Source: Rhizobium sp. Leaf262 (lineage in GTDB: Bacteria > Pseudomonadota > Alphaproteobacteria > Rhizobiales > Rhizobiaceae). From it: a DNA stretch of 64,000 bases. The stretch lies in contig NZ_LMMM01000021.1 in NCBI RefSeq assembly GCF_001422245.1, positions 1 to 64,000 on the forward strand, read 5' to 3'. A program made the position numbers and the translations under genes. The notes under the pieces were generated by a model that was not told the DNA's origin, searched no databases, and was given only the letters and a program-made list of their open reading frames with translations. This document shows, in pieces, positions 1-64,000 of the stretch. Numbering within the stretch: position 1 is the stretch's first letter; every line of letters begins with the position of its first letter.

Positions 1-34
1 AAAAAGATCAAACTCAAAAAAAGATCAAACTCAA
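1..34. repeat. Tandem 17-bp direct repeat, two perfect copies
   Basis: Bases 1-17 and 18-34 are identical copies of AAAAAGATCAAACTCAA. The window begins inside or at the edge of the array, so more copies may lie to the left. No function is evident. Confidence 0.75.
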
Positions 35-333
35 TCGCCCAATCTTCAGTTTTCTCCAGAACGAAGGACATCGTCGCTAGCAGCGCCGCCGCCCTCGTCA
101 GTGAGCGGACTTATAGAGGATACCCACGGAGATAGTCAACAGCACACCTGTAAAAAAATAGACATATTTCATAGCACATTGGTTTTGTTGAGTGATTTTA
201 GATTTTTGTGCTAGATTGGGTTTGCGAGCCCTCAAAAGCCCATACTGGTCCTGCATTCTGAAACATGCGATAGGGTAGACAGTCTCCCGGTCATCCATAC
301 CGGTCATTGCTACACTATAGGATTGGATATCCC
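35..333. other. Region upstream of purC without a supported gene
   Basis: About 300 bases with no confident gene. On the minus strand a 24-codon frame (ATG at 172, stop at 98) would encode one hydrophobic segment, MKYVYFFTGVLLTISVGILY and four more residues. It lacks a Shine-Dalgarno sequence, so I do not call it. The purC promoter should lie here, but I cannot place its hexamers. Confidence 0.4.
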
Positions 334-1284
334 GTGCGCATTCTTACAGAAGCCGTCATTCCCGAACTTCCCAAATATTATCGCGGCAAGGTACGAGAGA
401 ATTATGATCTGCCCGATGGCAACCGTGTGATCATCTCCACGGACCGCCTCAGCGCCTTTGACCGCATATTGACCTGCATTCCCTATAAGGGGCAGGTTCT
501 GACCCAGACAGCGCACTACTGGTTCGAGAAGACCAAAGACATTTGTCCGAACCACGTCGTTTCCTATCCCGACCCCAATGTCGTCATTGGAAAACGTCTG
601 GATATTCTGCCGGTCGAGATCGTAGTGCGCGGATATCTGGCCGGAACGACGGGCACGTCCATCCTCACTCTCTACAAGAAGGGTGAGCGCAACATGTATG
701 GCGTGACTTTCCCGGATGGTCTGAAGGACAACCAGGTTCTGCCCGAGCCGATCATTACCCCCACCAGCAAGGAATTCGATGGCGGCCATGATGAGCCGCT
801 GACGCCTGCGGAGATCGTGGAAAAGGGACTGCTGAGCGAAGAACAGTGGCAGACGCTATCGGCCTATGCTCTTGCCCTCTTCAAACGCGGACAGGAAATT
901 TCCGCCGAGAGAGGCCTTATTCTGGTCGATACCAAATATGAGTTCGGCACCGACGAAAACGGCACCATCATTCTGGCCGACGAAATCCACACGCCGGACA
1001 GCAGCCGCTACTGGATAGCCGATAGCTATGAACAGGCTTTCCAGAACGGCACGCGCCCGCAGAGCTTCGACAAGGATTTCGTCCGAGCCTGGGTGGCGGA
1101 ACGTTGCGACCCTTATAAGGACAATATCCCCGAAATTCCTGATGACCTCGTGCTTCAGACGTCCAAGGTCTATATAGAGGCCTTCGAGCGCATTACCGGG
1201 CAGAGCTTCCAGCCGGATGACAGCGAAGCCTCGCCGCTTGAACGGGTGCGGAAGAATCTGGAGCCCTTTTTTCAGGGAGCGTGA
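334..1284 (+). CDS. purC: SAICAR synthase, long type (PurC)
   Basis: Phosphoribosylaminoimidazole-succinocarboxamide synthase joins CAIR and aspartate with ATP to give SAICAR in purine synthesis, in the cytoplasm. Family marks include [12 protein letters not shown] near the N terminus (nucleotide-binding loop), [34 protein letters not shown] and [12 protein letters not shown]. At about 316 residues it is longer than the usual bacterial form of about 240-255 and resembles the yeast Ade1-like long type, so it may be a second paralogue beside a short purC elsewhere. I place the start at GTG 334, where family similarity begins ([11 protein letters not shown]). An in-frame TTG at 307 would add nine residues. 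The stop overlaps the ameR start (GTGA), which suggests translational coupling to the efflux regulator, an odd partner for a purine gene. Confidence 0.9.
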
Positions 1285-1946
1285 TATTGGCAAAAGCAAG
1301 CGGTCAGACATCATTGTCGAAGGCAGATGAAGCCACTGGGCGTAAAACCCGCCCTCGCCGGTCTGCGGAAGAGACGCGCCGTGACATTCTCGTCATGACC
1401 GAAAAACTTTTTCGTGCCCGTGGCTTCGGTGCCGTTTCGATTGCCGATATCGCCGCAGCACTCAGCATGTCACCCGCAAATGTCTTTAAACATTTTCACT
1501 CAAAGAATGCTTTGGTCGATGCGATTTTCGTTCAGCAGATTCGATTGCTGGAACAGAAGCTAGACCCGCTGGATGCCAGCCATCCACCCTTCGAACGGTT
1601 GAAGCACCTTGCGCGCAGCCTGATGGAGAACCATCGCCGTGACCTGAACGACAATCCTTATATCTTCGAAATGATTTTGATGACCGCCAAAAGAGAGCTT
1701 GCGTGCGGTCGCCATTATGAGAATGTGATAACCGGCTTGCTGGCCAATATTATCAGTGATGGAATTGAAGCAGGCATTTATGCGGAGACGAATATCGAAA
1801 AGTCGGCCAATACGGCGCTTTATGCTTTGACGAGCATATTGCACCCGGCGCTGATTGCCCATGAAGACGTCGACATTTTAGCAACACGCTGCGACGAACT
1901 CACGCGATTGGTCGATGCTGCACTGCAAAACGGGATTGATAAGTGA
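1281..1946 (+). CDS. ameR: TetR-family repressor of the AmeABC efflux pump (AmeR)
   Basis: A TetR-family transcriptional repressor of 221 residues. The N-terminal helix-turn-helix is visible as [17 protein letters not shown], then [29 protein letters not shown]. The rest is the variable ligand-binding and dimerisation domain. The DNA-binding half matches the Agrobacterium AmeR sequence as I remember it ([13 protein letters not shown] and SPANVFKHF are shared exactly). It starts at GTG 1281, overlapping the purC stop, and reads toward ameABC with 139 bases in between. An inverted repeat covering its own stop codon is a likely operator, so it probably represses ameABC from there. Whether it also controls purC-ameR cannot be told from the sequence. 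Confidence 0.9.
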
Positions 1947-1967
1947 CGATGACGACTATACGTCACT
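1942..1967. promoter_or_regulatory. Predicted AmeR operator
   Basis: Within 1941-1968 AAGTGACG and CGTCACTT form a perfect 8-bp inverted repeat with a 12-base spacer. The inner pattern is AGTGA-N16-TCACT, the half-sites and spacing I recall for the operator used in synthetic AmeR-repressed promoters. It overlaps the ameR stop codon (1944-1946) and lies about 120 bases before ameA. Confidence 0.7.
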
Positions 1968-2085
1968 TGTCCTGTTCTTTTATACCTTCCGGCTTTTCGC
2001 CCATTGATTAAGCCAAGACATGTCGATGCCGTTCATGCCCTGAATTTTATCCGCACTGCACAGCACCCGGAATTGCTCGTTGAAC

Positions 2086-3306
2086 ATGAGAAAAACGATG
2101 AAAAGACGTCTTACCCCTCTAGTGACCACATTGCTCATGGCGGGCCTTATTGCAGGCTGTAGTGACAGTGAAGATAACAAGCAGGCTCCCGCTCAGGCCA
2201 ATCAGCGCCCACCGGCCCCTGTAAGTGTCGTTACGATGAAAAAGAGCGATTATCCGCTCACGACCTTGTTGCCGGGCCGGGCCGATGCTTTTCAGACCGC
2301 CGATATCCGTCCCCGCGTAGGCGGCGTGATCAAGCAGATCGCCTTCAAGGAAGGCAGCTTCGTGAAGTCCGGCGACCTTTTGTACAAGATTGACGACGAC
2401 ACCTATCAAGCGTCATTTGCGGAAGCGCAGGCCGCTCTGGAGAGAGCGGAAGTCAGCGTTCCCGCTGCGGAAGCAAATTTGCAGCGCTACGAGCGTCTGG
2501 CCAATAGCGGTGCCTCGCAAAAAGAATTCGAAGATGCGCGCACGACATTGCTTCAGGCAAAGGCATCCGTTGCGGAAGCCCGTGCGACACTGCAGACGGC
2601 ACAGATCAATCTCTCGCTGACAGAAGTTCGCGCTCCCTTCGATGGCGTCACGTCTGCTACCAATTTTTCGATCGGAAACGTTGTGACCGCCAGCCAGACC
2701 GATTCTCTGGTGACGCTTCGCCAGATCAACCCGATCTACATCCAGTTGAACGAGTCCAGCGTGAACCTTCTGCGTTTGCAGTCTGCAATCAAGGCCGGGA
2801 AGCTGGAGCGCAGCGACAACAGCGAAACGACGGATATTCGTCTGACGCTCGAGGACGGCTCGGAATATCCAAAGGTCGGCAAGCTCGACATGTCGGAAAT
2901 GGCCGTCAGCACGACAACGGGTACCGTCTCGATCCGCACCCTGTTCGACAATCCCGACAATATCATCCTCCCCGGCATGTATGTGCGCGCCACGATTACG
3001 GTGGGCAAGGAAATCGGCTATCTCATTCCTCAGCGCGCCTCCAGTCGCAACGCCAATGGCGAGTTGACGGCCAAGTTCGTCACAGCCGACAACAAGGTGG
3101 AAACCAGAACGTTCCCGACAAGCCAGTTGTCCGGCCATAACTGGCTCGTGACAGAAAATGTCGCCGATGGAGACAGGCTTATCGCAGACGGATTTCAATG
3201 GATAACGGATAACGCCACAATCAAGCCTGTGCCGGCCGAAATCGATGAAAAGGGATACATCATAGAGAAGCAGGGCGATCAGGCTGCTCCGGCACCGAAA
3301 TCATGA
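2086..3306 (+). CDS. ameA: RND efflux periplasmic adaptor lipoprotein (AmeA)
   Basis: Membrane fusion protein of the AcrA/MexA type that joins the inner-membrane pump AmeB to the outer-membrane channel AmeC in the periplasm. The N terminus is a lipoprotein signal with lipobox LIAGC, so Cys is probably lipidated. Next come the lipoyl half-motifs (RPRVGGVIKQIAFKEGSFVK), an alpha-helical hairpin of Ala/Glu-rich heptads (residues about 105-175), and the beta-barrel and membrane-proximal domains (VRAPFDGVTS, ILPGMYVRATI). Length about 406 is normal. Start candidates are TTG 2080, ATG 2086 and ATG 2098; I use ATG 2086. First gene of ameABC, with 44 bases before ameB, and probably transcribed from the ameR-ameA gap. 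Confidence 0.92.
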   Translation: MRKTMKRRLTPLVTTLLMAGLIAGCSDSEDNKQAPAQANQRPPAPVSVVTMKKSDYPLTTLLPGRADAFQTADIRPRVGGVIKQIAFKEGSFVKSGDLLYKIDDDTYQASFAEAQAALERAEVSVPAAEANLQRYERLANSGASQKEFEDARTTLLQAKASVAEARATLQTAQINLSLTEVRAPFDGVTSATNFSIGNVVTASQTDSLVTLRQINPIYIQLNESSVNLLRLQSAIKAGKLERSDNSETTDIRLTLEDGSEYPKVGKLDMSEMAVSTTTGTVSIRTLFDNPDNIILPGMYVRATITVGKEIGYLIPQRASSRNANGELTAKFVTADNKVETRTFPTSQLSGHNWLVTENVADGDRLIADGFQWITDNATIKPVPAEIDEKGYIIEKQGDQAAPAPKS

Positions 3307-3350
3307 TGTCAAAAGACATGCTTTGCAACATCGTGATCAGGAACTAGATT

Positions 3351-6300
3351 ATGGCGAAATTTTTTATTCGGCGACCGATCTTTGCTTGGGTCATCGCGAT
3401 TGTCATCATGCTCGGTGGCGCATTGGCCATCAACACGCTGTCGATTTCTCAGTACCCGGAAATTGCTCCGCCAACAGTCCGCATCAGCGCCAGCTACACC
3501 GGCGCGAGTGCAGACACGGTGCGAAAAACCGTAACGCAAATCATAGAAGACGGCATGACCGGCCTTGATGGCCTGACCTACATGACATCTTCGTCCACAA
3601 CCGGCTCTGCCAGCGTTACCCTGACATTTGACAACAGCGTCAACGGCGATATTGCGCAGGTTCAGGTTCAGAACAAGCTCCAGCTGGTCACCTCACAGTT
3701 GCCAGCGGTCGTTCAGGATCTCGGGATCGAAGTGACCAAATCGACCTCGAGTATTCTTCTCGTCGGTGCACTGGTTTCAACCGATGGAAAACGCTCATCC
3801 GCAGATCTCGGAGACATTTTCTCGACGCAGATCGAAGATCAGGTCAAGCGTCTCGAAGGCGTCGGCAACATCAATGCTTTCGGCTCGGCCTACGCAATGC
3901 GTGTCTGGCTCGACCCTTTCAAACTGAAGAAATTTCAGCTGACGCCAGCGGATGTGACAGCGGCGATCCAGTCTCAGAACACACAGGTCTCGGTCGGATC
4001 GGTAGGCGGTCTTCCAGCAGTGGAGGGCCAGCAGATCAACGTCACCATGACGGCGCAGAGCCAGTTGACGACTGTGTCCGACTTCGAGCGCATTATCCTC
4101 AAAGTCGATACCACGGGCGCCAATGTGCGTTTGAGCGACGTTGCACGCGTTGAAATCGGTCAGGAAACATATGCTTCGACCTCACGGTCTAATCGCCAGC
4201 CTGCGTCCGGTTTTGCGGTGAACCTTGCCACGGGTGCAAACGCACTCGATACGGCGGCTCTGGTCAAGGCAAAGATGGAGCAGATTGCACCGACCCTGCC
4301 GCAGAACGTCAAGATCATCTATCCCTATGACACGACACCTTTCGTTTCTCTTTCAATTGAAAAGGTCGTGCACACCCTGATCGAAGCCATCGTGCTGGTT
4401 TTCGTCGTATTGCTGGTTTTCTTGCAGAACCTGCGCGCAACCTTCATCCCGATGATCGCGGTTCCCGTGGTGCTGCTGGGTACGTTCGGTATTCTGGCCC
4501 TCACTGGATACTCCATCAACACGCTCACCATGTTCGCCATGGTTCTGGCTATCGGCCTTCTCGTCGATGACGCGATCGTTGTGGTGGAAAACGTCGAACG
4601 TATCATGTCGGAGGAAGGTCTGGGGCCGCTCGAGGCCACGGAGAAATCCATGGGCGAAATCACCGGCGCCATCGTCGGCATCGCGCTGGTTTTAACGGCC
4701 GTGTTCATTCCCATGGCGTTCTTCGGCGGCTCTACCGGTATCATTTACCGCCAGTTCTCCATCACCATCGTATCTGCGATGCTGTTGTCCGCCGTTGTCG
4801 CCATCGTGCTGACGCCAGCGCTTTGCGCCACGATGCTGAAACCGATCGATCACAACAAGAAGGGCCGCGGCCCCGGCGCATGGTTCAACCGCAATTTCGA
4901 CCGTACCACGACGGGATATGTCAGCTCCGTAGGTTACTTGCTGAAGCGACCCTTGCGCGTGCTGCTCATGTTCGCGATCGTGATTGGCGGATGCGCCTGG
5001 TTCTTCACCCGGCTTCCATCGTCCTTTCTTCCGCAGGAAGATCAGGGCGTTCTCATGACGATCATCCAGTTGCCGAATGGCTCGACGAGCGCGCAGACGG
5101 CGAAAGTGATCGAGAAAGTCGAGAACTACTATCTCGACAAGGAAAAAGACGTCATTGACAGCATTTTTGCGGTCAACGGCTTCAGCTTTACCGGTAGCGG
5201 GCAAAGCTATGCGCTCGTCTTCGCCAAGCTGAAAGACTTCGATCAGCGAACGGACCCGAAAATGGCCGCATCTGCCATCGTGCAGCGAGCGATGGGAACC
5301 TTCATGACTTTCCGCGAAGCACAGGTCTTCCCGATCCTGCCTCCGGCGATCCAGGGCATGGGCAACTCGAGCGGTTTCTCCATGTATCTTGTCGACAGCG
5401 GCAACCAGGGAAGTGACGCACTCGTCAACGCATCGAAGCAACTGATCCAGGCCGCAAATTCCAGCGGCAAGGTCACGGCGATGCGTGCCAACGATCGGGA
5501 TCAGGAAAGTCAGGTGAAACTCGATCTGGATCAGGAAAAGCTCGGCGCGATGGGGCTCAGCCTTGCCGATGTCAATTCCATGCTCACCACGATCTTTGCC
5601 GGCAGCCGGGTCAACGACTTCACGCTCAACAACAAGATCAAGAAGGTCTATGTGCAGTCGGATGCGCAATATCGTATGCAGGCCGAAGACCTGAAGTACT
5701 GGAACGCGCGAAACTCCGGCAATGAAATGGTACCCTTCACATCGTTTACGACGGCGAGATGGGTAAACGGACTACCGTCCGTCTCCGCCTATAACGCTGC
5801 CAACGCTTTCTCGCTGGAAGGTTCTGCCCCTCCAGGCGTAAGCTCGGGTGATGCCATGAACGAGGTGGAGCGAATCGTTTCCCAAATGGATGGTGGATAT
5901 TCGGTGGCATGGACCGGCCTTTCCTATCAGGAGCGACTGTCTGGATCGCAAGCGCCGTTACTCTATGCGCTGTCCGTCCTGATCGTGTTCTTGTGCCTTT
6001 CTGCACTCTACGAGAGCTGGTCGATCCCGTTTTCCGTCATCATGGCGGTGCCTGTGGGCGTGCTCGGCGCTCTGTTTGCCGCGCATTACCTTGGTCAGTC
6101 CAACGACGTCTACTTCAAGGTGGGTCTGCTGACGACGATCGGTCTTGCGGCGAAGAACGCGATCCTGATCGTGGAATTCGCCAAGGAACGACAGGAGCAC
6201 GGATTGTCGTTGCTGGATGCAACACTTGAGGCTGCGAAGCTGAGATTGCGACCGATTATCATGACATCGCTCGCCTTCATTCTCGGCGTCGTGCCGCTGG

Positions 6301-6440
6301 CAATCGCCAGTGGAGCGGGCTCTGCGGCACAGAATGCGATCGGTGTGGGCGTTCTGGGTGGTATGCTTTCTGCAACACTCCTCGGAATTTTCTTCATTCC
6401 ATCGTTTTTCGTCATCATTCGGCGGCTATCTAAACGTTAA
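3351..6440 (+). CDS. ameB: RND multidrug efflux transporter, HAE1 family (AmeB)
   Basis: Inner-membrane proton-drug antiporter of the AcrB/MexB type, 1029 residues, a full-length member of the family. The N terminus MAKFFIRRPIFAWVIAIVIM is the classic HAE1 start with the first membrane helix. The central proton-relay acidic pair is in GLLVDDAIVVVENVERI (TM4), and the partner Lys is in GLAAKNAILIVEFAKE (TM10). Two large periplasmic loops with pore and docking subdomains lie between TM1-2 and TM7-8. The start ATG follows AGGA with good spacing. It works as a trimer with AmeA and AmeC. No defects were seen. Confidence 0.95.
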   Translation: MAKFFIRRPIFAWVIAIVIMLGGALAINTLSISQYPEIAPPTVRISASYTGASADTVRKTVTQIIEDGMTGLDGLTYMTSSSTTGSASVTLTFDNSVNGDIAQVQVQNKLQLVTSQLPAVVQDLGIEVTKSTSSILLVGALVSTDGKRSSADLGDIFSTQIEDQVKRLEGVGNINAFGSAYAMRVWLDPFKLKKFQLTPADVTAAIQSQNTQVSVGSVGGLPAVEGQQINVTMTAQSQLTTVSDFERIILKVDTTGANVRLSDVARVEIGQETYASTSRSNRQPASGFAVNLATGANALDTAALVKAKMEQIAPTLPQNVKIIYPYDTTPFVSLSIEKVVHTLIEAIVLVFVVLLVFLQNLRATFIPMIAVPVVLLGTFGILALTGYSINTLTMFAMVLAIGLLVDDAIVVVENVERIMSEEGLGPLEATEKSMGEITGAIVGIALVLTAVFIPMAFFGGSTGIIYRQFSITIVSAMLLSAVVAIVLTPALCATMLKPIDHNKKGRGPGAWFNRNFDRTTTGYVSSVGYLLKRPLRVLLMFAIVIGGCAWFFTRLPSSFLPQEDQGVLMTIIQLPNGSTSAQTAKVIEKVENYYLDKEKDVIDSIFAVNGFSFTGSGQSYALVFAKLKDFDQRTDPKMAASAIVQRAMGTFMTFREAQVFPILPPAIQGMGNSSGFSMYLVDSGNQGSDALVNASKQLIQAANSSGKVTAMRANDRDQESQVKLDLDQEKLGAMGLSLADVNSMLTTIFAGSRVNDFTLNNKIKKVYVQSDAQYRMQAEDLKYWNARNSGNEMVPFTSFTTARWVNGLPSVSAYNAANAFSLEGSAPPGVSSGDAMNEVERIVSQMDGGYSVAWTGLSYQERLSGSQAPLLYALSVLIVFLCLSALYESWSIPFSVIMAVPVGVLGALFAAHYLGQSNDVYFKVGLLTTIGLAAKNAILIVEFAKERQEHGLSLLDATLEAAKLRLRPIIMTSLAFILGVVPLAIASGAGSAAQNAIGVGVLGGMLSATLLGIFFIPSFFVIIRRLSKR

Positions 6441-6583
6441 CAAACCAAAAATATGCTAGCAAAGCAGGAATAGGCTGGTAGAAATGTAGCGAATTATGAG
6501 CCGCATTTTCTCCAGCACATATCAGCGCTAACGCTCGTTTCGACTGAGGGTGCCATGTGCGCCAAATAAATTGGGATAACTAC

Positions 6584-8035
6584 ATGCTGTCTATTCGTGC
6601 CACCATTCCTCTCACCATGCTCCTGCTTTCGGGCTGCGTTGTCGGTCCCGACCACAAGGCACCGGAAATTCAGCTCCCAAGCAAATTTGCCGAAGGCGGA
6701 AAAGCCAGCAACGGAGACGTTGCCACGGTTGCCTGGTGGAATGCGTTTAATGACAGCCGCCTCAACGGTTATGTCTCGACCGGCCTTGCACAGAACCTCA
6801 CGGTTCTCCAGGCGCTCGAGCGCATCAACCAGGCCGAATCGCAGATCACGGTTGCCGGAGCAGGCGCGCTCCCAAGCCTCACCGGTTCTGCCAGCCACAC
6901 CACATCCCAGACGAAGGGTAGCTTCCCATCGACGAACCGTAGCGTCCAGAACACCTCCAGCGGTGGCCTCGATGCGTCCTGGCTGCTCGACCTCTTCGGT
7001 CAGTATCGTCGCTCCAAGGAAAGTGCCGCTGCTTCGCTTGACGCTGCCTATTCCACGGCGGACGTCCAGCGCCTGACCCTGATTTCTTCGGTCGTGTCGG
7101 CCTATATCGACGTTCGCTACTATCAGGAGCGTCTGGCTATTGCGCGCGAGAACCTCAAGTCACGCCGCGAAACGCTCGATCTGACCAAGCTTCAGCTTGA
7201 AGCCGGTGCAGCATCGCGTCTCGACGTCGTTCAGTCCGAAGGTCTGGTCAACTCCACGCTTGCAGACATGCCAGGACTGGAAACCAGCTTCCGTCAGGCC
7301 GCACACCGCATCGCGACATTGCTGGGCATGCCTGCGTCTTCGCTCGTCGTGGAATTGCAGCGCGGTGCACGCCAGCCAGTCGCCCGCAAGACGCCGCTCA
7401 CAGGCATTCCGGCCGATCTCATTCGCAACCGTCCAGACATTCGTGTGGCCGAGCGCAATCTCGCAGCCGCCGTTGCCGAAATCGGCGTCGCCGAATCGCG
7501 ACTTTATCCAAGCATCACGATCAGCGGCTCGATTTCGCCAAGCTACGTGAACCTGTCCAACAACGGTTCGCGCGGCACATCGAACTCCTGGTCCTTCGGC
7601 CCAAGCCTCGTTCTGCCGATCTTCGATGGTGGTAGCCTGCGCGCCAATGTCGATATCGCCAAGTCGTCTGCTCGCGAGCAGTATCTGGCATGGAAAGAAA
7701 CCGTGCTGAACGGTATCGAAGAAGTTGAAAATGCTCTTGCTGCGGTAACCCGCGACAAGCAGACGGAAGATGCGCTGCGCAGAACCGTCAAGTCCTATCA
7801 GGAAGCCCTGTCGCTCGCGACAGCAAGCTATCGCGACGGCGCCTCGTCCCTGCTCGACGTTCTCGACGCGCAGCGTCAGGTGTCGACAGCGCAGGCCAAC
7901 CTCGCAACGGCGGTACAAACAACTGCGCAGGACTACGTACGCCTGAGCGTTGCTCTGGGCGGCGGCTATGCCGTTGGCGGCCCGACGACATCGTCGAATG
8001 CCGTCCTGGCAGCCAACACGCCAAAGGGCATGTAA
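6584..8035 (+). CDS. ameC: Outer-membrane efflux channel lipoprotein, NodT family (AmeC)
   Basis: TolC/OprM-like outer-membrane factor that forms the exit duct of the AmeABC pump. From ATG 6584 the protein is 483 residues with a lipobox LLLSGC followed by VVGPDHKAP, typical of NodT-family RND channels. Two repeated outer-membrane-efflux domains follow; DASWLLDLFGQYRRS marks the first and SFGPSLVLPIFDGGSLRANV the second. A GTG at 6557 would put nine residues before the signal peptide and is less likely. It closes the operon and is followed directly by a strong terminator. Confidence 0.92.
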   Translation: MLSIRATIPLTMLLLSGCVVGPDHKAPEIQLPSKFAEGGKASNGDVATVAWWNAFNDSRLNGYVSTGLAQNLTVLQALERINQAESQITVAGAGALPSLTGSASHTTSQTKGSFPSTNRSVQNTSSGGLDASWLLDLFGQYRRSKESAAASLDAAYSTADVQRLTLISSVVSAYIDVRYYQERLAIARENLKSRRETLDLTKLQLEAGAASRLDVVQSEGLVNSTLADMPGLETSFRQAAHRIATLLGMPASSLVVELQRGARQPVARKTPLTGIPADLIRNRPDIRVAERNLAAAVAEIGVAESRLYPSITISGSISPSYVNLSNNGSRGTSNSWSFGPSLVLPIFDGGSLRANVDIAKSSAREQYLAWKETVLNGIEEVENALAAVTRDKQTEDALRRTVKSYQEALSLATASYRDGASSLLDVLDAQRQVSTAQANLATAVQTTAQDYVRLSVALGGGYAVGGPTTSSNAVLAANTPKGM

Positions 8036-8060
8036 GGGCCGCTATCGTCTTTCTCCAATC

Positions 8061-8092
8061 AATCCCGCGACGAAAGTTGCGGGATTTTTTTG
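8061..8092 (+). terminator. Rho-independent terminator after ameC
   Basis: The stem ATCCCGC / GCGGGAT with a ten-base loop is followed by a run of T, about 25 bases after the ameC stop. It ends the ameABC transcript. Confidence 0.85.
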
Positions 8093-8108
8093 TGCCTTGC
8101 AGATAGCA

Positions 8109-8135
8109 AAAAGCCCCGGATCACTCCGGGGCTTT
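8109..8135 (-). terminator. Rho-independent terminator after efp
   Basis: AAAGCCCCGGA and TCCGGGGCTTT form an 11-bp stem with a 4-base loop. On the minus strand it is followed by a T run, 23 bases past the efp stop. It may also stop plus-strand readthrough. Confidence 0.85.
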
Positions 8136-8158
8136 CCAATAGAAAGATGGTCGCGAAA

Positions 8159-8728
8159 TCAGCTCTTCGCGCGCTCGACGTAGGAATTGTCTTCGGTCGC
8201 GATAACGACGCGGATACCCGCGTCGATATGCGGCGGAACCATGGTGCGGATACCGTTGGAAAGGATCGCAGGCTTGTAGGAAGACGATGCCGTCTGGCCC
8301 TTGACGACCGGTTCGGTCTCGACGATTTCCAGCGTCACATGGCGCGGCAGGACGACAGCAAGCGGCAGGCCTTCGTGAATGGACAGAACGCAGGTCATGC
8401 CTTCCTGAAGATAGGCCTTCTGGTCACCCATGGTTTCGGAATCGACGACGACCTGGTCATAGTTTTCAGGGTTCATGAAGTGGAAGCCTTCTCCGTCCTC
8501 GTAGAGGAACTGGAAGTTCAGGTCTTCAACGAACGCGCGCTCGACCTGCTCGGTCGTGCGCCAGCGCTCCGATACCTTCACGCCATCCGAGATACGACGC
8601 ATATCGACCTGCGTGACAGGCGTGCCCTTGCCGGGGTGGAAGTTGTTGGCGCTGAGAACGACGTAAAGCTTGCTGTCCACGTCGATAACATTGCCCTTGC
8701 GGACGGATGAGGCGATAACCTTGACCAT
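8159..8728 (-). CDS. efp: Elongation factor P
   Basis: EF-P binds the ribosome between the P and E sites and relieves stalling at consecutive prolines. The protein is 189 residues, the usual length, with the KOW-like domain I followed by two OB-like domains. The modification loop reads HPGKGTP and places Lys34 at its tip, the residue that is beta-lysylated in Lys-type EF-Ps. The start follows AAGGA with six bases of spacing. The gene is divergent from epmA and epmB, whose products modify this lysine, so substrate and modifying enzymes are encoded side by side. No EpmC hydroxylase gene is seen nearby. Confidence 0.97.
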
Positions 8729-8977
8729 AGGATTTCCTTGTAACTCAATGAAATGCGTCGTAAAGGACCGCGCGGCTGCACCGACCCGATGGACGTTATG
8801 TAAGTTTTCTGGGGCGCAACTATCCTAAATTTGCGGGAATTGCCAGCCTTCAACAGCATGGAACCGAAAACTGTGCGGCGGTTTTCGGATAATTCGATAA
8901 AAGACAGAAGCGGCAACGACCCGAACCAGATGTTTTCGTCCGTCGCGCCAACCAGTTGACCGTAGGAAACGCAGCAT

Positions 8978-10042
8978 ATGGGCTCGACCCTCGACACAAC
9001 GTCCGCATGGTGGACGCCCGATGTCCATCTGGATCGTCGCCCGTTTCTGCTGGGCCGAAACGCGATACAGGCGGCGATGCGCGGCTTTTTTGCAGCGCGC
9101 GATTTTTTAGAGGTCGATACAGCAACCCTGCAGATTTCTCCCGGCAACGAAGCCCATCTCCACGCCTTCGCGACGACGGGCATCACCACCAGCGGCGAAC
9201 AGGCCCCGCTTTACCTGCACACGTCGCCGGAATTTGCCTGCAAGAAGCTGCTGGCGGCGGGTGAAAAGCGCATCAACTGCTTTGCGCATGTTTATCGCAA
9301 CCGCGAGCGCGGCCCCTTGCACCACCCGGAATTCACGATGCTGGAATGGTACCGCGTCGGCGAGACCTACGAGACGCTGATGCAGGACAGTGCCGAATTG
9401 CTGGCTCTGGCAGCCGAAACCACGAAGACAAAAACCTTCACCTATCGCGGCCACAGCGTCGATCCCTTTCTTGAGCCGGAAAGGCTGAGCATTGCCGAGG
9501 CATTCCAGCGCTACGGCAATATCGATCTTCTGGCGACCATCGACCAGAGCGGCGAAACCGATCGCGACCATCTGGCCTCGAAACTGAAAGCAGCCGGTAT
9601 CCGCGTGGCGGATGACGATAGCTGGGCGGATATGTTCAGCCGCGTCATCGTGGAACGCGTCGAGCCGAAGCTTGGCTTCGGTCGGGCAACGATCCTCGAT
9701 GAATATCCCACCAGCGAAGCCGCACTTGCCCGCCGCTCCCCTAGAGACAGCCGTGTTGCCGAGCGCTTCGAGCTTTACGCCTGCGGCGTGGAACTGGCCA
9801 ATGCCTTCGGAGAATTGACGGATGTCGCTGAACAACGCCGTCGCTTCGAGGCTGAAATGCTTGAGAAGCAACGCGTCTATGGCGAAACCTATCCGATAGA
9901 CGAGGACTTTCTGGCGGCACTCGATATCATGCCCGCCGCCAGCGGCATTGCCCTTGGTTTTGATCGACTGGTGATGCTGGCAACCGGCGCACCGCGCATT
10001 GATCTCGTCATGTGGGCACCTGTCACGGGTTACGGCTCATGA
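8978..10042 (+). CDS. epmA: EF-P--(R)-beta-lysine ligase (EpmA)
   Basis: A class II lysyl-tRNA-synthetase-like enzyme (also called GenX/PoxA/YjeA) without an anticodon-binding domain. It activates (R)-beta-lysine with ATP and attaches it to Lys34 of EF-P. It has 354 residues. Class II motifs are visible: motif 2 as VYRNRERGPLHHPEFTMLEWYR and motif 3 as GIALGFDRLVMLATG near the C terminus. No OB-fold tRNA-binding domain precedes the catalytic core, which separates it from LysS. It is divergent from efp and overlaps epmB by four bases (ATGA), so the two are translationally coupled. Confidence 0.94.
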   Translation: MGSTLDTTSAWWTPDVHLDRRPFLLGRNAIQAAMRGFFAARDFLEVDTATLQISPGNEAHLHAFATTGITTSGEQAPLYLHTSPEFACKKLLAAGEKRINCFAHVYRNRERGPLHHPEFTMLEWYRVGETYETLMQDSAELLALAAETTKTKTFTYRGHSVDPFLEPERLSIAEAFQRYGNIDLLATIDQSGETDRDHLASKLKAAGIRVADDDSWADMFSRVIVERVEPKLGFGRATILDEYPTSEAALARRSPRDSRVAERFELYACGVELANAFGELTDVAEQRRRFEAEMLEKQRVYGETYPIDEDFLAALDIMPAASGIALGFDRLVMLATGAPRIDLVMWAPVTGYGS

Positions 10043-11091
10043 GCAAGCGCAGCCTGAAATCGGCGGAAGACCTGCTTGAGGCAGGGCTGATCGATGCGAA
10101 TGCTCTCGAGCGCCTCCGCTCCGTGGCCGAGCGTTACGCAGTCGCGGTCACGCCGACCGTCGTAAAGCTGATCGACACAGACGATGCACAAGACCCCATC
10201 GGATTGCAGTTCATTCCGAACGACGCTGAACTGATCCAAACGCCGGAAGAGCGTGAAGATCCGATCAGCGACGAGGCGCACAGCCCAGTCCACGGCATCG
10301 TCCACCGCTACCCGGATCGGGTTCTGCTGAAAGCCGTGCATATCTGCCCGGTCTATTGCCGCTTCTGTTTCCGCCGGGAAATGGTCGGGCCGCAGGGCAA
10401 CGGCACGATGAGCAATGAGGAGCTGTCGGCAGCGCTCGCCTATATCCAGTCCCATGAGGAAATCTGGGAGGCCATCCTCACCGGCGGCGATCCGCTGGTC
10501 CTTTCCCCGCGTCGCCTCTCGGCCATCATGGAAGGCCTCAAGGCCATACCCCATGTCAAAATCGTGCGGTTCCACACCCGCGTACCGGTCGTTGATCCCG
10601 AACGGATCGACACGGAACTGGTGGACGCTTTGAAAGCCAGCGGCAAGGCCACCTATGTTGCACTCCACGCCAACCATCCGCGTGAATTGACGGATGAGGC
10701 ACGGGCAGCCTGCGCAAGGTTGATCGATGCCGGGATCGCCATGGTCAGCCAGTCGGTGCTTCTCAAGGGCATCAACGACGACCCGCGCATTCTGGGCGAC
10801 CTCATGCGCGCCTTCGTGGAAACGCGTATCAAGCCCTATTATCTGCACCACCCGGACCTCGCCCCCGGCACCAGCCACTTCCGGATGGACTTAGAAGAAG
10901 GCCAGCGAATTGTCGCCGCGATGCGTGGGCGCGTTTCAGGTCTTTGTCAGCCAACATACGTGCTGGATATTCCCGGCGGACACGGAAAAGCCGTCATCGG
11001 TCAGAATGCGGCAACGAAACATGCCGACGGTTGCTACTCGGTGTCCGATTTCAACGGCAACGATCACCGCTATCCACCCAGCGAAATTTAA
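10039..11091 (+). CDS. epmB: EF-P-associated lysine 2,3-aminomutase (EpmB)
   Basis: Radical SAM enzyme (YjeK/KamA family) that converts (S)-alpha-lysine to (R)-beta-lysine, the substrate of EpmA. The iron-sulfur motif is CPVYCRFC (CxxxCxxC), followed by FRREMVG. GGDPL and the C-terminal PLP and substrate segments (YYLHHPDLAPGTSHF, VLDIPGGHGK) are in place. At 350 residues it is the short EpmB type, without the extra domains of clostridial KamA. The start is ATG 10039, overlapping the epmA stop; an upstream GTG-frame extension to 10012 lies inside epmA and is unlikely. Confidence 0.93.
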   Translation: MSKRSLKSAEDLLEAGLIDANALERLRSVAERYAVAVTPTVVKLIDTDDAQDPIGLQFIPNDAELIQTPEEREDPISDEAHSPVHGIVHRYPDRVLLKAVHICPVYCRFCFRREMVGPQGNGTMSNEELSAALAYIQSHEEIWEAILTGGDPLVLSPRRLSAIMEGLKAIPHVKIVRFHTRVPVVDPERIDTELVDALKASGKATYVALHANHPRELTDEARAACARLIDAGIAMVSQSVLLKGINDDPRILGDLMRAFVETRIKPYYLHHPDLAPGTSHFRMDLEEGQRIVAAMRGRVSGLCQPTYVLDIPGGHGKAVIGQNAATKHADGCYSVSDFNGNDHRYPPSEI

Positions 11092-11250
11092 ACAGACGCG
11101 CAAACCTCGGATTTCCGGGGCATCCAACGCAACCGGGCTAACGAAACAAAAATTTCACAATTCCGCCCCGGTCCTGTCATCATAAAGAAAAATATTCTAC
11201 CTATATTGATAATCATTGATTACGCCACGAATCTGGAGTAACAGTGATTC

Positions 11251-11280
11251 AACCGGAGAGTGATCTCCGTTATTCCGGTT
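11251..11280 (+). promoter_or_regulatory. Two competing hairpins upstream of a small ORF
   Basis: CGGAGA (11254-11259) pairs with TCTCCG (11264-11269) around a GTGA (GNRA-type) loop. AACCGGA (11251-11257) also pairs with TCCGGTT (11274-11280). The two stems share bases, so they may be alternatives or may nest with rearrangement. They sit 24 bases before the start of a 30-codon ORF. The rest of 11092-11304 holds AT-rich sequence likely to include a promoter, but nothing I can place firmly. Confidence 0.45.
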
Positions 11281-11304
11281 CAATACCAAAGCAGGGAGAG
11301 TGTC

Positions 11305-11397
11305 ATGTCAGACTTGAAACACATTGCCGCAATCCTTGATCTGCGGTTTTACAATGCCGGAAGCACAGCCATGTGTTCCCGCTGCTGTCGAATGTGA
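11305..11397 (+). CDS. Small leader-like ORF with a cysteine-rich end (30 aa)
   Basis: ATG at 11305 follows GGGAGAG with good spacing and opens a 30-codon frame ending in STAMCSRCCRM. Three Cys codons fall in the last eight positions, two of them adjacent, and Arg codons lie between. The rest (LKHIAAILDLRFYNAGS) has no signal peptide or membrane segment. Position, size, clustered rare-residue codons and flanking hairpins fit a ribosome-stalling leader peptide that could sense cysteine or charged tRNA-Cys, upstream of a 63-residue protein. I know no named family for it. A small structural protein is the alternative. Confidence 0.5.
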   Translation: MSDLKHIAAILDLRFYNAGSTAMCSRCCRM

Positions 11398-11440
11398 CTT
11401 AACGGTCAAACCAATCTTCTAAAAAACGATTCGACGAATT

Positions 11441-11460
11441 GCTGTGAAACAAGCCACAGC
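11441..11460 (+). promoter_or_regulatory. Hairpin directly before the ribosome-binding site of the 63-aa gene
   Basis: GCTGTG and CACAGC form a 6-bp stem around an 8-base loop. The Shine-Dalgarno GGGAG follows immediately at 11461-11465. Stability and function are unknown, but its place between the cysteine-ended ORF and the next start would suit translational control. Confidence 0.4.
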
Positions 11461-11473
11461 GGGAGTATGTATT

Positions 11474-11665
11474 ATGCAAAAGCAAGTTATTGAATTCGCA
11501 GGTGAGCCTGTGGGCATCGTGGTTCCGGATGAGAACCGCCTGAAGTTCATCGCCGTGAAATTCCATGTCCACGATCTCGATGATCAGCGCTTCGACAGCG
11601 CAGACGATGTCCGCATCGCCATCCGCAATCTCGTTCGCAACCGCAACGTGGCGGCACTGGTCTGA
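11474..11665 (+). CDS. Small conserved-looking hypothetical protein (63 aa)
   Basis: I do not recognise a family. The ATG follows GGGAG with eight bases of spacing, so translation looks real. The protein reads as an ordinary soluble small domain: a beta-hairpin-like start (VIEFAGEPVGIVVP), KFIAVKFHVHDL, and an acidic-to-basic helix at the end (DDVRIAIRNLVRNRNVAALV). There is no signal peptide, no Cys and no membrane segment. It follows the 30-codon leader-like ORF by 76 bases and ends before a strong bidirectional terminator, so the two may form one short transcript. Confidence 0.65.
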   Translation: MQKQVIEFAGEPVGIVVPDENRLKFIAVKFHVHDLDDQRFDSADDVRIAIRNLVRNRNVAALV

Positions 11666-11730
11666 AACAGACGCAACGCGCCTTGAAAGTCGCGCCCGAC
11701 GGGGCGAGAGACGTCATGTTTGGAAGAATG

Positions 11731-11766
11731 AAAAGGCGTTGCCTCCATGTGAAGGCAGCGCCTTTT
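11731..11766. terminator. Bidirectional terminator between convergent small genes
   Basis: AAAAGGCGTTGCCT and AGGCAGCGCCTTTT pair over 14 positions (one G-T) around an eight-base loop. A/T tracts at both ends allow use from either strand. It separates the 63-aa gene from the Lrp-like gene. Confidence 0.85.
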
Positions 11767-11785
11767 GCTCGTCTGCCAGCAACGA

Positions 11786-12022
11786 TCAGAACGCGGTGAA
11801 TGTCAGCGTCGTCAGGGACCGGACGATGCCCGGGATGCTGATGATATTTTCATTGATGAATTTCCCCGTATCCTGTTCGGGCGACAGATAGATCTTCAAG
11901 AGAAGGTCATACTCTCCGCTGGTGGAATAGAGCTCGGATACGAGCTCCGTCTTGTAAATGGCATCGGCGACTTCATAGGTCTTGCCGGGGGTGCATTGAA
12001 GCTGAACAAAAATTGGCTTCAT
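11786..12022 (-). CDS. Stand-alone Lrp/AsnC effector-binding (RAM) domain protein
   Basis: A 78-residue protein consisting only of the alpha-beta ligand-binding domain of Lrp/AsnC regulators. FVQLQCTPGKTYEVADAI, ELYSTSGEYDLLLKIYL and IPGIVRSLTTLTF follow the usual beta-alpha-beta-beta-alpha-beta order, including the effector-pocket loop (TSGEYD). No helix-turn-helix precedes it. Such stand-alone domains form oligomers, may bind amino acids, and may modulate full-length Lrp proteins. Start ATG is clear. Its partner is not visible in the window. Confidence 0.85.
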   Translation of the reverse strand: MKPIFVQLQCTPGKTYEVADAIYKTELVSELYSTSGEYDLLLKIYLSPEQDTGKFINENIISIPGIVRSLTTLTFTAF

Positions 12023-12255
12023 GATCTGTTTCCCGTCATCAATTGAGATCTGGCGAATGACTTGCGCGTCCGCTCTGCTGCACTATTGGCCGAGCCGGGC
12101 CGATGTTTCAAGCCTGCCCTTGAACGGGCTTCTGACATCTGGACCAAGATCACATTCCCCGCCAGCATGACATGATGTCGATATGTCGGTTTTCACATTG
12201 TCTTGGCGCAGATAGACTGCGATCAGACAATCTTTCGCTTTCTCGGGTGACCTCG

Positions 12256-13539
12256 ATGTATAACGACCCTCGCTCTCACGGCCTTTGGGAAAAAACCGCG
12301 CCACCGCCGCCGGTAACCTCATGCCTCGAAACCAATGAGAAGGCCGATGTCGTTGTTGTCGGTGGCGGATTTACCGGCCTCTCTGCCGCTCTCCATTTGG
12401 CGGAGCGCGGCACGCGCGTCATCGTGTTGGAAGCCAAGGACGTCGGCTTCGGCGGTGCGGGCCGAAATGTCGGCCTTATCAATGGCGGCATGTGGGTGAT
12501 GCCCAAAGAACTGCCCAATGTGCTGGGCCCTGTCTATGGTGAAAGACTGCTCGATCTGCTGGGCAACGCACCGTTTCTGGTGCGCAACCTCATCGAAAGA
12601 CATCGCATCGAATGCCAGCTGGAAAAAAGCGGTACGCTGCATTGTGCCGTAGGAGACAAGGGGCTTGCGGAAATCCGTGAAAGATGCGCGCAATGGGCGG
12701 CACGCGGCGCGCCTGTGCGGGTCCTCGATGCACAGGAAACATCCGCCCGGACTGGCTCGTCAGCCTATAATGGTGCTCTGCTCGATGAGCGGGCTGGAAC
12801 GCTCCAGCCACTTGCCTATGTGCGGGGCCTTGCTCATGCGGCACAAAAGGCAGGCGCGACGATCTACACCTCCAGCCCCGTCATCGACAGCCAGCCAGAT
12901 GGCAGCGGCTGGAAGGTGAAAACGGCAAAGGGCTCCGTCCGTGCTGACTGGGTCATCGTCGCAACCGAAGCCTACAGCACCGGACCATGGCAAATTGTGC
13001 GCGAGGAACAGGTCTATCTTCCCTATTTCAACGTCGCGACACGGCCACTGAGCGACAATCTACGAAAATCGATCCTGCCCAATCGAGAGGGCTGCTGGGA
13101 CACCAAGGACATCCTCTCCTCATTTCGAATGGATCAGGCCGGGCGTCTCGTCTTCGGCAGCGTTGGTGCGCTTAGAAATACTGGCACGGCGGTCCATCGC
13201 AACTGGGCAAAACGCGCACTCAAGCGGCTGTTTCCGCAACTGGGTGAGATAGAATTCGAATGCGAATGGTACGGGCAAATCGGCATGACCGACAATGCGG
13301 TGCCACGTTTCCATAAATTTGCGAAAAACGTTGTCGGCTTTTGCGGCTATAACGGTCGCGGCATCGCCCCCGGCACCGTCTTCGGCAAGACGCTGGCGGC
13401 CCATGTGGCTGGCGATATCGGCGAAGAAGATTTGCCTTTGCCGACCACCGAACCGAAAGCGCAGAGCCTGCGCATCCTGAAAGAAGCCTATTACGAAACC
13501 GGCGCGCAGATCGCCCATTTTGCCGGAGAACGGCTCTAA
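12256..13539 (+). CDS. FAD-dependent oxidoreductase, DAO family (gamma-glutamylputrescine oxidase-like)
   Basis: A D-amino-acid-oxidase-type flavoprotein of about 427 residues. The dinucleotide motif is VVVVGGGFTGLSAALHLAERG followed by VIVLEAKDVGFGGAGRN. A C-terminal FAD segment reads GFCGYNGRGIAPGTVFGKTLA. The start NDPRSHGLWEKTAPPPP resembles OrdL/PuuB-type amine oxidases, so the substrate may be a polyamine or N-substituted amino acid; this is family inference. I use ATG 12256 rather than an upstream extension to 12172 because the conserved part begins there. It is followed after 10 bases by a small hypothetical gene. Confidence 0.85.
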   Translation: MYNDPRSHGLWEKTAPPPPVTSCLETNEKADVVVVGGGFTGLSAALHLAERGTRVIVLEAKDVGFGGAGRNVGLINGGMWVMPKELPNVLGPVYGERLLDLLGNAPFLVRNLIERHRIECQLEKSGTLHCAVGDKGLAEIRERCAQWAARGAPVRVLDAQETSARTGSSAYNGALLDERAGTLQPLAYVRGLAHAAQKAGATIYTSSPVIDSQPDGSGWKVKTAKGSVRADWVIVATEAYSTGPWQIVREEQVYLPYFNVATRPLSDNLRKSILPNREGCWDTKDILSSFRMDQAGRLVFGSVGALRNTGTAVHRNWAKRALKRLFPQLGEIEFECEWYGQIGMTDNAVPRFHKFAKNVVGFCGYNGRGIAPGTVFGKTLAAHVAGDIGEEDLPLPTTEPKAQSLRILKEAYYETGAQIAHFAGERL

Positions 13540-13549
13540 AGATGCAACG

Positions 13550-13954
13550 ATGCCAACCAATGTCCCGAACAACAGCCCTGACAAAGGTCTCGATCTCTTT
13601 ATAGCCGCCGGTCCCAGCCTGGAGAGCTGCACCGCTACGATCGGTGACGTGTTTGGCATGGGGATTGCTCAAATTGTTCGCGCCGAAGACTTTGACGATC
13701 TTCTACTGGCGATCAAGCGAGCGACCACTGGTTGGGCCGTCTATCATCAATCCGGGCATCGTGACTATCCGCACCAGTTCGATGTCAACGTCATTGATGG
13801 CCCACCGCTCATAGAGCTTGTGACAGAAATCGTGCACAGGCTGGGAGTGTCCGTCGTGATCCCAGACGATGAGACCGATGATCCCTACGCAGGTTTGCGC
13901 TTCGATCCCGACGGCTCGGTTCGATCTTTTTCGCTTCTGCCGTTCAATCCGTGA
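13550..13954 (+). CDS. Hypothetical protein (134 aa)
   Basis: I do not recognise this protein. ATG 13550 lies 10 bases after the oxidoreductase stop, so it is probably co-transcribed. It is an acidic, soluble protein: DLFIAAGPSLESCTATIGDV, an internal AIKRATTGWAVYHQSGHRDY, and VIPDDETDDPYAGL near the end. No signal or membrane segment is seen. Its last 11 bases overlap the convergent gene at 13944-14606. Confidence 0.6.
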   Translation: MPTNVPNNSPDKGLDLFIAAGPSLESCTATIGDVFGMGIAQIVRAEDFDDLLLAIKRATTGWAVYHQSGHRDYPHQFDVNVIDGPPLIELVTEIVHRLGVSVVIPDDETDDPYAGLRFDPDGSVRSFSLLPFNP

Positions 13955-14606
13955 CACGCAAGTCGTCGCGTGCCGTCTGGTTTTTTCGAACCCAGCACCA
14001 AAACGGATCATCGGAGGCGTTAGTCGTCTCGTCTGGCACCTTTCCCAATATCTGCGACGCGGTTGCCGGAACCGTGACATCGAACCGATCAATCAACCAA
14101 GCTCGATAGGATACGTTCATGTTGGCTTTCAGTGGCGGCGCGCTTGGGTCGTAGAGACAATCGCCACTGATCTCCTCGTATCCGATAGCGATAAGGCGCA
14201 GGAAGTCCAGTGGCGTGCGACCCAGAAGGCAAACGAGCCCTTCCGAGCCAAGATGCACGATCTGCTGGCAACCCTCGTCATCAAGCCAGAAGGCTGCAAA
14301 GGAACCATCGCCTCCAGTCCGGGCGAAAGGCACTAGCCTCTCCTCTACATCAGGGACAACGGTGCCGAACCATGCTTCGCCATAGTCGCGAGCCTGCTCG
14401 CGCGTGGCAACCCGGAAGAGAATTGCCGTGACGTGATCCTCCTGCAAATCGGCTTCCGATCCAAGCAGGCCCAGCCGGTCACCGGGAAAGGCACCACTTT
14501 GCATGAAGAAGCCATGAGTTTCCATCCAGTCGAACAACACGCAGAACTCGGATGGCAGCACCATACTGGCAGGCATCCGTTTCGCCATCTCTTCAGCATA
14601 TCCCAC
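13944..14606 (-). CDS. SMI1/KNR4 (SUKH)-like hypothetical protein
   Basis: A soluble protein of about 220 residues. LPSEFCVLFDWMETHG near the N terminus, LVPFARTGGDGSFAAFWLDD in the middle and TPLDFLRLIAIGYEEISGD toward the end follow the order seen in SUKH (SMI1/KNR4) proteins, some of which are immunity proteins of polymorphic toxins; many are of unknown role. No adjacent toxin gene is visible. I prefer GTG 14606 because AGGAGA precedes it by five bases. In-frame ATGs at 14675 and 14588 are alternatives. Confidence that it is a gene is good; confidence in the family is moderate. Confidence 0.6.
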   Translation of the reverse strand: MGYAEEMAKRMPASMVLPSEFCVLFDWMETHGFFMQSGAFPGDRLGLLGSEADLQEDHVTAILFRVATREQARDYGEAWFGTVVPDVEERLVPFARTGGDGSFAAFWLDDEGCQQIVHLGSEGLVCLLGRTPLDFLRLIAIGYEEISGDCLYDPSAPPLKANMNVSYRAWLIDRFDVTVPATASQILGKVPDETTNASDDPFWCWVRKNQTARDDLRVTD

Positions 14607-14705
14607 GTCTTCTCCTACCCTATGAGCGTCCGCTGTTCGTTTAGTCGCGGATATTACAGAAACGGTGATCAGCACAGTTTTTGATATGATGGACTTTTAC
14701 CAAAA

Positions 14706-15347
14706 TCAGGAATGGTTCCGCAATCCAGCGGTCAGATGGGATATGTCAGCAACGCCCATCACCGCCCGGCTTCGAAAAAAGTCGTCTTGACGCAGATGCG
14801 TAATACTTCCTGATTTCGCGGGAAAGCTCATAAACCCGCACGCATCGATCGGTATCTTCATCCATGCGGCAATTACCAAACTGAGCGTGAAGCCGTGGGT
14901 GACAATGATCTGTGTCGCGCAGGGTCGATCCACAATCGCGTTCACGCGAGGAAATACGCGCTTCGCAACGTCGCGGCGAGTTTCCGCGCCCTCGATGCCG
15001 CAGTGATGATCGAGCCTGTCGTCATCAGGCGCGGGACTGTAGCGGGCGTCGAGCCATTCCTGCGGCTTCCCGCCTGCAACGCCGTAACTGATTTCCCGCA
15101 GATCGGCAGTTTCAGTCACTGCAACACCAAGACGTCGGGCAATCGCGGCTGCTGTCTGGGCTGCACGACGAAGGTCGGAACTGTAAATTTCAATCGCTTG
15201 GTGGCCAACCAACGTCGCCAGACGGTCGGCTGTAGCCTCCGCTTCCCATATACCACGGGCGGTCAGCTCAGTATCATACCAGCCGCCAACCTTGTTCTCC
15301 ACGTGATGAACGGACTGCGTATGAGTGACGATAAAGAGCTCCTTCAA
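14706..15347 (-). CDS. Histidine phosphatase superfamily protein with altered RHG motif
   Basis: Phosphoglycerate-mutase-like fold, 213 residues. The usual catalytic RHG(E/Q)T motif reads THTQS here: the His is kept, but the preceding Arg and following Gly are both Thr. Other family marks are normal: VENKVGGWYDTELTARG, YSSDLRRAAQTA, LREISYG and the second catalytic His in IIVTHG. It may have weak, altered or no phosphatase activity. The start is probably TTG 15347, which follows GGGAGGA at ideal spacing; an ATG at 15383 would add 12 residues without such a site. Confidence 0.8.
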   Translation of the reverse strand: MKELFIVTHTQSVHHVENKVGGWYDTELTARGIWEAEATADRLATLVGHQAIEIYSSDLRRAAQTAAAIARRLGVAVTETADLREISYGVAGGKPQEWLDARYSPAPDDDRLDHHCGIEGAETRRDVAKRVFPRVNAIVDRPCATQIIVTHGFTLSLVIAAWMKIPIDACGFMSFPAKSGSITHLRQDDFFRSRAVMGVADISHLTAGLRNHS

Positions 15348-15675
15348 AAATTCCTCCCACAAATACCGACCGTACCAGAGCACGGAAGCCTTAGGTCGGC
15401 AAGATTATGATGGCAACGACCGAAGTGAGGAAACTCGATATTGTCGGGATCAGGGCTGGTTCCCAATCCCACGGCTGTCGCATGATACTGAATTTTGGCC
15501 ATCGTAAAAATCGTCTTTAGAAATCAGGCAAGTGTCGAGAATTTGCGATGGATTGAAGATGGATTGAGGCGATGTCTGCAACGGGCGGGTCAGCCCTGCC
15601 AGATTGTCGGAGGTATGAAATCAGAGGCCGCAGCGGCACCCTGCTTAGCACCCAGCACTCATTTTCATGATCCAT
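15348..15675. other. Intergenic region between the phosphatase gene and the mod operon
   Basis: About 330 bases between divergent genes. Open frames here are short, lack ribosome-binding sites and resemble nothing I know. Promoters for both flanking units should lie here, and a Mo-box begins at its right end. Confidence 0.4.
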
Positions 15676-15699
15676 CGTTATATTCTTGAAAATATAAAG
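15676..15699. promoter_or_regulatory. Predicted Mo-box (ModE operator) upstream of modA
   Basis: CGTTATAT-N8-ATATAAAG is an imperfect inverted repeat, one mismatch from CGTTATAT/ATATAACG, and matches the ModE/MopA-type Mo-box layout. It lies about 60 bases before the modA start, where bound ModE-molybdate would repress transcription. A weaker similar element follows at about 15714-15737. A modE gene is present 2 kb downstream. Confidence 0.75.
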
Positions 15700-15756
15700 A
15701 ATGGCAGCTAAGAGCGATATGTTTTTCTGGATATTACGAATGGGATGGAGTGGGTA

Positions 15757-16551
15757 ATGGGAATTTTGCGACGTTTCATCATCAAGGCCGCGCTCGTGAC
15801 CATGAGCGGCATTTGGCTAACGACCGCGGGGCTTTTAGACCATGCGCAGGCACAGGATAAAGTCACGATTTTTGCCGCTGCAAGCATGAAGAATGCGCTT
15901 GATGCTGCAAATGCGGAATGGGCAAAGCAGAGCGGCAACGAAGCGACAGTGTCCTATGCTGCAAGTTCCGCGCTGGCGAAGCAGATCGAGGCAGGCGCAC
16001 CGGCCGATCTCTTCATTTCCGCAGATTTGGCATGGATGGATTATCTGGCCAAAAAGAACCTGATCCGTAGCGACACAAGAACCAACCTCCTCGGCAACCG
16101 CCTCGTTCTCGTTGCACCAGCAGACAAGGCAAGCCCTGTCGAGATCAAGCCGGGGTTTGATCTTGCCAAACGTTTGGGTGACGAAAAGCTGGCGATGGGC
16201 GCTGTGGATTCGGTTCCTGCTGGAAAATATGGAAAGGCGGCTCTTGAGAAGCTGGGCGTCTGGTCGTCGGTCGAGGCCAAGGTCGCAGGTGCCGAAAGCG
16301 TGCGGGCGGCTTTGCTTCTCGTGTCACGCGGAGAAGCACCCTACGGCGTCGTCTACCAGACCGACGCTGCAGCCGACCCAAGCGTCAAGATCGTCGGCAT
16401 GTTCCCAGAAAATACGCATGAACCGATCATCTATCCGTTCGCCATTCTCGCGGAATCGAAAAGTCCGGCTGCAGCCGACTATCTCAAATTTATTAGATCC
16501 GAGAAAGCTGCTCCATTCTTCGAAAATCAGGGCTTTACGATTTTGAAGTAA
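15757..16551 (+). CDS. modA: Molybdate ABC transporter substrate-binding protein (ModA)
   Basis: Periplasmic molybdate/tungstate-binding protein of 264 residues. A signal peptide ends near HAQAQD. The mature N terminus VTIFAAASMKNALDA holds the oxyanion-binding Ser pair region, and VSYAASSALAKQIEAGAPADLFISAD is the second ligand segment. DSVPAGKYGKAAL and GVVYQTDA are also characteristic. The start is ATG 15757, preceded by GGAG with six bases of spacing, rather than ATG 15745. It is the first gene of modABC and is probably repressed by ModE when molybdate is plentiful. Confidence 0.94.
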   Translation: MGILRRFIIKAALVTMSGIWLTTAGLLDHAQAQDKVTIFAAASMKNALDAANAEWAKQSGNEATVSYAASSALAKQIEAGAPADLFISADLAWMDYLAKKNLIRSDTRTNLLGNRLVLVAPADKASPVEIKPGFDLAKRLGDEKLAMGAVDSVPAGKYGKAALEKLGVWSSVEAKVAGAESVRAALLLVSRGEAPYGVVYQTDAAADPSVKIVGMFPENTHEPIIYPFAILAESKSPAAADYLKFIRSEKAAPFFENQGFTILK

Positions 16552-16617
16552 AGTCTGGCATCTTGAATGTGAACGACCCTTGGATCAGCGGGGTCGATAG
16601 TCGACAGGAATGGCATA

Positions 16618-17319
16618 TTGGATTGGTTATCGCTCAGCCCTGAAGAATGGACATCCATTCGTTTAAGCCTCTGGGTCTCCACGATTGCCATGATGACCAG
16701 CCTTCCCTTCGGCATTATCGTTGCGCTTGCCCTTGCGCGTGGACAGTTCTGGGGCAAGTCCATTTTGAACGGCATCGTCCACCTGCCACTCATCCTGCCA
16801 CCTGTGGTCACCGGCTTCATACTTCTTATCGTTTTCGGACGCAGAGGCGTGATCGGCGCGTTCTTAGAGCAATATTTCGGCATCGTGTTTTCTTTTCGCT
16901 GGACAGGCGCCGCTCTGGCCTGCGCGGTCATGGCGTTTCCACTCATGGTACGATCGATCCGCATTTCCATCGAAGCGGTCGACCGGAAGCTGGAGGAAGC
17001 AGCCGGAACGCTGGGTGCGAGTCCGCTCTGGGTGTTTCTGACGATAACGCTGCCGCTGACCCTGCCCGGCATCATCGCAGGCATGATTCTGGCATTTGCC
17101 AAGGCTATGGGAGAATTCGGCGCGACCATAACATTCGTGTCCAACATACCCGGCGAGACGCAAACCTTATCTGCGGCGATCTATACCTTCACGCAGGTTC
17201 CGGGTGGCGATACGGGTGCGATGCGCCTCACCCTCGTTGCCATAGCAATCTCGATGATCGCCTTGCTGGCATCGGAATTTCTGGCGCGGTGGATCGGCAA
17301 AAAGGTCAATGCAGAATGA
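16618..17319 (+). CDS. modB: Molybdate ABC transporter permease (ModB)
   Basis: Inner-membrane permease of 233 residues with about five membrane helices. The EAA loop that contacts ModC reads [48 protein letters not shown] is typical of ModB. The start is TTG 16618 with AGGA eight bases upstream. It overlaps modC by four bases (ATGA). Confidence 0.95.
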
Positions 17320-18392
17320 CGCTCCACCTGGACATCAAACACAGGATGGGCTCCTTCTCGCTCGATGCCGAACTGAGCGCAGGCGAAGGGGTCACAGCGC
17401 TCTTCGGTCGCTCCGGTTCCGGCAAGACATCCATCATCCGCATCATCGCCGGGCTGATCGAGCCCGATGAGGGGAAGGTGACACTGGATGGAGAGGTTCT
17501 GGCCGATCAGTCCAGACGGCTTTTCATCCCCTGTCATAAACGTCGCTTCGGCTATGTTTTTCAAGAGGCAAGACTGTTTCCGCATCTGACGGTGCAACAG
17601 AACCTTGATTACGGTCGATGGTTTTCCGGTCGCTCCGCCAAGGATACGGAAAGTGCCGATATCGTCGACATGCTCGGCATTGCTGATCTGCTGCATCGTC
17701 GACCGGAAAAGCTCTCGGGCGGAGAAAAGCAGCGGGTCGCAATAGGACGTGCGCTACTGTCCTCACCCCGTCTGCTGTTGATGGACGAGCCGCTGGCAGC
17801 ACTCGATGAAGCACGCAAGGCTGAAATCATCCCCTATCTCGAGAGGCTTCGCGACCAGACCAAAATCCCGATCATCTATGTCAGCCACTCCATCAACGAG
17901 GTCTCACGCCTTGCCGACAGGATCGTCGTGATGACAGACGGGCGGGTCGAATCGCAGGGATCGGCAGCCGACATTCTGTCACGTCCCACATTTAGCACCC
18001 ATCTGGAGCGACGCGAGGCAGGCAGTATCCTGTCCGGCAAGATCGAAGCCTTCGACGGCAAGCATGGCCTTGCATCCATTCGCCTGGCGAAAATGACGCT
18101 GCAGGTGCCGACCCGGGCAGCAGTTGCAGGCGCGAATGTTCGGGTGCATATTCCCGCGCGCGATGTGATGTTGGCCACCACGAGGCCGGAAGGCCTGAGC
18201 GCCCTTAATATTCTGGATGGTCACATCGCGCATATAACATCGCTTACCGACGGCATGGCGATGGTGCAGGTCGACTGCGGTGGCGATATCGTGCAGGCGA
18301 GAATTACCGGTCTTTCAATCGAACGGCTGTCGATCGTCGAAGGCAAGCCGATTTTCGTCATCGTCAAGTCGGCAGCGCTCGATCCCTATTGA
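17316..18392 (+). CDS. modC: Molybdate ABC transporter ATPase (ModC)
   Basis: ATPase of the ModABC importer, 358 residues. It has Walker [10 protein letters not shown], signature [15 protein letters not shown], Walker [13 protein letters not shown] and H-loop VSHSINE. The C-terminal third is a Mop/TOBE domain that may bind oxyanion ([12 protein letters not shown] onward). The open frame extends upstream through modB, but the real start is ATG 17316, overlapping the modB stop. Its end overlaps the convergent modE gene by seven bases. Confidence 0.95.
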
Positions 18393-18745
18393 GGGCTTTT
18401 ATCGCTGTTGGCTTCCAGCCATTCCATATCTGCGCGAATTGCCTCATTCATACGGCCCTCCATGGCGCGGTACCGGGCCAGCAGCGTTTCACCAAATGGT
18501 GTCAGACCAGCGCCGCCACCCTTCTTTCCGCCCCGCTGTGATTCGATGACGGGCTCGACAAACATGTGGTTCAGTGCATCCACCAGCAGCCATGCGCGCC
18601 GGTAGGACATATCCATGGCACGACCCGCCGCAGAAATGGAGCCTGTGGAAACGATGAGTTCCATGAGCTGGATCTTGCCACGTCCCAGGCGTTCCCCCAG
18701 CGGGAAATCGACACGAAGAACCGGATTCAGGGATGAGCGCTTCAT
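18386..18745 (-). CDS. modE: ModE-type molybdate-responsive regulator, DNA-binding domain only
   Basis: LysR-like winged-helix protein of the ModE N-terminal type, 119 residues. [38 protein letters not shown] and the wing with [19 protein letters not shown] are diagnostic. There is no C-terminal Mop domain, so molybdate sensing must rely on another protein or another site, unlike E. coli ModE. The start ATG 18745 overlaps the upstream peptidase stop by four bases (ATGA). It likely represses modABC through the Mo-box, although it is transcribed on the other strand, behind the peptidase gene. Confidence 0.88.
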
Positions 18746-19749
18746 TCTAACGATGCTCCAAAACGATCCTGCCACGCGCGTTGCGCACCCACATGGGGAA
18801 GCGCCTGCGCCTCGTAAATGCCGCGCGCAATCGCCCTCGCCACGACGATCGCAGACAGGTGACACAATTCGGTAAAATCGATTGCCGATGTCAGAGGTTT
18901 GCGACCGGTTGCTGCGGCAAACATGGTGTCGCCGTCGCTCGAAAGATGCGATGGCAACACAGCCCGTGACAGTCCGCCGTGGGCAAGAACGGAAAGGCGG
19001 TGCGCCTGCACTTTTGTCAGCACCGCGTCGGTAACGACGACAGCGATGGTGGTTGCAGTCAAGCTGACGCCCTTGATCCGCAGTGCGACATCTGCCGGGG
19101 AGAAGGTCGCGGGCATGCCGAAGCCACCGAACTCCCCGTTCTCCTCGAATGGAGCTGCCCAGAAATGGCGACTGTTTCCTATGGTTGCCGAGCCCAGCGC
19201 GTTTACCGCAACAACGGCCGCGATGCGTTGACCTGAGGAGGTTACAGCGCTAGCAGACCCCAGACCACCTTTGAGGGTCGCCGTCGTTGCACCTGTTCCC
19301 GCACCGACTGTGCCAAGCGCGAAAGGTCCGGTTGACGCTGCTTTGAACGCGTCATATCCCAGATCGCGATAGGGGGAATGCAGACCCCAGTCCTTGTCGC
19401 CACCGTTCAACAAATCCATCAGGATTGCCTGCGGTACGATGGGAACACGGGTCGCTCCGACCTGAAATCCTCGACCGTTTGCCCGCAGGCCGGACTGAAC
19501 CCCACCGGCGGCATCAAGCCCGAACGCAGAACCACCGGACAGAACGAAGGCATCGGCAACATCGACTGTCATGCTGGGATCGAGAAGGGCCGTATCCCGC
19601 CCACCGGGCGCACCGCCGAGCACCGAGCCGGATGCGACAGCCGGCTGGTCGAAGACAATCGCAGTCACGCCCGATCCCAGCGTGAGATCGGTCGCATGAC
19701 CGACGGCAACCCCATCGATATCGGTCAGAAGATTATGCAAGAGCGACAC
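18742..19749 (-). CDS. P1 family peptidase (DmpA-like, self-processing)
   Basis: N-terminal-nucleophile hydrolase of the DmpA/BapA P1 family, 335 residues, including aminopeptidases and beta-peptidyl or 6-aminohexanoate hydrolases. The self-cleavage site is expected at Gly-Ser in GGLGSASAV. GGAPGGRDT, FVLSGGSAFGLDAAGGV and the C-terminal SSDGDTMFAAATG fit the family. Its natural substrate is unknown. GTG 19749 sits directly against GGAGG, so TTG 19740 with nine bases of spacing is a possible start. It lies 49 bases after thiG and overlaps modE, so it may be transcribed with the thiamine operon. Confidence 0.87.
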   Translation of the reverse strand: MSLLHNLLTDIDGVAVGHATDLTLGSGVTAIVFDQPAVASGSVLGGAPGGRDTALLDPSMTVDVADAFVLSGGSAFGLDAAGGVQSGLRANGRGFQVGATRVPIVPQAILMDLLNGGDKDWGLHSPYRDLGYDAFKAASTGPFALGTVGAGTGATTATLKGGLGSASAVTSSGQRIAAVVAVNALGSATIGNSRHFWAAPFEENGEFGGFGMPATFSPADVALRIKGVSLTATTIAVVVTDAVLTKVQAHRLSVLAHGGLSRAVLPSHLSSDGDTMFAAATGRKPLTSAIDFTELCHLSAIVVARAIARGIYEAQALPHVGAQRAWQDRFGASLE

Positions 19750-19798
19750 CCTCCATGGTCATGTCGGTATCCCGCCCTTGCCATCGCTTGTCAACGCA

Positions 19799-20572
19799 TC
19801 AGGAAAACACGGCAGTTCCAATAATCGGCGTCGATGGCACAGCCATATCGCGCGGCTCCAGCATGCCGGAAAGATAGGCCTCGCGGCCCGCCGTGACGGC
19901 TTTCGCAAAGGCACCCGCCATGATGACAGGGTTTCCCGCCCCGGCCACCGCTGTGTTCAGCAGGACCGCATCATAGCCGAGCTCCATCACCGTTGTCGCG
20001 TGAGACGGGCGACCAAGCCCGGCATCCACGATCATCGGCACATCGGGAAAATGTGCGCGCATCGATTTCAGTGCTGTCAAGTTAAGCGGCCCCATGGCGC
20101 TGCCGATTGGCGCACACCATGGCATCAGCACCCTGCACCCGGCATCCACCAGCTTTTCGGCCACGACCAGATCGTCCGTCGTATAGGGAAAAACGTCGAA
20201 GCCCTCACCCGCCAAGATGCGGGCTGCCTCGACAAGCGCAAAGACGTCCGGCTGGAGCGTATCGTGATGACCGATGACTTCGAGCTTGATCCAGTTGGTC
20301 TTGAACACCTCCCGCGCCATCTTCGCCGTCAGCACCGCTTCCTTCGCAGTGTGACATCCAGCCGTGTTAGGCAAGATCAGGCGGTCAAGCTCTCGGATCA
20401 ATTCAAAGAACTGTCCGCCCTTTTTCCCGCCTGCGGTTTCACGGCGCAGCGAAATCGTCAAAATGTCCGCCTTGCTTGCACGCACGGCGTCCGCCAGAAC
20501 CGCAGGCGACGGATAGCGCGCCGTACCCAGAAGTAGCCTGGAACTGACGTCGCGATCATACAATCGAAGCAT
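19799..20572 (-). CDS. thiG: Thiazole synthase (ThiG)
   Basis: Forms the thiazole phosphate of thiamine from DXP, dehydroglycine and ThiS thiocarboxylate. It has 257 residues in a TIM barrel. The Schiff-base Lys lies in [10 protein letters not shown], and phosphate-binding segments are in [12 protein letters not shown] and [11 protein letters not shown]. Three bases separate it from thiS upstream. No thiE follows in this window. Confidence 0.95.
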
Positions 20573-20575
20573 GTC

Positions 20576-20773
20576 TTATCCTCCCTGCATGGGTGAAAGA
20601 ATTTCGATCCTGTCGGAATCCTTGAGACGAAAATCACAGCGATCTTCGGCATGGACAAGATCACCATTGACGGCAGTCGCCAGCCAGTCGCCCTCGTAAT
20701 CGAGTAAGCTCAGCAGCTCCGACAACGTTGCGGTGGCGAGATCATGCTCTTCGCCATTGACGTGAATCCGCAT
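20576..20773 (-). CDS. thiS: Sulfur carrier protein ThiS
   Basis: Ubiquitin-like sulfur carrier of 65 residues ending in the required GG (SPMQGG), which is thiocarboxylated. It starts at ATG 20773 (MRIHVNGEEHDL). The start lies inside the 3' end of thiO, an overlap of 32 bases, and it is followed after three bases by thiG. Confidence 0.93.
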   Translation of the reverse strand: MRIHVNGEEHDLATATLSELLSLLDYEGDWLATAVNGDLVHAEDRCDFRLKDSDRIEILSPMQGG

Positions 20774-21737
20774 GGGAAACCTCCTTTTTATCCAAAATAT
20801 CAGCGGCTTGCCGTGCCATGGAGGGCGACAGCAGAAAGCCGTGCCGATGCGCACCATTGATGAAGAGTGTGTCGCCCCTCTGCGTGATGCAGGGGAGATT
20901 GTTGGCGAAAGCGGGCCTGATGCCCGTGCCCGTTTCGATGATCTGTGCTTCTCCAAAAGACGGGTGAAGTGCGTAGGCGGCGTTAAGACACTCCATCATG
21001 GAGCGCGCTGAAATCGGCCCCCCGTCTTCCGATTCGATCATCGTCGCACCCACCATGAAGCGGCCCGGTTCGCGCGGCACGATGTAGAGTGGAATGCGCG
21101 GATGGAGCAGTCGCATCGGACGAGACAGCGAAATCTCGTCTGTTTCAAGATAAAGCATCTCGCCGCGCACGCCGCGAAGACCAGACAATGCCCCGATCTG
21201 CGCATGGCCCGTGCAGTCGACGATCCGGTCAAAATCCCCCTCATCGATGTTCTGTATCCCGAGATGAAATGTGACGCCCGAGGAGACCAGCCGTTGGTGA
21301 AGCGCGCTCAACGCCAGCCGCGGATCGAGATGACCTTCGCCTTCAAAAAAAAGCCCGTGCCGGAAACGACCGGCAAGATCGGGCTCGAGCGCGGCAATAT
21401 CGTCTTCATCCACCCATCGATAGCCGCTGGTTCGAGAAGCAAAGCGCGAAAGTTCGGTCTTGTCCCGCGCAGGTGCCACGACCAGTGTGCCGTTGCGCGT
21501 GACCAGACCCGGCGTTGCTTCCTCCCACCAGTCGAGCGCCGATTGGCCGAGGGTCAAAACCACTTCCTCGGCACTTTCACGCTCACACCATGGCGCGAGC
21601 ATGCCACCAGCGAACCATGATGCGCCATGGCCGATTGCCGGAGAGACGTCATTCACCTCCACCGCAAAGCCGCGTTTTACCAGTTCAAGGGCAGCCGTCA
21701 GACCCGCAACGCCTGCCCCCTTGATCAGAATGCGCAT
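20742..21737 (-). CDS. thiO: Glycine oxidase ThiO
   Basis: FAD-dependent glycine oxidase, 331 residues, which makes the dehydroglycine used by ThiG. The dinucleotide motif is ILIKGAGVAGLTAALEL near the N terminus, with GASWFAGGMLAPWCE and GHRHGFLLSP-type C-terminal FAD contacts (INGAHRHGFLLSP). It starts at ATG 21737, one base after the thiC stop. The long upstream open frame lies inside thiC and is not real. Confidence 0.92.
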   Translation of the reverse strand: MRILIKGAGVAGLTAALELVKRGFAVEVNDVSPAIGHGASWFAGGMLAPWCERESAEEVVLTLGQSALDWWEEATPGLVTRNGTLVVAPARDKTELSRFASRTSGYRWVDEDDIAALEPDLAGRFRHGLFFEGEGHLDPRLALSALHQRLVSSGVTFHLGIQNIDEGDFDRIVDCTGHAQIGALSGLRGVRGEMLYLETDEISLSRPMRLLHPRIPLYIVPREPGRFMVGATMIESEDGGPISARSMMECLNAAYALHPSFGEAQIIETGTGIRPAFANNLPCITQRGDTLFINGAHRHGFLLSPSMARQAADILDKKEVSHADSRQWRRA

Positions 21738-21738
21738 C

Positions 21739-23770
<2,032 letters not shown>

Positions 23771-23945
23771 GAATGCTCCAATGAGAAACCTAGCGTCGCA
23801 TTTTGTCAAGCCGCTATCTGCGCCGCCTTTGGGTCTGCGCGTAGTCACGACAAATTAACCTAAGCATTTATTCGAATGTTATTTTTTGAAGCGTAATTCC
23901 AAGAATGAGCTATGATGGCAGCCACTTGACTGGAGACTACTTGAA

Positions 23946-24197
23946 ATGAATTCAACTATTCGTGAAATACTGTCGAAATTCGGCCAGCTGCCAGTATCTG
24001 TCGATACGATTGCCGATGAGGCTGATCTTTACGCAGCAGGCCTGTCGTCTTTCGCGTCCGTACAATTGATGCTTGGACTGGAAGACGCATTCGACATCGA
24101 GTTTCCAGACAGCATGCTCAATCGCAAGTCCTTCGCCAGCATCGCCGCCATCAAGACGACGGTAAAAGCCATTATAGATGGTAAAGAGGCTGCCTGA
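23946..24197 (+). CDS. Acyl carrier protein-like carrier, partner of the amino acid ligase
   Basis: A carrier protein of 83 residues with the four-helix ACP pattern. The 4'-phosphopantetheine Ser is expected at position 35 in YAAGLSSFASVQLML, where the usual Asp-Ser is Ser-Ser. LEDAFDIEFPDSMLNRKSF is the helix II-III segment. It starts a tight operon: its stop overlaps the next start by one base, and an amino acid:[carrier protein] ligase follows. By analogy with the Bradyrhizobium and Agrobacterium systems it should carry glycine or alanine as a thioester rather than a fatty acid. Confidence 0.88.
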   Translation: MNSTIREILSKFGQLPVSVDTIADEADLYAAGLSSFASVQLMLGLEDAFDIEFPDSMLNRKSFASIAAIKTTVKAIIDGKEAA

Positions 24198-25378
24198 TGG
24201 ACGCCTCCGTCGCCTCGACAGATGCGGCGCTTCTCGTGCGTGCGGCACGCGTTGCCGCCATTGCCGCAAAACATGCCGATGACGTCGATACGGTCGGTCG
24301 TTTTCCGAAGGAAGCAATCGCTGCGTTGCGCGAAGAGCGCTTGCTCGGCATTCAGGTTCCCGCGCATCTTGGTGGTGAAGGGGCAAGCCCTCTTCAAATA
24401 ACCGACATCTGCTGCACCCTTGGCCAAGCCTGCTCCGCAACTGCCATGGTTTTCGCCATGCACCAGATCAAGACCTCAAGCCTCGTTGAACATGGGCAAG
24501 ACAGCGAGTGGCACAGCGCTTTCATGCGTCGCATGACCGCTGAACAATTGCTTCTCGGCTCCGCCACCACGGAAGGCGGAATCGGCGGCAACCTGCGCAA
24601 TTCCATATGCGCCATAGAGGTCGAGGGCAAACGCTGCCGCCTGCAAAAAGACGCAACCGTGATTTCCTACGGCAGCGAGGCGGATGCGATCCTCATCACA
24701 TCGAGGGCCAACGCGGAAGCAGCACCCACCGACCAGGTGATGACCGTCTTCCTCAAAAATCAGTACCAGCTTGAAAAGACGCATGTCTGGAACACGCTTG
24801 GCATGCGCGGCACCTGTTCCGATGGCTTTCTGTTCAACGGTGAGGCTCCGTCCGAGCAAATCTTTCCGAAACCGTTTGCAGAAATCGCCGCGCAGTCCAT
24901 GCTGGCAACATCACACCTGTTCTGGAGTGGTGTCTGGTACGGGATTGCGGCTGATGCCGTTGCCCGCGCGCAGGCTTTCGTCCGTGCCGCCGCGCGTAAA
25001 TCACCCGGCGTTACACCGCCCGGCGCGATCCGGTTGGCAGAGGTTTCCAACAAGCTGCAAATCGTCAAGTCGAACATCATCGCTGGCCTGAAAGCCTATG
25101 ATGAAACGAAAACGGACCCCGAAAAACTGATGTCAATGGCTTTCGCCATCGCCATGAACAACGTGAAAATCTGCTCGTCCGAAAGCATTATCGAAATCAT
25201 CAACCACGCCATGCTGATCTGCGGCATCATGGGTTACAAGAATGGAACACCCTACAGTCTTGGTCGCCATCTGCGTGATGCGCATTCGGCACAGCTGATG
25301 ATTTCCAACGACAGAATTTTGAGCAATTCCGCCAACCTCCTGCTGGTTCAGAAGCAGGATACAAGCCTTTTGGGATAA
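24197..25378 (+). CDS. Acyl-CoA dehydrogenase-like flavoprotein
   Basis: Acyl-CoA-dehydrogenase fold, 393 residues. The N-terminal helical domain ([20 protein letters not shown]), the middle beta domain with [20 protein letters not shown], and the C-terminal helical bundle are present. The usual EPxxGSD-type FAD segment is modified (TTEGGIGGN). Located between a carrier protein and an aminoacyl ligase, it may act on an acyl or aminoacyl group held on the carrier, for example by alpha-beta dehydrogenation; that is inference. It overlaps the carrier gene (TGATG) and ends four bases before the ligase. Confidence 0.85.
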
Positions 25379-25382
25379 GACC

Positions 25383-26291
25383 ATGGACATGCAAACATCG
25401 TTTCTCGATCGCCTGTTCGACAAAGGCCTGCTGATCGATACCGGCGTGGACGGCCTATACGGTCGAAGCGGTCAGTTCGAAGACGTTATCGTCACCTTCG
25501 AACGCCTGATCGACAAGGTCGGCGGCGGCGACAAGGCCGAAGCCATCCGCTTCCCGCCCGGCATCAATCGCGCCTATTTCGAAAAAAGCGGTTACATGAA
25601 AAGTTTCCCGCAGCTTGCTGGCACCGTGCATTCCTTCTGCGGCTGCGAGCTCGATCACGTCAGCCTTTTGAAGACAATGGACGAAGGCGAGGACTGGACC
25701 AAGGACCAGAAAGCGACCGATATCGTTCTCACACCGGCTGCTTGCTACCCACTTTATCCGACGATTGCCAAGCGCGGCAACCTGCCAGAAAATGGTGGTC
25801 TCTACGACATTCAGTCCTATTGCTTCCGCCACGAACCCTCCAAGGACCCGGCGCGCCAGCAGCTTTTCCGCATGCGCGAATACGTCCGCATGGGTACCGA
25901 GAGTGACGTCACCGAGTTCCGCCAGCTGTGGATGGACCGTGGTGTCGAGATGATGGAGAAAGTCGGTCTGGACGTAAAGATCGACATCGCCAACGACCCA
26001 TTCTTCGGACGTGCTGGCAAGATGCTGGCTAATAACCAGCGTGACCAGAACCTGAAATTCGAGCTTCTGATACCGGTGACCTCGACCAGCAATCTCACGG
26101 CCTGCATGAGCTTCAACTACCATCAGGATGCCTTCGGCACGAAGTGGGGCCTGAACCTTGCAGACGGTGCGGTCGCACATACTGCCTGCGTCGGCTTTGG
26201 TCTGGAGCGGATCGCACTGGCTCTCTTTGCCAAGCATGGGCTGGATGTGGATCAGTGGCCGCAGCCAGTTCGCGACACGCTTTGGGGTTGA
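25383..26291 (+). CDS. Amino acid:[carrier protein] ligase (seryl-tRNA synthetase-like)
   Basis: A truncated homologue of atypical class II seryl-tRNA synthetase, 302 residues, without a tRNA-binding domain. Characterised relatives (Bradyrhizobium bll0957, Agrobacterium Atu2573) activate Gly or Ala with ATP and load the phosphopantetheine of a carrier protein, not tRNA. Expected zinc ligands are present: Cys121 ([10 protein letters not shown]), Glu166 (RMREYVRMG) and Cys269 ([12 protein letters not shown]), each exactly ten positions below the Cys131/Glu176/Cys279 I recall for bll0957. Class II motif 3 is [12 protein letters not shown]. The physiological role of these enzymes is, to my knowledge, unsettled. 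The operon around it supplies likely partners. Confidence 0.93.
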
Positions 26292-26298
26292 GGCTTGG

Positions 26299-27285
26299 AT
26301 GAAAGCTATATTTCCGGGCTTGAGTGCTGAAAACTACACCCCTCACCCGCTTCATGCGTCTGATCGGATGTGGCCGGAAACGAACTGCTATGTCGATCTG
26401 TGGATCGAACTTCTGGCTTCCAGCGGACTGCCGCCGGAAGCCATGCTCGGCTTCACATTGACCCAGGATTTCGAGGGCGATCAGTTCACCTTTTTCAAGG
26501 TCCCGCTTGAAGATCTTGAGGCGCTCTATGGGATCCGCGTCAGCGAGTTGGCGATTTTCGACACGCTCGAAAGCCATATCGAGATGCAGTCGCGTCGCGG
26601 TCGTATCTGCCTGATCGAGATGGACAGCTTCTACATGCCTGACACGCAGGGCGTGGGCTATCGTAAGGAGCATGGCAAAACCACGATCGCAATCAACCGC
26701 ATGGACTTGGAAAATCGCAAGCTGGAATATTTCCATAATGGTGGATATTTCGCGCTACAGGACGAGGACTTCTCGGGAATTTTCCAGCACCATCTCACCG
26801 ATGGGCATCTTCCATTTCTGCCCTATACGGAGTTCGCGAAGTTTCCCGACATTCCGGTTTCGAATGCGCAGAGGAAGAGCGCGGCAGAACGCCTTTTGGC
26901 GCTTCATTTTGCGCGACGACCGAACCGCAATCCCATCCGGGCTTTCGCGGAGGTTTTTCCGCGGCAGGTCGAAGAGGTCGCCGACCGCCCCTTTGAATTT
27001 TTCCATAAATACGCCTTCAACACGCTTCGTCAGTTCGGTGCCAATTTCGAGCTGGCCGCCAGCCATTTCGAATGGCTAGAACCGGAAGATCGCTACAAAG
27101 AGCCCAGACTGCATGCCCTTCGCATTTCCGAAGTAGCAAAATCGGTGCAGTTTCAACTCGCCCGCGCGATCGCCCGTCGCAAATTCGAGGCACTGGCTAC
27201 GGTGCTCGACCCTGCAATCGCCGCTTGGGACAGCATGATGAGCGAGCTGGAAACAGCATTGGCGAAGACAAGCGAGGCGGCGTGA
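26299..27285 (+). CDS. DUF1839 family protein
   Basis: A soluble protein of 328 residues of the DUF1839 type, with no known activity. Visible features are PHPLHASDRMWPETNCYVDLW near the N terminus, TQDFEGDQFTFFKVPLEDL, LIEMDSFYMPDT and YFHNGGYFALQDEDF. A long helical C-terminal half follows. The start is ATG 26299, seven bases after the ligase stop. DUF1839 genes accompany aminoacyl-carrier ligases, so it may be the acyltransferase or acceptor-handling enzyme that takes the amino acid from the carrier; that is inference only. It overlaps the glycosidase gene by four bases. Confidence 0.8.
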   Translation: MKAIFPGLSAENYTPHPLHASDRMWPETNCYVDLWIELLASSGLPPEAMLGFTLTQDFEGDQFTFFKVPLEDLEALYGIRVSELAIFDTLESHIEMQSRRGRICLIEMDSFYMPDTQGVGYRKEHGKTTIAINRMDLENRKLEYFHNGGYFALQDEDFSGIFQHHLTDGHLPFLPYTEFAKFPDIPVSNAQRKSAAERLLALHFARRPNRNPIRAFAEVFPRQVEEVADRPFEFFHKYAFNTLRQFGANFELAASHFEWLEPEDRYKEPRLHALRISEVAKSVQFQLARAIARRKFEALATVLDPAIAAWDSMMSELETALAKTSEAA

Positions 27286-29747
27286 CCGCATCGTCAGGTT
27301 TTTTGTCCACGAATGAACAGCCCTTGAGCGAGGGCTGGACGCTGACGCTGACGCCAGCGGATGCTTTTCTTGCGCCGGCAGACATTCCCATGGATGCCGA
27401 AGCCGTCACAGCACCCGTACCCGGCACGGTCGCACAAGCACTCGAAGCTTTAGGACGGTATGATCGGCTTCAACCGCACACGCTCAACAATCTCGATGCA
27501 TGGTATCGCCTGACATTGGTTTCAGAGCATATCGGGCCAGCCATCCTGCGGTTTCATGGCCTGGCGACGATTGTCGAAATCTTTGTGAATGGTCAACTCA
27601 CTGCGCATTCGACCAGCATGTTCGAGGCCATCGATGTTCCGGTCGAACTGACGGGAGCCGATGAGCTCGCGCTTTGTTTCCGTGCTCTGGCTCTTCGCCT
27701 TGAAAAAACCGGCCCGCGCGCACGCTGGCGTCCGCAAATGATGAATAGCCAAGGCTTGCGGCTCATCCGCACGACAGCGCTTGGCCATATGCCCGGGTGG
27801 TGCCCTGAAATCCACGCCATAGGACCATGGCGAGGGGTCGGCCTTATAACAAAGTCCCTGTTCGAGATCGTATCGCTTCAAACCGAACTCGGCCCTCAGA
27901 ATACGGGCCTGATACGCATGATAGCGCGTGTTGGCGATGGCTCTTCGGGCATCCGAATTTCCTGCAACGGCGTGTCCGCGCCTCTCGAGCCACGCCACGA
28001 CGGCCTCTTCGAAGGTTGCCTCGAACTGCGAGATATCGAGCCATGGTGGCCCGCAACCCACGGACATCCGGCGCTATATCCGCTGGAGCTGCAGCTGGAT
28101 GATCAGATTTACCCGCTCGGCAAGACGGGCTTTCGCAGGTTCGAGATCGATGAGGGGGCAGATACCAAGGGTTTCGGTCTGAAGGTCAACGGTCAGGCGG
28201 TATTTTGCCGGGGTGCCGTCTGGACCAACGCGGATATCGTTAGACTGCCGGGGGAAAGACGTGATTATGAGCCCTGGCTGCGACTGGCTGCGCAGGCGGG
28301 CATGAACATGATCCGCATAGGAGGCACCATGACGTATGAAACGCAAGAGTTTTTTGCGCTATGCGACGAACTGGGCCTCATGGTGTGGCAAGACATGATG
28401 TTGGCGAATTTTGACTACCCGGCCAAAGATGACGCCTTTCTCGCCCATATCGAGACGGAACTAACGCAACTTCTGCAGGCGACCAACCTGTCTCCGTCAC
28501 TTGCGGTTCTGTGCGGCGGAAGCGAGATGTATCAACAGGGCGCGATGCTGGGACTTTCTGACGCTTTCTGGAAAGGCCCTTTGACAGAGGATGTCCTGCC
28601 GGGACACGTGAGGCGCCTGCGCCCGGACATTGTCTATGTCCCCAACTCGCCTTTTGGTGGCGCCCAGCCCTTTTTCGTAGATACGCAGGTCGGCCATTAT
28701 TACGGTGTCGGCGCCTATTGCAGACCGCTGGAAGATGCGCGCCGTGCAGATGTAAGGTTTGCAGGCGAGTGCCTCGCCTTTTCCAACGTTCCGCAACAGC
28801 AGACCTTGGAAAAGCACCTCCCAGCCAAACCCGTCCATGACCTCAGATGGAAAGCGCGGGTGCCACGAGACCGCGGCGCATCCTGGGATTTCGAGGATAT
28901 CAGGGACCATTATGTAAAGCTGCTTTACGGTATCGATCCTGCCACGATCCGACGCGAGAATGCAGACCGTTATCTCAACCTGTCACGTGCCGCCATCGCC
29001 GAGGTGATGGAGGCGACCTTTGCGGAATGGCGGCGGGTGGGTTCCAGTTGTCGTGGGGCGCTGGTCTGGACACTTCAGGATTTGCTGCCTGGAGCAGGCT
29101 GGGGGGTGATCGATTCGACCGGAGAACCGAAGTCGGCCTGGTACGGGCTGAAAAGGGCCTTTCGACCGCAGCAAATCAACCTTCTGGATGAGGGCACCAA
29201 CGGCCTTAACGTCCATATCATCAATGAAAGCGGGCAGGACGTCGATATCGAGGTTGACGTCACCTGTCTGCGAGACGGACTGCAGCCTGTCGTCTCGGGT
29301 AAACGCGCGCTCACGCTCGCAGCGCGGCAGAGTCAGGCGATCGCCGCAACCGATCTGTTCGGTGCTTTCTTCGATACCACCTATGCTTATCGCTTCGGCC
29401 CGCCGTCTCACGACGTCACGGTGGCAAGGCTTTTCGACCGGCAGTCCGGAAGACTGGTGGCAGATGCGTTTCATTTCCCGAGGGGGCGCAGTGCTGCGCA
29501 GCATGCAAGCGTCTTGAAGGCCGAGGTGAGCCAGGATGGCCAATGCTGGTATCTGCAGGTCGACACCGATCGTTTTGCACAGTCGATCCATATCGCGGTC
29601 GATGGCTTCCGCCCTTCAGACGACTGGTTCCACATGGCGCCCGGCAATTGGCGACGGATCGAATTGATTGCGCTTTCGCCATCGCAGACGGAAAAACCGC
29701 GGGGGGAAATTCGCTCGCTTGGCAGCGACCAACTATTTCGTTTCTGA
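27282..29747 (+). CDS. Glycoside hydrolase family 2 protein (beta-mannosidase-like)
   Basis: A protein of 821 residues with the GH2 order: an N-terminal jelly-roll sugar-binding domain (LDAWYRLTLVSEHIGPAILR), an immunoglobulin-like domain, a TIM barrel (GMNMIRIGGTMTYETQEFF, LMVWQDMMLANFDYP) and C-terminal beta domains. The acid/base candidate is Glu415 in AVLCGGSEMY, where the usual Asn before Glu is Ser. The nucleophile candidate is Glu496 in FAGECLAFSN. No signal peptide is visible, so it appears cytoplasmic. It starts at GTG 27282 (GTGA overlap) and ends the carrier-protein operon. It may trim or build a glycoside linked to the aminoacyl pathway. Confidence 0.83.
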   Translation: MTASSGFLSTNEQPLSEGWTLTLTPADAFLAPADIPMDAEAVTAPVPGTVAQALEALGRYDRLQPHTLNNLDAWYRLTLVSEHIGPAILRFHGLATIVEIFVNGQLTAHSTSMFEAIDVPVELTGADELALCFRALALRLEKTGPRARWRPQMMNSQGLRLIRTTALGHMPGWCPEIHAIGPWRGVGLITKSLFEIVSLQTELGPQNTGLIRMIARVGDGSSGIRISCNGVSAPLEPRHDGLFEGCLELRDIEPWWPATHGHPALYPLELQLDDQIYPLGKTGFRRFEIDEGADTKGFGLKVNGQAVFCRGAVWTNADIVRLPGERRDYEPWLRLAAQAGMNMIRIGGTMTYETQEFFALCDELGLMVWQDMMLANFDYPAKDDAFLAHIETELTQLLQATNLSPSLAVLCGGSEMYQQGAMLGLSDAFWKGPLTEDVLPGHVRRLRPDIVYVPNSPFGGAQPFFVDTQVGHYYGVGAYCRPLEDARRADVRFAGECLAFSNVPQQQTLEKHLPAKPVHDLRWKARVPRDRGASWDFEDIRDHYVKLLYGIDPATIRRENADRYLNLSRAAIAEVMEATFAEWRRVGSSCRGALVWTLQDLLPGAGWGVIDSTGEPKSAWYGLKRAFRPQQINLLDEGTNGLNVHIINESGQDVDIEVDVTCLRDGLQPVVSGKRALTLAARQSQAIAATDLFGAFFDTTYAYRFGPPSHDVTVARLFDRQSGRLVADAFHFPRGRSAAQHASVLKAEVSQDGQCWYLQVDTDRFAQSIHIAVDGFRPSDDWFHMAPGNWRRIELIALSPSQTEKPRGEIRSLGSDQLFRF

Positions 29748-29942
29748 GGAATTGCGCTATAACGCGTCCATTCGTATTCGCGACGAAAAGCGCAAGCGTC
29801 AAACGCCGCGTTCTCTCCCGCCTTCGATTATACAGCGCATATCAATTAATGTTCGACTGACACCAGCCGCGATCCCTCAGCGGCTTTGACGCAATCGAAA
29901 ACATCAATTACCTTCCAGTCCGGCAAGGCGTAGAAATCCTAC

Positions 29943-32660
29943 ATGGAAAAAAGTTTAACCCGCTATATCTGGAATCACACGCGGCGGCAGCAGCTTTTCA
30001 TTCTGCTGATTGTCGCTCTGTCGATGATTCCCTATTTTCTGGCTTTCGACCTGCCTAAGCAGATCGTCAACGGCCCGATTCAAGGCGATGGTTTCGAAGG
30101 CGTCAACTCCACTCAGCTCTTCATGCATCTGACGCTCGATCTTCCCTATATGGGAAAGGTCACGCTCTTCCCCGGCATCGAATTGACACGCCTTGGCATG
30201 TTGATGGGTTTGAGCCTGACGTTTCTGGCGCTGGTCATCGTCAACGGTCTCTTCAAATATTACATCAACACCTATAAGGGCCGCCTCGGCGAACGCCTGC
30301 TCCGCAGAATCCGCTTCCAACTGATCGACCGGATCCTGTTGTTTCCACCCTCCCATTTCAAGCGCGTCAAGGGGGCGGAAATATCCAGCATGATCAAAGA
30401 CGAGGTGGAGCCACTGGGTGGCTTTACCGGCGACGCCTTCGTTCAACCGGCACTGTTAGGCGGTCAGGCGCTGTCGGCACTCTTCTTCATTCTCGTGCAG
30501 AATTTCTGGCTTGGCCTCATCGCGGCCTTCATGGCGGCGATCCAGGTCGGCATCATACCCAAAATGCGCCGCCGCCTGATCGAGCTGGGCAGGCAGCGGC
30601 AGTTGAGCGCGCGACAACTTGCGGGCAGAATCGGTGAAATGGTCGACGGCATCGGCACGATCCACGCCTATGATACGTCCAATTACGAGCGTGCGGACGC
30701 CGCCCACCGGCTGGGCGAAATCTTCAAGATCCGTTACGACCTCTACCAGTGGAAATTCATCGTCAAGTTCATCAACAACTTCCTGGCACAGCTGACACCC
30801 TTCTTCTTCTACGCGCTGGGCGGCTACCTGACACTACGCGGCAGCCTCGACGTCGGCCAGCTCGTCGCGGTCATAAATGCCTATAAGGAACTGCCAGGCC
30901 CGCTGAAGGAACTGATCGACTGGGATCAGGCCCGTCAGGACGTTCAGGTCAAATACGAGCAGGTCTTCGAGCAGTTCGATTCGCCCACGATGATCGACTC
31001 CAAGATTCAGGCGCTGTCGCCCGAAGCGGCTGCGGCCATCACCGGGCCAATCGTCATCGCCGGCTTGTCGCTCGACGACGACAGCGGCACACGCCTGCTG
31101 GATCAGGCGTCTTTGACGATCAATCCAGGCGAAACCATCGCGATCGTCGGCGGCTCTGGCGCCGAAGCGCTGGCCGACGCATTGGGACGGACGCTGTGGC
31201 CGACATCCGGCAAGATCACATTTGGCGATACGGACCTTCATGAATTGCCGGAATCCGTCACTGGACGTCGCATTTCCTATGTATCGGCCGACACCTATTT
31301 CTTCCATGCGAGCCTGAAGGAAAACCTTGTCTACGGCCTGAAACATGCTCCGCTCAAGCCGAGGGAATACGAAGGCGCGGAACTGCTGCATCGCAAGTGG
31401 GAAATTCGCGAGGCAAAGCTGGCGGAAAACCCGGATATCGATATCAACAGCGACTGGATCGACTATCAGTCCAGCCCCGCCGGTTGTGATGAAGAGGAAC
31501 ATTTCCTCAAAGCCATGCTGGCCGTGCTCGACACGGTTCAGCTATCCCCGGATATTCTCGAATTTGCGCTGCGTTCCTCGATCGATCCGTCGACCGACAT
31601 GTATCTGGCGGAACGGATCGTCGAATTGCGACAGGCCCTGCGCGCAGAACTCGATGAAGAGAACCTCAGCGGCCTGATCGTGCCCTTCGAGCCCAGCAGC
31701 TACAATGCCGAAGCCACGGTTGGCGAGAACATCATGTTTGGAACGTTGTGCGACTCCTCCGTCTCCAGCCGCCAGATCATCGACAGCGACTATTTCCGTT
31801 CGCTCATGCGCAGCAGCGGGCTCTCCGAGACGCTTTTCGACATGGGATACACCATCGCAGAGAACGTCGTTGAAATCTTCAGCGACCTGCCTCCAGATCA
31901 TCCCTTCTTCCAGCAGCTGACCTTCATGACCGCGGACGATATTCCCGGCTATCAGCAGATGCTCCAGCGTCTTCAGGGCAAGGGCTATAAGGATGCGACG
32001 GAGGCCGAGCGGCGGGCAATGTTGCGTTTGGCATTCTTCTACATCGAGCCCCGGCAGCGTTTCGGCTTGCTGACGCAGGAGGTGATGGACAAGATCATCG
32101 AAGTCAGACACATGTTCCACGAAAAACTGCCTGACGATCTCCGCACTTGGATCGAGCCTTACGACCCTGAAAAATATGCGACATCGACCAGCCTTCTGGA
32201 CAACATCCTGTTTGGCAAAATCAGCCATCGCTACGCCGACGCGTCTCGTCGCATTACCAAAATCGTCGCGGACGCGATGAAGAAACAAGGCCTTTATGAG
32301 CGGGTTCTTGCCGTGGGACTGGAATTCAACCTGGGCGCAGGTGGCAAGCGGCTAGGTCCGTTGCAGCGACAAAAGCTCAATCTTGCGAGGGCTTTGATCA
32401 GGAAGTCTGACTACTATGTCTTGAACCGTCCACTTCCCGGTCTCGATCACAGGCTACAGCAGGAAATCGTCGACAATGTCATTGCATTTTTGCGCAATGA
32501 CGGTTCATGCCCGACCGTTTTATGGGTGCTGTCCAATCCATCCCTATCGAAAATGTTTGATCGTGTTATCGTGATCAATCAAGGCACCGTTGTCGCAGAT
32601 GGAACATACGAGACTCTTGTGGAAGAAAACGGTACATTCAAGGAAATGATCGCGGCATAG
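29943..32660 (+). CDS. ABC-exporter-like membrane protein with a degenerate, expanded nucleotide-binding domain
   Basis: A protein of 905 residues. Residues about 15-340 are a type IV ABC exporter membrane domain with an ordinary coupling-helix pattern (RIGEMVDGIGTIHAY). The nucleotide-binding domain that follows has lost its motifs: Walker A is VGGSGAEAL (Lys replaced by Ala409), the signature is LGPLQ (804-808) instead of LSGGQ, Walker B reads YYVLNRPLPGLD without the acidic pair, and the H-loop is VLSNP without His. The domain is enlarged by about 300 residues and contains three Q-loop-like segments, each ending in (E/D)N(L/I)(V/M/L)(Y/F)G: about 446-465, 580-600 and 737-758. It probably does not hydrolyse ATP by itself. 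It may be a sensor or scaffold, or may pair with another ATPase. A cyclic-nucleotide-binding gene follows within 45 bases. Confidence 0.85.
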   Translation: MEKSLTRYIWNHTRRQQLFILLIVALSMIPYFLAFDLPKQIVNGPIQGDGFEGVNSTQLFMHLTLDLPYMGKVTLFPGIELTRLGMLMGLSLTFLALVIVNGLFKYYINTYKGRLGERLLRRIRFQLIDRILLFPPSHFKRVKGAEISSMIKDEVEPLGGFTGDAFVQPALLGGQALSALFFILVQNFWLGLIAAFMAAIQVGIIPKMRRRLIELGRQRQLSARQLAGRIGEMVDGIGTIHAYDTSNYERADAAHRLGEIFKIRYDLYQWKFIVKFINNFLAQLTPFFFYALGGYLTLRGSLDVGQLVAVINAYKELPGPLKELIDWDQARQDVQVKYEQVFEQFDSPTMIDSKIQALSPEAAAAITGPIVIAGLSLDDDSGTRLLDQASLTINPGETIAIVGGSGAEALADALGRTLWPTSGKITFGDTDLHELPESVTGRRISYVSADTYFFHASLKENLVYGLKHAPLKPREYEGAELLHRKWEIREAKLAENPDIDINSDWIDYQSSPAGCDEEEHFLKAMLAVLDTVQLSPDILEFALRSSIDPSTDMYLAERIVELRQALRAELDEENLSGLIVPFEPSSYNAEATVGENIMFGTLCDSSVSSRQIIDSDYFRSLMRSSGLSETLFDMGYTIAENVVEIFSDLPPDHPFFQQLTFMTADDIPGYQQMLQRLQGKGYKDATEAERRAMLRLAFFYIEPRQRFGLLTQEVMDKIIEVRHMFHEKLPDDLRTWIEPYDPEKYATSTSLLDNILFGKISHRYADASRRITKIVADAMKKQGLYERVLAVGLEFNLGAGGKRLGPLQRQKLNLARALIRKSDYYVLNRPLPGLDHRLQQEIVDNVIAFLRNDGSCPTVLWVLSNPSLSKMFDRVIVINQGTVVADGTYETLVEENGTFKEMIAA

Positions 32661-32702
32661 TCGGTTGTGGCGGTTGAACAGGAACACGAACAGGACAAGG
32701 CA

Positions 32703-33158
32703 ATGCTTTTCAAAGACGAAATTCAGATGCTGAAGCGCGTTCCCTTCTTCAGTGGAATGGAACCATCAAAACTGAAACTGCTCGCTTTTGCATCCGACCG
32801 GGTTTCATACCACGCCGGTGATGAACTCTTCCGCCAAGGTGACATCGGAGACGCAGCCTATGTTCTGCTGACGGGCAAAGTCGACGTCCTCATCGATTCC
32901 CCCTCCGGCCAGATCAAACTGACGGAAATGAGCGGCAATGCCATAGTCGGCGAAATCGCCATTTTATGCGACAGTGTGAGAACCGCCACCGTTCGCGCCT
33001 CCACCTCGGTCGAGGCCCTGCGCATCGGCAAGGAACAGTTTTTCAAATTGATGTCTGATTTCCCTGACGTGACGATCAAGGTCATGCGCGTTCTGGCAGA
33101 GCGTTTGACGCACACCACGACAGAACTGAGCAAAGCCAGGTCCGGTTCAAACGCGTAA
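32703..33158 (+). CDS. Cyclic nucleotide-binding domain protein
   Basis: A CRP-type cNMP-binding domain without a DNA-binding helix-turn-helix, 151 residues. FFSGMEPSKLKLLAFAS opens the beta-roll, and the phosphate-binding cassette reads GEIAILCDSVRTATVRA with the expected Glu and Arg. A helix follows and the protein ends. I use ATG 32703, preceded by AGGA at seven bases; GTG 32667 is possible but lacks a ribosome-binding site. It follows the degenerate ABC gene and precedes a cyclase on the same strand, so it may relay cAMP or cGMP to the membrane protein. Confidence 0.88.
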   Translation: MLFKDEIQMLKRVPFFSGMEPSKLKLLAFASDRVSYHAGDELFRQGDIGDAAYVLLTGKVDVLIDSPSGQIKLTEMSGNAIVGEIAILCDSVRTATVRASTSVEALRIGKEQFFKLMSDFPDVTIKVMRVLAERLTHTTTELSKARSGSNA

Positions 33159-33349
33159 ACAAAACATCCTTCCTCAGCATCCCCACCGAAAAGAAAAATA
33201 AAAGTGGTACTATTGTAATAAAACTGAAATGCTGCACGTACTAAAGGCGGAGACGAACATGTCTTCCGGAAAGTCGAGGCAAGAGCAAGAGCATAACGCG
33301 ACACCTATCGGAGGATAGTTCGGGTGCGCGTAGTGGACTGGGGTGTATC

Positions 33350-34210
33350 ATGGCGTTGCATTCCGACGATCTGCGTCGGGACGAAAAACAGGGATTTCGG
33401 ATTAAGATTTGGGGAGCACGGGGAACGCTTCCCGTCTCAGGAGACAAATTCCGGAAATATGGCGGCAACACGATCTGCATCGAGGTCAGGTGCGGAAATC
33501 ATGTTCTGCTGTTCGATGCAGGTTCTGGGCTGCTACCCGCCGGTCAGGCTCTGAAAGCCGAAGGCATCGGCGACGTCAATATGTTCTTTTCCCATTGCCA
33601 TTACGATCACATCGTCGGTTTTCCGTATTTCAAGCCATTTTTCAATCGTGAAAACGATGTCCGCATCTGGTCCGGCCATCTCGCAGGGCAGCAGACGACG
33701 CGCGAAATGCTGGCTCAATTCATGAGTCCACCCTGGTTTCCCGCACCGCTGGATATCTGTTGCGCCCAGATCGTAACGAAGGACTTCAAGGCGGGCGACG
33801 TACTTCCCGTTCATCCCGAACTCAACATCACGACCGGTATGCTCAGGCATCCTGGTAACGCCATTGGATACCGCATAGACTGGCAGGGCCGCAGCTTTGC
33901 CATCATCACTGATACCGAGCATGAGAACGGCAAGCTCGACAAGACGGTCCTGAAACTCATAGAGAATGTGGACCTGTTCCTGTACGACGCCTGCTTCACA
34001 GACGCTGAGATGGAGACCTATCGTGGCTACGGCCACTCGTCCTGGCAACAGGCGGTTCTTCTGGCCAAGGAAGCGAATGCCAAGAGCGTTGGTCTCATTC
34101 ACCATGCCCCTTTCCGCACGGATGATGATCTCGACCTCATCGAAGCCGATGCCCGCAGAGAATTTCCTGGCGCTTTTGCTGCGAGAGACGGACAGACGAT
34201 AGACCTCTGA
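33350..34210 (+). CDS. Metallo-beta-lactamase-fold hydrolase
   Basis: An MBL-fold metal hydrolase of 286 residues. The core motif is FFSHCHYDHIVG (HxHxDH); further ligands are expected from LRHPGNAIGY, TDTEHEN and the C-terminal LIHHAPF. The N terminus IWGARGTLPVSG...KYGGNT is the pattern of the PhnP/COG1235 branch, which includes cyclic phosphodiesterases. Between a cNMP-binding protein and a nucleotide cyclase, a cyclic-nucleotide phosphodiesterase role is attractive but unproven. The ribosome-binding site is weak (GGGGTG). Confidence 0.85.
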   Translation: MALHSDDLRRDEKQGFRIKIWGARGTLPVSGDKFRKYGGNTICIEVRCGNHVLLFDAGSGLLPAGQALKAEGIGDVNMFFSHCHYDHIVGFPYFKPFFNRENDVRIWSGHLAGQQTTREMLAQFMSPPWFPAPLDICCAQIVTKDFKAGDVLPVHPELNITTGMLRHPGNAIGYRIDWQGRSFAIITDTEHENGKLDKTVLKLIENVDLFLYDACFTDAEMETYRGYGHSSWQQAVLLAKEANAKSVGLIHHAPFRTDDDLDLIEADARREFPGAFAARDGQTIDL

Positions 34211-34366
34211 TCACCCCGAATTCCAAGAACGGAAATGCCGACGACGTGATCCTTGGTCTATTCTGCTTTTCGGATCGTTGAGGTATAGCAGCGAACGGCT
34301 TATGGCAGGTGCGCCTCCCTGATCGTTTGCCAGTTTGGATACTCAGGCCAACCGGAGCCAGCAAGC

Positions 34367-36025
34367 ATGGTCAAAATCGTGTCGGAAACGTCGCTCAGAC
34401 GTGCACGATTGCTGTCCGGCCTGATCATGCTGGCCTTCGTCTTCACCCACCTGTCGAACCATGCCCTGGCTTTGATCTCACTCCAGACGGCGGAGGAAGG
34501 GCGCGCGTGGTTCACGTTGGTCTGGCTCAATCCGCTCAGCAGCGTCTTGCTTTACGGCGCGGTCGTAACCCATATCACCCTCGTTCTGCGCTCGATCTAT
34601 GTTCGCAGAACCCTGAAGATGCCCGTGCGAGAGGCTCTGCAGATCATCATTGGTCTGTTGATCCCCTATCTGATCATTGATCATGCAAGCAGCATCCGGC
34701 TGTCGCGAATGCTCTATGGCATCGATATCGGTTATGAGACCGTCATCAACAATTACTGGATACGCAATCCTGTGTTGGGTCTGCGGCACAGCATTGCATT
34801 GGTGCTGGTCTGGGCCCATGGCTGCCTCGGCATATTCTTCTGGCTGCGTTACCGCGACTGGTACCGACGCATCTCCCCCTATCTGCTGACGATAGCGGTT
34901 CTGCTTCCCATTCTTGCGCTTCTGGGCTTCAGCGATGCGGGCCGAGCAATGGAATATGATCCGCCTCCACCTCGACCTGTACACGCCAATCAGAACGATC
35001 TCGAAGCCGTCGTACAGATGTTTACGACAACACTGAAAGCCGTCTTTGGCGGCGCTATTCTGCTGATTTTTCTCCTTCGCGGCGTGAGAAGCTGGCGTCA
35101 GAGATCAAGCGCATATTCGGTTCGATACGACCATGGCGCTCTGGTCCGTGCGCCCGCAGGCTTGAGCATTCTCGAGGCCAGCCGTTTAGGCGACGTATCT
35201 CACTTTTCCGCATGCGGTGGAAAAGGTCGCTGCTCGACCTGCAGAGTCAGGATCGTCAGTACAGATGGCCCGCTGCCCGAACCGTCTACGATGGAGAAGG
35301 CCACACTGCAGCGCATCCACGCTGATTCCGACGTCAGACTGGGTTGTCAGCTACGCCCCAAGCACAATTTAAGTGTGGCTCTGCTTCTGGCCTCCAAGCA
35401 ACAGAGCGATATTCCCGCCAGCGGCGAACCGATCCGCCCTGGGCGGGAACAGGAAATCGCCGTCCTGTTCTGCGATCTACGCAATTTCACCGCACTATCC
35501 GAGGCTCGGCTGCCCTACGACATGGTCTTTCTTCTTAATCGTTACTTCACCGTCGTGGGCCAGGCCGTGGAACAAGCGGGCGGCAGGTTGGACAAATTCA
35601 TCGGCGATGGCGCGATGGCCCTGTTCGGACTGGACGACAATAGCAGCAATGCGAGCCGCGATGCCATGAAGGCCGCGGCTCTCATTCTACGCAATATGGA
35701 AACGCTGAATGAGGAACTCGAAAGGCAGTTTTCGGTCAGGCTGAGGATTGTGGTCGGCATCCATACCGGCCCCTCCATTGTCGGCGTCATGGGGTATGGT
35801 GCGGCCAAGACGCTGACGGCGATCGGCGATACCGTCAACGTGGCGAGCAGGCTCGAAAGTGCCGCCAAGGAGTTTGAGACGGCAGTCGTCGTGTCAGAGC
35901 ATGTGCTGGCGCAATCGGGGTACGACGCAACCTCATTGCAAAGCCGCACGATCGCAATACGCGGCAAGAGTTCTGATATGAAGGTGTTCCTGATTTCCGA
36001 AACGGCAAGCCAGCGTTTCCTGTAA
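34367..36025 (+). CDS. Membrane class III nucleotide cyclase with a [2Fe-2S] domain
   Basis: A fusion of 552 residues. Residues about 1-240 contain about six membrane helices with His in or near them (FTHLSNHALAL, VVTHITLVL, LIIDHASS, VWAHGCLG), resembling the haem-bearing anchor of succinate dehydrogenase. Next is a plant-type ferredoxin domain with CGGKGRCSTC and a later LGCQL, giving four Cys ligands. The C terminus is a class III adenylate/guanylate cyclase domain: VLFCDLRNFTALSE (metal Asp), KFIGDGAMALFG (second metal Asp) and GDTVNVASRLE. Cyclase output is therefore probably set by redox state. The start ATG follows GGAG. Four bases separate its end from a convergent gene. Confidence 0.9.
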   Translation: MVKIVSETSLRRARLLSGLIMLAFVFTHLSNHALALISLQTAEEGRAWFTLVWLNPLSSVLLYGAVVTHITLVLRSIYVRRTLKMPVREALQIIIGLLIPYLIIDHASSIRLSRMLYGIDIGYETVINNYWIRNPVLGLRHSIALVLVWAHGCLGIFFWLRYRDWYRRISPYLLTIAVLLPILALLGFSDAGRAMEYDPPPPRPVHANQNDLEAVVQMFTTTLKAVFGGAILLIFLLRGVRSWRQRSSAYSVRYDHGALVRAPAGLSILEASRLGDVSHFSACGGKGRCSTCRVRIVSTDGPLPEPSTMEKATLQRIHADSDVRLGCQLRPKHNLSVALLLASKQQSDIPASGEPIRPGREQEIAVLFCDLRNFTALSEARLPYDMVFLLNRYFTVVGQAVEQAGGRLDKFIGDGAMALFGLDDNSSNASRDAMKAAALILRNMETLNEELERQFSVRLRIVVGIHTGPSIVGVMGYGAAKTLTAIGDTVNVASRLESAAKEFETAVVVSEHVLAQSGYDATSLQSRTIAIRGKSSDMKVFLISETASQRFL

Positions 36026-36029
36026 GCCC

Positions 36030-36512
36030 CTATACCTTCCGATAGAGGAAGTAACGATCCTCTGGCACCGAGGCAGGCACCGGAATGGGATTGAGGCTTT
36101 TCTCGTCAAGCGGCAGTCCGGAAACGGCGATACCGTCTTTTGCCAGCATGCCCGCAACAAGCTGCGGCAGCCAAGTGAGTGTCACGGCATCTTTGTCAGG
36201 ATAGCCGGTTCCGATATCGGCATGCACCAGTGCAGCCTTGATGCCGACATAGGCCTGCGCCGTTTCGGCAATTTCTCCGATCACGAGATCCTTGTCATCC
36301 GGCACCGAAGATGCATGGGCTCCCATGGCGCGATCGAAAGCCACGATGCGTCGCGTAGGAAACAACTCGCGCAGGTGGTTGAAGGTGCGCCCGTTACCCA
36401 GACCGATTTCCATAACGCCGCCTTCTGCTGGAAGGTCGAGGTCGGCTTTGACGTGATTGAGAATATCGCGCTGGGCCGTCAGGCGGCGAATGAAGCTGTC
36501 CAGTCTGCTCAT
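36030..36512 (-). CDS. Class I SAM-dependent methyltransferase-like protein
   Basis: A small Rossmann methyltransferase of 160 residues. Motif I is VMEIGLGNGRTFNHL, with an acidic residue after the next strand (IVAFDRAMG). The C-terminal part is short for the family, so substrate-binding elements are minimal and the substrate cannot be predicted. It lies 15 bases after the nucleotide-sugar dehydrogenase stop on the minus strand, so it is probably co-transcribed with it. Confidence 0.8.
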   Translation of the reverse strand: MSRLDSFIRRLTAQRDILNHVKADLDLPAEGGVMEIGLGNGRTFNHLRELFPTRRIVAFDRAMGAHASSVPDDKDLVIGEIAETAQAYVGIKAALVHADIGTGYPDKDAVTLTWLPQLVAGMLAKDGIAVSGLPLDEKSLNPIPVPASVPEDRYFLYRKV

Positions 36513-36527
36513 CTGTCTGGTCTTTCT

Positions 36528-37889
36528 TCAGGCTTTGATGATGTGGCTTGCGACGATACCACGCCGCGCAAAGGCATTGCGTGTGTCGATGATCAGCGGC
36601 GACCATTCGCTCAAGGCCTGATAATCGATGGCGTCATGATCGGTGGCGACGAGAACGGCGTCGAATGCACCTATGGTCTGCGCATCCCAACCTACCGACT
36701 TCATGCCCAGAAGTTCACCATATTCTCGCGTTTTCGGAATTTCCGAAACATGCGGATCATAATAGGAGGGTTGTCCGCTGCGCTCCATGATAAGCTCGAT
36801 GAGCTTCAGCGAGGGGCTTTCACGGATGTCAGGCACGTTCTTTTTATAGGCAAGCCCGATAATCAGAACTTTGGAGCGGCTTAGAGCCTTGCCTTGGTGG
36901 ATATCGAGCGCTTCGGCCAGCCGACCGACGATGTGGCGGGGCATGCCGGTGTTGATCTGCCCGGCAAGCTCGATGAAGCGCGTCGGCAACTCATATTCGC
37001 GCGACTTCCACGTCAGGTAGAAGGGATCGATGGGAATGCAGTGCCCACCGAGCCCTGGCCCCGGATAGAAAGGCATGAAGCCAAAAGGTTTGGTCTTTGC
37101 TGCATCGATAACCTCCCAGATATCGATGCCCATGGCTTCGTAAACGACCTTCAATTCGTTGACGAGCGCGATGTTGACGGCGCGAAACACGTTTTCGGTG
37201 ATCTTGACGGCCTCTGCGGTCGCATTGGTCGACACCGGAACAACGGTCTTGACGACCGCACCGTAGAAGGCGGCCATCAATGCGCCAGCGTCATCACCAT
37301 CGCCGGCCACGACTTTTGGAATGGTCGACGTTTGAAAGTCGCGGTTGCCGGGATCTTCGCGCTCTGGCGAAAATCCGAGGAAGAAATCAGACCCGGACCG
37401 AAGCCCTGTCTTTTCGAGAATAGTTTTGACCACACCATCCGTCGTCCCCGGATAGGTCGTTGATTCCAGCACGATCAACTGCCCGGCACGCAGCGTCCCG
37501 GCGATCTCCCGGCAGGTATTCTCGACATAGGAAAGATCAGGTTCGCGGTACTTGGTCAGCGGAGTGGGAACACAGATCGCGACGACATCGCACTCACCGA
37601 GCCGCGCAAAGTCGCAGGTTGCCGTAAACAGACCATCCGTCCGCGCACCGTTCAACACATCGTGGGATACAGCCTCGATATAGCTCGTGCCGGCATCGAT
37701 CGCGGTAATCTTGCCCGGATCGATATCGAAACCGACCACTTCGAAACCGGAATGCGCGATCGTCATGGCGAGAGGCAGGCCGACATAGCCGAGCCCGATG
37801 ACGCCCGCTTTCGCCTTTTTAGACTGGATCAGTTCAAGAAGCTGCTGTGAGTTTGAAGAAGAAGTCAAAGCTGATTGCGCTCCGCGCAT
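36528..37889 (-). CDS. Nucleotide-sugar dehydrogenase (UDP-GlcNAc/UDP-ManNAc 6-dehydrogenase type)
   Basis: Oxidises the C6 hydroxyl of a UDP-sugar to a uronate with two NAD. It has 453 residues. The N-terminal NAD motif is GVIGLGYVGLPLAM, SPEREDPGN is conserved, and the catalytic Cys is in GPGLGGHCIPIDPFYL. The sequence is closer to WbpA/WecC (N-acetylated sugars) than to UDP-glucose dehydrogenase. The product is an acidic sugar donor for surface polysaccharide. It is divergent from a GT4 gene, with about 100 bases between, and the N-terminal 20 residues are uncertain because no good ribosome-binding site precedes ATG 37889. Confidence 0.9.
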   Translation of the reverse strand: MRGAQSALTSSSNSQQLLELIQSKKAKAGVIGLGYVGLPLAMTIAHSGFEVVGFDIDPGKITAIDAGTSYIEAVSHDVLNGARTDGLFTATCDFARLGECDVVAICVPTPLTKYREPDLSYVENTCREIAGTLRAGQLIVLESTTYPGTTDGVVKTILEKTGLRSGSDFFLGFSPEREDPGNRDFQTSTIPKVVAGDGDDAGALMAAFYGAVVKTVVPVSTNATAEAVKITENVFRAVNIALVNELKVVYEAMGIDIWEVIDAAKTKPFGFMPFYPGPGLGGHCIPIDPFYLTWKSREYELPTRFIELAGQINTGMPRHIVGRLAEALDIHQGKALSRSKVLIIGLAYKKNVPDIRESPSLKLIELIMERSGQPSYYDPHVSEIPKTREYGELLGMKSVGWDAQTIGAFDAVLVATDHDAIDYQALSEWSPLIIDTRNAFARRGIVASHIIKA

Positions 37890-37992
37890 GGAAAAACATG
37901 CTCATCAGTTGGGCGAGAACAGACACAGTGTCAAGGTTGCCCCGTTCGAATTCCCATTGACGAGACGTTGGATTGCGAAGCAAAACTCGGCA

Positions 37993-39090
37993 ATGAAAAT
38001 CGCATTCTATGCTCCTCTGAAATCGCCCGATCACCCCGTCCCATCCGGGGATCGCCTGATGGCACGTCAGTTGATGAAGGCGATGAGACTTTGCGGGCAC
38101 GATGTTCATGTCGTTTTGGAACTGCGCAGCTTTCTGCGCGAACCGGCAGGCGACGCAGCCGAGGCCCTGAAACTGACTGCGCGGGCCGAGCGGGCGCGAA
38201 TTGCAGCGGATTGGCAGAAAAACGGTAGCCCGGATGTCTGGTTCTGCTACCATCCCTATTACAAGGCGAGAGACCTTCTGGGGCCTAAGCTTTGTCGAGA
38301 CTTTAGCATATCCTACGTGACCGCCGAGGCTTCCTATTCCCCAAAACGAAATGCCTCGGGCTGGGCAGACATTCAAGAAGGCCTTCTGTCCGATCTTCGC
38401 GCTGCCGACATCAATATCTGTTTTACACAGCGGGATCGGGCAGGTCTGATCAAGGCCGATCCGGACATAGCGACCGCGATGCTTCCGCCGTTCATCGATA
38501 CCGCCGCTTTCGCCAAGACCGTGCCCCAGCCCTTGGCGCATCGCCTCGTGACGGTCGCGATGATGCGAACAGGCGATAAGTTGGAAAGCTACCGGGCCCT
38601 GGTCGAAGCGCTATCACGGTTACCGGAGGATTTGCCCTGGACGCTCGATATCGTCGGAGACGGACCTGAACACGACGCCGTGCGCCAGATGTTCGACGCC
38701 CTTGATGCTCGCCGCCTGATCTGGCATGGTGAGTGCGATGCTGCAGCGATAGCTGACATTCTTTCCAGAGCCTCGCTCTACGTATGGCCGGGTCATGGTG
38801 AAGCCTACGGACTGGCCTATCTGGAAGCGCAAGCGGCCGGACTGCCTGTAATCTCGGAACATGTTGCGGGTGTTCCAGAAGTCGTGCGTGACGGCGAAAC
38901 CGGCATTCTGACACCGCCGGGCGATGTACAAGCCTATGCGGATGCTATCTTGAGAATGTTGACCGATACCCAGCTACGCCAGGCCATGGCGAAAAATGCC
39001 CGCCGCTTTGCCATCGAGGAGCGATCGCTTCAAAGTGCTGCCGCGACGCTCAAACACATTCTCGATCACCTGCCGGAGCGAACATCATGA
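37993..39090 (+). CDS. Glycosyltransferase family 4 protein
   Basis: A GT-B fold glycosyltransferase of 365 residues. MKIAFYAPLKSPDHPVPSGD is the N-terminal domain start, LDIVGDGPEHDAVRQM and YVWPGHGEAYGLAYLEAQAA give the donor-binding domain with the conserved EAYGLAYLEAQAAG (EX7E region). The start is ATG 37993; the open frame upstream runs into the divergent dehydrogenase. It overlaps the deacetylase by four bases (ATGA). Confidence 0.88.
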   Translation: MKIAFYAPLKSPDHPVPSGDRLMARQLMKAMRLCGHDVHVVLELRSFLREPAGDAAEALKLTARAERARIAADWQKNGSPDVWFCYHPYYKARDLLGPKLCRDFSISYVTAEASYSPKRNASGWADIQEGLLSDLRAADINICFTQRDRAGLIKADPDIATAMLPPFIDTAAFAKTVPQPLAHRLVTVAMMRTGDKLESYRALVEALSRLPEDLPWTLDIVGDGPEHDAVRQMFDALDARRLIWHGECDAAAIADILSRASLYVWPGHGEAYGLAYLEAQAAGLPVISEHVAGVPEVVRDGETGILTPPGDVQAYADAILRMLTDTQLRQAMAKNARRFAIEERSLQSAAATLKHILDHLPERTS

Positions 39091-39830
39091 CGGAAAAGCT
39101 GTTTCGCGATACGCTGGACGACTTCGCCAGCAAGAACATCGTCGCCGATCTATGGCTGCGCGATGACGACGCGGTGCTGCCAAGCGCAGCGCTGGATCGG
39201 TTGCTCGGCCTTTCCTCCGAATTCTCGGTCCCCATGACGCTGGCGGTCATTCCCCAGCCAACGGGGCAATCACTGGCTGACCATCTCGCAACGACAAAAA
39301 ATATCGATGTCGCGGTTCACGGCTGGGCTCATCGCAATCATGCTGGCCCCGACGAGAAAAAGCGGGAACTTGGACTCCACAGGCCGCTCGAAACAGTGAC
39401 GGGTGAATTACGCGCCGGGCTCGTAAAACTCGAAGAGCTTTACGGAACGAGGTTCGTTTCCATGCTGGTGCCCCCATGGAACCGCATTGACGACGCCATC
39501 GTCGGACAGTTGCACGATCTCGGTTACAGAGCGCTGTCGGTCTACGGGCCGGAAAAGATGGACCCAATTTCCGAGTTGAACACCCATGTCGATGTCATAG
39601 ACTGGCGCGGCACGCGCGGTGGAAAGGACCACGACCTGCTCTTCGAAGAGCTGGCACTCCGGATGCAAGGGGCTCACCACGCAAGTGGAATGACCGGGAT
39701 ACTCACCCACCACCTTGATCATGATGAGAGCGTCTGGACGTTCCTCAAGAGGTTATTTGCGATCACGCTCGACCATCCCGGCTGCCGATGGCGCTCGTCG
39801 CGTCAGTGGATCGATCAGCTCTCACCATGA
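39087..39830 (+). CDS. Polysaccharide deacetylase-like protein
   Basis: NodB-homology/polysaccharide deacetylase-like fold, 247 residues. LWLRDDDAVLP provides the metal Asp pair and AVHGWAHRNH the His ligands; PPWNR is the later conserved arm, and ILTHHLDHD the C-terminal His motif. No signal peptide is present, so it probably works in the cytoplasm on a sugar or glycolipid intermediate. It is coupled to the GT4 gene upstream. Its last nine bases overlap the convergent GT32-like gene. Confidence 0.83.
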   Translation: MTEKLFRDTLDDFASKNIVADLWLRDDDAVLPSAALDRLLGLSSEFSVPMTLAVIPQPTGQSLADHLATTKNIDVAVHGWAHRNHAGPDEKKRELGLHRPLETVTGELRAGLVKLEELYGTRFVSMLVPPWNRIDDAIVGQLHDLGYRALSVYGPEKMDPISELNTHVDVIDWRGTRGGKDHDLLFEELALRMQGAHHASGMTGILTHHLDHDESVWTFLKRLFAITLDHPGCRWRSSRQWIDQLSP

Positions 39831-40784
39831 CTTCCAGGCAATCAGGAAACCGTTTCCGTTCGCGTCACCTCCTGCACGGATTGCTTCCACCTCGCTGAAA
39901 GCAGCGCGATCCGGCAGAGCGGCAGCAACAAAATCACCGCCGGCCAGACACACCGATCCCGCTCGTGCAACGACGGTAAAGATCAAGGGACCGGTTGCCC
40001 ACCACGCCGGTGCCTTCGGAACCTTCTCAAAGATGTCTGGCAGGGCATCCAAAATGCGCTGGAAAACCGGGTGTCCAGGAGGTGTCCCGATGAAGGAATT
40101 GGCCAGAAGCAGGCTCCCCTGCCCCGTCTTGCGCGCAACATCCTCGCCAAAGGCGGTGAGTCCGATCATCGGCAGGACGTCAGTGAAACTGATATCCTCG
40201 CGGGCCGGATAAAAATCACAGTCCAGATAGATTCCGCCAAATGTTAGAAGAATGAGATATCGCGCTACATCGACGGCACCGGGATAGTCGCCATCTGCAA
40301 GCATGCGCGTAAAAATCGGATGGGAGAAAATGCCCGCCTCTTCCAGATCGGCCTCGCGCCAAAGGCGATAGCTCAACCCATGCGCCTTGGCGTGGTCTGC
40401 CCATGCTTGCGTCGAGTTGGGCACACCCCTTTGGCCGATCCATATCTGGTGCAACAGACGAGGCACGGGCTCGCGATTCTTCGCTGCGATACGGCGCAAC
40501 TCCGATCCAGTGAAACGGCCATGGGATGCGAAGGTCTCCGGCGGTGGCACAAGCAGATATTGATAGCCGGTTTTGCGCACCTCGTCGCTTTGCGCCTTGG
40601 CAAGTCGCAGATAGGCGGAATGGAGCCTGCGCGGCAGACCGAGCGCCGTCATTTCGCCCATTGGCGTCAAGTCACCGGCGAGCGAAAGCTGCTCCAGCGT
40701 GCTGCCCGCCGCATCGAAATCCGCCTGCTCGATCATCCGCCTGACGAGCGCGAGCTTTTCGTCAAAATAAGCCTTGTCGGGCAT
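39822..40784 (-). CDS. GT32-like sugar transferase with DXD motif
   Basis: A protein of 320 residues with an N-terminal helical region and a C-terminal glycosyltransferase domain of the OCH1/capsule type (Gly_transf_sug). RLLHQIWIGQRGVP and LTFGGIYLDCDFYP are the hallmarks; the latter holds the DXD metal-nucleotide-sugar motif. The start is ATG 40784, preceded by GAGGA at six bases; ATG 40790 touches that site and is less likely. It stands alone on the minus strand. Confidence 0.83.
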   Translation of the reverse strand: MPDKAYFDEKLALVRRMIEQADFDAAGSTLEQLSLAGDLTPMGEMTALGLPRRLHSAYLRLAKAQSDEVRKTGYQYLLVPPPETFASHGRFTGSELRRIAAKNREPVPRLLHQIWIGQRGVPNSTQAWADHAKAHGLSYRLWREADLEEAGIFSHPIFTRMLADGDYPGAVDVARYLILLTFGGIYLDCDFYPAREDISFTDVLPMIGLTAFGEDVARKTGQGSLLLANSFIGTPPGHPVFQRILDALPDIFEKVPKAPAWWATGPLIFTVVARAGSVCLAGGDFVAAALPDRAAFSEVEAIRAGGDANGNGFLIAWKSW

Positions 40785-40981
40785 GATCATTCCTCAAAAA
40801 TTCATCACTCGGACATATCTTCGAAATAGATGTTCTTCCGCAAGCCCGACTGCTTAGGAACTTCCTTATATTTTCGATGTTTCAGGAGCATAGACAGAAG
40901 TTGAGGCCTGCGATAACGTGATGTCGATGGCCCCAAATCCATGCCGCAGGCAAAATAAGAAAAGGTGAGGACACCCTTGGC

Positions 40982-42874
40982 ATGAGTTCAGGCGCCGATC
41001 TGCTTCGCATAGAAGAATTGCAGGTTTCCTTTTCCTTGATGGGCGGAAAAATCGACGCCGTCAGGAACACGAGTCTGCGCATCCTGCCCGGCAAGGTCAC
41101 GGCACTCGTGGGCGAATCCGGTTCCGGAAAATCGGTGATCGGTCAAACGATCATGGGCATTCAGCCACGCACCGCGAGTGTGAATGGCCGCATTCTGTTT
41201 TCTGACCCGCAACATCCGGCCAAAGCGCCCGTCGACCTGTTGCGGCTGGAGCCGGATGGCAAGCCCATGCGCGCCATCAGGGGAAATCGCATCGGCCTGA
41301 TTTTTCAGGAGCCTATGACGTCGTTCTCACCGCTCCACACCGTCGGCAACCAGATCGACGAGGCCTTGCGCATTCATTCGGTTCTCACGCCGAAAGAGCG
41401 CCAGGAAAAAATGGAAGAGACACTCGATCTCGTCGGCTTCTCCAATCCTGCCAAAATCTGCACCATGTATCCCTTCGAGCTGTCAGGCGGGATGCGACAG
41501 CGCGCGATGATCGCGATGGCGCTGATCTGCCGCCCGGCGCTTCTCATCGCAGACGAACCGACGACGGCGCTCGACGTCACCATACAGGCGCAAATTCTCA
41601 AGCTGCTGCGTGACCTGCAAAGCCGACTGAACATGGGCATGCTGCTCATCACCCATGATCTGGGCGTCGTGGCCAACATTGCCGATGAAGTCGCCGTGAT
41701 CTATCAGGGTGAAATCATGGAATCGGGCACCGTGGACGAGATTTTCCGTTCACCATCCCACCCCTATCTCAAAGGCCTGATGGCAGCCGTTCCGCACTTC
41801 GACATGAAACCGGGCGAGCGTTTGAAAGCCCTGCGCGAAGTGACGGTCGACAAGGAAAGCCTGATCGGCAAGAAGTCGGCGATGGTCGACAAGGCTGAAG
41901 GTGTCCTTCTCAGCGTCAACAATGTGAGCAAGACCTATACCACGCGCAAATCAAGCTGGTTCACCTCAGGCAAGTCAACGGCGACCAAGGCCGTGGATGG
42001 CGTAAGCTTTGATATTCGTCGTGGAGAGTGCCTGGGGCTGGTGGGTGAAAGCGGTAGCGGCAAGACGACCGTCAGTAAAATCCTCATGCGGGCCGTGCGT
42101 CCGGACGAAGGATCGATTACATTTCACAGCCGCACGGGTGATATCGATGTTCTGAGCGCCAAGGACGGCGATCTGCGCGAATTGCGCACGAAAATCCAGA
42201 TGGTGTTTCAGGACCCAATTTCATCGTTGTCACCACGCATGACGATCAGCAACATTCTGAGCGAACCTCTCGAAATTCACGGTCGCGGGGATGCGAAATA
42301 TCGTGCGGAGAAGGTGCGCAATCTTCTCAGGGCCATTGGCCTGGGAGACAGCGCTCTCAACCGTTACCCGCACAGTTTTTCCGGCGGCCAGCGCCAGCGC
42401 ATTGGAATTGCCCGTGCGTTGACACTCGGCCCGGAACTTTTGATCTGCGATGAGCCCGTGTCCGCCCTTGACGTGTCGGTGCAGGCGCAAATCCTCAATC
42501 TGTTGAAGGATCTCCAGAAAGATCTCGGCCTCACCTATTTGTTTATTTCGCATAATCTTGCGGTGGTGGATTATATGGCGGACCGTGTGGCCGTGATGTG
42601 CGAGGGCAAGATCGTGGAACTGGCGCCTCGGGAAACATTGATGCGTCATCCCGTGCATCCCTATACGAAATCGCTTCTGGCGGCTGTGCCATTCCCTGAT
42701 CTCGACAGACCACTCGATTTCAGCACCATCGCAAAAATCAGTGCGACCGGCAAATTCGACTGGGGCAGGCAGTTTCGCGAAAGCGATGATGGCGGCCTCG
42801 TCACGGCTGATCTCGGCGGCGGTCACCTTGTGCTTGCCAATGGAAACGTGAATGTTTCGGAGTTACGCTCGTGA
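40982..42874 (+). CDS. Dipeptide/oligosaccharide-type ABC transporter ATPase, two fused domains
   Basis: A single protein of 630 residues with two complete ABC ATPase domains. Domain 1: Walker A GESGSGKS, signature [15 protein letters not shown], Walker [13 protein letters not shown]. Domain 2: [35 protein letters not shown]. Each is followed by an oligopeptide-type C-terminal segment ([24 protein letters not shown]). The DppD-DppF-type fusion resembles YejF. It is the first gene of a seven-gene plus-strand operon (40982-50666) and overlaps the binding-protein gene by four bases (GTGA). Confidence 0.93.
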
Positions 42875-44775
42875 TAACGCGCCGAACGACACTCGCTCTC
42901 CTCGCTTCCGTCTTTTCGCCGTGGAAAGCACTGGCTGCGACGTACACGGACTCGAATTTCTTCAAGGAAAAACGGGATAAGGGCGAGCTTGCGCCTGTGG
43001 AACAACGGCTCCCGAAAAATCCCCGTGTTCTGAACCTGCAAAATCTCGGTCGTCTGCCTGGCAAGCATGGCGGCACCGTACGAATGCTGATCGGTGGTCA
43101 GCGCGACATCAGGCTGATGCCGATTAACAGCTACGCGCGCCTCGTTGGCTACGACGAGAAGTTCGACTTCCAGCCAGACATCCTCGAAAGCTATGCCATC
43201 GACGGCGAGCGCATCTTTACGCTCAAACTGCGAGATGGCCACAAGTGGTCCGATGGAAGCGATTTCACCACCGAAGACTTTCGCTATTTCTGGGAAGACG
43301 TGGCGCTCAACCGCGAGATTCACAAGGGTGGCCCGCCGATCGAGCTTTTGGTCTATGACAAGCCGCCGCTCGTGGAGGTCATCGACCGGTTGACGGTTCG
43401 CTACACCTGGGAAGGACCCAATCCTGATTTTCTGGCGAAGCTGGCAGGGGCATCACCGGCGCGTATCTGTCTGCCGGCCGCCTACATGAAGCAGTTCCAC
43501 AGCAAGTACCAGACCGAAGAAAAGCTCGCCAAGCTCATCAAGAAGAACAAGGTAGACGACTGGAGCAGCCTGCACGTCAAGATGTCACGGCAGGTACGCC
43601 CCGAAAACCCCGATCTTCCGACGCTGGATGCCTGGCGTAACATAACGGCACCGCCTGCCGAACAGTTCGTCTTCGAACGCAATCCCTATTACCACCGTGT
43701 CGATGAAAACGGGCTGCAACTGCCATATCTCGACCGATTTCTGCTCAACGTTACGTCGTCGGAAATCATTGCAGCCAAGACGGCGTCCGGGGACAGCGAC
43801 CTGCAATTCATGGGGCTGGATTTCAACGACTATACCTACCTCAAGGACGCGGAAGACCGCTTCCCCTTGAAGGTCAATCTTTGGACACGCAGTCAAGGCT
43901 CCCGTGTTTGCCTGCTCCCCAATCTCAATTGCGGCGATGACATCTGGCGCAACCTGTTTCGCGATGTACGGATGCGTCGCGCCTTGTCCATCGGTATCGA
44001 CCGGCATGAGATTAACATGGTCTGCTTCTACGGGCTGGCAAAGGAAAGCGCAGACACGGTCTTGCCGGAGAGCTCGCTGTTCCGCCCCGAGTTTGCGCGG
44101 GCCTGGGCCGATTTCAATCCTGCAATGGCAAATGCTTTGCTGGACGAGATTGGTCTGAAGAACCGCAATGACAAAAATATCCGCCTGCTTCCAGACGGCA
44201 GGCCGGCCCATATCATCGTCGAAACGTCGGGCGAAAGCACTCTGGAAACGGATGTGCTGGAGTTGGTGACGGACCATTGGCGCAAGATTGGCATATCACT
44301 TTCCAGCAGACCTACCCAGCGCGACGTATTTCGCAAGCGGGCTATGGGTGGCGAAGTCATGATGTCGGTCTGGTTTGGCATGGACAATGCCGTTCCGACG
44401 CCGGACATGCTGCCATCTGGCCTTGCACCGACAGGAGACGATCAGCTTCAATGGCCAGTCTGGGGCGTGCACTATCTGTCCGGCGGGCGTGAAGGCAAGG
44501 AGCCGGACTTGCCGGAGGCCGTCCATCTTCTGGCTCTCCTGAAGAAATGGCGTCGCAGCGTCACAGACGAAGAGCGTCGCGATATCTGGCTCGAAATGCT
44601 GGATATCTATTCCCAACAGGTCTTTTCGATCGGGATCGTCAACAGCGCGCTTCAGCCGGTCGTTCATACCGCCAAGATGCGCAACGTGCCGGAAAAGGCG
44701 CTCTACGGTTTTGAGCCTACCTCCTATCTCGGTGTCTATATGCCAGACGCGTTCTGGTACGACGGAGACGCATGA
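42871..44775 (+). CDS. Family 5 extracellular solute-binding protein
   Basis: Periplasmic binding protein of 634 residues, the size of the YejA/AgpA branch and larger than DppA. The N terminus [16 protein letters not shown] has twin Arg, so export may be by Tat. Family 5 marks include [22 protein letters not shown] and [14 protein letters not shown]. Relatives bind oligopeptides, modified peptides or, in rhizobia, alpha-galactosides, so the ligand cannot be fixed from sequence; the glycosyltransferase neighbours favour a sugar-containing ligand. It starts at GTG 42871. Confidence 0.9.
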
Positions 44776-44776
44776 C

Positions 44777-45775
44777 ATGCTCAGATATATTCTAGGGCGC
44801 CTGCTTGTGATGATCCCGACGCTCATCTTGATTTCGATGCTGGTCTTCACCATCATCGAACTGCCGCCGGGTGATTATTTCGAGAGCTATGTCGCAGAGA
44901 TGCGAGCCATGGGCGAGACCGCCAACCTTCAGGAAATCGAAGAGCTTCGCGCCCGCTACGGGTTTGACCAGCCCGCCCCTATCCGCTACTTCCGCTGGGC
45001 AACTGGCATGCTGGTCGGCGATTTCGGGTTTTCGTTCGAATATCAGCTTCCCGTCAACGAAGTGGTCGGGGACAGGCTTTGGCTGACGATGCTGGTCTCT
45101 TTTGTCACCATTATCGTCACCTGGATCATTGCCTTTCCCATCGGCATCTATTCGGCGACGCACAAATACAGCTGGGGCGATTACGGTCTGACATTCGTCG
45201 GACTGCTGGGTATCGCCATTCCCAACTTCATGCTGGCGCTAATCCTGATGTATTTTGCCAATATCTGGTTCGGTACATCTATTGGCCATCTCATGGATCG
45301 CGAATATCTGAACCAGCCGATGAGCTGGGACAAGATGAAGTCTATTCTGGAACATCTCTGGATACCGGTTCTCATCATCGGCACCGCCGGTACCGCTGGC
45401 ATGATCCGCAGGCTGCGCGCCAACCTTCTGGATGAATTGCAGAAACAGTACGTCGTCACCGCCCGTGCAAAGGGGCTTCACCCCTTTAAGGTGTTGACCA
45501 AATATCCACTCCGAATGGCGCTCAACTTTTTCATTTCCGACATAGGCTCGATCCTCCCTGCGATTATTTCCGGCGCGGAAATCACGGCGGTGGTCCTGTC
45601 ACTGGAAACGACCGGCCCGATGCTCATTCGCGCCCTGCAAAGCCAGGACATGTATCTGGCGGGTTCCTTCCTGATGTTTCTGGCATTTCTGACGGTCGTC
45701 GGCGTTCTGATCTCGGACATCGCGCTTGCCATTCTTGATCCGCGTATTCGCTTTGGAGGTGGAAACATCAAATGA
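44777..45775 (+). CDS. ABC transporter permease, DppB/YejB type
   Basis: Inner-membrane permease of 332 residues with six predicted helices, beginning MLRYILGRLLVMIPTLILIS, the standard start of oligopeptide-type permease 1. The coupling EAA loop is in VTARAKGLHPFKVLTKYPLR. It starts at ATG 44777, one base after the binding-protein stop; an in-frame extension to 44711 lies inside that gene. It overlaps permease 2 by four bases. Confidence 0.93.
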   Translation: MLRYILGRLLVMIPTLILISMLVFTIIELPPGDYFESYVAEMRAMGETANLQEIEELRARYGFDQPAPIRYFRWATGMLVGDFGFSFEYQLPVNEVVGDRLWLTMLVSFVTIIVTWIIAFPIGIYSATHKYSWGDYGLTFVGLLGIAIPNFMLALILMYFANIWFGTSIGHLMDREYLNQPMSWDKMKSILEHLWIPVLIIGTAGTAGMIRRLRANLLDELQKQYVVTARAKGLHPFKVLTKYPLRMALNFFISDIGSILPAIISGAEITAVVLSLETTGPMLIRALQSQDMYLAGSFLMFLAFLTVVGVLISDIALAILDPRIRFGGGNIK

Positions 45776-46947
45776 CCTCCACTCTTCCAAAGCCCGGCGA
45801 AGCATTGCCACATTACGTATCGACCGCGCCCTTCGACCCTAATCTCGTGGAGCCGACGACATCGGGGCTTGCCGCCTTCAACAAGGCATCGCAATTCAAG
45901 CTGATGTGGTGGCAGTTCCGGCAGCACAAGCTTGCTCTTTATTCCGGCGCGTTTCTGCTGTTCGTCTATCTGTCGATCCTGATCTGCGAGTTTCTCGCGC
46001 CCTACAATCTGCACACACGCAACGTCGAAAACATATATGCGCCGCCGCAGGCCATCCATCTGTTTCATGATGGCCAGTTCGTCGGTCCGTTCGTCTACGG
46101 TCGCACAATGAGCCTCGACATGGAAAATCTGCGGCGCGTCTATACCGATGTGCCGACGGATGTGCAGAAATTGCGTTTTTTCTGCCGAGGCGACAACTAC
46201 CAGTTCTGGGGTCTCTTCGACAGCAACGTCCATCTTGTCTGTCCGGCACCGGACGGGCAGATGTATCTGCTTGGCACCGATCGTCTCGGGCGCGATGTTC
46301 TATCTCGCATCATCTATGGTGCGCGGATTTCGCTGACAATCGGTCTGCTGGGTGTTGCCATGAGCTTCGTTCTCGGCATCGTGATCGGTGGCCTTGCAGG
46401 CTACCGTGGCGGCGTCTTCGATCTCATCGTCCAGCGCATCATCGAGGTGCTGCAGTCCATTCCCAGTATTCCTCTGTGGCTGGCGCTTGCCGCCATCATG
46501 CCGGTGACCTGGAGCCCCATTCTGGTCTATCTCGGCATTACGATCATTCTGGGCCTTCTGGACTGGACTGGGCTTGCCCGTGCCGTACGCTCCAAACTAT
46601 TGGCACTGCGCGAGGAAGACTATGTTCTGGCGGCGCAACTGATGGGTGCCAGAACGTCCCGCATCATCGGCCGGCACCTGATCCCCGGCTTCATGTCGCA
46701 CTTGATCGCATCGGCAACTTTGACCATACCGGGTATGATCCTGGGCGAAACCGCACTCAGCTTCCTAGGGCTGGGCCTTCGTCCCCCGATCACAAGTTGG
46801 GGTATTCTGCTCACAGAAGCGCGAAGCGTTAGCGTGATTGCCCTTTATCCATGGCTTCTTCTGCCCACAGTGCCGGTGGTGCTCGTCATATTGGCCTTTA
46901 ATTTCTTCGGCGATGGACTACGTGATGCGGCAGATCCCTTTAAATAA
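45772..46947 (+). CDS. ABC transporter permease, DppC/YejE type with a long periplasmic insert
   Basis: Second permease, 391 residues. After a cytoplasmic leader and the first helix (LALYSGAFLLFVYLSILIC) there is a periplasmic insert of about 90 residues (to about residue 165), as in YejE and oligosaccharide-type relatives. LLGTDRLGRDVLSRI and the EAA loop (AAQLMGARTSRIIGRHLIP) follow. It pairs with permease 1. The end of this gene precedes the chosen start of the next glycosyltransferase by 70 bases. Confidence 0.93.
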   Translation: MTSTLPKPGEALPHYVSTAPFDPNLVEPTTSGLAAFNKASQFKLMWWQFRQHKLALYSGAFLLFVYLSILICEFLAPYNLHTRNVENIYAPPQAIHLFHDGQFVGPFVYGRTMSLDMENLRRVYTDVPTDVQKLRFFCRGDNYQFWGLFDSNVHLVCPAPDGQMYLLGTDRLGRDVLSRIIYGARISLTIGLLGVAMSFVLGIVIGGLAGYRGGVFDLIVQRIIEVLQSIPSIPLWLALAAIMPVTWSPILVYLGITIILGLLDWTGLARAVRSKLLALREEDYVLAAQLMGARTSRIIGRHLIPGFMSHLIASATLTIPGMILGETALSFLGLGLRPPITSWGILLTEARSVSVIALYPWLLLPTVPVVLVILAFNFFGDGLRDAADPFK

Positions 46948-47017
46948 CCACGGACCGTCCAGTGACATATCGACCCTATACGACGCGCTATCAGAGCCTG
47001 GACAAGAGGTGCAACCC

Positions 47018-48226
47018 GTGAGTACTCGTCTGAACGACGCCCGTATTCTCATGTACAGCCATGATAGTTTCGGGCTTGGGCATCTGCGTCGTTGCCGTAC
47101 CATCGCCCATGCGCTGGTCGAGGACTATCGCGGTCTGAACGTGCTGATCATATCAGGGGCGACCATCGCCGGAGCGTTCGATTATCGTGCCCGGGTCGAC
47201 TTCGTCAAAATCCCCAGTGTCATCAAGCTCAGAAACGGTGAATATACGTCGCTCGACCGGCATATCGATCTTCAGGAAACGCTGAAGATGCGCCGCTCGA
47301 TCATCTACCACACCGCCGAAAGCTTTCAGCCGGACATCTTCATCGTCGACAAGGAGCCCATGGGCCTGCGTGGCGAGGTCGAGGAGACGCTGACCTATCT
47401 CAAGGCAAAGGGCACCAAGCTTGTCATCGGTCTTCGCGACGTGATGGATGCACCACAGCTCCTGGAAGCCGAGTGGAAGCGCAATGACGTGCTCAGCAAG
47501 ATCGAGCGCTATTATGATCATGTCTGGGTCTATGGGCCGCCTGATTTCCACGACCCGCTGATGGGTCTGGATGTACCGCCGAAGGTGCGCGACAAGATGG
47601 ATTTCGTCGGCTTCCTGCAACGCTCGAAGACACAGTCCGAAAATCCGTCTCAGCGCACGGACGGCGACTATATTCTGGTGACGACCGGCGGCGGCGGTGA
47701 CGGCAGCGAACTCATCGATGATGTCATCAATGCCTACAAGGCCGACCCGGAACTGACGCAAAAGGCGCTGATCGTGCTAGGCCCCTACATGCCGGGTGAG
47801 CAGCGGCAGCGCTTCATGCAGAACACGTCGGATATTCCCCATATCGAGATCATCGAATTCGACAATCGCATGGAAGATATCGTTGCGGGGGCCAAGGCCG
47901 TGGTCTCCATGGGCGGCTACAACACCGTCTGCGAAATCCTTTCCTTCGACAAACCGGCGCTGATCGTACCGCGCATCGTTCCCCGCGAAGAGCAGTTGAT
48001 AAGAGCAAGCCGCGCATCTGACCTCGGCCTGTTCGACATGCTACTGCCGGAAGAGGCGGAAGATCCGCAGAAGATGGCGCAGGCACTGAAGGACCTCCTC
48101 CACCGCGCGCCACCGTCTGCCAATGGCAAGAACCTCAAACTCGACGGGTTGGAGAATATTTCCAGACGCATTGCCGAATGGCTTCAGCCGGAAGATGCTG
48201 TCAAAGTGCTGCCCGCAAGCGCCTGA
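47018..48226 (+). CDS. Predicted glycosyltransferase, MurG/GT28-like (COG4671 type)
   Basis: A GT-B protein of about 402 residues. The N-terminal nucleotide-fold loop is MYSHDSFGLGHLRRCRTIAH, and the C-terminal donor site has VTTGGGGDG and VSMGGYNTVCEILSFDKPALIVP, as in UDP-sugar glycosyltransferases of the MurG type. I choose GTG 47018 because AAGAGG precedes it; in-frame ATGs at 46913 and 46925 overlap the permease end and are alternatives. It is followed by a GT4 gene with a one-base overlap and has a relative at 49479. Confidence 0.83.
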   Translation: MSTRLNDARILMYSHDSFGLGHLRRCRTIAHALVEDYRGLNVLIISGATIAGAFDYRARVDFVKIPSVIKLRNGEYTSLDRHIDLQETLKMRRSIIYHTAESFQPDIFIVDKEPMGLRGEVEETLTYLKAKGTKLVIGLRDVMDAPQLLEAEWKRNDVLSKIERYYDHVWVYGPPDFHDPLMGLDVPPKVRDKMDFVGFLQRSKTQSENPSQRTDGDYILVTTGGGGDGSELIDDVINAYKADPELTQKALIVLGPYMPGEQRQRFMQNTSDIPHIEIIEFDNRMEDIVAGAKAVVSMGGYNTVCEILSFDKPALIVPRIVPREEQLIRASRASDLGLFDMLLPEEAEDPQKMAQALKDLLHRAPPSANGKNLKLDGLENISRRIAEWLQPEDAVKVLPASA

Positions 48227-49497
48227 TGTCAGAAAGAGACGCGGATATCGTGACCGTCAAAAAGAAAATCGTGGTTCTTCTGAAAGGATATCCGCGCCTT
48301 TCGGAAACCTTTATCGCGCAGGAACTGTTGGGGTTGGAACGGGCCGGGCTGGAACTGGAACTCGTTTCCATGCGCCGTCCGACCGACAAGAAGCGTCATC
48401 CGGTGCACGACGAGATCAGGGCCAAGGTCTTCTACCTGCCAGAATATCTGCACGAAGAACCGGTTCGCGTCTTGAAGGCGCTCTGGGCATGCCGAAAGCG
48501 ACCCGGTTTTGGCAGAGCACTGCGGCAATTCTTTAACGACCTGCGCCATGATATGAGCCGCAATCGCTTCCGCCGTTTCGGGCAAGCCGCCGTTCTCGCG
48601 CATGAGTGGCCTGCGGATGCAGGCTGGCTACACGTTCACTTCATTCACACGCCAGCGTCCGTCGGCGCATACATGCATTTGATCACCGACATCCCCTGGA
48701 CGATCTCGGCACATGCAAAGGATATCTGGACGTCCGGTGATCTGGACCTTTCAAGGAAGCTCGACAGCGCGCGTTGGGCCGTCACCTGTACCGCTGGTGG
48801 TTTCAGGCACCTGCAAAATCTGGCGAGCGACAAGGCAAGAGTGCACCTCAGCTATCACGGCCTCGATCTTACACGATTCCCACATTTCGAGGGTCCGCGC
48901 AGCTCACGCAATGGCTCCGATCCCAACGATCCGGTCCGCATTCTCAGCGTTGGTCGCGCCGTCAGGAAAAAAGGCATCGACATCCTCTTGCGCGCCCTTG
49001 CCGCTCTGCCATCATCCTTGCACTGGCACTTCACCCACATCGGCGGCGGCGACGAGCTGGCGAGACTGAAACCGTTGGCGGAAGAACTCGGAATTTCCGA
49101 GCGCATCGTCTGGACGGGCGCGATGGATCAGACCCAGGTGCTGGAGCACTATCGGCAAGCCGACCTCTTCGCACTGGCCTGCCGCATTACAAGTGATGGC
49201 GACCGGGACGGCCTGCCGAACGTTCTGGTGGAGGCAGCCAGTCAGCGCCTCACCTGTATTTCCACCAACATATCAGGCATTCCCGAGTTCTTCGTGGATG
49301 GTGAAAACGGATTGCTAACGGCGCCTGACGATCCAGTCGCTTTTTCAAAGGCTCTGGAACAAGCGGCCACGGACCCGGCGCTGCGGACACGATTGGGTGA
49401 CGCCGCCGAGCATAGGGTGCGCACATCTTTCGATCATAGAAACAGCATCACGGAGTTGAAAACTCTGTTCGAGCAGGAATGGGACAAAAGCGTTTGA
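48226..49497 (+). CDS. Glycosyltransferase family 4 protein
   Basis: A protein of 423 residues. The N terminus IVVLLKGYPRLSETFIAQEL is typical of colanic-acid/exopolysaccharide GT4 enzymes (WcaL-like). HVHFIHTPASVGAYM and the SAHAKDIW segment contact the acceptor, ILSVGRAVRKKGIDILLRAL starts the donor domain, and DGLPNVLVEAASQ is the EX7E-type motif. The start overlaps the previous stop (TGATG), and the last 19 bases overlap the next gene. Confidence 0.9.
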   Translation: MSERDADIVTVKKKIVVLLKGYPRLSETFIAQELLGLERAGLELELVSMRRPTDKKRHPVHDEIRAKVFYLPEYLHEEPVRVLKALWACRKRPGFGRALRQFFNDLRHDMSRNRFRRFGQAAVLAHEWPADAGWLHVHFIHTPASVGAYMHLITDIPWTISAHAKDIWTSGDLDLSRKLDSARWAVTCTAGGFRHLQNLASDKARVHLSYHGLDLTRFPHFEGPRSSRNGSDPNDPVRILSVGRAVRKKGIDILLRALAALPSSLHWHFTHIGGGDELARLKPLAEELGISERIVWTGAMDQTQVLEHYRQADLFALACRITSDGDRDGLPNVLVEAASQRLTCISTNISGIPEFFVDGENGLLTAPDDPVAFSKALEQAATDPALRTRLGDAAEHRVRTSFDHRNSITELKTLFEQEWDKSV

Positions 49498-50666
49498 CCT
49501 CTACCCGATCCGCGCCGCGTGTTTTCTTTTATGTTCAGCACCTTCTGGGCATCGGTCACATTGCCCGCGCCAGCAGGGTGGCAAGCGCATTGGTGACAGA
49601 CGGTTTCGATGTCACCATGGTGACGGGTGGAATGCCCGTTCCCGGTTTTCCGGCTGAAGGTATCCGGCACATCGAATTGCCGCCCATTGCAGTTGGCGAT
49701 GGCAGTTTCTCAGGGTTGGTGGATGCCACGGGGAAGCCGGTAGATGACGTCTTCAAGGACAACCGCGCCAGCATGCTTTTAGGCGCCTACCACGGGACAC
49801 GGCCCGATATCGTGATTATCGAGGCATTTCCTTTCGGACGCAGACAGGTCCGCTTCGAGCTGATGCCTCTTCTCAGCGCCATCGAAAACAGCACCGAAAG
49901 ACCACTGGTCGTCACATCCCTGCGCGATATTCTGCAGGAGCGAGCCAAGCCGGGCCGGGATGAAGAGACCATCAAGCTCGTCAAGAAACATTTCGACGCC
50001 ATTCTGGTGCACGCGGACCCGAACTTCGTCCGGCTGGAAGACACTTTCCCGCTGGCCGAACAGATCCGGCAGCGTGTCATCTACACAGGCCTTGTTGCGC
50101 CATCGAAACCTGCGGCCTCTCAAGATCGTTTTGATGTCGTGGTGTCCGCAGGCGGAGGAGCCGTGGGCGCGACATTGATCAGGGCAGCGCTCGATGTGGC
50201 CAGCCAAATCGAAAGGGTCGAAAGCTGGTGCCTGATTACAGGCCCCAACATGCCGCAGGCCGACTTCGACGACATTTCCGCACGAGCCGGCAGCGGCGTG
50301 TCCGTTTTTCGATTCCGTAAGGATTTTGCCAGCCTGCTTTCTGGTGCCCGTTTGTCGATATCACAGGCAGGATACAATACGGTCTGCGACATATTGCAGG
50401 CGAAATGCCGCTCTCTTTTGATACCTTTCGCAACGGGTGGCGAGACGGAACAGGGCGCCCGCGCTGGTCGCCTTGCAAAACTCGGCCTCGCTCATGTTCT
50501 TGACGAAAGCGCGATCTCAAAAGAATCGATGGTGGAAGCGATAAACCGCGCGCTCGACTTGCCGGAACCCGGCAGTATCGACCTTGATTTGGACGGAGCA
50601 CGGGGCACGGCAGCGATATTGCGGCGTCTGTACGAAGAACGCGAGTTCGACACACTCAATATCTGA
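49479..50666 (+). CDS. Predicted glycosyltransferase, MurG/GT28-like (COG4671 type)
   Basis: A protein of 395 residues related to the product at 47018. FFYVQHLLGIGHIARASRVA is the N-terminal glycine loop, VVVSAGGGAVGATL the donor-domain loop, and SISQAGYNTVCDIL the UDP-sugar contact. The start ATG is preceded by AGGA only two bases away and GAGCAGGA overall, inside the end of the GT4 gene, so translation is coupled. It is the last gene of the operon and overlaps the convergent oxidoreductase by 11 bases. Confidence 0.85.
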   Translation: MGQKRLTSTRSAPRVFFYVQHLLGIGHIARASRVASALVTDGFDVTMVTGGMPVPGFPAEGIRHIELPPIAVGDGSFSGLVDATGKPVDDVFKDNRASMLLGAYHGTRPDIVIIEAFPFGRRQVRFELMPLLSAIENSTERPLVVTSLRDILQERAKPGRDEETIKLVKKHFDAILVHADPNFVRLEDTFPLAEQIRQRVIYTGLVAPSKPAASQDRFDVVVSAGGGAVGATLIRAALDVASQIERVESWCLITGPNMPQADFDDISARAGSGVSVFRFRKDFASLLSGARLSISQAGYNTVCDILQAKCRSLLIPFATGGETEQGARAGRLAKLGLAHVLDESAISKESMVEAINRALDLPEPGSIDLDLDGARGTAAILRRLYEEREFDTLNI

Positions 50667-51864
50667 GTTTTTCGCGCCTCACACCAAAACCGATCAAACG
50701 CCCTGCAAGATGTGCCAGCAGCGGAAAGCGCATGATTGCAAGCACGAAAGCCGGCGGGCCATCTGCTCGTTTGGTTTTAGGTTGATCCTTTTTGCGGCTG
50801 CGCATCATCAATTGCAGGCGCTGGATCGCTTTGGTGGGAAAAGAGCGGCGCTTTTCAATGGCTGACAAATCAGTGTCAGAAATCGAGCCTCCGGATGACA
50901 GCGCCGGGATAAGAACGTTTGCGGCGGCGACTGCGTCCTGAATGGCGAGGTTGACCCCCACACCGCCGATCGGCGACATCGCGTGGGCCGCATCGCCGAT
51001 ACAGATCACCCCCGGCTTCCACCATCGCGTCAGGCGGTCGATGCGCACCGTCAGCAGGCTGGCGTCGTCCCAACTGCGTATTTCTTCCAGACGGTCGGTC
51101 GGCAACGGACATACTTGCGAAACCCTTGCCCGAAATGCCTCCAGCCCCTTTGCCTTCATGACGTCGAAAGTGCCTTTGCGCACGACGTAACCGCATTGCC
51201 AGTAGTCGCCACGGTCGATGAGCACGAATCCCTGCCGAGGACCGGCATGCCCCATCGTCTCCTTGGGATCGTCTGGCTGTTTCGAAAGGCGCATCCACAC
51301 CACCTCCGTCGGCTCGCCGAAACGCTCGATCTCCAACCCAGCCTTTTCGCGGATGACCGAGTTGCGACCATCCGCACCGATCACGACATCGGCTTCGATC
51401 GTAAGCGGTCCCTCAGGCGTATCGACTTGAAGTCCGCAAATCCTGTCGCCCTGCCGCAAGAGGTCAGTGACCGGCGCGTTCATCAAAAGCCGGAAGTTAT
51501 CGAACTGTCCTGCTTTTCCCGCAAGAAAGTTGAGGAAGTCCCATTGCGGCATGAAAGCGATAAAGCGATGCCTGATCGGCAGCCAGGAGAAGTCGGCAAT
51601 CGTTATATTGCGTCCGGCGATCTGCGCGTGCAGCTTTTCTGCACGCGTGTGCGGGAGAGCAAGAAATTCGCGAATGAACCCCAGCTGTTCGATGATATCC
51701 AAGGTCGAAGGGTGGATCGTATCGCCACGAAAATCACGCAGGAAATCGCCATGTTTCTCCACGACGACCACATCTACATTGGCGCGTGCGAGCAGAAGCC
51801 CGAGCATCATGCCCGCTGGCCCGCCTCCTGCGATCACGACCTTGGTCTTGATTTTGTTGTGCAT
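50656..51864 (-). CDS. FAD-dependent monooxygenase-like oxidoreductase
   Basis: A flavoprotein of the p-hydroxybenzoate hydroxylase/UbiH class, 402 residues. FAD motifs are VVIAGGGPAGMMLGLLLARA at the N terminus, ADVVIGADGRNS in the middle and CIGDAAHAMSPIGGVGVNLA toward the C terminus. The substrate is unknown. The start is ATG 51864, with GGGGA nine bases upstream. It lies 14 bases after the PAP2 gene on the minus strand, so the two probably share a transcript. Confidence 0.87.
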   Translation of the reverse strand: MHNKIKTKVVIAGGGPAGMMLGLLLARANVDVVVVEKHGDFLRDFRGDTIHPSTLDIIEQLGFIREFLALPHTRAEKLHAQIAGRNITIADFSWLPIRHRFIAFMPQWDFLNFLAGKAGQFDNFRLLMNAPVTDLLRQGDRICGLQVDTPEGPLTIEADVVIGADGRNSVIREKAGLEIERFGEPTEVVWMRLSKQPDDPKETMGHAGPRQGFVLIDRGDYWQCGYVVRKGTFDVMKAKGLEAFRARVSQVCPLPTDRLEEIRSWDDASLLTVRIDRLTRWWKPGVICIGDAAHAMSPIGGVGVNLAIQDAVAAANVLIPALSSGGSISDTDLSAIEKRRSFPTKAIQRLQLMMRSRKKDQPKTKRADGPPAFVLAIMRFPLLAHLAGRLIGFGVRREKLRY

Positions 51865-51878
51865 GTTCACGTCCCCTG

Positions 51879-52568
51879 TCACACGGAAGGTGCGGCGTTT
51901 TTCGGGTGTGGCCAACCCGTCTCATCGAACCGGAACAACCACTGATATCGGGCGAAGAGAAAGGCGAAGGCCATTGCCGTCCATGTGCCCAGCAACAGGC
52001 CAGCCGCCACATCACTGGGGTAATGCGCACCGACGATAACCCGTGAAACGCCAATCACCAGCGCAAGCCCCATGAACACCACGCGAAAACGAGGGATCAG
52101 CATGAGAAATGCGCCGAAGAAAGAGCCTGCGGCGGCAGAATGACCGGACGGAAAGCTCTCATAGAGATTGTCCCCCGTGAAAGGCGTCAGGCTGTAGGCA
52201 CCCATGTCCATCAGCAGTTCGGGCCTTGCGCGACCGATCACGAATTTCAGCAGATGCACCAGAATGCTTGCCGTGCCAATGGTGAGGAAGAAGTAGAGCA
52301 ACAGTCTCCAGATGGTTCGGATGCGGCTGGCATGCGACGATGTGGCAAGCCCGCGCGCCGTCACATAGGCGATGATTGCAAGCAGGCCGGTGCTATAAAG
52401 CATCCAGCGGAAGGTGCCGAAATCTGTAATGGCTTTGTTGAAGACGACTATCTTTTCCGGAAGGGCTTGCGCCCTTTGCGAAAGGATCGGGTCGAACGGG
52501 ATAAAAACAAGCACCAACACCAAGGTCGCGGCGAATATCCAGCCACTGGAAACAAAAAAACGCCGCAT
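51879..52568 (-). CDS. PAP2-family membrane phosphatase
   Basis: Membrane phosphatase of 229 residues with about six helices. The three acid-phosphatase motifs are KFVIGRARP, SFPSGHSA and SRVIVGAHYPSDV. Members dephosphorylate lipid phosphates such as undecaprenyl pyrophosphate or phosphatidate at the periplasmic face. It lies upstream of the oxidoreductase gene. Confidence 0.92.
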   Translation of the reverse strand: MRRFFVSSGWIFAATLVLVLVFIPFDPILSQRAQALPEKIVVFNKAITDFGTFRWMLYSTGLLAIIAYVTARGLATSSHASRIRTIWRLLLYFFLTIGTASILVHLLKFVIGRARPELLMDMGAYSLTPFTGDNLYESFPSGHSAAAGSFFGAFLMLIPRFRVVFMGLALVIGVSRVIVGAHYPSDVAAGLLLGTWTAMAFAFLFARYQWLFRFDETGWPHPKNAAPSV

Positions 52569-52802
52569 GCTCCACCTCTTTGCCTCGTCGCGTCATTAGC
52601 CATAAGCCCGGACGCCTCAACAATAAAGCAAGCAATCGAAAGTTCTGCGGCCTCTTTGAGGCAGGACGTTCAATATCTGATGATCTTTGCTGGAACGGCG
52701 TAACCATCGAACGGGTTATCGCGAGACTGGCTTTCTCCTTGTTCTGCCCACCTTTCGCGGGTAGACGCTTTAGACGATAAAGATGAAACAACCCGGATCG
52801 AC

Positions 52803-54002
52803 ATGACACACAAGCAGGGATCGACTTCACCCGAAAAACTGACCGTACTCGGTTCGACCGGCTCCATCGGTGCCAATACGGTGGATGTCATCGGCCAGCT
52901 TGGTGGTCGAGAACGGTTTGACGTCATGGCACTGACCGGCGCTGGAAATATCGAGCTTCTGGCAAAGCAGGCACGGGCGCTGGGTGCGCGTCTCGCGGTG
53001 ACGTCACAGGAAGAGAATTATCACCTATTGAAGGATGCGCTCGCAGGAAGCGGCATACATGTGGCGGCAGGCAGAAGCGGCTTGCAGGAAGCCGCAAGCA
53101 TGGACGCGGACTGGGTCATGGCGGCCATTGCAGGAACCCCTGGACTGGAGCCGACACTGACGGCAGCAAGCCGTGGAGCCAACATCGCGCTTGCCAACAA
53201 GGAATGCCTGGTTTCGGCCGGGGCAGTTTTTATCCGGGCGGTCGCTCAGGGCGGCGGCCAACTGATACCGGTGGACAGCGAGCACAGCGCCATTTTCCAA
53301 TGCCTGGAGCCCCGCAACAAGGATAACGTCGAAAGGGTCATCCTGACGGCATCCGGCGGACCTTTTCGAACCTTCACCCGCGAACAGATGTCCGGCGTCA
53401 CCGCCGACGTTGCCCGCGCCCATCCGAACTGGTCGATGGGTCTGAAAGTGTCTATCGGCAGCGCTTCGATGTTCAACAAGGCGTTGGAAATGATCGAGGC
53501 GAAATATCTTTTCGATCTGACGCCGGAGCAGATCGAGGTCATCATCCATCCCCAGTCGATCGTTCATTCGATGGTCGCCTACTCGGATGGGTCTGTGATT
53601 GCCCAGCTTGGGTGCCCGGATATGCGAACCGCGATTTCCTACGCCTTGACCTATCCAGCACGTGGCAAGATCGATGTGGAACGGCTCGACTTCACCAAGC
53701 TTGCGCGGTTGGATTTCGAAGCGCCTGATGAAGAACGCTTCCCGGCATTACGCCTTGCGAAAACCGCGCTGCAGCGCGGCGGTGCCCAAGGCGCAGTCTT
53801 GAATGCTGCGGATGAGACCGCATTCCACGCCTTCGTTGAAGGAAGCATCGGCTTTCTGGATATGGCCGATATCGTTGAGGTGGTGATGGACCGTATCGAT
53901 GATGGCAGAAGCGTCGACACGATTAAAGATGTGCTCCGTGCTGACGCTGACGCCCGCCAATGCGCCCTCGATATAATCCAGAAAAAGCAAAAAGCCGCCT
54001 GA
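52803..54002 (+). CDS. dxr: 1-deoxy-D-xylulose 5-phosphate reductoisomerase
   Basis: Converts DXP to MEP with NADPH, the first committed step of the MEP isoprenoid pathway, in the cytoplasm. It has 399 residues, normal for the family. VLGSTGSIGANTVDVI binds NADPH, ANKECLVSAG and PVDSEHSAIFQCL hold metal and substrate ligands, and HPQSIVHSMVAY is the later conserved segment. No strong ribosome-binding site precedes ATG 52803, though similarity begins soon after. Confidence 0.96.
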   Translation: MTHKQGSTSPEKLTVLGSTGSIGANTVDVIGQLGGRERFDVMALTGAGNIELLAKQARALGARLAVTSQEENYHLLKDALAGSGIHVAAGRSGLQEAASMDADWVMAAIAGTPGLEPTLTAASRGANIALANKECLVSAGAVFIRAVAQGGGQLIPVDSEHSAIFQCLEPRNKDNVERVILTASGGPFRTFTREQMSGVTADVARAHPNWSMGLKVSIGSASMFNKALEMIEAKYLFDLTPEQIEVIIHPQSIVHSMVAYSDGSVIAQLGCPDMRTAISYALTYPARGKIDVERLDFTKLARLDFEAPDEERFPALRLAKTALQRGGAQGAVLNAADETAFHAFVEGSIGFLDMADIVEVVMDRIDDGRSVDTIKDVLRADADARQCALDIIQKKQKAA

Positions 54003-54022
54003 ACGTCGTCCAGCGGCCTTTA
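53989..54022. terminator. Possible weak terminator after dxr
   Basis: GCCGC and GCGGC can pair across the dxr stop, flanked by A and T tracts (AAAAAGCC...GGCCTTTAAA). The stem has mismatches and a long loop, so this is a weak call. It lies between convergent dxr and hemA. Confidence 0.35.
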
Positions 54023-54120
54023 AATGACGTGCAGTGACTCTTTAAATTGAGCAACCACCATCTGTGGAGGTCAGACGCGGACTCAACGATCCGCGACCTT
54101 GATCCAATGGATTGAAGCTG

Positions 54121-55338
54121 TCAGGCGACGGCACGCGCCAGGGCGCAGCGCGACCACAGCTGATGGAGCGCATCAACCATTTGCTTCATATCTGCATCGC
54201 TGTGCAGAGGCGTCGGCGTGATCCGCAGGCGCTCGGTCTTGCGTGGTACCGTCGGATAATTGATCGGCTGAACGTAGACGCCGTGATCATCCAGAAGAAT
54301 ATCGGAAATCCATTTGCACTTGGCCGCATCGCCGACCATCACAGGCACGATGTGACTTGGGTTGTTCATGTGCGGGATGCCGCTTTGATCCAGCATGGTG
54401 CGCAGGGTGCGAACACGCTCCTGATGGCGTGCCCGCTCGAACGGGCTGGCTTTCAGATGCTGGATGGAGGCAACGGCGCCGGCAGCCAGCGAAGGCGGCA
54501 AAGCTGTCGTGAAGATGAACCCGGATGCGAAGGAGCGGATGAAGTCACACAGCGCTTCCGAAGCGGCGATATAGCCGCCCATGACGCCGATGGCTTTTCC
54601 CAAAGTACCCTCGATGATCGTCACCCGGTGCATCAGGCCTTCACGCTCGGCAATTCCGCCGCCACGTGGACCGTACATGCCGACAGCATGAACCTCATCC
54701 AGATAGGTCATCGCACCGTATTTATCGGCGAGATCGCATATTTCCTTGATCGGTGCGATATCACCGTCCATGGAATAGACCGACTCGAAAGCAATGAGTT
54801 TGGGAGCAGCAGGATCAGCCGCTTTCAGCTTCGCTTCGAGATCCTCAAGGTCATTATGTTTCCAGATGACCTTTTCGCATCGGCCATGGCGAATGCCCTC
54901 GATCATCGATGCATGGTTGAGCGCATCTGAAAAGATGATCAGCCCCGGTATCTTCTGTCCGAGTGTTCCCAGCGTCGCCCAGTTGGAAATGTAACCGGAC
55001 GTGAAGATCAGTGCCGATTCTTTTCCATGCAGGTCAGCCAGTTCACACTCCAGCTGAACGTGATAGTGATTGGTGCCAGAAATATTCCGGGTGCCTCCCG
55101 CACCCGCGCCACAGTGGTCGATGGCGGCCTTCATGGCTTCAATGACTTTCGGATTCTGTCCCATGCCGAGATAGTCGTTGGAACACCACACCGTCACGTC
55201 ACGCTTTTCACCGCTGGTGGTGTAACGGGTCGCGCGCGGGAAATTGCCCTGCTGTCGCTCCAGATCGGCGAACACGCGATAACGACCTTCCGAATGCAAA
55301 CCATCCAGTTCGGTCTTGAAATATGCCTCGAAGTCCAT
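54121..55338 (-). CDS. hemA: 5-aminolevulinate synthase
   Basis: PLP enzyme that condenses glycine and succinyl-CoA to 5-aminolevulinate, the entry to haem synthesis by the Shemin route. It has 405 residues. Hallmarks are [48 protein letters not shown], and the PLP Lys in [14 protein letters not shown] use ATG 55338 (MDFEAYFK), preceded by GGAG at six bases; the open frame runs 69 bases further upstream without similarity. A perfect anaerobox lies 149 bases upstream of the start, so low-oxygen control by FNR/FixK is likely. Confidence 0.96.
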
Positions 55339-55486
55339 TCCATGCTCCAGAATTCTTGCAGTCGTTGTCGGCTCACCTCCTTGAGCCGTCAACCCCGTCG
55401 ACGCCATTTGTGAAAAACTGCGTCAATTCGCCCCTACTTTTGAACCATTCCAGGAATACCTATAAGATATTTAGCAAAGAGCAAAA

Positions 55487-55500
55487 TTGATTCACATCAA
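55487..55500. promoter_or_regulatory. FNR/FixK-type anaerobox upstream of hemA
   Basis: TTGATTCACATCAA matches TTGAT-N4-ATCAA perfectly. On the minus strand a TATAGG -10 hexamer candidate lies at 55463-55458, which would put the box near position -41.5 for hemA, the usual activating site. The remaining parts of 55339-55711 show no gene and should hold the promoter of the plus-strand lipoprotein too. Confidence 0.82.
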
Positions 55501-55711
55501 ACTGGCGACGAAATGGAACTTTTCCTTTTCCACCTCGTTCAGTAGGGCACAATCGATTGGGGCCGGGAGCGCAGCCTGATAAGGGGAGGCTTCCATTAAC
55601 ACATTCGACTTGTTAGATATCTGTCGCGGTCGGAGGTAGCAGTCGCCGCAGATAACCTATGGGACGCCTACCAAGAGCCATAGAGCTCGTATGTAACGTT
55701 GGAGAGAGTTC

Positions 55712-55963
55712 ATGAAAAAGGCTATTATTTTCGCCGTCATCGGTTTGACGCTTGCAGGCTGCACGCAGACTGAAAAGGGTGCTTCCATCGGTGCCGTATC
55801 CGGTGCCGTTATCGGTGGTGCCGTCACGGGCAACGTACGCGGCGCAGCCGTGGGCGCGGCAATCGGTGGCGTCGGCGGCGCGCTGATCGGCAACGCTTCC
55901 GAGCCAGGCTATTGCTACTATCGCGACCAGTACGGTCAGCGCTACACGGCACGTTGCCGCTAA
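55712..55963 (+). CDS. Small glycine-zipper lipoprotein
   Basis: A secreted lipoprotein of 83 residues. The signal peptide KKAIIFAVIGLTLAGC ends in a lipobox, giving a lipidated Cys. The middle is a glycine-zipper repeat (GAVSGAVIGGAVTGNVRGAA, then GAAIGGVGGALIG), which inserts in or packs against membranes. The tail carries a Cys pair (YCYY and ARCR). GGAGAGAG precedes the start. It resembles OmpA-anchor/YMGG-like and 17 kDa antigen-type proteins. A terminator follows. Confidence 0.85.
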   Translation: MKKAIIFAVIGLTLAGCTQTEKGASIGAVSGAVIGGAVTGNVRGAAVGAAIGGVGGALIGNASEPGYCYYRDQYGQRYTARCR

Positions 55964-55985
55964 AAGCGCGGTTTTGGTACACGAG

Positions 55986-56010
55986 AAAGCCCCGGTTCGC
56001 CGGGGCTTTT
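55986..56010 (+). terminator. Rho-independent terminator after the glycine-zipper lipoprotein
   Basis: AAAGCCCCGG and CCGGGGCTTT form a perfect 10-bp stem with a TTCG tetraloop and a T run, 22 bases after the stop codon. Confidence 0.92.
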
Positions 56011-56132
56011 GCGTTTTAGGCTGCAAAAAGTGCTTTTCAGGGTGCCATTTTGTCAGTTTATGATTAAGCTTGAATGTTAACGGATGGGAAACCGGTGGGG
56101 CCGATAATAAATGCTCAACCATAAAGTAGCGT

Positions 56133-58058
56133 ATGCCAAAACGACGGACTGACCCAAAGAAAAGTACTGCGTTCTGGAAGGCCGGCACCGCAATGGCGGT
56201 CGCAGCATCCGTTGCACTATATCCGGGTTTTGCCAGAAACGCCTATGCCTTCAAGCTGTTCGGCATCAACATTTTCGGGTCCGATGACGAGGAGCAGCAG
56301 GTACTCGATCCTGTAAAGTTCACCGTCACCCTCAATACTCCAGACGCGGATACCAAACTCCAGGAAAGCCTGACCAACAGTTCCCTTTTGGCATCCGAGC
56401 CCGACAAACCCGCGTCGGGTGATCTGGGTTTGTTGATTCGTGCCAGAGACGATCGCGAGCGTCTCATCGCCGCGCTTTATGAAAACGCCCGCTATGGCGG
56501 AACCGTCAAAGTAACGGTTGCCGGACAGGACATCGATTCCATTCCACCCAATCCGTCCTTCAATCGCTCCGGCCCCGTTCCGGTGGTCATAGATGTATCG
56601 CCCGGTCCTGTCTTCAAACTGGGAAATGTGAGGTTAGAGGGCGACGTTGCTGGGCGCGACCTTGATCAATACGGCCTTGTCACCGGCGGCGATGCCAGAT
56701 CGCTTGCCATTATCAAGGCAGGCAACAAGCTTGTTGATGATTTGAAGGCGGAAGGACGTCCACTCGCCAAACTGACCAAGCGCGAAGCCGTTGCCAATCA
56801 TGCCAACGATACCGTTGATCTGACCATGTCCGCCGTAGGCGGGCCCGTCGCACCACTGGGTGAAGTGGCAGTCAAGGGACAGCGTACGGTCGATCAGGAT
56901 TTCATTCGTCGCTATTCCCGCCTCAACGGCGGAGAACCCTATTCGCCGGAAAAACTGCGCAAGGCGTCGGACCGGTTGCGCAAGCTCGGCGTCTTTTCCA
57001 GCATCACCATCAAGGAAGCGACAGTGCTGGCACCCAACGGCACGATCCCTCTGACAATCGAGGTTTCGGAAGGGAAGCATCGCTATCTGGGGGTCGGCGC
57101 GCAATATTCCACGACCGAAGGCATTGGGCTCCAGGGTTACTGGGGTCATCGCAACCTTTTCGGCAAAGCTGAATCTCTGCGGATCGAGGGCGCGGTATCG
57201 AGGCTTGGTGAAGCATCTAACGTGCAGGATATGGACTATTCTGCCGGTATCATTTTCACCAAGCCGGGTGTGTTCAACCCCGCGACCACGTTCACGGCCA
57301 GTTTGAAGGCAAAGACCGAACATCCCGACACCTATGATGCCAGATCGGTTACGGGCTATGGGGGCTTTTCTTACGAGTTCAACGACTACGACACCGCGTC
57401 GGCCGGTTTTGAAGTGGAGTGGACAGATACCGACGATGCTTTCGGCAACAATCAGTACCTGACGACCTCGATACCGCTGGAATTCGTGCGCGACATGCGC
57501 GACGACAAACTCAACCCAACCGAAGGTTTCCGCGCATCGATTTCGGCCAAGCCCAGCTACGAAGCGTTGAACGGCACCTTCTTTTCGTCGTTCGAAGGCT
57601 CGACGACAGGTTACAAGGGCCTGGGTTCGGACGATCAGGTCGTACTGGCAGGCAAGATTGCAGGTGGGGTCCTGATCGGCGTAAGCTCGCTGGAGGACGT
57701 ACCGGCAACGAGACGTTTTTATGCCGGCGGCGGCGGATCGGTTCGCGGATATAGCTATCAGGAGATTTCGCCCTATAATGATGAAGGCGAAGCAACCGGT
57801 GGCCGCTCCTACGTTGTCAGTTCCCTGGAAGCACGTTTCAAGGTGACGGACACGATCGGCCTTGTCCCATTCGTCGATGCGGGTGTGGTCTCTTCAGACC
57901 TCGCTCCGGATTTTTCCGATATCCGCGCCGGGGCCGGCATCGGTCTTCGTTATGCGACACCGTTTGGACCATTGCGTCTCGACGTCGCCATGCCACTCAA
58001 GAAATACGAGGGTGGAAGCAGCTTTGGCATCTATGCCGGTATAGGCCAGTCTTTTTGA
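56133..58058 (+). CDS. tamA: Outer-membrane translocation and assembly module protein TamA
   Basis: A BamA-family (Omp85) outer-membrane protein of 641 residues. After a signal peptide (ending near ARNAYA) come POTRA domains; GEVAVKGQRTVDQDFIRRY begins the last one. A 16-strand barrel follows, starting near GVGAQYSTTEGIGLQGYWGHRNL and containing the lid-lock motif YAGGGGSVRGYSYQ (VRGY). The C-terminal residue is Phe, as in outer-membrane barrels. With TamB it helps insert membrane proteins or move lipids to the outer membrane. It is followed 46 bases later by tamB. Confidence 0.93.
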   Translation: MPKRRTDPKKSTAFWKAGTAMAVAASVALYPGFARNAYAFKLFGINIFGSDDEEQQVLDPVKFTVTLNTPDADTKLQESLTNSSLLASEPDKPASGDLGLLIRARDDRERLIAALYENARYGGTVKVTVAGQDIDSIPPNPSFNRSGPVPVVIDVSPGPVFKLGNVRLEGDVAGRDLDQYGLVTGGDARSLAIIKAGNKLVDDLKAEGRPLAKLTKREAVANHANDTVDLTMSAVGGPVAPLGEVAVKGQRTVDQDFIRRYSRLNGGEPYSPEKLRKASDRLRKLGVFSSITIKEATVLAPNGTIPLTIEVSEGKHRYLGVGAQYSTTEGIGLQGYWGHRNLFGKAESLRIEGAVSRLGEASNVQDMDYSAGIIFTKPGVFNPATTFTASLKAKTEHPDTYDARSVTGYGGFSYEFNDYDTASAGFEVEWTDTDDAFGNNQYLTTSIPLEFVRDMRDDKLNPTEGFRASISAKPSYEALNGTFFSSFEGSTTGYKGLGSDDQVVLAGKIAGGVLIGVSSLEDVPATRRFYAGGGGSVRGYSYQEISPYNDEGEATGGRSYVVSSLEARFKVTDTIGLVPFVDAGVVSSDLAPDFSDIRAGAGIGLRYATPFGPLRLDVAMPLKKYEGGSSFGIYAGIGQSF

Positions 58059-58104
58059 ACAGAGCGGCCTTTCAAGACAACCAGCAGAGTGAAGAATACG
58101 TTTG

Positions 58105-61100
58105 ATGACCGCATTGATTCGACTGTTGACATGGATCATCTACGTTGCCCTCGGCGGCGTGGCTTTGCTGGTGCTGGCGGTCATGTTCATCGGACTGACA
58201 CCGACGGGCTCCCAATTTGCTGCCTCTAAGCTGTCGTCGCTGATCTCCACGCCGGATCAGGCCATCGAAATATCATCCCCCACCGGACTGCTCACGGGCG
58301 ATCTGCGCCTGGACCGCGTTACGCTGTCAGACCGCGATGGTCGATATGCGCAACTCAACGGCATCGAGGTCGATTGGTCCCCTATGGCGCTGCTGCAAGG
58401 TACCTTCCATGCGCAGCGGATCAGCGTTCTCAATGTCGACGTGCAAAGACCCCCTCTTCCCGCCCAGCAGACTGCTGAAAAAAACGAGAGGGGTTTTTCG
58501 CTCCCCGTAAACATCACGGTCGACGACCTCGCCCTGCTCGATATCAGGCTCGGGGAAAAGCTGGCAGGCCGTATGTTCGAGCTCGCAGCAACGGGTAAAG
58601 GCAACGCAAGCAGCAACACGATTGCTCTTTCGCTAGCCGCAAATCGCAAAGACGAGCCTAATGCCAAAGTCGTTGCCGATATCGCTTTTTCGCCGAACGA
58701 AAATCTTCTGAAGCTCGATGCGTCCCTAGATGAACCAAAGGGAGGTCTGTTGGCTACGCTCCTGCGTCTACCGAACACGCCTGCCGTGGCTCTGGCGTTA
58801 AAGGGAGACGGAGCACTATCGGACTGGACCGGCAAGCTCAGCGGTGCGGTTGATGGCAATCCCGTGCTTGAGCTCAATGGACGCCATCGGCTTGCCAGCG
58901 ACGGAACACGCCACCTGGAGCTTCAAGGCGGTGGCCAGCCGGACATGCTTCTGCCGCCGGTGGTGCGACAGCTCTTTTCCGGTCAGACCAAGCTGGATAT
59001 AGCTGCCAGCATCGCTCCGAGCGGTCGTATCAGTGTCGAAAGCGGCAATATCGAAACCGGAAAGCTGTTGCTGACCGCGTCCGGTGCTGTCGACCAGCAA
59101 GGCCAGAACGATTTGACGGCAAACCTCATCGGCACGGATGGTCCCGTCGATATACGCGTGCCCATCGATGGCGGCGAAGTGAGCGCCCTCGTCAACGGTA
59201 TCGATCTTTCCCTTCGCGGCAATGCAAGCGCCGCGAAACTCGATGCGTCCGCGTCGCTCCGTTCACTGGCTTTGCCACAAGGTCGTTTCGATGACGTCAA
59301 GATTACCGCAGGAAGTGGCGACCTCAATCTGGCAAGCCAGACCGGAACGGTAAAGACCTTCGTCAGCATCGCCCAGTCCGCATTGATCGCCCCGGATCTC
59401 GAAAGAGCGATCAAGGCACCGCTGAAGCTGACCGCGCCGTTGCGGATTTCTCCCGGCACGATCGCATTCGAAGGGGCAACGCTGGAGAGCGCCAGCATCG
59501 GCGGAACCGGAAGCGGCACCTATGATCTGTCAGCAGGCAACATTACGAGCAATCTTCGCCTCTTCGTGCTCCCAGCCGTACTTCCGCCGGTACTTGCGGA
59601 TAAATTCGACACGACGATTGCCATCGATGCCTATCTCGACAGCACGATAGGTGGCCGTACAAGCATCGAAAATCTTGTCATCAAGTCCGGCACCCTGGAA
59701 GCCAATGGCAATCTGGCCGTTGAGAACGGAAATGTCGTCGCCAAGCTTGGCGGTCGTTTGCCGGCACTCGAAAAACTGACGCCGCAAGCATCCGGCGCTC
59801 TGGGCTTTTCATTGGATGCCAACGGACCGCTGGGCGCGGCAGAGTTTCAGCTCGACCTGAACGCGGCGAGGGCGACGCTTGCAGGGCGGACATTGGCTGC
59901 ACTGAAACTCTCTGCCAAGGGCAAGGCCGACCCGAATGCCCCACAAGCCACGTTGACAGCAAGCGGCACATTGGACGGGCAGGTTATCGATGCATCGGGG
60001 GAGCTGCTTCAAGGAGAAACGGGAACGACGGTTCCAGCATTGAACGTGACCGTCGGGCGCAATGTTCTGACCGGAAAGCTTCAGTTCACGCAGCAGTTTC
60101 TTCCCACGGGCACCCTGACATTCGACTTTCCCGACCTCTCTCTGTTGGCGGCCCTTGCGGCGCAACAGGCAAATGGTGACGTAAAGGGTGATGTCGCCTT
60201 GTCGAACTCCGGTGGCAAAATCGCAGCCACCATTCGCGCATCGGGCAGCAACATTGCGCAGGGAACCAGTTCCGTCTCGAAATTCGTGGCGGACCTCAAG
60301 ATCGATGATCTTCTGGCACTTGCTGCCAACGGCAAGGTAACCGCAGAAACGATCAACGCCGGTGCTGTTTCCATCTCCGGTCTCGACCTCGATATCGATC
60401 ACTCTGGTACGGCAACCACCTTCGATCTCAACGCTCGCTACGACAACGCGCCATTGATACTGAAAGGAAGCGCCGACACCGGTACAGGCGCACTCGCGGT
60501 CAAAATCGACGCCCTGTCTGCAACACCGCGTAATATACCGGTGAGGCTTGCTCAACCCACCGCCATCGCGGTTGAAGGCGGTACTGCCCGCATTGCAGGC
60601 CTCGTCATACAAACCGGGAACGGGCGCGTCGAAGTCAGTGGTACGGCAGGCTCCGCGCTTGATCTTAAGGCCACGATACGCGCCCTTCCGGCCAATCTCG
60701 CCAATGCATTCGCACCCGGTCTGGACGCAGCAGGCACGATCTCAGGAACAGTCACGGCAAAGGGGTCGGCCTCCGACCCGGCGATTGATTATGATCTGAC
60801 CTGGTCCGATGCCGCTGTAAGCCAGACCCGCGCCGCCGGTCTCGGCGCTCTCGGCATCAAGGCCAATGGGCGCTTTGCCGGTGGAACGCTCCGCCTCGAT
60901 ACCGACGTGACCGGTCAGGGCGGGCTGTCGCTTTCCGGCGGCGGAACGCTGGGTGTCGATGGCAACCGCCCACTCTCCATGGCATTCAAGGGAACATTGC
61001 CGTTCGGCGCAGTTGCCGCCCAGACCGCAGCGCAGGGCTTCGACGTAGAAGGCAGGGCCGCAATCGACGTGAAGATCGAAGGCACCGCCTCTGCCCCCAT

Positions 61101-62265
61101 CGTCACCGGCGGCATTACGACGGATGGCACCCGTGTCACGGATGTGCGTCGGAACCTGACGATCAACAATCTCGGCGCGACGATCAATCTCGATCGCGAC
61201 CGAGCCACCATTGCGCGCCTGACAGGCAGGCTGGCCGGTGGCGGAACCATCTCCGGCACCGGCACCGTTGGCATAACACCCGGCTCCGGTTTTCCCGCAG
61301 ACCTCACCATTACGCTCAACCGTGCCGCCTATAATGACGGAACGCTGTTTACCACAAATGCCAGCGGCACGCTGACGCTGAAAGGGCCGGTTTTGAACTC
61401 ACCCGTGCTTGGCGGCACGCTAACGTTGGAGAAAAGCGCGATCACGATACCGGAGCGCCTACCCGCATCTCTCGCCCAGATCGACGTCAAGCACAAGAAC
61501 GCGCCGCCTGCCGTGCGGGCCCAAGAGAGAAAGCTGAACGCCGACAAAGGTGGCTCGGGCAGTTCCTCCACCATTGCGCTCGACCTCCAGATCAATGCGC
61601 CCAGTGGCATATTCGTTCGCGGTCGGGGTATCGACGCCGAATTGACGGGTAGCCTGACAGTACGTGGCACGGCCGCAGATCCTGTGGTCTCAGGCGGCTT
61701 TGAAATGCGCCGCGGCAGACTTGAAATCCTGACGCGGAGACTGGATTTCACGACCGGCGACATCACGTTCGGGGGCGGTCTCGTCCCAGTGCTGAACATG
61801 GCAGCGGAATCGACCGCCGGCTCCACCACCGTGACCGTGTCGGTAACCGGAAACGCCAACGATCCGGCCTTCGCCTTCACCTCGTCTCCTGCGTTACCGC
61901 AGGACGAGGTCATGGCGCAGCTTATCTTTGGGCAATCCATGTCCAAGCTGTCTGCGTTACAGATCGCACGGCTGGCGGATGCAGCAGGTCAGCTGGCAGG
62001 CGGACGCTCGACATCCCTGTTCGATAGTCTGCGCAGCAATTTGGGCATAGACGATTTGGATATTTCCACCGACTCGGAAGGGCAGGCGCGCGTTTCGGCT
62101 GGCAAATATCTGAACGACCGGACCTATCTGGAGCTTGAACAAAGCGGCAGTTCCGGCGCCAAGGCCATCATCAATCTTGATGTAGGGCGCGGCGTCAAAT
62201 TGCGTGGCGAAGCGGGCGGCGATGGCGAAGGTGCGGCGGGCATATTCTACGAAAAAGAATACTGA
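58105..62265 (+). CDS. tamB: Translocation and assembly module protein TamB (AsmA-like, DUF490)
   Basis: A very long periplasm-spanning protein of 1386 residues. One N-terminal helix (LIRLLTWIIYVALGGVALLV) anchors it in the inner membrane. The rest is a repetitive beta-taco of short Gly/Asn/Asp-rich strands, ending in the DUF490 domain (ALPQDEVMAQLIFGQSMSKL). It forms a groove to the outer membrane with TamA. The start is ATG 58105, after TTG 58102. It is co-transcribed with tamA. Confidence 0.93.
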   Translation: MTALIRLLTWIIYVALGGVALLVLAVMFIGLTPTGSQFAASKLSSLISTPDQAIEISSPTGLLTGDLRLDRVTLSDRDGRYAQLNGIEVDWSPMALLQGTFHAQRISVLNVDVQRPPLPAQQTAEKNERGFSLPVNITVDDLALLDIRLGEKLAGRMFELAATGKGNASSNTIALSLAANRKDEPNAKVVADIAFSPNENLLKLDASLDEPKGGLLATLLRLPNTPAVALALKGDGALSDWTGKLSGAVDGNPVLELNGRHRLASDGTRHLELQGGGQPDMLLPPVVRQLFSGQTKLDIAASIAPSGRISVESGNIETGKLLLTASGAVDQQGQNDLTANLIGTDGPVDIRVPIDGGEVSALVNGIDLSLRGNASAAKLDASASLRSLALPQGRFDDVKITAGSGDLNLASQTGTVKTFVSIAQSALIAPDLERAIKAPLKLTAPLRISPGTIAFEGATLESASIGGTGSGTYDLSAGNITSNLRLFVLPAVLPPVLADKFDTTIAIDAYLDSTIGGRTSIENLVIKSGTLEANGNLAVENGNVVAKLGGRLPALEKLTPQASGALGFSLDANGPLGAAEFQLDLNAARATLAGRTLAALKLSAKGKADPNAPQATLTASGTLDGQVIDASGELLQGETGTTVPALNVTVGRNVLTGKLQFTQQFLPTGTLTFDFPDLSLLAALAAQQANGDVKGDVALSNSGGKIAATIRASGSNIAQGTSSVSKFVADLKIDDLLALAANGKVTAETINAGAVSISGLDLDIDHSGTATTFDLNARYDNAPLILKGSADTGTGALAVKIDALSATPRNIPVRLAQPTAIAVEGGTARIAGLVIQTGNGRVEVSGTAGSALDLKATIRALPANLANAFAPGLDAAGTISGTVTAKGSASDPAIDYDLTWSDAAVSQTRAAGLGALGIKANGRFAGGTLRLDTDVTGQGGLSLSGGGTLGVDGNRPLSMAFKGTLPFGAVAAQTAAQGFDVEGRAAIDVKIEGTASAPIVTGGITTDGTRVTDVRRNLTINNLGATINLDRDRATIARLTGRLAGGGTISGTGTVGITPGSGFPADLTITLNRAAYNDGTLFTTNASGTLTLKGPVLNSPVLGGTLTLEKSAITIPERLPASLAQIDVKHKNAPPAVRAQERKLNADKGGSGSSSTIALDLQINAPSGIFVRGRGIDAELTGSLTVRGTAADPVVSGGFEMRRGRLEILTRRLDFTTGDITFGGGLVPVLNMAAESTAGSTTVTVSVTGNANDPAFAFTSSPALPQDEVMAQLIFGQSMSKLSALQIARLADAAGQLAGGRSTSLFDSLRSNLGIDDLDISTDSEGQARVSAGKYLNDRTYLELEQSGSSGAKAIINLDVGRGVKLRGEAGGDGEGAAGIFYEKEY

Positions 62266-62473
62266 AGCGCCTGCTCCATAGGAAAAATCATGGCTTTCAG
62301 TAGCTAAATAAGCGTTTAGACATCCGTCAAATTCAGATATTCTTAAACACAATCTTGTAGATGAATTGTTGTTGCCTTGAACAGTGGGAGTTGGCCACCT
62401 GATCAGGTCCGCGCGCAACAGCAAAAGCCGCACCGGACGAACTGACGATCCAGTGCAATGGAGTGTCATCCAA

Positions 62474-64000
62474 GTGCTATCTCTTCTCGGAACGCATTCA
62501 AAAGCCGTTCTCACTGCGCTCAGTTGCTCTCAGGCAATGATCGAGTTCGACACAAGCGGCAAAATTCTTTCAGCGAACGAAAATTTCTGCCGGGCGATGG
62601 GTTACACCGCAGATCAGATCGTTGGCAAACATCACAGCCTGTTCTGTGAACCAGCCTATGCAAAGAGTGCAGAATACCGGACTTTCTGGGAAAATCTGCG
62701 CGAAGGAAAATTTCAGGCACAACAATATAAGCGGATCGCAAAAGGCGGCGGCGAAGTATGGATTCAGGCCTCGTATAATCCCGTGATCATGGGCGGCAAG
62801 GTCAAAAGCATCGTCAAGATCGCAACTGTCATCACGCAGGAAAAAACGAAATCCGCTGAGGACGCTGGAAAACTCGATGCGATCTCGCGGGCTCAGGCGA
62901 TCATCGAATTTACACCTTCGGGTGAAATCATCACCGCCAACGAAAATTTTCTGAACTGTCTGGGCTATAGCCTCCACGAAATCCGGGGCCAGCATCACCG
63001 GATGTTCTGCGAAGAACAATTCCGCAACAGCCCGGAGTATACGGAATTCTGGCGCAAGCTTGCCGCGGGCGAATTCATTTCGGCGGAATTCAAGCGCATC
63101 AGCAAGACCGGCAAGCACGTCTGGATTCAGGCGTCCTACAATCCCATCATGGATCAGGACGGTCGAGTTTTCAAAGTCGTCAAATTTGCAACGGATGTGA
63201 CCGAGCGTGTTCGCGCCGTGGACGATCTGGCTGCAAGCCTGACGGCTCTTGCCAGCGGAGACCTGACGGCAACGATTGAAAAGCCTTTCATTCCAACACT
63301 GGAAAAAGTCCGTCAGGACCTGAACAGCTCGCTCCATAAGTTGCAGGGCGCAATGCGCGAAGTTGCTGAAAGCGCCAGCGGCATTGCAACCGGATCGCGC
63401 GAGGTCAGCGAAGCATCCGACAATCTCGCAAAACGCACGGAACAGCAGGCGGCCGCCGTAGAGGAAACCTCCGCAGCACTCAACGAGATTACCCGAACCG
63501 TCGGCGAGAATACGGCGCGTGCGGAAGAATCTGGCGAACTGGTGGCCAAGACGAAAGCAGGTGCCGAGCATTCCGGCGCCGTCGTCAACAAGGCGATTGC
63601 GGCCATGGGCCGTATCTCGCAGTCGTCGAACGAAATCGGCAATATCATCAGCGTCATCGACGATATCGCGTTCCAGACCAACCTTCTGGCTTTGAATGCC
63701 GGTGTTGAAGCCGCGCGCGCCGGAGAAGCGGGCAAGGGCTTTGCCGTTGTTGCGCAAGAGGTTCGTGAACTGGCCCAGCGATCCGCGCAAGCAGCCAAGG
63801 AAATCAAGACCCTCATCACAACCTCCTCCGAACAGGTCAAGGAAGGCGTGAACCTGGTTGGCGAAACCGGCAAGGCGTTGGATACGATCGTTTCGCAGGT
63901 TGCAGAGATCAACACAAATGTCGTCGCCATCGTGGATACGGCGCGTTCGCAGGCAAGTGGACTGAAAGAAATCAACCACGCCGTCGAAGCAATGGACACC
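62474..64000 (+). CDS. Soluble double-PAS methyl-accepting chemotaxis protein, partial at the right edge
   Basis: The frame is open to the window end, giving at least 509 residues. Two PAS domains are seen ([19 protein letters not shown] and [19 protein letters not shown]), each ending in a WIQASYNP segment. A short HAMP-like linker ([20 protein letters not shown]) leads to the signalling helix bundle with the hairpin [20 protein letters not shown]. No membrane helix or signal peptide is present, so the receptor is cytoplasmic and likely senses an internal ligand or redox state. I use GTG 62474, with GGAG ten bases upstream; GTG 62453 and ATG 62537 are alternatives. The gap 62266-62473 is AT-rich and probably holds its promoter. 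Confidence 0.88.

Follow-up and report, generated by a model that had tools for sequence, protein, structure and literature searches.

A conserved five-gene cassette around an amino acid:[carrier protein] ligase in Rhizobium sp. Leaf262 and a proposed route from carrier to glycan

What becomes of an amino acid once an aaRS-like ligase has placed it on a carrier protein? Ligases of this kind were reportedly described in 2010. The family has been reported to load Gly or Ala onto a carrier and not onto tRNA, and the relevant passages of a 2022 review give the role of the loaded carriers as still unknown (PMC9437257). The question was raised here by a locus in the window, that is, the whole stretch of 64,000 nucleotides of Rhizobium sp. 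Leaf262 DNA that was analysed. Inspection of its open reading frames confirmed a gene cassette at 23946-29747 on the plus strand, where five open frames lie in one run. These genes and one flanking element are as follows.

23666..23777, minus strand: TPP riboswitch (Rfam RF00059, 74.6 bits), preceding a divergent thiC-like gene
23946..24197, plus strand: aminoacyl carrier protein, 83 aa (NF005480/PRK07081, 123.6 bits, cut-off 72; PDB 2jq4 and 4h2w-4h2y chain C)
24197..25378, plus strand: acyl-CoA-dehydrogenase-like flavoprotein, 393 aa (PF02771, PF00441; alignment to solved dehydrogenases)
25383..26291, plus strand: zinc aaRS-like amino acid:[carrier protein] ligase, 302 aa (NF005479/PRK07080, 512 bits, cut-off 357)
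26299..27285, plus strand: DUF1839 protein, 328 aa (PF08893, 434 bits, cut-off 22.5)
27282..29747, plus strand: GH2 glycosidase, beta-mannosidase-like, 821 aa (PF22666 N-terminal domain above cut-off; structure matches)

The intergenic gaps along the cassette were -1, +4, +7 and -4 bases, which bore out the close spacing of the five genes named in the initial annotation. The starts of the DUF1839 and GH2 genes are sites within longer listed open frames, and the GH2 start codon is a GTG that overlaps the DUF1839 stop. Control of the cassette by the TPP riboswitch was rejected, since the aptamer lies on the opposite strand; the riboswitch is outside the cassette, though it marks one limit of the cassette's promoter region. 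Promoter- and terminator-like sites at the cassette were no more frequent than in shuffled sequences. Open frames of 667-704 aa that had suggested ACAD-ligase gene fusions were also rejected, because they run across the ACAD gene in a different frame.

Conservation of the gene order

Co-occurrence of the five genes, a test that could have gone against the initial annotation but did not, was assessed in a neighbourhood survey of GTDB genomes. All five genes were present, in the same order and on one strand, at 80 of 80 loci among the best 80 of 558 confirmed DUF1839 relatives, an arrangement that is not due to chance. The same order was found in 18 of 18 DUF1839 operon loci in the first 38 stretches. 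Counted by DUF1839 copy, it held for 55 of 85 in the bacterial family f81 and for all 94 elsewhere; at least one genome appears twice in this count by copy (L077 and L107). A ligase above the cut-off adjoined DUF1839 in all 16 DUF1839 genomes of a 398-genome sample. In a 150-genome sample of family f81, DUF1839 was present in 60 genomes, 56 of which had a ligase above the cut-off. Downstream ABC, cyclic-nucleotide-binding and MBL genes were rejected as members of the system, being found at 23 of the same best 80 loci. The ATPase motifs of the ABC-type gene looked degenerate by eye.

Ligase loci of a second kind had neither DUF1839 nor GH2 and are, at a guess, Bradyrhizobium-like. At each of 13 loci lacking DUF1839, the flavoprotein gene adjoined the ligase gene; GH2 occurred at none of these 13 and at none of six such f81 loci. 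That GH2 is seen only in loci with DUF1839 is a new observation. Some loci with the flavoprotein and ligase, and without DUF1839 and GH2, carried an alpha/beta-hydrolase with a Cys nucleophile, or a protein with a weak likeness to GNAT enzymes; these alternative partners are also newly observed here.

Active-site residues of the encoded proteins

The carrier matched PDB 2jq4 (Atu2571) and chain C of 4h2w-4h2y with E about 1e-40, and its phosphopantetheine site, which alignment to the carrier motif places at Ser35, was kept in 167 of 168 aligned rows. The ligase matched PDB 4h2w (E 4e-95) and 3mey (Bll0957; E 6e-90). Its zinc ligands Cys121, Glu166 and Cys269 were found where the initial annotation had placed them and did not vary among the 168 ligases aligned, all of them matches longer than 200 residues. 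A type-2 SerRS structure was matched over residues 113-298 only, the tRNA-binding domain being absent from the 302-aa protein. On the evidence of the curated cut-off, which was passed, the Cys-Glu-Cys zinc ligands and the absence of a tRNA-binding domain, the predicted protein is a member of the amino acid:[carrier protein] ligase family. Its pairing with the carrier, as annotated, agrees with PDB 4h2w, in which close relatives of the two proteins were solved together in one crystal.

The N- and C-terminal acyl-CoA-dehydrogenase domains (PF02771 and PF00441) were above cut-off in the flavoprotein, so that its family assignment stood. Ordinary dehydrogenation was not supported, since there was no Glu at either classical catalytic place (columns Ile369 and Ser239) in 167 of 167 rows; these are the places of MCAD Glu376 and IVD Glu254. 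Column 239 held Ser, Ala, Cys or Thr, and column 369 held Ile in all 167 rows, with Glu in the neighbouring columns 366 (nine rows) and 372 (six rows). Four residues, His240, Ile369, Asn371 and Arg373, were invariant in these 167 rows. Judged by its residues, the protein is not a catalytically classical acyl-CoA dehydrogenase, and the absence of glutamate at both places is a new observation. Loss of Glu alone is no proof of inactivity, because 7p98, a solved enzyme named short-chain acyl-CoA dehydrogenase, aligns with Thr instead of Glu at one of the places.

DUF1839 has been placed in the papain-like superfamily, according to the relevant passages of PMC10318531. The putative catalytic C-(T/S)-H residues were present in the window's protein as Cys30, Thr129 and His146, together with His125, the choice of Thr and His for the triad not being fixed; all four were kept in every one of the 94 copies from outside family f81. 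Within f81, a Cys-bearing copy was kept in 56 of 56 genomes that had both ligase and DUF1839, and a Cys-less copy was also kept, under purifying selection, in 22 of 24 multi-copy genomes. These paired Cys-bearing and Cys-less copies are a new observation. In four f81 genomes DUF1839 was present but no ligase passed the cut-off. Three of them had lost the DUF1839 cysteine, and one of these carrier Ser35 as well; the fourth (G572) retained the cysteine, which counts against a linked fate. The Fisher tests applied to these co-occurrences ignore relatedness among the genomes. Within f81, the DUF1839 cysteine tracks the ligase. This result and the papain-like assignment make the transferase role suggested for DUF1839 in the initial annotation plausible, and the protein may be a papain-like aminoacyl transferase.

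The glycosidase matched beta-mannosidase structures (E 2e-40) and is, by sequence, beta-mannosidase-like. The catalytic glutamates of GH2 enzymes act as acid/base and nucleophile, and Glu415 and Glu496 align with the catalytic pair of solved enzymes; both were kept in all 148 aligned rows, each a match longer than 600 residues. A simple hydropathy scan revealed no signal-peptide-like stretch, and the enzyme is probably cytosolic.

Several cassettes have polysaccharide-type genes nearby. By a crude count, made with 13 query proteins drawn from the same loci, such genes were found in 42 of 98 cassette stretches compared with four of the 13 stretches that hold the variant lacking DUF1839. The same 13 queries found none in 25 Agrobacterium-like cassette stretches and none in the 20-kb stretch around the window's cassette. 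Since polysaccharide genes were absent from the Agrobacterium-like stretches and present in four of 13 variant stretches, the link to glycans is weak and not clearly specific. A limited literature search for glycine-bearing polysaccharides gave nothing useful.

Proposed route and alternatives

In the route proposed here, the ligase would adenylate glycine (or alanine) and load it onto the phosphopantetheine arm of the carrier. The flavoprotein would oxidise the aminoacyl group on the carrier without recourse to the classical glutamate; as a guess, the nitrogen or C-alpha would be oxygenated. The DUF1839 cysteine would accept the acyl group and pass it to a cytosolic glycan intermediate (a sugar nucleotide or lipid-linked oligosaccharide), and GH2, probably cytosolic, would edit or trim the same glycan. 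Carrier loading has been demonstrated by others for relatives, and the cassette, its apparently intact catalytic residues and the linked fate of the ligase, the DUF1839 cysteine and GH2 can be read from the genomes; the oxidation, the transfer and the glycan acceptor are steps that we infer. As a whole, from loading through oxidation to DUF1839 transfer with GH2 acting on the same glycan, the route was judged to be evenly poised. A more detailed version was held only tentatively: the glycan decoration would be an oxidised (e.g. N-oxygenated) glycine, f81 would depend on an obligatory pair of active and Cys-less DUF1839 proteins, and elsewhere the alpha/beta-hydrolase or GNAT-like protein would deliver the group.

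Amino acids on carrier proteins usually enter small-molecule pathways, and the product may instead be a small diffusible molecule, such as an opine- or toxin-like modified glycine amide, ester or glycoside, formed on a small-metabolite acceptor; GH2 would then release or activate a precursor that bears a sugar. The failure of the 13 polysaccharide-type queries to match the window's 20-kb stretch or the 25 Agrobacterium-like loci favours such a product, as does the ABC-type gene downstream at 23 of the best 80 of 558 loci; however, this gene is missing from the other 57, its ATPase motifs look degenerate, and polysaccharide-type neighbours do occur at other loci. One gene order across distant bacteria would also, in our judgement, be unusual for a toxin-like product, and this alternative was considered somewhat unlikely.

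Another unlikely reading makes DUF1839 a thioesterase with an editing role, or a protease-like processing enzyme, and leaves the offloading of the aminoacyl group to another protein, for example the Cys-nucleophile tandem alpha/beta-hydrolase. This hydrolase, with a G-x-C-[ST]-G motif in 73 of 73 rows, was encoded in the 20-kb stretch around 55 of 98 cassettes, a result that did not bear out the initial description of the five genes as a candidate complete pathway. It also followed the ligase on the same strand in five of six retrieved f81 loci without DUF1839, and the window's genome has one, on another contig, among glycosyltransferase-like genes. Nevertheless, the hydrolase was missing from 43 of the 98 stretches, whereas DUF1839 stood in the cassette for 94 of 94 copies outside f81. 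The flavoprotein, for its part, may oxidise nothing, having lost catalysis or become a carrier-binding scaffold, in which case unmodified glycine would be transferred. The missing glutamates (167 of 167 rows) would fit this reading; the invariance of His240, Ile369, Asn371 and Arg373 in the same rows, the retention of the protein next to the ligase at all 13 loci lacking DUF1839, and the Thr of 7p98 argue against it and it appears distinctly improbable.

Relation to known systems

The idea of the pathway is not new. It has been in print as a prediction since 2010, when a note added in proofs described, for the orthologous Agrobacterium genes, an StRS-ACP-redox-Atu2574-glycosidase system in which an amino acid would be modified and then ligated by Atu2574 to the amino group of a cell-surface sugar (PMC2922099). 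Since Atu2571 is the carrier, Atu2574 was taken to encode the DUF1839 protein. The prediction is said to be the work of Iyer, Aravind and colleagues. It concerns the same operon and is nearly the same proposal as the carrier-to-glycan route preferred here, and, coming from other authors, it speaks for that route. The pathway put forward in the initial annotation was partly supported, but was not novel. The redox enzyme was called Rossmann-fold in 2010, whereas here it is an acyl-CoA-dehydrogenase-like flavoprotein. The passages that set out the prediction contain no counts, active-site analysis or DUF1839 name.

Given the strict cassette, the alternative partners and the linkage between the ligase and the cysteine of DUF1839, the question comes down to whether DUF1839 takes an aminoacyl group off the carrier and puts it on a sugar. 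If it does, DUF1839 would represent a new aminoacyl transferase family and, probably, its product a new glycan decoration in plant-associated bacteria. A working model is BtrH of butirosin biosynthesis, an acyl-carrier-protein:aminoglycoside acyltransferase, that is, a cysteine enzyme that moves an acyl group to an amino sugar. Both BtrH and DUF1839 are put in the papain-like superfamily in the relevant passages of PMC10318531. No match to the BtrH_N domain PF14399 was listed in DUF1839 at E up to 10, and kinship by profile comparison was rejected as not significant (E 0.015 with a probability of 3%, and E 0.04; unrelated flavoprotein control 0.041). The two halves of the tandem hydrolase matched Exosortase A-associated hydrolases 1 and 2 (TIGR03100, TIGR03101) below cut-off; here, both halves are fused in one protein, encoded outside the window.

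The cassette shares its ligase family, zinc ligands and carrier family with Bll0957 (PDB 3mey, 4h2s, 4h2w) and Atu2571 (2jq4). In the Dlt system, which carries out D-alanylation of teichoic acids, a small amino acid travels on a carrier to a polymer at the cell surface; the ligase, DltA, is of the AMP-binding type, and the membrane proteins DltB/DltD are required for transfer. The cassette, in contrast, uses an aaRS-type ligase and has no AMP-binding ligase or DltB/DltD among its five genes. The likeness between the two lies in the carrier-borne small amino acid, and in a carrier that weakly matches the DltC model (28.6 bits versus 68, below cut-off).

Composition and co-occurrence of the cassette

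The five genes were arranged as the initial annotation had described, all on the + strand with intergenic gaps of -1, +4, +7 and -4 bases.

23946-29747 (+): carrier protein, acyl-CoA-dehydrogenase-like flavoprotein, zinc aaRS-like amino acid:carrier protein ligase, DUF1839 protein and GH2 enzyme, in that order
29943-32660 (+): ABC-type protein of 905 aa; nucleotide-binding domain split by ~260 residues, Walker A and B degenerate by eye
Strand opposite the cassette: TPP riboswitch ahead of a divergent thiC-like gene (gene named by eye)

The carrier (83 aa) scored above the curated cut-off of NF005480 and the ligase (302 aa) above that of NF005479; both matched solved structures, including 4h2w-4h2y, in which a ligase and a carrier are present together. 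The zinc ligands Cys121, Glu166 and Cys269 had been placed correctly and were invariant in 168/168 aligned rows; Ser35 of the carrier was present in 167/168. The DUF1839 protein scored 434 bits; its four top named relatives among the matches listed were Agrobacterium records (79-81% identity), which marks the window as Agrobacterium-like. The GH2 enzyme was nearest to beta-mannosidases, and both aligned catalytic glutamates were present in 148/148 relatives (matches <600 residues dropped). It is probably cytosolic, since no signal-peptide-like stretch was found by a simple hydropathy scan.

Co-occurrence of all five genes in other genomes, by which the proposed pathway was to be judged, held: the same order and strand were found in 80/80 of the best DUF1839 relatives (best 80 of 558 confirmed, GTDB genomes), loci that are not independent because they were drawn from Rhizobiaceae, Brucella/Ochrobactrum-type records and some Rhizobiales or Proteobacteria. 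The ABC-type gene was present in 23 of these 80 loci, followed there by cyclic-nucleotide-binding and MBL-fold genes.

In a 398-genome sample of the phylum, matches above cut-off occurred in 28 genomes for the ligase and in 16 for DUF1839, and in all 16 the two genes lay next to each other. Weak ligase-like matches alone occurred in 16 further genomes; at the six of these loci that were inspected there was no carrier, flavoprotein, DUF1839 or GH2 match, and a distant ABC match in one. Among the first 38 stretches, the full cassette was found at 18/18 DUF1839 operon loci, one stretch had only a second copy of DUF1839, and neither DUF1839 nor GH2 occurred at 13 ligase loci. In f81, a separately sampled family (150 genomes; at a guess, Burkholderiaceae), DUF1839 was found in 60 genomes, 56 of which had the ligase above cut-off; five further genomes had the ligase without DUF1839, in one case in two pieces.

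Across 188 scanned loci (at least one genome taken twice, as L077 and L107, whose contigs have the same length), the complete cassette held 94/94 DUF1839 copies outside f81 and 55/85 within it. All 30 exceptions were in f81: 24, second or displaced copies, had no other cassette gene as upstream operon partner, and six were in partial operons. Fisher tests on co-occurrence, with relatedness ignored, gave 2e-21 and 3e-30. GH2 was seen only in loci having DUF1839, a pattern suggestive of a common substrate for both enzymes.

The DUF1839 cysteine and the ligase

PMC10318531 assigns DUF1839 a papain-like fold whose site is C-(T/S)-H. The conserved residues of the window's protein, Cys30, Thr129, His146 and His125, were all kept in 94/94 copies outside f81. 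Two or three copies were present in 24 f81 genomes; each had a Cys30-bearing copy, and 22 also held a Cys30-less one. In 10 genomes Arg or Gln replaced Cys30 in the operon copy, while a copy elsewhere retained the cysteine; the reverse was found in 12, the copy elsewhere having Ala, Ser or Gly. Genome G531 had two full Cys-bearing cassettes, and G542 had two Cys-bearing copies, both outside the operon.

A rapid tree built from 99 rows (85 f81 copies, 13 others and the window; short search, SH-aLRT support only) required at least four changes of Cys30, and the pattern of loss and retention therefore represents few events, not 22. Median pairwise dN/dS for Cys-less versus Cys-bearing copies of the same genomes was 0.18 versus 0.12 in the 12-genome group (11 genomes covered) and 0.14 versus 0.22 in the 10-genome group (7 covered); the Cys-less copies are not decaying. 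Among second DUF1839 copies in f81, Cys-less paralogues under purifying selection beside Cys-bearing ones were noted at loci L205, L208, L210, L213, L220 and others.

Four f81 genomes had DUF1839 but no ligase above cut-off, one of which (G465) had a weak ligase match of 113.6 bits elsewhere. The cysteine was gone in three of the four and kept in G572; in G516 the carrier serine was lost as well. All 56 f81 genomes with both ligase and DUF1839 retained a Cys-bearing DUF1839 (Fisher 1e-4). This joint loss and retention is circumstantial evidence that the cysteine works on the ligase product. Genome G456, which kept the ligase, carrier and two DUF1839 copies and had no flavoprotein or GH2 match, does not fit a simple scheme. 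Loci L269 and L272 carried the carrier, the flavoprotein and a DUF1839 lacking Cys30 and His146 together, with ligase and GH2 absent nearby, which suggests decayed or re-purposed cassettes.

Active site of the flavoprotein

The flavoprotein carries acyl-CoA-dehydrogenase domains. Of the alignment columns matching the two catalytic-glutamate places of these enzymes, 369 held Ile in 167/167 rows and 239 held Ser, Ala, Cys or Thr; Glu occurred in neither. Glu was found at neighbouring columns 366 (9 rows) and 372 (6 rows), and His240, Asn371 and Arg373 were invariant. Classical alpha,beta-dehydrogenation, a reaction impossible on glycine (presumably the amino acid loaded by the Agrobacterium ligase), is unlikely given these columns. 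However, 7p98, a solved enzyme named short-chain acyl-CoA dehydrogenase, has Thr at one catalytic-glutamate place, which cautions against over-reading the absence of Glu. The best matches in a single-sequence structural search included DnmZ, two FAD-dependent oxidoreductases (3m9v and 4kcf, presumably N-oxygenating amino-sugar enzymes) and one dehydrogenase; a profile search favoured dehydrogenases. Mono-oxygenation was also proposed in 2010 (PMC2922099).

Possible transfer partners, glycan genes and published predictions

At the 13 ligase loci without DUF1839, the flavoprotein gene adjoined the ligase in 13/13 and a divergent carrier was present in 11. Eight encoded a 300-aa protein; among three tested, similarity to GNAT was weak in two (E 0.004 and 0.19) and absent in the third. 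In 5/6 fetched f81 loci with the ligase away from DUF1839 (a set without the second ligases of G507, G517 and G526), a 600-aa tandem alpha/beta-hydrolase followed a ligase; in the sixth the ligase was in pieces. The second half of the tandem hydrolase had Cys in the nucleophile box in 73/73 rows (one locus twice), its first half Ser in only 4/73, and exosortase-associated hydrolase matches were below cut-off. It was found in 56/118 stretches: 55/98 cassette stretches, one stretch holding a second copy of DUF1839 and 0/13 without DUF1839. The window's genome had one copy, on another contig, near weak GT4-query matches and a gene judged flippase-like by eye. With such proteins beside ligases, the module of carrier, flavoprotein and ligase may rely on several types of enzyme for acyl transfer.

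At L277 and L278, two ligase genes lay ~6 kb from each other in opposite orientations; the tandem hydrolase followed one of them, and tblastn at E 1e-4 gave no carrier or flavoprotein in the vicinity. In variant loci L074, L080, L082 and L083 the amino acid:carrier protein ligase had an AMP-binding ligase nearby, as well as a short-chain dehydrogenase, and L083 also had a second carrier.

Pfam analysis of 20 neighbour proteins chosen by eye identified polysaccharide flippases, Wzz/Wzc, sugar transferases, ManC, an O-antigen-ligase domain and GT4 among them. By a crude count, polysaccharide-type genes were present in 42/98 cassette stretches, 0/25 Agrobacterium-like stretches (none round the window) and 4/13 stretches of the variant without DUF1839. 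These neighbours back the glycan idea weakly, because the query proteins came from the same loci.

For the ligase family, a review (PMC9437257) reports the loading reaction. The initial annotation's pathway of carrier loading, modification and transfer was partly supported and was already in print: PMC2922099 predicted in 2010 that Atu2574 joins a modified amino acid to an amino group on a sugar of the cell surface. Since Atu2571 is the carrier, Atu2574 is here taken to be the DUF1839 gene. A 2023 survey raised acyl-CoA-dependent glycan processing at the cell wall as a possible role of DUF1839 (PMC10318531), and Atu2573 is listed as a co-expression hub gene in a 2025 transcriptome paper (PMC11941606). 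Among the open-access papers listed for the locus tags, DUF1839, citations of the ligase work and combined terms, no experimental follow-up of the operon was found. The present analysis adds to these predictions counts of how often the genes occur together, the absence of the catalytic glutamates from the flavoprotein, DUF1839 pairs of an active and an inactive copy, with linked losses of the cysteine and the ligase, and alternative partners for transfer.
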